A DNA stretch of 10,483 nucleotides from Nitrospira sp. (GTDB lineage Bacteria; Nitrospirota; Nitrospiria; Nitrospirales; Nitrospiraceae): assembly GCA_030456405.1 (NCBI GenBank), contig JAKDNQ010000064.1:1-10483 (forward strand), given 5' to 3'. Positions 1 to 10,483 of this stretch are shown here, piece after piece. A program made the position numbers and the translations under genes. How positions within the stretch are numbered: position 1 is the stretch's first letter; each line of letters begins with the position of its first letter. Below the pieces are notes generated by a model. That model was not told the DNA's origin, did not search any database, and worked only from the letters and a program-made list of their open reading frames with translations.

Positions 1-1
1 T

Positions 2-394
2 CCGGAGATGAAGACCCAGCCCCCACCCCCTCCCGCGTTAGGCCGTGGCACCGTGAGGGACTTGTTCGACAAGGTGTTCTGGCCAGCGTATCCACGGAAG
101 GAACACAAAAAACAGGCGTGGATCGTGTTCGAGCTGCTGGGGCCTGGCGCCGATCTTTTGCGCGAGATCATGGCCTTTCTTGAATCTGAAAAAACGGATT
201 GGGAGAACGGGCGGACCTGTCCGCTACCAGACAACTTTCTGAAAGCGCGGGAATGGAAACACGTCAGACCGCTACCGCCAAAGGTCAAGCCGGGCGGAAT
301 AATCGTGTCCGATGCGATCGTGCCCGAACCGAACGAGGCCTTAACGAGTAACGGAGCGTTTCTCAACAAGGGAAGGACGTATCCGCGTGATTAA
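2..394 (+). CDS. Phage replication-type protein, C-terminal part (probably 5' partial)
   Basis: The reading frame is open to the left edge. The first ATG (position 8) sits directly against a GGAG with no spacer, and the sequence after it is a proline-rich linker, so this is more likely the C-terminal end of a longer protein than a complete 128-residue gene. After the linker comes a segment, about residues 20-85 counted from that ATG, with the pattern F-x-x-x-FW-x-x-YPRK-x-x-x-KK-x-A-W and later a proline/asparagine-containing stretch ending in REW. From family knowledge, this F..FW..YPRK...K..A...W pattern is common at the C-terminus of phage replication or replisome-organizer proteins, after an N-terminal winged helix. 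I infer a role in initiating replication of the element. The gene overlaps the next by 8 bases. Confidence 0.6.
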   Translation, partial: PEMKTQPPPPPALGRGTVRDLFDKVFWPAYPRKEHKKQAWIVFELLGPGADLLREIMAFLESEKTDWENGRTCPLPDNFLKAREWKHVRPLPPKVKPGGIIVSDAIVPEPNEALTSNGAFLNKGRTYPRD

Positions 395-638
395 CACAGG
401 CGGGGCAGACCGGGAGCGAGAGAAGCCGCTCATTCGGCTAGCTCGACACGGCGAGCCGGTGACGGCGGCGCTGCTATTTCCAGCGTCGCCCCGCCCTCAA
501 AATACAGAAGTCGGTGGGTTCCTCAGTAGCCGCGAGGACCGACGCCAACGGAAAATCTGGCGGCGCGAAGATCGATCGAACGATAAGCAGATCGGGAAGC
601 TGTTGACGCAACTCGGAAACCGTAGGGGGCAACCGTGA
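387..638 (+). CDS. Small hypothetical protein between replication gene and TerL
   Basis: An 83-residue frame starts with GTG at 387 inside the end of the replication gene. It ends with a TGA at 636-638 that overlaps the GTG start of TerL (GTGA). This interlocking on both sides supports a translated, coupled gene. I do not recognise the family. The product is hydrophilic and rich in Arg, with a charged, probably helical C-terminal half (around residues 48-80, many Arg, Asp, Glu, Lys). Directly upstream of TerL is where the small terminase subunit usually sits, so a TerS-like DNA-recognition role is possible, but I see no clear helix-turn-helix and the protein is short for a TerS. It could also be an unrelated small accessory protein. 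Confidence 0.5.
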   Translation: MINTGGADREREKPLIRLARHGEPVTAALLFPASPRPQNTEVGGFLSSREDRRQRKIWRREDRSNDKQIGKLLTQLGNRRGQP

Positions 639-2062
639 TAAATCAAATCGGAAATGTTCAGACGCACAAGCGTCTTAACATCGTCGAAGCTCTGAAGCAT
701 CCCCAGTTATTCGGGGCGCTTCCTGCCTTCAAGAACTTGGAGAGCTGGAAAGCGTGGATCGTCGTGATTAAGTGCTTGCAAGGTTTGCCCCTCGACTCAG
801 AGGCCGAGTTGAAACTGTTCCGGCAATGTACGGGTCGCTATCACTACAACCCGCCGAAGGGCGGCTTTCCTGAGATGGTAATTATTGTCGGCGTGCAGTC
901 GGGAAAGTCTTCCATTGCCGGCGTGCTCCTCGCGTCGGCAACCTTGACCGGGAAAGCTGGACGGTATGCGGTGGGAGTCTGTCAAGATCTCCGGGGTTCC
1001 ATGCGGGTCCTGCTCCGCTATGCCCGCATGCCCTTCGAGACGCTAGACAACTTCAAAGGGGAAGTGGTCCGTTCGACCGCCGACCTGATGGAGTTACGCA
1101 ACGGGGTCTTTCTGTGCGCGTACCCGAACAACTCGGAAGCCATGCGAGGTCTTGAGGCTGAGTTCGTCGTGATCGATGAACTCGCCTTCTTTGTGACTAG
1201 CGACGGTCGCCCGAATGATCGTGAAATGTTGCGTGTGGCCCGTGGGCGCGTGGCGAACTCAGGCGGAAAGGTCGTGATCATCAGTAGCCCCTATGCACAA
1301 AATGGTTGCCTGTACGACCTACACCGGAAGCATTACGGTCAGGAAGATTCTTCAACGCTTGTGTGGCAGGCCTCGGCCTTCCTCATGAACCCTACCCTCT
1401 CGACAAACTATCTCGCCCGCATGGAAGCCGACGATCCTGAAGCGTACCGCTCGGAAGTCTTGGGTGAGTTTCGGAGCGGCACGTCCACATTGTTCGACAG
1501 TGACGGGCTACAGGCCTGTGTGGATACTGGCATCCGTGAACGACCGTTTCAACCGGGCGTTCAGCATACGGCAAGCATCGACAGTGCGAGCGGATCGGGG
1601 CAAGATTCCTTTACGCTAACCATCGTGCATCCCGAAGGAGATTGCGTGGTGGTCGATCTCGTCCGGGCCTGGCGTCCACCGTTTAACCCATCCGGCGTGA
1701 TTGCTGAAATATCCGACCTGCTGAAAGCCTACGGCATTCGAACGCTTTCCGGTGATAAATATGCCCCTGGCTTTGTCCAGGAACTCTTTCGTTCACATGG
1801 AATCGACTACCAATTCGCCGACCAATCCACATCGGATGCATACCTCGCTCTGGTCAGCATTGTTAATTCCGGGCAAGTGACGCTCCTGGATCATCCAGAA
1901 TTATTGCGGGAACTGCGCGGCCTGGAGAGACGCCGAGGATCGAGCGGGCGGGACCGGGCCGATCACAGGTCAGGGAGTCACGATGACCTTTGTGCTAGTG
2001 CGGCTTGCGCGATTGTTGGCGCAAAAAAACCGCAGATGGTCCCCGGCGTTTTTGTTTTCTAA
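635..2062 (+). CDS. Phage terminase large subunit (TerL), ATPase plus nuclease
   Basis: A 475-residue protein of typical TerL length. TerL packages DNA: its N-terminal ATPase drives DNA into the prohead through the portal, and its RNase H-like C-terminal nuclease cuts the concatemer. Visible motifs are Walker A GVQSGKS (86-92), Walker B FVVIDE (177-182, with D181 and the catalytic E182), the coupling motif VIISSP (214-219), and nuclease acidic residues at D316 (ASID), D374 (SGDKYAPG) and the C-terminal HDD (449-451) after a basic stretch. All expected catalytic groups are present, so it should be active. The GTG start at 635 overlaps the upstream stop (GTGA) and has a G-rich ribosome site (AGGGGG) about 6 bases upstream. 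Oddly, the next genes are a micro-ORF and the capsid rather than a portal, the usual neighbour and packaging partner. Confidence 0.93.
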   Translation: MINQIGNVQTHKRLNIVEALKHPQLFGALPAFKNLESWKAWIVVIKCLQGLPLDSEAELKLFRQCTGRYHYNPPKGGFPEMVIIVGVQSGKSSIAGVLLASATLTGKAGRYAVGVCQDLRGSMRVLLRYARMPFETLDNFKGEVVRSTADLMELRNGVFLCAYPNNSEAMRGLEAEFVVIDELAFFVTSDGRPNDREMLRVARGRVANSGGKVVIISSPYAQNGCLYDLHRKHYGQEDSSTLVWQASAFLMNPTLSTNYLARMEADDPEAYRSEVLGEFRSGTSTLFDSDGLQACVDTGIRERPFQPGVQHTASIDSASGSGQDSFTLTIVHPEGDCVVVDLVRAWRPPFNPSGVIAEISDLLKAYGIRTLSGDKYAPGFVQELFRSHGIDYQFADQSTSDAYLALVSIVNSGQVTLLDHPELLRELRGLERRRGSSGRDRADHRSGSHDDLCASAACAIVGAKKPQMVPGVFVF

Positions 2063-2074
2063 GGAACTCGACTG

Positions 2075-2188
2075 ATGGGACAGCTTGACCGCAGCAACGT
2101 TGCAGAGGTTAGGGGCCTTGGCTCCAATGACTTCAATGCCTCGTCGCTGTGGAAAGGCCTCCCACAACTCGCCTACGGAGCGCAGTAG
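2075..2188 (+). CDS. 37-codon micro-ORF between TerL and capsid genes
   Basis: An ATG at 2075 is preceded by AAGGA at 2061-2065 with a 9-base spacer, and the frame runs 37 codons to TAG at 2186-2188. The predicted peptide starts MGQLDRSNVAEV and ends LAYGAQ; it has no transmembrane segment and I do not recognise it. It occupies the gap where the portal, protease and scaffold genes of a complete phage would be. It could be a real small protein (for example a head-assembly accessory), the remnant of a deleted structural gene, or a chance frame. The good ribosome site and the tight fit between TerL and the capsid gene favour translation, but the length gives little statistical support. Confidence 0.4.
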   Translation: MGQLDRSNVAEVRGLGSNDFNASSLWKGLPQLAYGAQ

Positions 2189-2246
2189 GAATCAGTAGCG
2201 GTGAAATCCACACACCATGGAGAGGAAAAACAAAGAGGAAACAAAA

Positions 2247-3440
2247 ATGTCAGAAGCAATTTTAGGACAAATCAAAAACGGTGTACAAAGCATGCAGGCC
2301 AACGAGAAAATCCAGGACGGACGGCTGGATACGCTGGAAACGTACTTACGCGAGCGGAAGATGCTGGCGATAGGGGGAGGTTCCTCCTCTGCCGAGAGCG
2401 ATGGATTTAAATGGGGCAAGGCCTTTGAAGTCGCGCTGTATGGGAGGAATGGGCAACTCTCACAGAACAAGGGCCTCATGGACTCGCATGAGTTCAAGGT
2501 GATGTCGCAGTCTACCCAAAAAGCTCTTGATACCGGGACCGGAGGAGCTGGTGGGGGATTCGTGATTCCCCAGCAATATGTCAGCAATCTCATTGAGCGC
2601 TTGTATCCGAGCTCAGCCGTGATCGAAAGCGGAGCCACGGTGATGAAGAATCTGACGGGCTCGCCGGTCGTTATGCCGAAGCAGACGGCGGGCGGTACGG
2701 TCTCATGGATCGGGCAGAATAGCACGATTTCGCTTTCTGACCCGGCCTTCGGGCAAGTCCAGCTCACGCCTAAGACGATGGCAATTCGCATGCAGATTTC
2801 CAATTTGGCGAATATGCTGTCCAGTCCCCACTTTGAGGAAATTCTGCGCCGTGATCTCGCGCGGACAATTGCCCTCGAACTCGACCGTGTAGCGTTGAGG
2901 GGTTCCGGTGCCTCCAATCAACCGTTGGGGCTCAATGGGGTCGCAGGGATTTCAACCTATGCGATCGGCACGAACGGCGGGCCGCTCGATGCCGATACCC
3001 TCTACGAAGTGGACAATAAGTTGTTTGCCGCGAACAGCCACTTCGGCAAGCTCGGCTTCATTTCCCATCCATCCGCGTACAGAAAATTGAAGAAGCAACG
3101 TGTGCCTAACTTTTCAGGGGACACCGGAGGAAGCTATCTCTTCCTGCCGATTCTCTCCGATGAAAAGCTTAGTCAAGCATTAGGTTATAGCGTCAAGTCC
3201 ACGACGCAGCTTCCGGTGAACTTGACCAAGGGCACCTCGACCGATTGCACAGAGTTGTATTTCGGCAATTGGGAAGAATTGCTGATTGGCATTTGGGGAG
3301 ATTTGGAGATCCTGGCAACGAACATCGGCGGCAATGCGTGGACCCAAAACGCCATTGAAATCCGCGTGATCCTCAACGTGGACATTCAGGTTCGACATCC
3401 CGAATCGTTCTGTTTAGTGAACGACGTGCGCACGGCTTAA
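2247..3440 (+). CDS. HK97-fold major capsid protein
   Basis: A 397-residue major capsid protein, assembling into the icosahedral shell. I chose the ATG at 2247 because GAGGA (2235-2239) lies 7 bases upstream; an in-frame ATG at 2217 would add 10 residues but has no ribosome site. The first 45 residues are charged and helical (delta-domain or scaffold-like, coiled-coil tendency). Then comes a Gly-rich turn and the capsid-family signature GGGFVIP (about 102-108) followed by helical and beta segments (SSAVIESGA, VMPKQTAGGTVSW), and the family-typical RGSGASNQPLGLNG (218-231). The C-terminal part has the usual FGNWEELLIGIWGDLEI strand pattern. HK97-type capsids often have their delta domain removed by a protease encoded just upstream; no protease gene is visible here, so maturation may be cleavage-free or rely on a helper. 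Confidence 0.92.
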   Translation: MSEAILGQIKNGVQSMQANEKIQDGRLDTLETYLRERKMLAIGGGSSSAESDGFKWGKAFEVALYGRNGQLSQNKGLMDSHEFKVMSQSTQKALDTGTGGAGGGFVIPQQYVSNLIERLYPSSAVIESGATVMKNLTGSPVVMPKQTAGGTVSWIGQNSTISLSDPAFGQVQLTPKTMAIRMQISNLANMLSSPHFEEILRRDLARTIALELDRVALRGSGASNQPLGLNGVAGISTYAIGTNGGPLDADTLYEVDNKLFAANSHFGKLGFISHPSAYRKLKKQRVPNFSGDTGGSYLFLPILSDEKLSQALGYSVKSTTQLPVNLTKGTSTDCTELYFGNWEELLIGIWGDLEILATNIGGNAWTQNAIEIRVILNVDIQVRHPESFCLVNDVRTA

Positions 3441-3455
3441 TTTTTTGTGAACGAA

Positions 3456-3485
3456 GGGAGCGGGGGCCGCACGGTCTCCGCTCCC
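3456..3485 (+). promoter_or_regulatory. Strong 13-bp hairpin after the capsid gene
   Basis: The arm GGGAGCGGGGGCC (3456-3468) pairs with GGTCTCCGCTCCC (3473-3485) around the tetraloop GCAC, with two G-U wobbles. It begins 16 bases after the capsid stop codon and is followed by GAAAGGGA, the ribosome site of the next gene, not by a U-tract. It is therefore not a normal intrinsic terminator on this strand. Likely roles are protecting the 3' end of capsid mRNA or reducing expression of downstream genes relative to the capsid. Confidence 0.65.
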
Positions 3486-3496
3486 GAAAGGGAATC

Positions 3497-3811
3497 ATGC
3501 AATCTCAAGACAAAGTGCGCTGGGATAATTTCATTGCTACGTATACGAATCGTCAAGTGTTCGAGGAATGGCAGGACTCTCTAGCCCATTGCGAGGCGTG
3601 GAAGGCCCGGCATAGTGAACGCGCACTCCCTCAGCCGGTCATGGAGGTGTTGGCGTACATGTGCTCAGCGTATCGGTACGTGCGACCCCTGCTGCTCGAT
3701 CAGAGCTGTTGGGACCAACCGGCACAGCCGGAGATGACGAATTTAATTTTGTCGCTGGCGCGAAAGGTCCGGCGTGAAGTGCCGGCCGTTGAACCTCTTG
3801 GCCACGCCTAA
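3497..3811 (+). CDS. Hypothetical protein downstream of capsid gene
   Basis: A 104-residue protein I do not recognise. The ATG at 3497 follows AAAGGGA (3488-3494) at a short, workable distance. The sequence is mainly helical, rich in aromatic residues (several Trp and Tyr, for example FEEWQDSLAHCEAWKARH and YMCSAYRYVRPLLLD), with three Cys, no signal peptide and no clear membrane segment. Its position after the capsid gene would fit a head-completion or decoration protein in a phage, but nothing in the sequence proves this. It could equally belong to the regulatory and integration half of the element, whose genes follow with 13-base and shorter spacings. Confidence 0.65.
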   Translation: MQSQDKVRWDNFIATYTNRQVFEEWQDSLAHCEAWKARHSERALPQPVMEVLAYMCSAYRYVRPLLLDQSCWDQPAQPEMTNLILSLARKVRREVPAVEPLGHA

Positions 3812-3824
3812 CCAAGGAGCCTCA

Positions 3825-3998
3825 ATGACAACCAGAGAAGCCTATAACCGATGGTACTGGAAATCTCGAAAGGGCAGGAAGACGCAGCAGCGATATCGGC
3901 ATAGCGCCAAGGGGCAAGCGACAAGGGAACGGGCGACCGCCAAGCAGGCTGTGAAACGGGCCGCGAACCGACCTGGAAGGAAACAGGTGAGACCATGA
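3825..3998 (+). CDS. Small, highly basic 13-residue-repeat protein
   Basis: A 57-residue protein starting at the ATG at 3825, 7 bases after AAGGAG (3814-3818 region), a better start than in-frame codons overlapping the previous gene. About a third of its residues are Lys or Arg. Two successive 13-residue units fit Y-x-x-S-x-K-G-(R/Q)-x4-R: YWKSRKGRKTQQR then YRHSAKGQATRER; a third, degenerate unit begins ATAKQAVKRAANR. From memory, similar Y..S.KGR repeats occur in short uncharacterised phage proteins; I know no established function. The charge suggests nucleic-acid binding, for example to packaged DNA or RNA. It overlaps the next gene by 4 bases (ATGA), so the two are probably translationally coupled. 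Confidence 0.7.
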   Translation: MTTREAYNRWYWKSRKGRKTQQRYRHSAKGQATRERATAKQAVKRAANRPGRKQVRP

Positions 3999-4315
3999 TG
4001 GAATTGTTGCAAGACTTAAAACGCAAGGTGAACGAACTGCCGAGAGCGCAGATGCCGAACCTGATCGGCTTGTTATCGATCCTGTCGGGTGAGGCGCAGA
4101 TGCGGTTGCTCACGATGGAATCAGTTCCTCCTCCTCAAGAAGATCGGTTGCTCATGGTGGCGGAAGCCGCTGAGAAGCTCGGCATGACCAAGGATTATTT
4201 ATATCGACGCGCAGACACGTTCGACTTTACCGTGCGGGTCGGGGTCAGACGGCTTCGTTTTTCCTTGAATGGCATTGAGAACTATATTGCACGGCAAGGC
4301 GTGTCACTGTCTTGA
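3995..4315 (+). CDS. Excisionase/AlpA-like winged-helix DNA-binding protein
   Basis: A 106-residue protein with two parts. Residues 1-45 form a helical region with LPRAQMPNLIGLLSILSGEA, a pattern I have seen in front of similar DNA-binding domains of mobile elements. Residues about 51-100 form a MerR/excisionase-type domain: RLLMVAEAAEKLGMTKDYLY (HTH, 51-70), a strand with FTVRVGVRRLRFS (78-90), then a helix NGIENYIARQ. Such proteins act as excisionases (bending attachment-site DNA and biasing the integrase to excision) or as AlpA-type activators of element genes. Two ATG codons are adjacent at 3995 and 3998; GGTGA at 3986-3990 fits the second slightly better. Its stop codon overlaps the -35 box of the downstream promoter, so it is well placed to influence integrase expression. 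Confidence 0.8.
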   Translation: MMELLQDLKRKVNELPRAQMPNLIGLLSILSGEAQMRLLTMESVPPPQEDRLLMVAEAAEKLGMTKDYLYRRADTFDFTVRVGVRRLRFSLNGIENYIARQGVSLS

Positions 4316-4341
4316 CATCATGGTATCAACCCGTCTATCAT
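4312..4341 (+). promoter_or_regulatory. Sigma70-type promoter for the ribbon-helix-helix/integrase pair
   Basis: A perfect -35 TTGACA (4312-4317) and a -10 TATCAT (4336-4341) are separated by 18 bases. The -35 includes the TGA stop codon of the winged-helix gene. Transcription would start near 4348, about 20 bases before the ATG at 4368. The elements were found by eye. Confidence 0.65.
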
Positions 4342-4344
4342 CCC

Positions 4345-4365
4345 GCCCTCACACACAGGGAGGGC
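4345..4365 (+). promoter_or_regulatory. Inverted repeat at start site and ribosome site (possible operator)
   Basis: GCCCTC (4345-4350) and GAGGGC (4360-4365) form a perfect 6-bp inverted repeat around ACACACAGG. The right half contains the Shine-Dalgarno of the downstream gene, and the left half overlaps the predicted transcription start. As DNA it could be the operator of the ribbon-helix-helix protein made from this transcript; as RNA it could hide the ribosome site if transcription starts a few bases earlier than predicted. Confidence 0.4.
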
Positions 4366-4367
4366 CT

Positions 4368-4511
4368 ATGAAAACGACCGTGAATTTACCAGATGCTATT
4401 TGGCGGGCCGCGAAAGTGCGGGCGATTGACGAAGGGACGGATCTAGGGCGGGTTGTGCTTGCGGCACTCACGCAATACTTAAAACAGAAGCCGACCAAGC
4501 GGGAGGGCTAA
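4368..4511 (+). CDS. Ribbon-helix-helix (CopG/Arc-type) small DNA-binding protein
   Basis: A 47-residue protein starting at the ATG at 4368 behind GGGAGGG (4358-4364). The upstream extension of the frame is rejected because it overlaps the winged-helix gene and the promoter. The sequence has the ribbon-helix-helix layout: a strand MKTTVNLPD (1-9), helix A IWRAAKVRAIDEG (11-23), a turn, and helix B DLGRVVLAALTQYLKQ (25-40), then a basic tail. Such proteins bind operators as dimers through the paired strands. A CopG-like repressor controlling its own promoter and the integrase is the simplest reading, since the integrase starts 3 bases after its stop. It is also the shape of many antitoxins, but no toxin gene is adjacent, so I do not call a toxin-antitoxin pair. 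Confidence 0.75.
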   Translation: MKTTVNLPDAIWRAAKVRAIDEGTDLGRVVLAALTQYLKQKPTKREG

Positions 4512-4514
4512 GCC

Positions 4515-5621
4515 ATGCGCGTTAAAGGCGTCAAGGGACGGATCTTTCCACGTGGGAACCGATGGTGGATTGCCTATTATGAAAAAACCGCTGGGGGCAA
4601 AAGCCTCGAAACGCGGGAACCGGGAGGCGCGACGGAAAAGGAAGCTCGGAACAAACTGAAGCATCGGCAGAAAGAACTGGGCGCTCACGATCTCGGTGTC
4701 TATTCCTTCACCGGACCGGAAGCGGAACGAATCACCGTAGGGGATTTGCTGATCTCCGTGCTCGCCCAATATGAATCTGAACGAAGGGATCTGAAGAAGT
4801 CAGTGTCTCACATGAAGCACCTGCGAGCCTTCTTCGGGGGTGAGCGGGCCGTGCAGGTCAACGCGCTCCGTGTGCAGCAGTATATTGCCGTCCGACGCAG
4901 GGCGAAGCAGCGCAACGGGAAGCCGTATGCCGACGCGACGATCTACCGAGAACTTCATATTTTGCAGCGGGCCTTTTCATTGGCCGTCCAGCAGAAGCGG
5001 CTTTCCGCCTTTCATACGCCAGAGTTTCCCGCGCTCTCAGAAGAGAATACCCGTGAAGGCTTCGCAGGAAAAGGCGATGTGGATACGATTCTTGCTCACC
5101 TGAAGGACGGCGCGGTCCGTGATTATGTGGCCTGGGCCTTTTGGACTGGGATGCGACGCGGGGAGATCAAGCAATTGACCTGGGCGGCCTTCGACCGGGA
5201 AACCTCAGCCCTGACATTGCCAAAACGCAGCACCAAGACCAAGAAGCCGCGCAAGCTGGTCCTTGAGGGGGTCTATCGTGAGATCATCAAGCGCCGACTG
5301 CTCGACCGTGTCCTTGGATGCGAATTAATCTTCCATCGGCACGGAAAGCCCATGGGCGACTTTCGGAAGGCATGGAAGAGTGCCAGCAAGAAGGCGGGGG
5401 TGCCTGAACTCCTCTTTCACGATCTCCGACGAACCGCTTTGCGCAATCTGATCCGGGCGGGCGTGGATCAAACCGTGGCTAAGAAGATTTCAGGCCACAA
5501 GACCGACGCGGTATTTGAGCGTTACAATATTACGAGCGATGAGGATTTACGGGAGGCTATGCAGAAACAGGAAGCCTACGTGACAGCCCTACCCGTACAC
5601 CCACGCCAGAAGACCGGCTGA
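4515..5621 (+). CDS. int: Tyrosine recombinase, site-specific phage-type integrase
   Basis: A 368-residue integrase that inserts and removes the element at its attachment site. The N-terminal part (1-65: GRIFPRGNRWWIAYYEKTAGG..., an arm-binding AP2-like strand region) is followed by a helical core-binding SAM-like domain (about 70-165) and the catalytic domain (about 180-345). Catalytic residues are R214 in WTGMRRGEI, a lysine in the beta-hairpin STKTKKPRK (239-247), H302-x-x-R305 in HDLRRTALRNLI, H328 in ISGHKT and nucleophile Y337 in ERYNIT. All are in place, so the enzyme looks intact. The ATG at 4515 has GGAGGG about 10 bases upstream and lies 3 bases after the ribbon-helix-helix gene, implying one operon. 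The gene points toward the tRNA-Lys gene 143 bases downstream, the usual arrangement for tRNA-targeting integrases. Confidence 0.94.
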   Translation: MRVKGVKGRIFPRGNRWWIAYYEKTAGGKSLETREPGGATEKEARNKLKHRQKELGAHDLGVYSFTGPEAERITVGDLLISVLAQYESERRDLKKSVSHMKHLRAFFGGERAVQVNALRVQQYIAVRRRAKQRNGKPYADATIYRELHILQRAFSLAVQQKRLSAFHTPEFPALSEENTREGFAGKGDVDTILAHLKDGAVRDYVAWAFWTGMRRGEIKQLTWAAFDRETSALTLPKRSTKTKKPRKLVLEGVYREIIKRRLLDRVLGCELIFHRHGKPMGDFRKAWKSASKKAGVPELLFHDLRRTALRNLIRAGVDQTVAKKISGHKTDAVFERYNITSDEDLREAMQKQEAYVTALPVHPRQKTG

Positions 5622-5643
5622 AAAACACGGACAAAACACGGAC
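5622..5643 (+). repeat. Tandem 11-bp repeat right after integrase
   Basis: AAAACACGGAC occurs twice head to tail (5622-5632 and 5633-5643), starting on the base after the integrase stop codon. Its position between the integrase and the attachment region makes integrase or excisionase arm-site binding plausible; this is inferred only from location. Confidence 0.55.
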
Positions 5644-5651
5644 AATTGAGA

Positions 5652-5764
5652 GCTTTTCAGGGTACGATATATTGCATAACATATTGATTTATGATGAGAA
5701 TACTGACAGAGTACGGAAATTGGCCGCTTTTCAGAGTACTACATGCATAACCTATTGATTTATG
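5652..5764 (+). repeat. Pair of imperfect direct repeats at the attachment region
   Basis: Copy 1 (5652-5693) and copy 2 (5726-5764) share GCTTTTCAGrGTAC, then TGCATAAC, then TATTGATTTATG after one variable base. The spacer between the first two blocks is 7 bases in copy 1 and 4 in copy 2. The downstream blocks are 71 bp apart. Copy 2 ends exactly at the encoded CCA of tRNA-Lys. Each copy contains CATAA and TTATG as a 5-bp inverted repeat, the layout of a recombinase core site. A third CAGAGTAC lies between them (5707-5714). I infer integrase-binding or attachment DNA; the true crossover point cannot be fixed without the left end or an empty site. Confidence 0.6.
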
Positions 5765-5840
5765 TGGTGAGCCGGCTGGGACTCGAACCCAGGACCCTCG
5801 CCTTAAAAGGGCGATGCTCTACCAACTGAGCTACCGGCTC
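5765..5840 (-). tRNA. tRNA-Lys (anticodon UUU)
   Basis: On the minus strand this folds into a full 76-nt cloverleaf: 7-bp acceptor GAGCCGG/CCGGCTC, D arm GCTC/GAGC, anticodon arm TCGCC/GGCGA with loop CTTTTAA (anticodon TTT), 5-base variable region, T arm CTGGG/CCCAG with loop TTCGAGT, discriminator A and an encoded CCA (5765-5767). Its 3' end faces the element, so it is the likely integration target and is intact after integration. No U-rich terminator follows its 3' end; the element's repeats start at once. A possible -10 box (TAGAAT, minus strand, 5864-5859) lies 18 bases upstream, but I see no good -35. Confidence 0.97.
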
Positions 5841-5911
5841 ACCGAGCGAAGAGCGCGGATTCTACCACCGACGCTCTGCCTATGCCTAGACCACACATCT
5901 TGGACAAGCCC

Positions 5912-5997
5912 GGTCTGTCTGGTCTATTTGGTCCGTCTCGTCCGTTTGGTTGAACGAAACTAACCAGATGAACCAGATAGACCAGATTGACCTGATC
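5912..5997. repeat. Inverted arrays of 9-bp repeats (long imperfect palindrome)
   Basis: The left array has four 9-bp units and a partial: GGTCTGTCT, GGTCTATTT, GGTCCGTCT, CGTCCGTTT, GGTT (5912-5951). After a 10-base spacer comes the right array AACCAGATG, AACCAGATA, GACCAGATT, GACCTGATC (5962-5997). The arrays are reverse complements of each other in consensus: aligned without gaps, 25 of 36 positions pair as Watson-Crick and 4 more as G-U in plus-sense RNA. It starts 11 bases beyond the purA stop codon and would sit in purA's 3' untranslated RNA. This 168-base gap between tRNA-Lys and purA holds no gene. Possible roles are mRNA end stabilisation, transcription slowing or a dispersed mobile repeat. 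Confidence 0.8.
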
Positions 5998-6008
5998 CCA
6001 GAGAACAT

Positions 6009-7454
<1,446 letters not shown>

Positions 7455-8243
7455 TCAATCGCCGAAAAAGCCCTCCTTGATCTCTCGGCATAGACCGCTC
7501 AGATCGGGAAAGATCAGCGACTCACTGATGCCTGAAATCGCCAGTTCTCTATGGACTGTCGCAACGTGGGCGCGTGGAATCATCATCTTCTGTAGGTAGG
7601 GAAAATCTTTCCCTTTTGGGTGTGCCAGCCGATCCAAGGCAGCTCGTTCGTTGCCATGAATCGTGAACACACCACGCTGCGCGGCGATTCGCTGGCTGGC
7701 GTGAATCGGCGTAATGGCAAGCGGCAACTTCCCCTTCAGTCGCTGCCCGGAGCGGAGAGGAGCGTGCCCCTTGGCTCGCGGATCGTCTGCGGGGAAGAGC
7801 ACATACTCACCGAACGTCTGACGGTTGAGCCACCACGGATTCATTGCCCATACTGCGGCATCGGCGTCACCGGCATGGTCTCGAACAGCGAAGTAGAGAG
7901 CGATCAAGGAACTTTCCGTCCAGTCTAAGAGCCTTGTCCTCAGGCCGTAGTGCTGCATCAGGAATAGCCACTCCCAATCTGTTACTGGGAGCCGCTCCAG
8001 ATAGGTCGGCGCTCGAAGGCGGAGATTCTCCAGCAGCGTTGCCTCATTGTAGTATTCGGATCCAATACTTTGGCTCGAACTGGAGGGCCGATACCAGCCC
8101 GGCTCCAACGACCAAGCGGCATTACCATGGCCGCGGAACCAAGGTTGGAGGTACCAGTCCGCTCCCTTCGGCGTCCATTCGTCGACAAGCTGCTCAACCG
8201 CCTTGACGAATCTTGACAGGCTTGTGATTGGTTTCAGCACCAT
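7455..8243 (-). CDS. FRG-domain protein
   Basis: A 262-residue protein with the FRG domain, named after the motif WFRGHG seen here at 35-40. After it come SLEPGWYR (45-52), a helical segment, and the highly conserved QHYGLRTRLLDWTESSLIALYFAV (97-120), then RIAAQRGVFTIHG (185-197) and the C-terminal ISGISESLIFPDLSGLCREI (237-255). These are the blocks expected of the family, so the gene looks complete. No signal peptide or membrane segment is visible. The biochemical function of FRG proteins is, to my knowledge, not well established; many lie in variable or defence-rich regions, but nothing next to this gene marks a defence system. The ATG at 8243 has GGGGGAG just upstream. It lies 132 bases upstream of purA on the same strand and has its own possible promoter. 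Confidence 0.85.
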   Translation of the reverse strand: MVLKPITSLSRFVKAVEQLVDEWTPKGADWYLQPWFRGHGNAAWSLEPGWYRPSSSSQSIGSEYYNEATLLENLRLRAPTYLERLPVTDWEWLFLMQHYGLRTRLLDWTESSLIALYFAVRDHAGDADAAVWAMNPWWLNRQTFGEYVLFPADDPRAKGHAPLRSGQRLKGKLPLAITPIHASQRIAAQRGVFTIHGNERAALDRLAHPKGKDFPYLQKMMIPRAHVATVHRELAISGISESLIFPDLSGLCREIKEGFFGD

Positions 8244-8354
8244 GGCTCCCCCGTGTCTAAGGTTGTGTAGATCACCCGCTACCGAAAACAGTCCGGTGGA
8301 TTGGCAAATGAGGCCGCAAAGTTATGAACTTGACAGACCGAACGCTGGCGCGTG

Positions 8355-8383
8355 ATTCTTGCCCTTGTTCAATCACTTGTCAA
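8355..8383 (-). promoter_or_regulatory. Possible promoter of the FRG-domain gene
   Basis: On the minus strand a perfect -35 TTGACA (8383-8378) is 17 bases from AAGAAT (8360-8355, four of six -10 matches). Transcription would start near 8348, about 105 bases before the FRG start codon. I see no clear hairpin in that leader. Confidence 0.45.
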
Positions 8384-8589
8384 CGTTCTCCTTCGCGCCG
8401 CACATGCCATTCACGACGGCTCGATTCTCATCTGATCAAGGTGAGCCTGGCTTCCGTGTGAAGGGGGAAACGCAGGAGGGAACGAGTGTGTCTGATCGTC
8501 GCGTAGGAGATACGAATCAGGCTTCATGAGGAGCGCCCATTGGGAGATGGCGCCTCGAATCATCATGACTCATCCAGGTGCTCCGCTTG

Positions 8590-8598
8590 TGTTATAGT
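8590..8598 (+). promoter_or_regulatory. Extended -10 promoter of the lipoprotein/UspA operon
   Basis: TGTTATAGT (8590-8598) fits an extended -10 (TGn followed by TATAGT). No strong -35 is present at 17 bases, as is common for this promoter type. A 5-bp inverted repeat GCTCC (8580-8584) / GGAGC (8599-8603) surrounds it and could be an operator. Transcription would start near 8605, giving a leader of about 44 bases. Confidence 0.45.
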
Positions 8599-8648
8599 GG
8601 AGCGAACGATCAAGGGAGCCATTCCCTTCCACACCGAGGAGGTAATGA

Positions 8649-9029
8649 ATGAAACAAATCGCTGTTTGGACCATCATACCGGTACTCATGTTGATAGCGT
8701 CAGGCTGCACGCTCAAGGGGACCGTTAAACAGATCACGGATACCACCTCCAACATTACCGGCACAACTTCCGGCCATGCCTGGTGGAGTGAAGACGGACT
8801 CTTGCTCCCGGAGCATAAGGCTATTGCGTTTTCGAAGTATAACGAAGCGAACTTGGAGCAGGACCTCGCGCGCGGACAGGGGGAATATGTCACGTCCCTC
8901 GCTACCCTCCTGGGAGTCCCACGCGACCAGCAGCTGGTCTTTCACGCAAAGGCGCAGGGGGCGTTCGATACCCTGACCACACCTGATCACGAGGCCCAGA
9001 TTCACCGGTTGCGGACACTGACTCACTGA
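8649..9029 (+). CDS. DUF3015-like lipoprotein
   Basis: A 126-residue exported lipoprotein. The N-terminus MKQIAVWTIIPVLMLIASGC is a short type II signal peptide with lipobox IASGC and lipidated Cys20, so the mature protein is membrane-anchored, in the periplasm or outer membrane. The mature part has a Thr/Ser-rich stretch (30-41), then FSKYNEANLEQDLARGQGEYVTSLATLLGV (61-90). The LxxDLARGxGEYxxSLAxLLG pattern resembles DUF3015 proteins, whose function is unknown; this match is from memory and the protein is short for that family. The ATG at 8649 was chosen over the out-of-frame ATG at 8645; GGAGGT ends 5 bases upstream. It is followed after 13 bases by the UspA gene, probably in one transcript. 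Confidence 0.78.
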   Translation: MKQIAVWTIIPVLMLIASGCTLKGTVKQITDTTSNITGTTSGHAWWSEDGLLLPEHKAIAFSKYNEANLEQDLARGQGEYVTSLATLLGVPRDQQLVFHAKAQGAFDTLTTPDHEAQIHRLRTLTH

Positions 9030-9042
9030 TAACGAGACGACG

Positions 9043-9909
9043 ATGGGCACACCGATGCCCCCGTTTCACCAAATTTTTCACCCCACAGATTTCTCTACCG
9101 CAGACCAGGCGGCGTTTGCCCATGCGTTGAAGCTCACCTGCCTCGTCCAGGGAGAGCTGACGATGATGCATGTCGATCATGCGGTCGAACGCCAAGCCTT
9201 CGAGGATTTCCCCCGCATCCGGCCACTCCTCGCTCGCTGGGGAGTGTTACCGGAAGGCAGCTCGAAGGACGATGTCGCGATGTTGGGCGTCCAAATTAAA
9301 CGCGTACGCACCGTCTCAGACGATACCCCGGGCGCCATCCTCCAACACTTGACGACGCATCCCACAGAGCTCTTGGTGCTGTCCACTCACCAGCATGAAG
9401 GCCTCGCCCGTCTCACCCACCGCTCAGTAGCGGAACCCGTGGCTCGCGGCACCCACGCGAAGACGCTCTTTGTCCCAGCCGGTGTCGAAGGGTTCGTCTC
9501 AGCGGAGACGGGCCGCACCAACCTGACCAGGGTATTGATTCCGGTCGCCTATACGCCTCACCCCCAACCAGCTATCGACCTTGCCGTGAAACTCGCGAGC
9601 ATACTGGGCAGCAAGGAGGTCTTATTCGAACTGGTACGTCTGAAGCAGGACGCCGATTTCCCGACCTGTACTCTGCCAGAACGAGAGGGCTGGTCGTGGA
9701 ATACCATCGTTGCGAAGGGCGATCCGGTCGAGTGGATCTTAGCGGCAGGAGCGGATTTCAATGTCGATCTGATTGTGATGATGACTGAAGGACATACCAG
9801 CCTGATCGACCTGATTCGGGGAAGCACCACCGAACGGGTGGTGCGTGGCACAGGCTGCCCCTTGCTTACTATTCCTGCTCGACCAGATTTACCCGTCCTC
9901 GCTCCATAG
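9043..9909 (+). CDS. Tandem universal stress protein (UspA family)
   Basis: A 288-residue cytoplasmic protein with two UspA domains. Domain 1 covers about 8-147 (IFHPTDFSTADQAAFAHALKL at the start; ELLVLSTHQHEG and a VARGTHAKTLFVP end). Domain 2 covers about 161-278 (RVLIPVAYTPHPQPAIDLAVKLA; DLIVMMTEGHTSL; RGSTTERVVRGTGCPLLTIP). The nucleotide-binding pattern ending in a Gly-Ser step (G260-S261-T-T-E-R-V-V-R) is clear in domain 2, while in domain 1 the equivalent is THRSVAEPVARG, lacking the Gly. So domain 2 probably binds ATP and domain 1 may not. UspA proteins bind nucleotides and support survival under stress; the exact role is unknown. The ATG at 9043 has only a weak ribosome site (GAGACG), consistent with coupling to the lipoprotein gene. 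The 3' end overlaps the convergent helicase gene by 41 bases. Confidence 0.92.
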   Translation: MGTPMPPFHQIFHPTDFSTADQAAFAHALKLTCLVQGELTMMHVDHAVERQAFEDFPRIRPLLARWGVLPEGSSKDDVAMLGVQIKRVRTVSDDTPGAILQHLTTHPTELLVLSTHQHEGLARLTHRSVAEPVARGTHAKTLFVPAGVEGFVSAETGRTNLTRVLIPVAYTPHPQPAIDLAVKLASILGSKEVLFELVRLKQDADFPTCTLPEREGWSWNTIVAKGDPVEWILAAGADFNVDLIVMMTEGHTSLIDLIRGSTTERVVRGTGCPLLTIPARPDLPVLAP

Positions 9910-10483
9910 CCTGCGCGTTCGGTCTGTCCGAAGCCTCCCGCCCTAACTCCGTTCGCACCACTGCCCCCTCACGAAACACGACAAAGTTCGACGGCACCGC
10001 AGGCACGCGCGGACCCGGCAAGATGATGCCTGCAAGATTCAACGGATCGCTGGCAGATAATTTGATGTCGTGAGAAGCAGCGCCAGACTCATTCCGTTTT
10101 CTTCCTGCCCGTAACGATTCAATCGCTTCCGGCAACGCAAATTGCTCGCCGGTAAAGCCGCTCACAAATCTTCCCCCACGGATCTCGCCTTGTAGCTCCA
10201 TCCGGCGATACTGCACCAGCAAATCACGCCAGGACTGCATCAGAGATTCACGTGCCAGCAGATCACGGAAGACAACGCCGTAGCGTCGCAACAATTGACG
10301 AGCGATCGTAGGTGAAGGGTGAGGGGTAAGGGGTAAGGGGGTAAGTGCGCCTGATCCAGAACTGATGGCTGAAGGCTGATGGCTGACAGCTTGCCGGAGG
10401 AGTGACCAGCGCCCGGCGGTATGGCGCGGCCGACGAGACCGCTCCCGTCCTTGTGCGCGGCGGCGGCGTGGGTCCATGAGCGC
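9869..10483 (-). CDS. Lhr-type DEAD/H helicase, C-terminal part (5' partial at window edge)
   Basis: The frame is open through the right edge; the first visible Met (10477) is internal because in-frame codons continue beyond it. This is the C-terminal 'DEAD/H associated' region of Lhr-like helicases: TAGRWSLL, then RQLLRRYGVVFRDLLARES, a W-RDLL...RRMELQGEIRGGRFVSGFTGEQFALPEA block, and SASDPLNLAGIILPGPRVPA near the end. The helicase motifs themselves are outside the window. Large Lhr proteins are ATP-dependent nucleic-acid helicases linked to DNA repair or RNA handling. Between GRWSLL and RQLLRRYG a Ser/Pro/Thr-rich stretch of about 28 residues (AVSHQPSAISSG... to ...PHPSPT) looks unlike the family and is encoded by tandem repeats. 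The stop at 9869 lies inside the UspA gene. Confidence 0.88.
   Translation of the reverse strand, partial: ALMDPRRRRAQGRERSRRPRHTAGRWSLLRQAVSHQPSAISSGSGALTPLPLTPHPSPTIARQLLRRYGVVFRDLLARESLMQSWRDLLVQYRRMELQGEIRGGRFVSGFTGEQFALPEAIESLRAGRKRNESGAASHDIKLSASDPLNLAGIILPGPRVPAVPSNFVVFREGAVVRTELGREASDRPNAQAMERGRVNLVEQE
10311..10341. repeat. GGGGTAA-type tandem repeat, G-quadruplex-prone, inside helicase gene
   Basis: On the plus strand four G-runs occur with loops of three: GGG (10317-10319), GGGG (10323-10326), GGGG (10330-10333) and GGGGG (10337-10341), separated by TGA, TAA and TAA. The unit is GGGGTAA with period 7. This satisfies the usual G-quadruplex pattern on the template strand of the helicase gene. 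In the helicase frame it encodes Pro/Leu/Thr-rich residues. Confidence 0.75.
10360..10387. repeat. GGCTGAN 7-bp tandem repeat inside helicase gene
   Basis: GGCTGAA (10367-10373), GGCTGAT (10374-10380) and GGCTGAC (10381-10387) are head to tail, preceded by a partial unit ACTGAT. In the helicase frame this gives SHQPSAIS-like residues. Similar GGCTGAT arrays are, from memory, dispersed in the genomes of some environmental bacteria including Nitrospira. Confidence 0.65.

What the first reader, a model, noticed from the sequence alone, without database searches (positions are those of the whole stretch)
1..5768. Minimal capsid-and-terminase element without portal, protease or tail genes
Seen: TerL is followed by a 37-codon ORF and then directly by the HK97 capsid gene, and within 2.2 kb the integrase module ends the element. 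Known: tailed phages and capsid-encoding satellites normally keep TerL, portal, protease and capsid in that order, because TerL docks on the portal. Inference: intact motifs, overlapping genes and good ribosome sites argue against random decay, so this may be a satellite making its own shell and motor while taking portal and tail from a helper phage, or a new packaging arrangement.
Basis: partly seen in the sequence, partly recalled or inferred. Interest (0 to 1): 0.8.

Follow-up and report, generated by a model that had tools for sequence, protein, structure and literature searches.

The report
Terminase-and-capsid satellite element without portal
This looks like a small piece of mobile DNA that carries its own DNA-packaging motor and shell protein but probably borrows the rest of the virus particle from a helper virus, and it belongs to a so far unnamed family found in several groups of environmental bacteria.

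Summary
In detail: TerL (635-2062), a 37-codon ORF, an HK97 capsid gene (2247-3440), excisionase-like HTH, RHH and a tyrosine integrase end at a tRNA-Lys gene, with no portal, protease or tail gene recognised. The contig ends inside the element, so the window's own left end stays unseen.

Relatives bear on that gap. This TerL type marks a family of integrative elements. A portal profile matched 0 of 40 TerL loci; 14 of 36 tested lie between direct repeats (nine confirmed in tRNA genes) 8.6-15.0 kb apart. The core is integrase, HTH, replication genes, a TerS-like protein and TerL. Single virion genes come and go: capsid, protease, neck, tape measure. L245 is a complete 13.4 kb relative with TerS-like gene, capsid and TerL but no recognised portal, protease or tail gene (its TerL frame is interrupted). 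Its capsid is 56% identical to that of a portal-bearing prophage in the same genome; in another genome an element's protease and tape measure match the resident prophage's.

Best reading: a helper-dependent satellite that packages itself and replaces one structural protein of its helper. It fails the published cf-PICI definition. Function is inferred, not shown.

The parts
2..394 (+). C-terminal part of a replication-initiation / primosomal-like protein (5' end beyond the contig)
   Evidence: PHROG_9327 primosomal protein E 1e-4, PHROG_9474 and _270 replication initiation E 0.003-0.008
387..638 (+). 83-aa ORF overlapping both neighbours; sits where relatives have the TerS-like gene, but no similarity found
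   Evidence: ORF; no hit in the window with the TerS-like profile at E <= 0.1
635..2062 (+). Terminase large subunit, ATPase and nuclease motif residues intact
   Evidence: PHROG_2 E 7e-22; profile of the family matches T4 gp17 in PDB, E 2e-8; K91, E182, D316, D374, D450, D451 invariant in 31 sequences
2075..2188 (+). 37-codon ORF between TerL and capsid, AAGGA upstream; function unknown
   Evidence: sequence; OJF51_004866/_004868 also leave one locus tag between
2247..3440 (+). HK97-fold major capsid protein, 397 aa, with an N-terminal helical region
   Evidence: PF05065 5.5e-33 (longer start); PHROG_617 2.9e-47; AlphaFold model pLDDT 79.7, Foldseek top hit siphophage R4C capsid 8gta
3497..3811 (+). 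104-aa accessory protein, only 2 other homologues found
   Evidence: 71% and 63% identity, both also 104 aa
3825..3998 (+). 57-aa lysine/arginine-rich ORF
   Evidence: sequence; the 60-codon frame 3816-3995 had no family hit
3995..4315 (+). Excisionase / MerR-like HTH regulator
   Evidence: PHROG_66 E 2e-5; HTH_17 E 0.0017, under its cut-off
4368..4511 (+). Ribbon-helix-helix (Arc-like) regulator
   Evidence: PHROG_6506 E 7e-7
4515..5621 (+). Tyrosine integrase
   Evidence: PF00589 E 1e-19; PHROG_1 E 7e-46
5652..5764 (.). Two near-identical copies (about 40 bp, 73 bp apart) ending at the tRNA 3' end; possible integrase arm sites
   Evidence: sequence read by eye
5765..5840 (-). Host tRNA-Lys(ttt), presumed attachment site
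   Evidence: ARAGORN

Best explanation
The window holds the right-hand 5.8 kb of an integrative phage satellite inserted at a tRNA-Lys gene, probably in a Nitrospira-like host. It belongs to a family whose core is integrase, excisionase-like HTH, replication genes, a TerS-like protein and TerL. Proposed working: when a tailed helper phage grows in the cell, the satellite excises and replicates, its own TerL (with TerS where present) selects and packages satellite DNA, and its own capsid protein replaces or co-assembles with the helper's to form the shell; portal, maturation protease, connectors and tail come from the helper. Shown: gene content, conserved motif residues, recurrence in other lineages, repeat-bounded relatives without a recognised portal, and resident prophages with homologous virion genes in two genomes. 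Inferred: induction, helper dependence, shell assembly, packaging and transfer.
For: (1) Defined elements: 14 of 36 TerL loci tested lie between direct repeats 8.6-15.0 kb apart (8 of 30, 6 of 6); ARAGORN places one copy of the repeat in a tRNA gene for L001, L126, L129, L139, L142 and L240, L242, L244, L245. (2) No portal: a profile built from six phage portals matched 0 of 34 TerL loci and 0 of 6; it matched 7 of 7 phage control loci, four of which had been used to build it and three (L230, L231, L233) not. PF04860 is present in 4 of 28 and 1 of 6 of the genomes or records, each time on another contig. (3) TerL plus MCP without portal recurs in L232 (7,992 bp contig) and L245 (complete, 13.4 kb). 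(4) Among close relatives of the window, 6 foreign TerL/MCP pairs share an exact longest-contig length, against a mean of 0.85 coincidences and a maximum of 3 in 100 shifted controls. (5) Candidate helpers: L245's MCP is 56% identical over 377 aa to that of prophage L246 in the same genome, which has portal and protease just upstream; L143's protease (58% over 146 aa) and tape-measure-like protein (33% over 654 aa) match those of prophage L212 in the same genome better than any other sequence in the set compared. (6) The TerL type is rare among known viruses: two loci in the pattern-limited IMG/VR scans, one of them at 24% (none), and at most 28% identity with none covering 80% of TerL among 50,697 phage records. 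(7) 26 of the 30 strongest TerL matches in 396 Acidobacteriota genomes have no stop inside.
Against: The window's left part is unseen, and no close relative of the window was read as DNA (Nitrospira genomes were not reached), so linkage there rests on contig lengths and locus tags. No TerS was recognised in the window. TerL of L245 is interrupted and the integrase frame of L232 is short, so both other capsid-bearing copies may be decaying. 37 of the 40 TerL loci read as DNA have no capsid of this type; 22 of 30 loci showed no flanking repeat (some are short contigs). The phage L231 of another genome is as close to L245's MCP as the resident prophage. The capsid keeps an N-terminal region of the kind that a protease is expected to remove (inferred), yet no protease was found. 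No expression, excision or virion data exist.
Confidence: 0.77

Rival explanations
1. The capsid protein does not build the satellite's shell but interferes with or resizes the helper's: it co-assembles with helper MCP, giving small or aborted heads, in the role that Sid, CpmB or TcaP play elsewhere (names recalled or seen in passages and abstracts).
For: A capsid of this type is optional in the family (3 of 40 TerL loci: window, L232, L245); repeat-bounded elements are 8.6-15.0 kb; the MCPs of L245 and L232 are close to those of portal-bearing phages.
Against: The window's MCP is a full-length HK97-type protein, and its group holds 50 of 68 capsids in the tree with well conserved columns, more than an inhibitor would seem to need.
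Confidence: 0.12
2. A prophage that lost portal, protease and tail by deletion, kept by chance.
For: L245's TerL is interrupted, 4 of the 30 strongest TerL matches contain a stop, and single virion genes without neighbours look like remnants.
Against: The same core recurs in 14 repeat-bounded elements of similar size; phages with related capsids carry another TerL: none of the 80 loci L011-L090 matched the family profile (many of them are short); TerL plus MCP without portal appears in more than one capsid lineage.
Confidence: 0.06
3. An ordinary or cf-PICI-like element whose portal, protease and connectors lie in the unseen left part.
For: The left part of the element is not in the contig.
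Against: The first visible gene is a replication protein; in L245 replication precedes TerS-MCP-TerL and only regulators lie further left. 0 of 40 TerL loci matched the portal profile.
Confidence: 0.05

Closest known systems
Capsid-forming PICIs (cf-PICIs)
   Same: Satellite with its own TerL and major capsid protein, depends on a helper for tails
   Different: cf-PICIs encode the whole head: MCP, protease, portal, connectors, TerS, TerL, HNH (definition seen in passages of PMC10690885). Here portal and protease are missing, so the helper would have to supply them too.
MulchRoom / MiniFlayer Streptomyces satellites
   Same: Small satellites with TerL and MCP, one with tyrosine integrase and HTH
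   Different: They carry portal, scaffold and head-to-tail adapter (PMC10690885, passages).
Classical PICIs / SaPIs
   Same: Integrase, excisionase-like HTH, replication genes, TerS-like protein, about 10-15 kb (gene set and size recalled)
   Different: They use helper TerL and helper capsid (recalled; TerS and capsid-resizing strategies seen in a passage of PMC10690885); the loci here carry their own TerL, by which they were found.
VEIMEs and tycheposons
   Same: Proposed satellites of marine bacteria
   Different: Seen only as names in passages of PMC11389934 and PMC10187409; their gene content was not read, so overlap cannot be excluded.
Siphophage-type head modules with related capsids (L145, L011, L230, L246)
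   Same: MCP 43-56% identical to the MCPs of window, L232 and L245
   Different: Portal and protease directly precede the MCP; no match to this TerL family in L011, L145, L230; in L246 no TerL was seen in the stretch fetched.

Membership tests
cf-PICI | Own major capsid protein | tested here: met
   PF05065 5.5e-33
cf-PICI | Own large terminase | tested here: met
cf-PICI | Own portal protein | tested here: not met
   None in the visible part of the window; none in complete relative L245; 0 of 40 TerL loci. Window left end unseen.
cf-PICI | Own head maturation protease | tested here: not met
   None in the visible window or in L245; present in L133 and L143, which have no capsid of this type
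cf-PICI | Own head-tail connectors | tested here: inconclusive
   None recognised in window; L142 and L010 have a neck-type protein; unknown genes remain
cf-PICI | Small terminase | tested here: inconclusive
   TerS-like gene found in 31 of 40 TerL loci, not in the window; its TerS identity rests on position and weak fold similarity
cf-PICI | HNH endonuclease | tested here: inconclusive
   No HNH hit among the 9 window ORFs or 10 ORFs of L245 scanned; not every ORF was scanned and the window's left end is unseen
Phage satellite (general) | Discrete mobile element with integrase and att sites | tested here: met
   14 of 36 relatives repeat-bounded; in the window only the integrase-tRNA side is visible
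Phage satellite (general) | Incomplete virion gene set | tested here: met
Phage satellite (general) | Mobilised by a helper phage | not testable with these tools
   Only circumstantial: resident prophages with homologous virion genes
Tailed prophage (Caudoviricetes) | Portal and tail genes with TerL and MCP | tested here: not met
   window left end unseen
Encapsulin | HK97-fold shell protein not linked to a packaging terminase (definition recalled) | tested here: not met
   TerL adjacent; the one solved structure found by sequence is a phage MCP, though encapsulins rank high by fold

The most novel reading that the evidence does not exclude
A previously unnamed family of TerS-TerL satellites, spread over several bacterial phyla and a few plasmids, lacks a portal and instead captures single virion genes from its own helpers (capsid, protease, neck, tape measure), so that each element re-specifies one step of helper virion assembly; the window's Nitrospira-type lineage and at least one other lineage took the capsid independently.
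Probability: 0.5. Interest if true: 0.85.

Novelty: new variant of a known kind. Interest (0 to 1): 0.74.

Why it matters
Known satellites either use the helper's particle or, as cf-PICIs, build the whole head. A family that brings the motor and one exchangeable structural protein but no portal would make it testable which parts of a virion can be swapped between unrelated elements, whether a satellite TerL can dock on a helper portal, and how capsid-making satellites arise step by step. The elements hardly appear in the virus collections searched, so their number in environmental bacteria may be underestimated.

Tried and rejected
Single-sequence scans of IMG/VR with TerL and with capsid found nothing. 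The window's genome is not held, and no Nitrospira genome was reached as a centre for the genome search, so close relatives were seen only as proteins. The 104-aa ORF has only two other homologues and gives no function. The 83-aa ORF 387-638 was tested as TerS and not supported. The TerS-like family has only weak fold support: no significant Foldseek hit, though HK97 TerS ranks first in PDB at E 2.3 (prob 0.41) and four of the five best viral hits are annotated terminase small subunits, E 0.46-1.0. The pooled PHROGs scan shows only 25 of 97 families, so it cannot prove absence of portals. The Pfam pools show 25 of 40 and 25 of 29 families, ordered by members and then E-value, so a portal or capsid family better than about E 1.5e-4 and 5e-3 would have been visible. 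My portal profile covers one portal type. Some ORFs overlapping longer ones were left out of the pools, among them L124's integrase. One search's count of open TerL frames (25 of 28) had left out two partial matches; the table gives 26 of 30. For L124 two left repeat copies fit, so its boundary is ambiguous. The AU test (p 1e-90 against one clade) is not used: the held group leaves out unlabelled neighbours that may be satellites too. Encapsulin was considered because encapsulins rank high by fold and rejected on the TerL neighbour and sequence similarity. Literature searches in which no listed title or abstract start described this family. The original papers on tycheposons and VEIMEs were not read.
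Full report
OBSERVATION. The window shows, on the + strand, the end of a replication-like protein (2-394), an 83-aa ORF (387-638), TerL (635-2062), a 37-codon ORF (2075-2188), an HK97 major capsid protein (2247-3440; the ATG at 2247 has AGAGG upstream and matches the 397-aa database copy), a 104-aa ORF, a 57-aa ORF, an excisionase-like HTH (3995-4315), a ribbon-helix-helix protein (4368-4511) and a tyrosine integrase (4515-5621), then tRNA-Lys on the minus strand at 5765-5840. A host gene that I read as purA by eye follows on the minus strand (not scanned).

INTEGRITY. TerL residues K91, E182, D316, D374, D450 and D451 are invariant in 31 aligned homologues; their roles (Walker A, Walker B, nuclease) are assigned from recalled terminase motifs, and the family profile matches T4 gp17 in the PDB (E 2e-8). 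The capsid protein gives an HK97-type model (396 residues, pLDDT 79.7) with an N-terminal helix and a low-confidence stretch at residues 37-50; the siphophage R4C capsid 8gta is the one solved match by sequence and the first by fold. GC content is 0.555 in the element and 0.574 in the host part.

CLOSE RELATIVES. TerL has at least 1081 homologues and the capsid 667 at E <= 0.001; the best 120 of each were listed. Names given by sources are Nitrospira or Nitrospirae for the closest of both, and for TerL also Acidobacteria and Vicinamibacterales. In one Nitrospira genome the two are OJF51_004866 and OJF51_004868. Comparing the longest-contig lengths of 120 TerL and 119 capsid entries, seven coincide exactly, one being the window's own; 100 shifted controls give a mean of 0.85 and a maximum of 3. 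So most of the six foreign pairs should be true TerL-MCP linkages, but single ones may be chance.

THE FAMILY IN OTHER GENOMES. One scan of genome contigs gave nine TerL loci, L001-L009, in records titled Acidobacteria, Vicinamibacteria, Planctomycetota and Deltaproteobacteria; a search of 396 Acidobacteriota genomes gave matches in 36, and 26 of the 30 strongest matches there have no stop inside. Twenty regions were fetched. All-against-all comparison of called genes in 33 loci shows the recurrent genes: TerL (32 loci), integrase (21), a TerS-like protein (18), HTH, and replication genes. With a profile of the TerS-like family the gene is seen in 31 of 40 loci in all, in none of seven phage control loci and not in the window. 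Exact direct repeats on either side of TerL bound 8 of 30 loci (L001, L124, L126, L129, L133, L139, L142, L143; 10.6-14.7 kb; L129 with one mismatch; L124 ambiguous) and 6 of 6 (L240-L245; 8.6-15.0 kb). ARAGORN confirms that the repeat lies in a tRNA gene for nine of these 14; that of L133 is 26 bp and not tRNA-like.

NO PORTAL, BUT SINGLE VIRION GENES. A profile from six phage portals matched 0 of 34 TerL loci and 0 of 6 more; several of these loci are short contigs. It did match three phage modules not used to build it (L230, L231, L233) and the prophages L212 and L246-L248. PF04860 occurs in 4 of 28 genomes or records and 1 of 6, each time on another contig than the TerL element (contig numbers; lengths for G003 and G005). 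PF05065 capsids occur in 7 of those 28, and none lies near a TerL of the family where positions can be compared. Pfam pools of 100 ORFs from five bounded elements and 66 ORFs from three more displayed integrase, HTH, DnaB/primase-type replication and HicAB families, one phage minor tail family, one HK97-gp10-like family and S78 protease in two members, and no portal or capsid family (25 families shown in each). PHROGs name the single genes: tape measure and neck in L142, protease in L133 and L143, a tail protein in L125, protease and neck in L010. The Komagataeibacter plasmid pKNA06 carries the TerL with a DUF2213 and a VapE protein.

TERMINASE PLUS CAPSID RECURS. A capsid search in relatives of G008 gave ten of 391 genomes at E <= 1e-40. 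Of five regions fetched, three (L230, L231, L233) are phage head modules with portal and protease, L234 is a 4 kb contig with protease and capsid, and L232 has a TerS-like protein, capsid, HTH and TerL with no match to the portal or protease profile. A TerL search around G716 gave 6 of 198 genomes at E <= 1e-40. One of them, G835, holds L245: a 13.4 kb element between 46-bp tRNA-Arg repeats with a regulator-like ORF, HTH_17, a primase-helicase-like protein, TerS-like protein, capsid (PF05065 E 4e-42), TerL in two pieces, a 191-aa ORF, an Mrr-type nuclease, a 208-aa ORF, DUF3800, a 193-aa ORF and integrase.

CANDIDATE HELPERS. G835 also carries three contigs with a portal. In the longest, L246, portal, protease and MCP follow each other, and its MCP is 56.0% identical over 377 aa to L245's; a phage module of another genome, L231, is as close (56.2%), so this shows a phage type rather than a proven pair. 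G373 carries four TerL elements and one prophage; the L143 element's protease is 58% (146 aa) and its tape-measure-like protein 33% (654 aa) identical to the prophage's, closer than any other sequence in the set compared.

PHYLOGENY. L232 (71 rows) and L245 (42 rows, a smaller set) fall on the phage side; none of 200 bootstrap trees makes the TerL-linked capsids one group, which suggests two or three captures, although the well-supported branches alone do not force more than one. None of the 80 loci L011-L090, fetched by capsid, matched the TerL profile, though many are too short to hold a TerL.

LITERATURE. cf-PICIs are defined by a full head module including portal, protease and connectors (PMC10690885, passages). 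A 2024 review names VEIMEs, tycheposons and other proposed satellites (PMC11389934, passages). Nine searches listed no title or abstract start describing this family; the library lacks most subscription papers, and most listed papers were not opened.

VERDICT. The weak points are the unseen left end of the window, the unrecognised TerS in the window, the damaged state of both other capsid-bearing copies, and the absence of any virion data.

Noticed in passing
window 5652-5693 and 5725-5764: A roughly 40-bp sequence repeated 73 bp apart, the second copy ending at the tRNA-Lys 3' end; may be integrase arm sites or a trace of a second insertion.
   Followed up: no
window 7455-8243: A 262-aa gene beside the purA-like gene that resembles FRG-domain proteins by eye; not scanned.
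   Followed up: no
L245:10956-14117: Mrr-type restriction nuclease and DUF3800 protein as apparent cargo, a possible anti-phage function.
   Followed up: partly
G373 (L131, L134, L138, L143, L212): One genome with four TerL elements of this family and one prophage with portal, protease and capsid.
   Followed up: partly
L242 and L243 (G454:C3): Two elements with equal TerL scores 42 kb apart in one genome, each bounded by a different tRNA-like repeat.
   Followed up: no
L126:7774-8520, L142:7773-8420, L143:7173-7733, L002:7200-7874: Coiled-coil-looking proteins of about 190-250 aa after TerL in several elements without capsid; could act as scaffolds that redirect the helper's head. No informative family match for the three scanned.
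   Followed up: partly
L091 (pKNA06): Circular Komagataeibacter plasmid with much of a TerL-DUF2213-ParA unit present twice, the second TerL in pieces: a plasmid form of the family.
   Followed up: no
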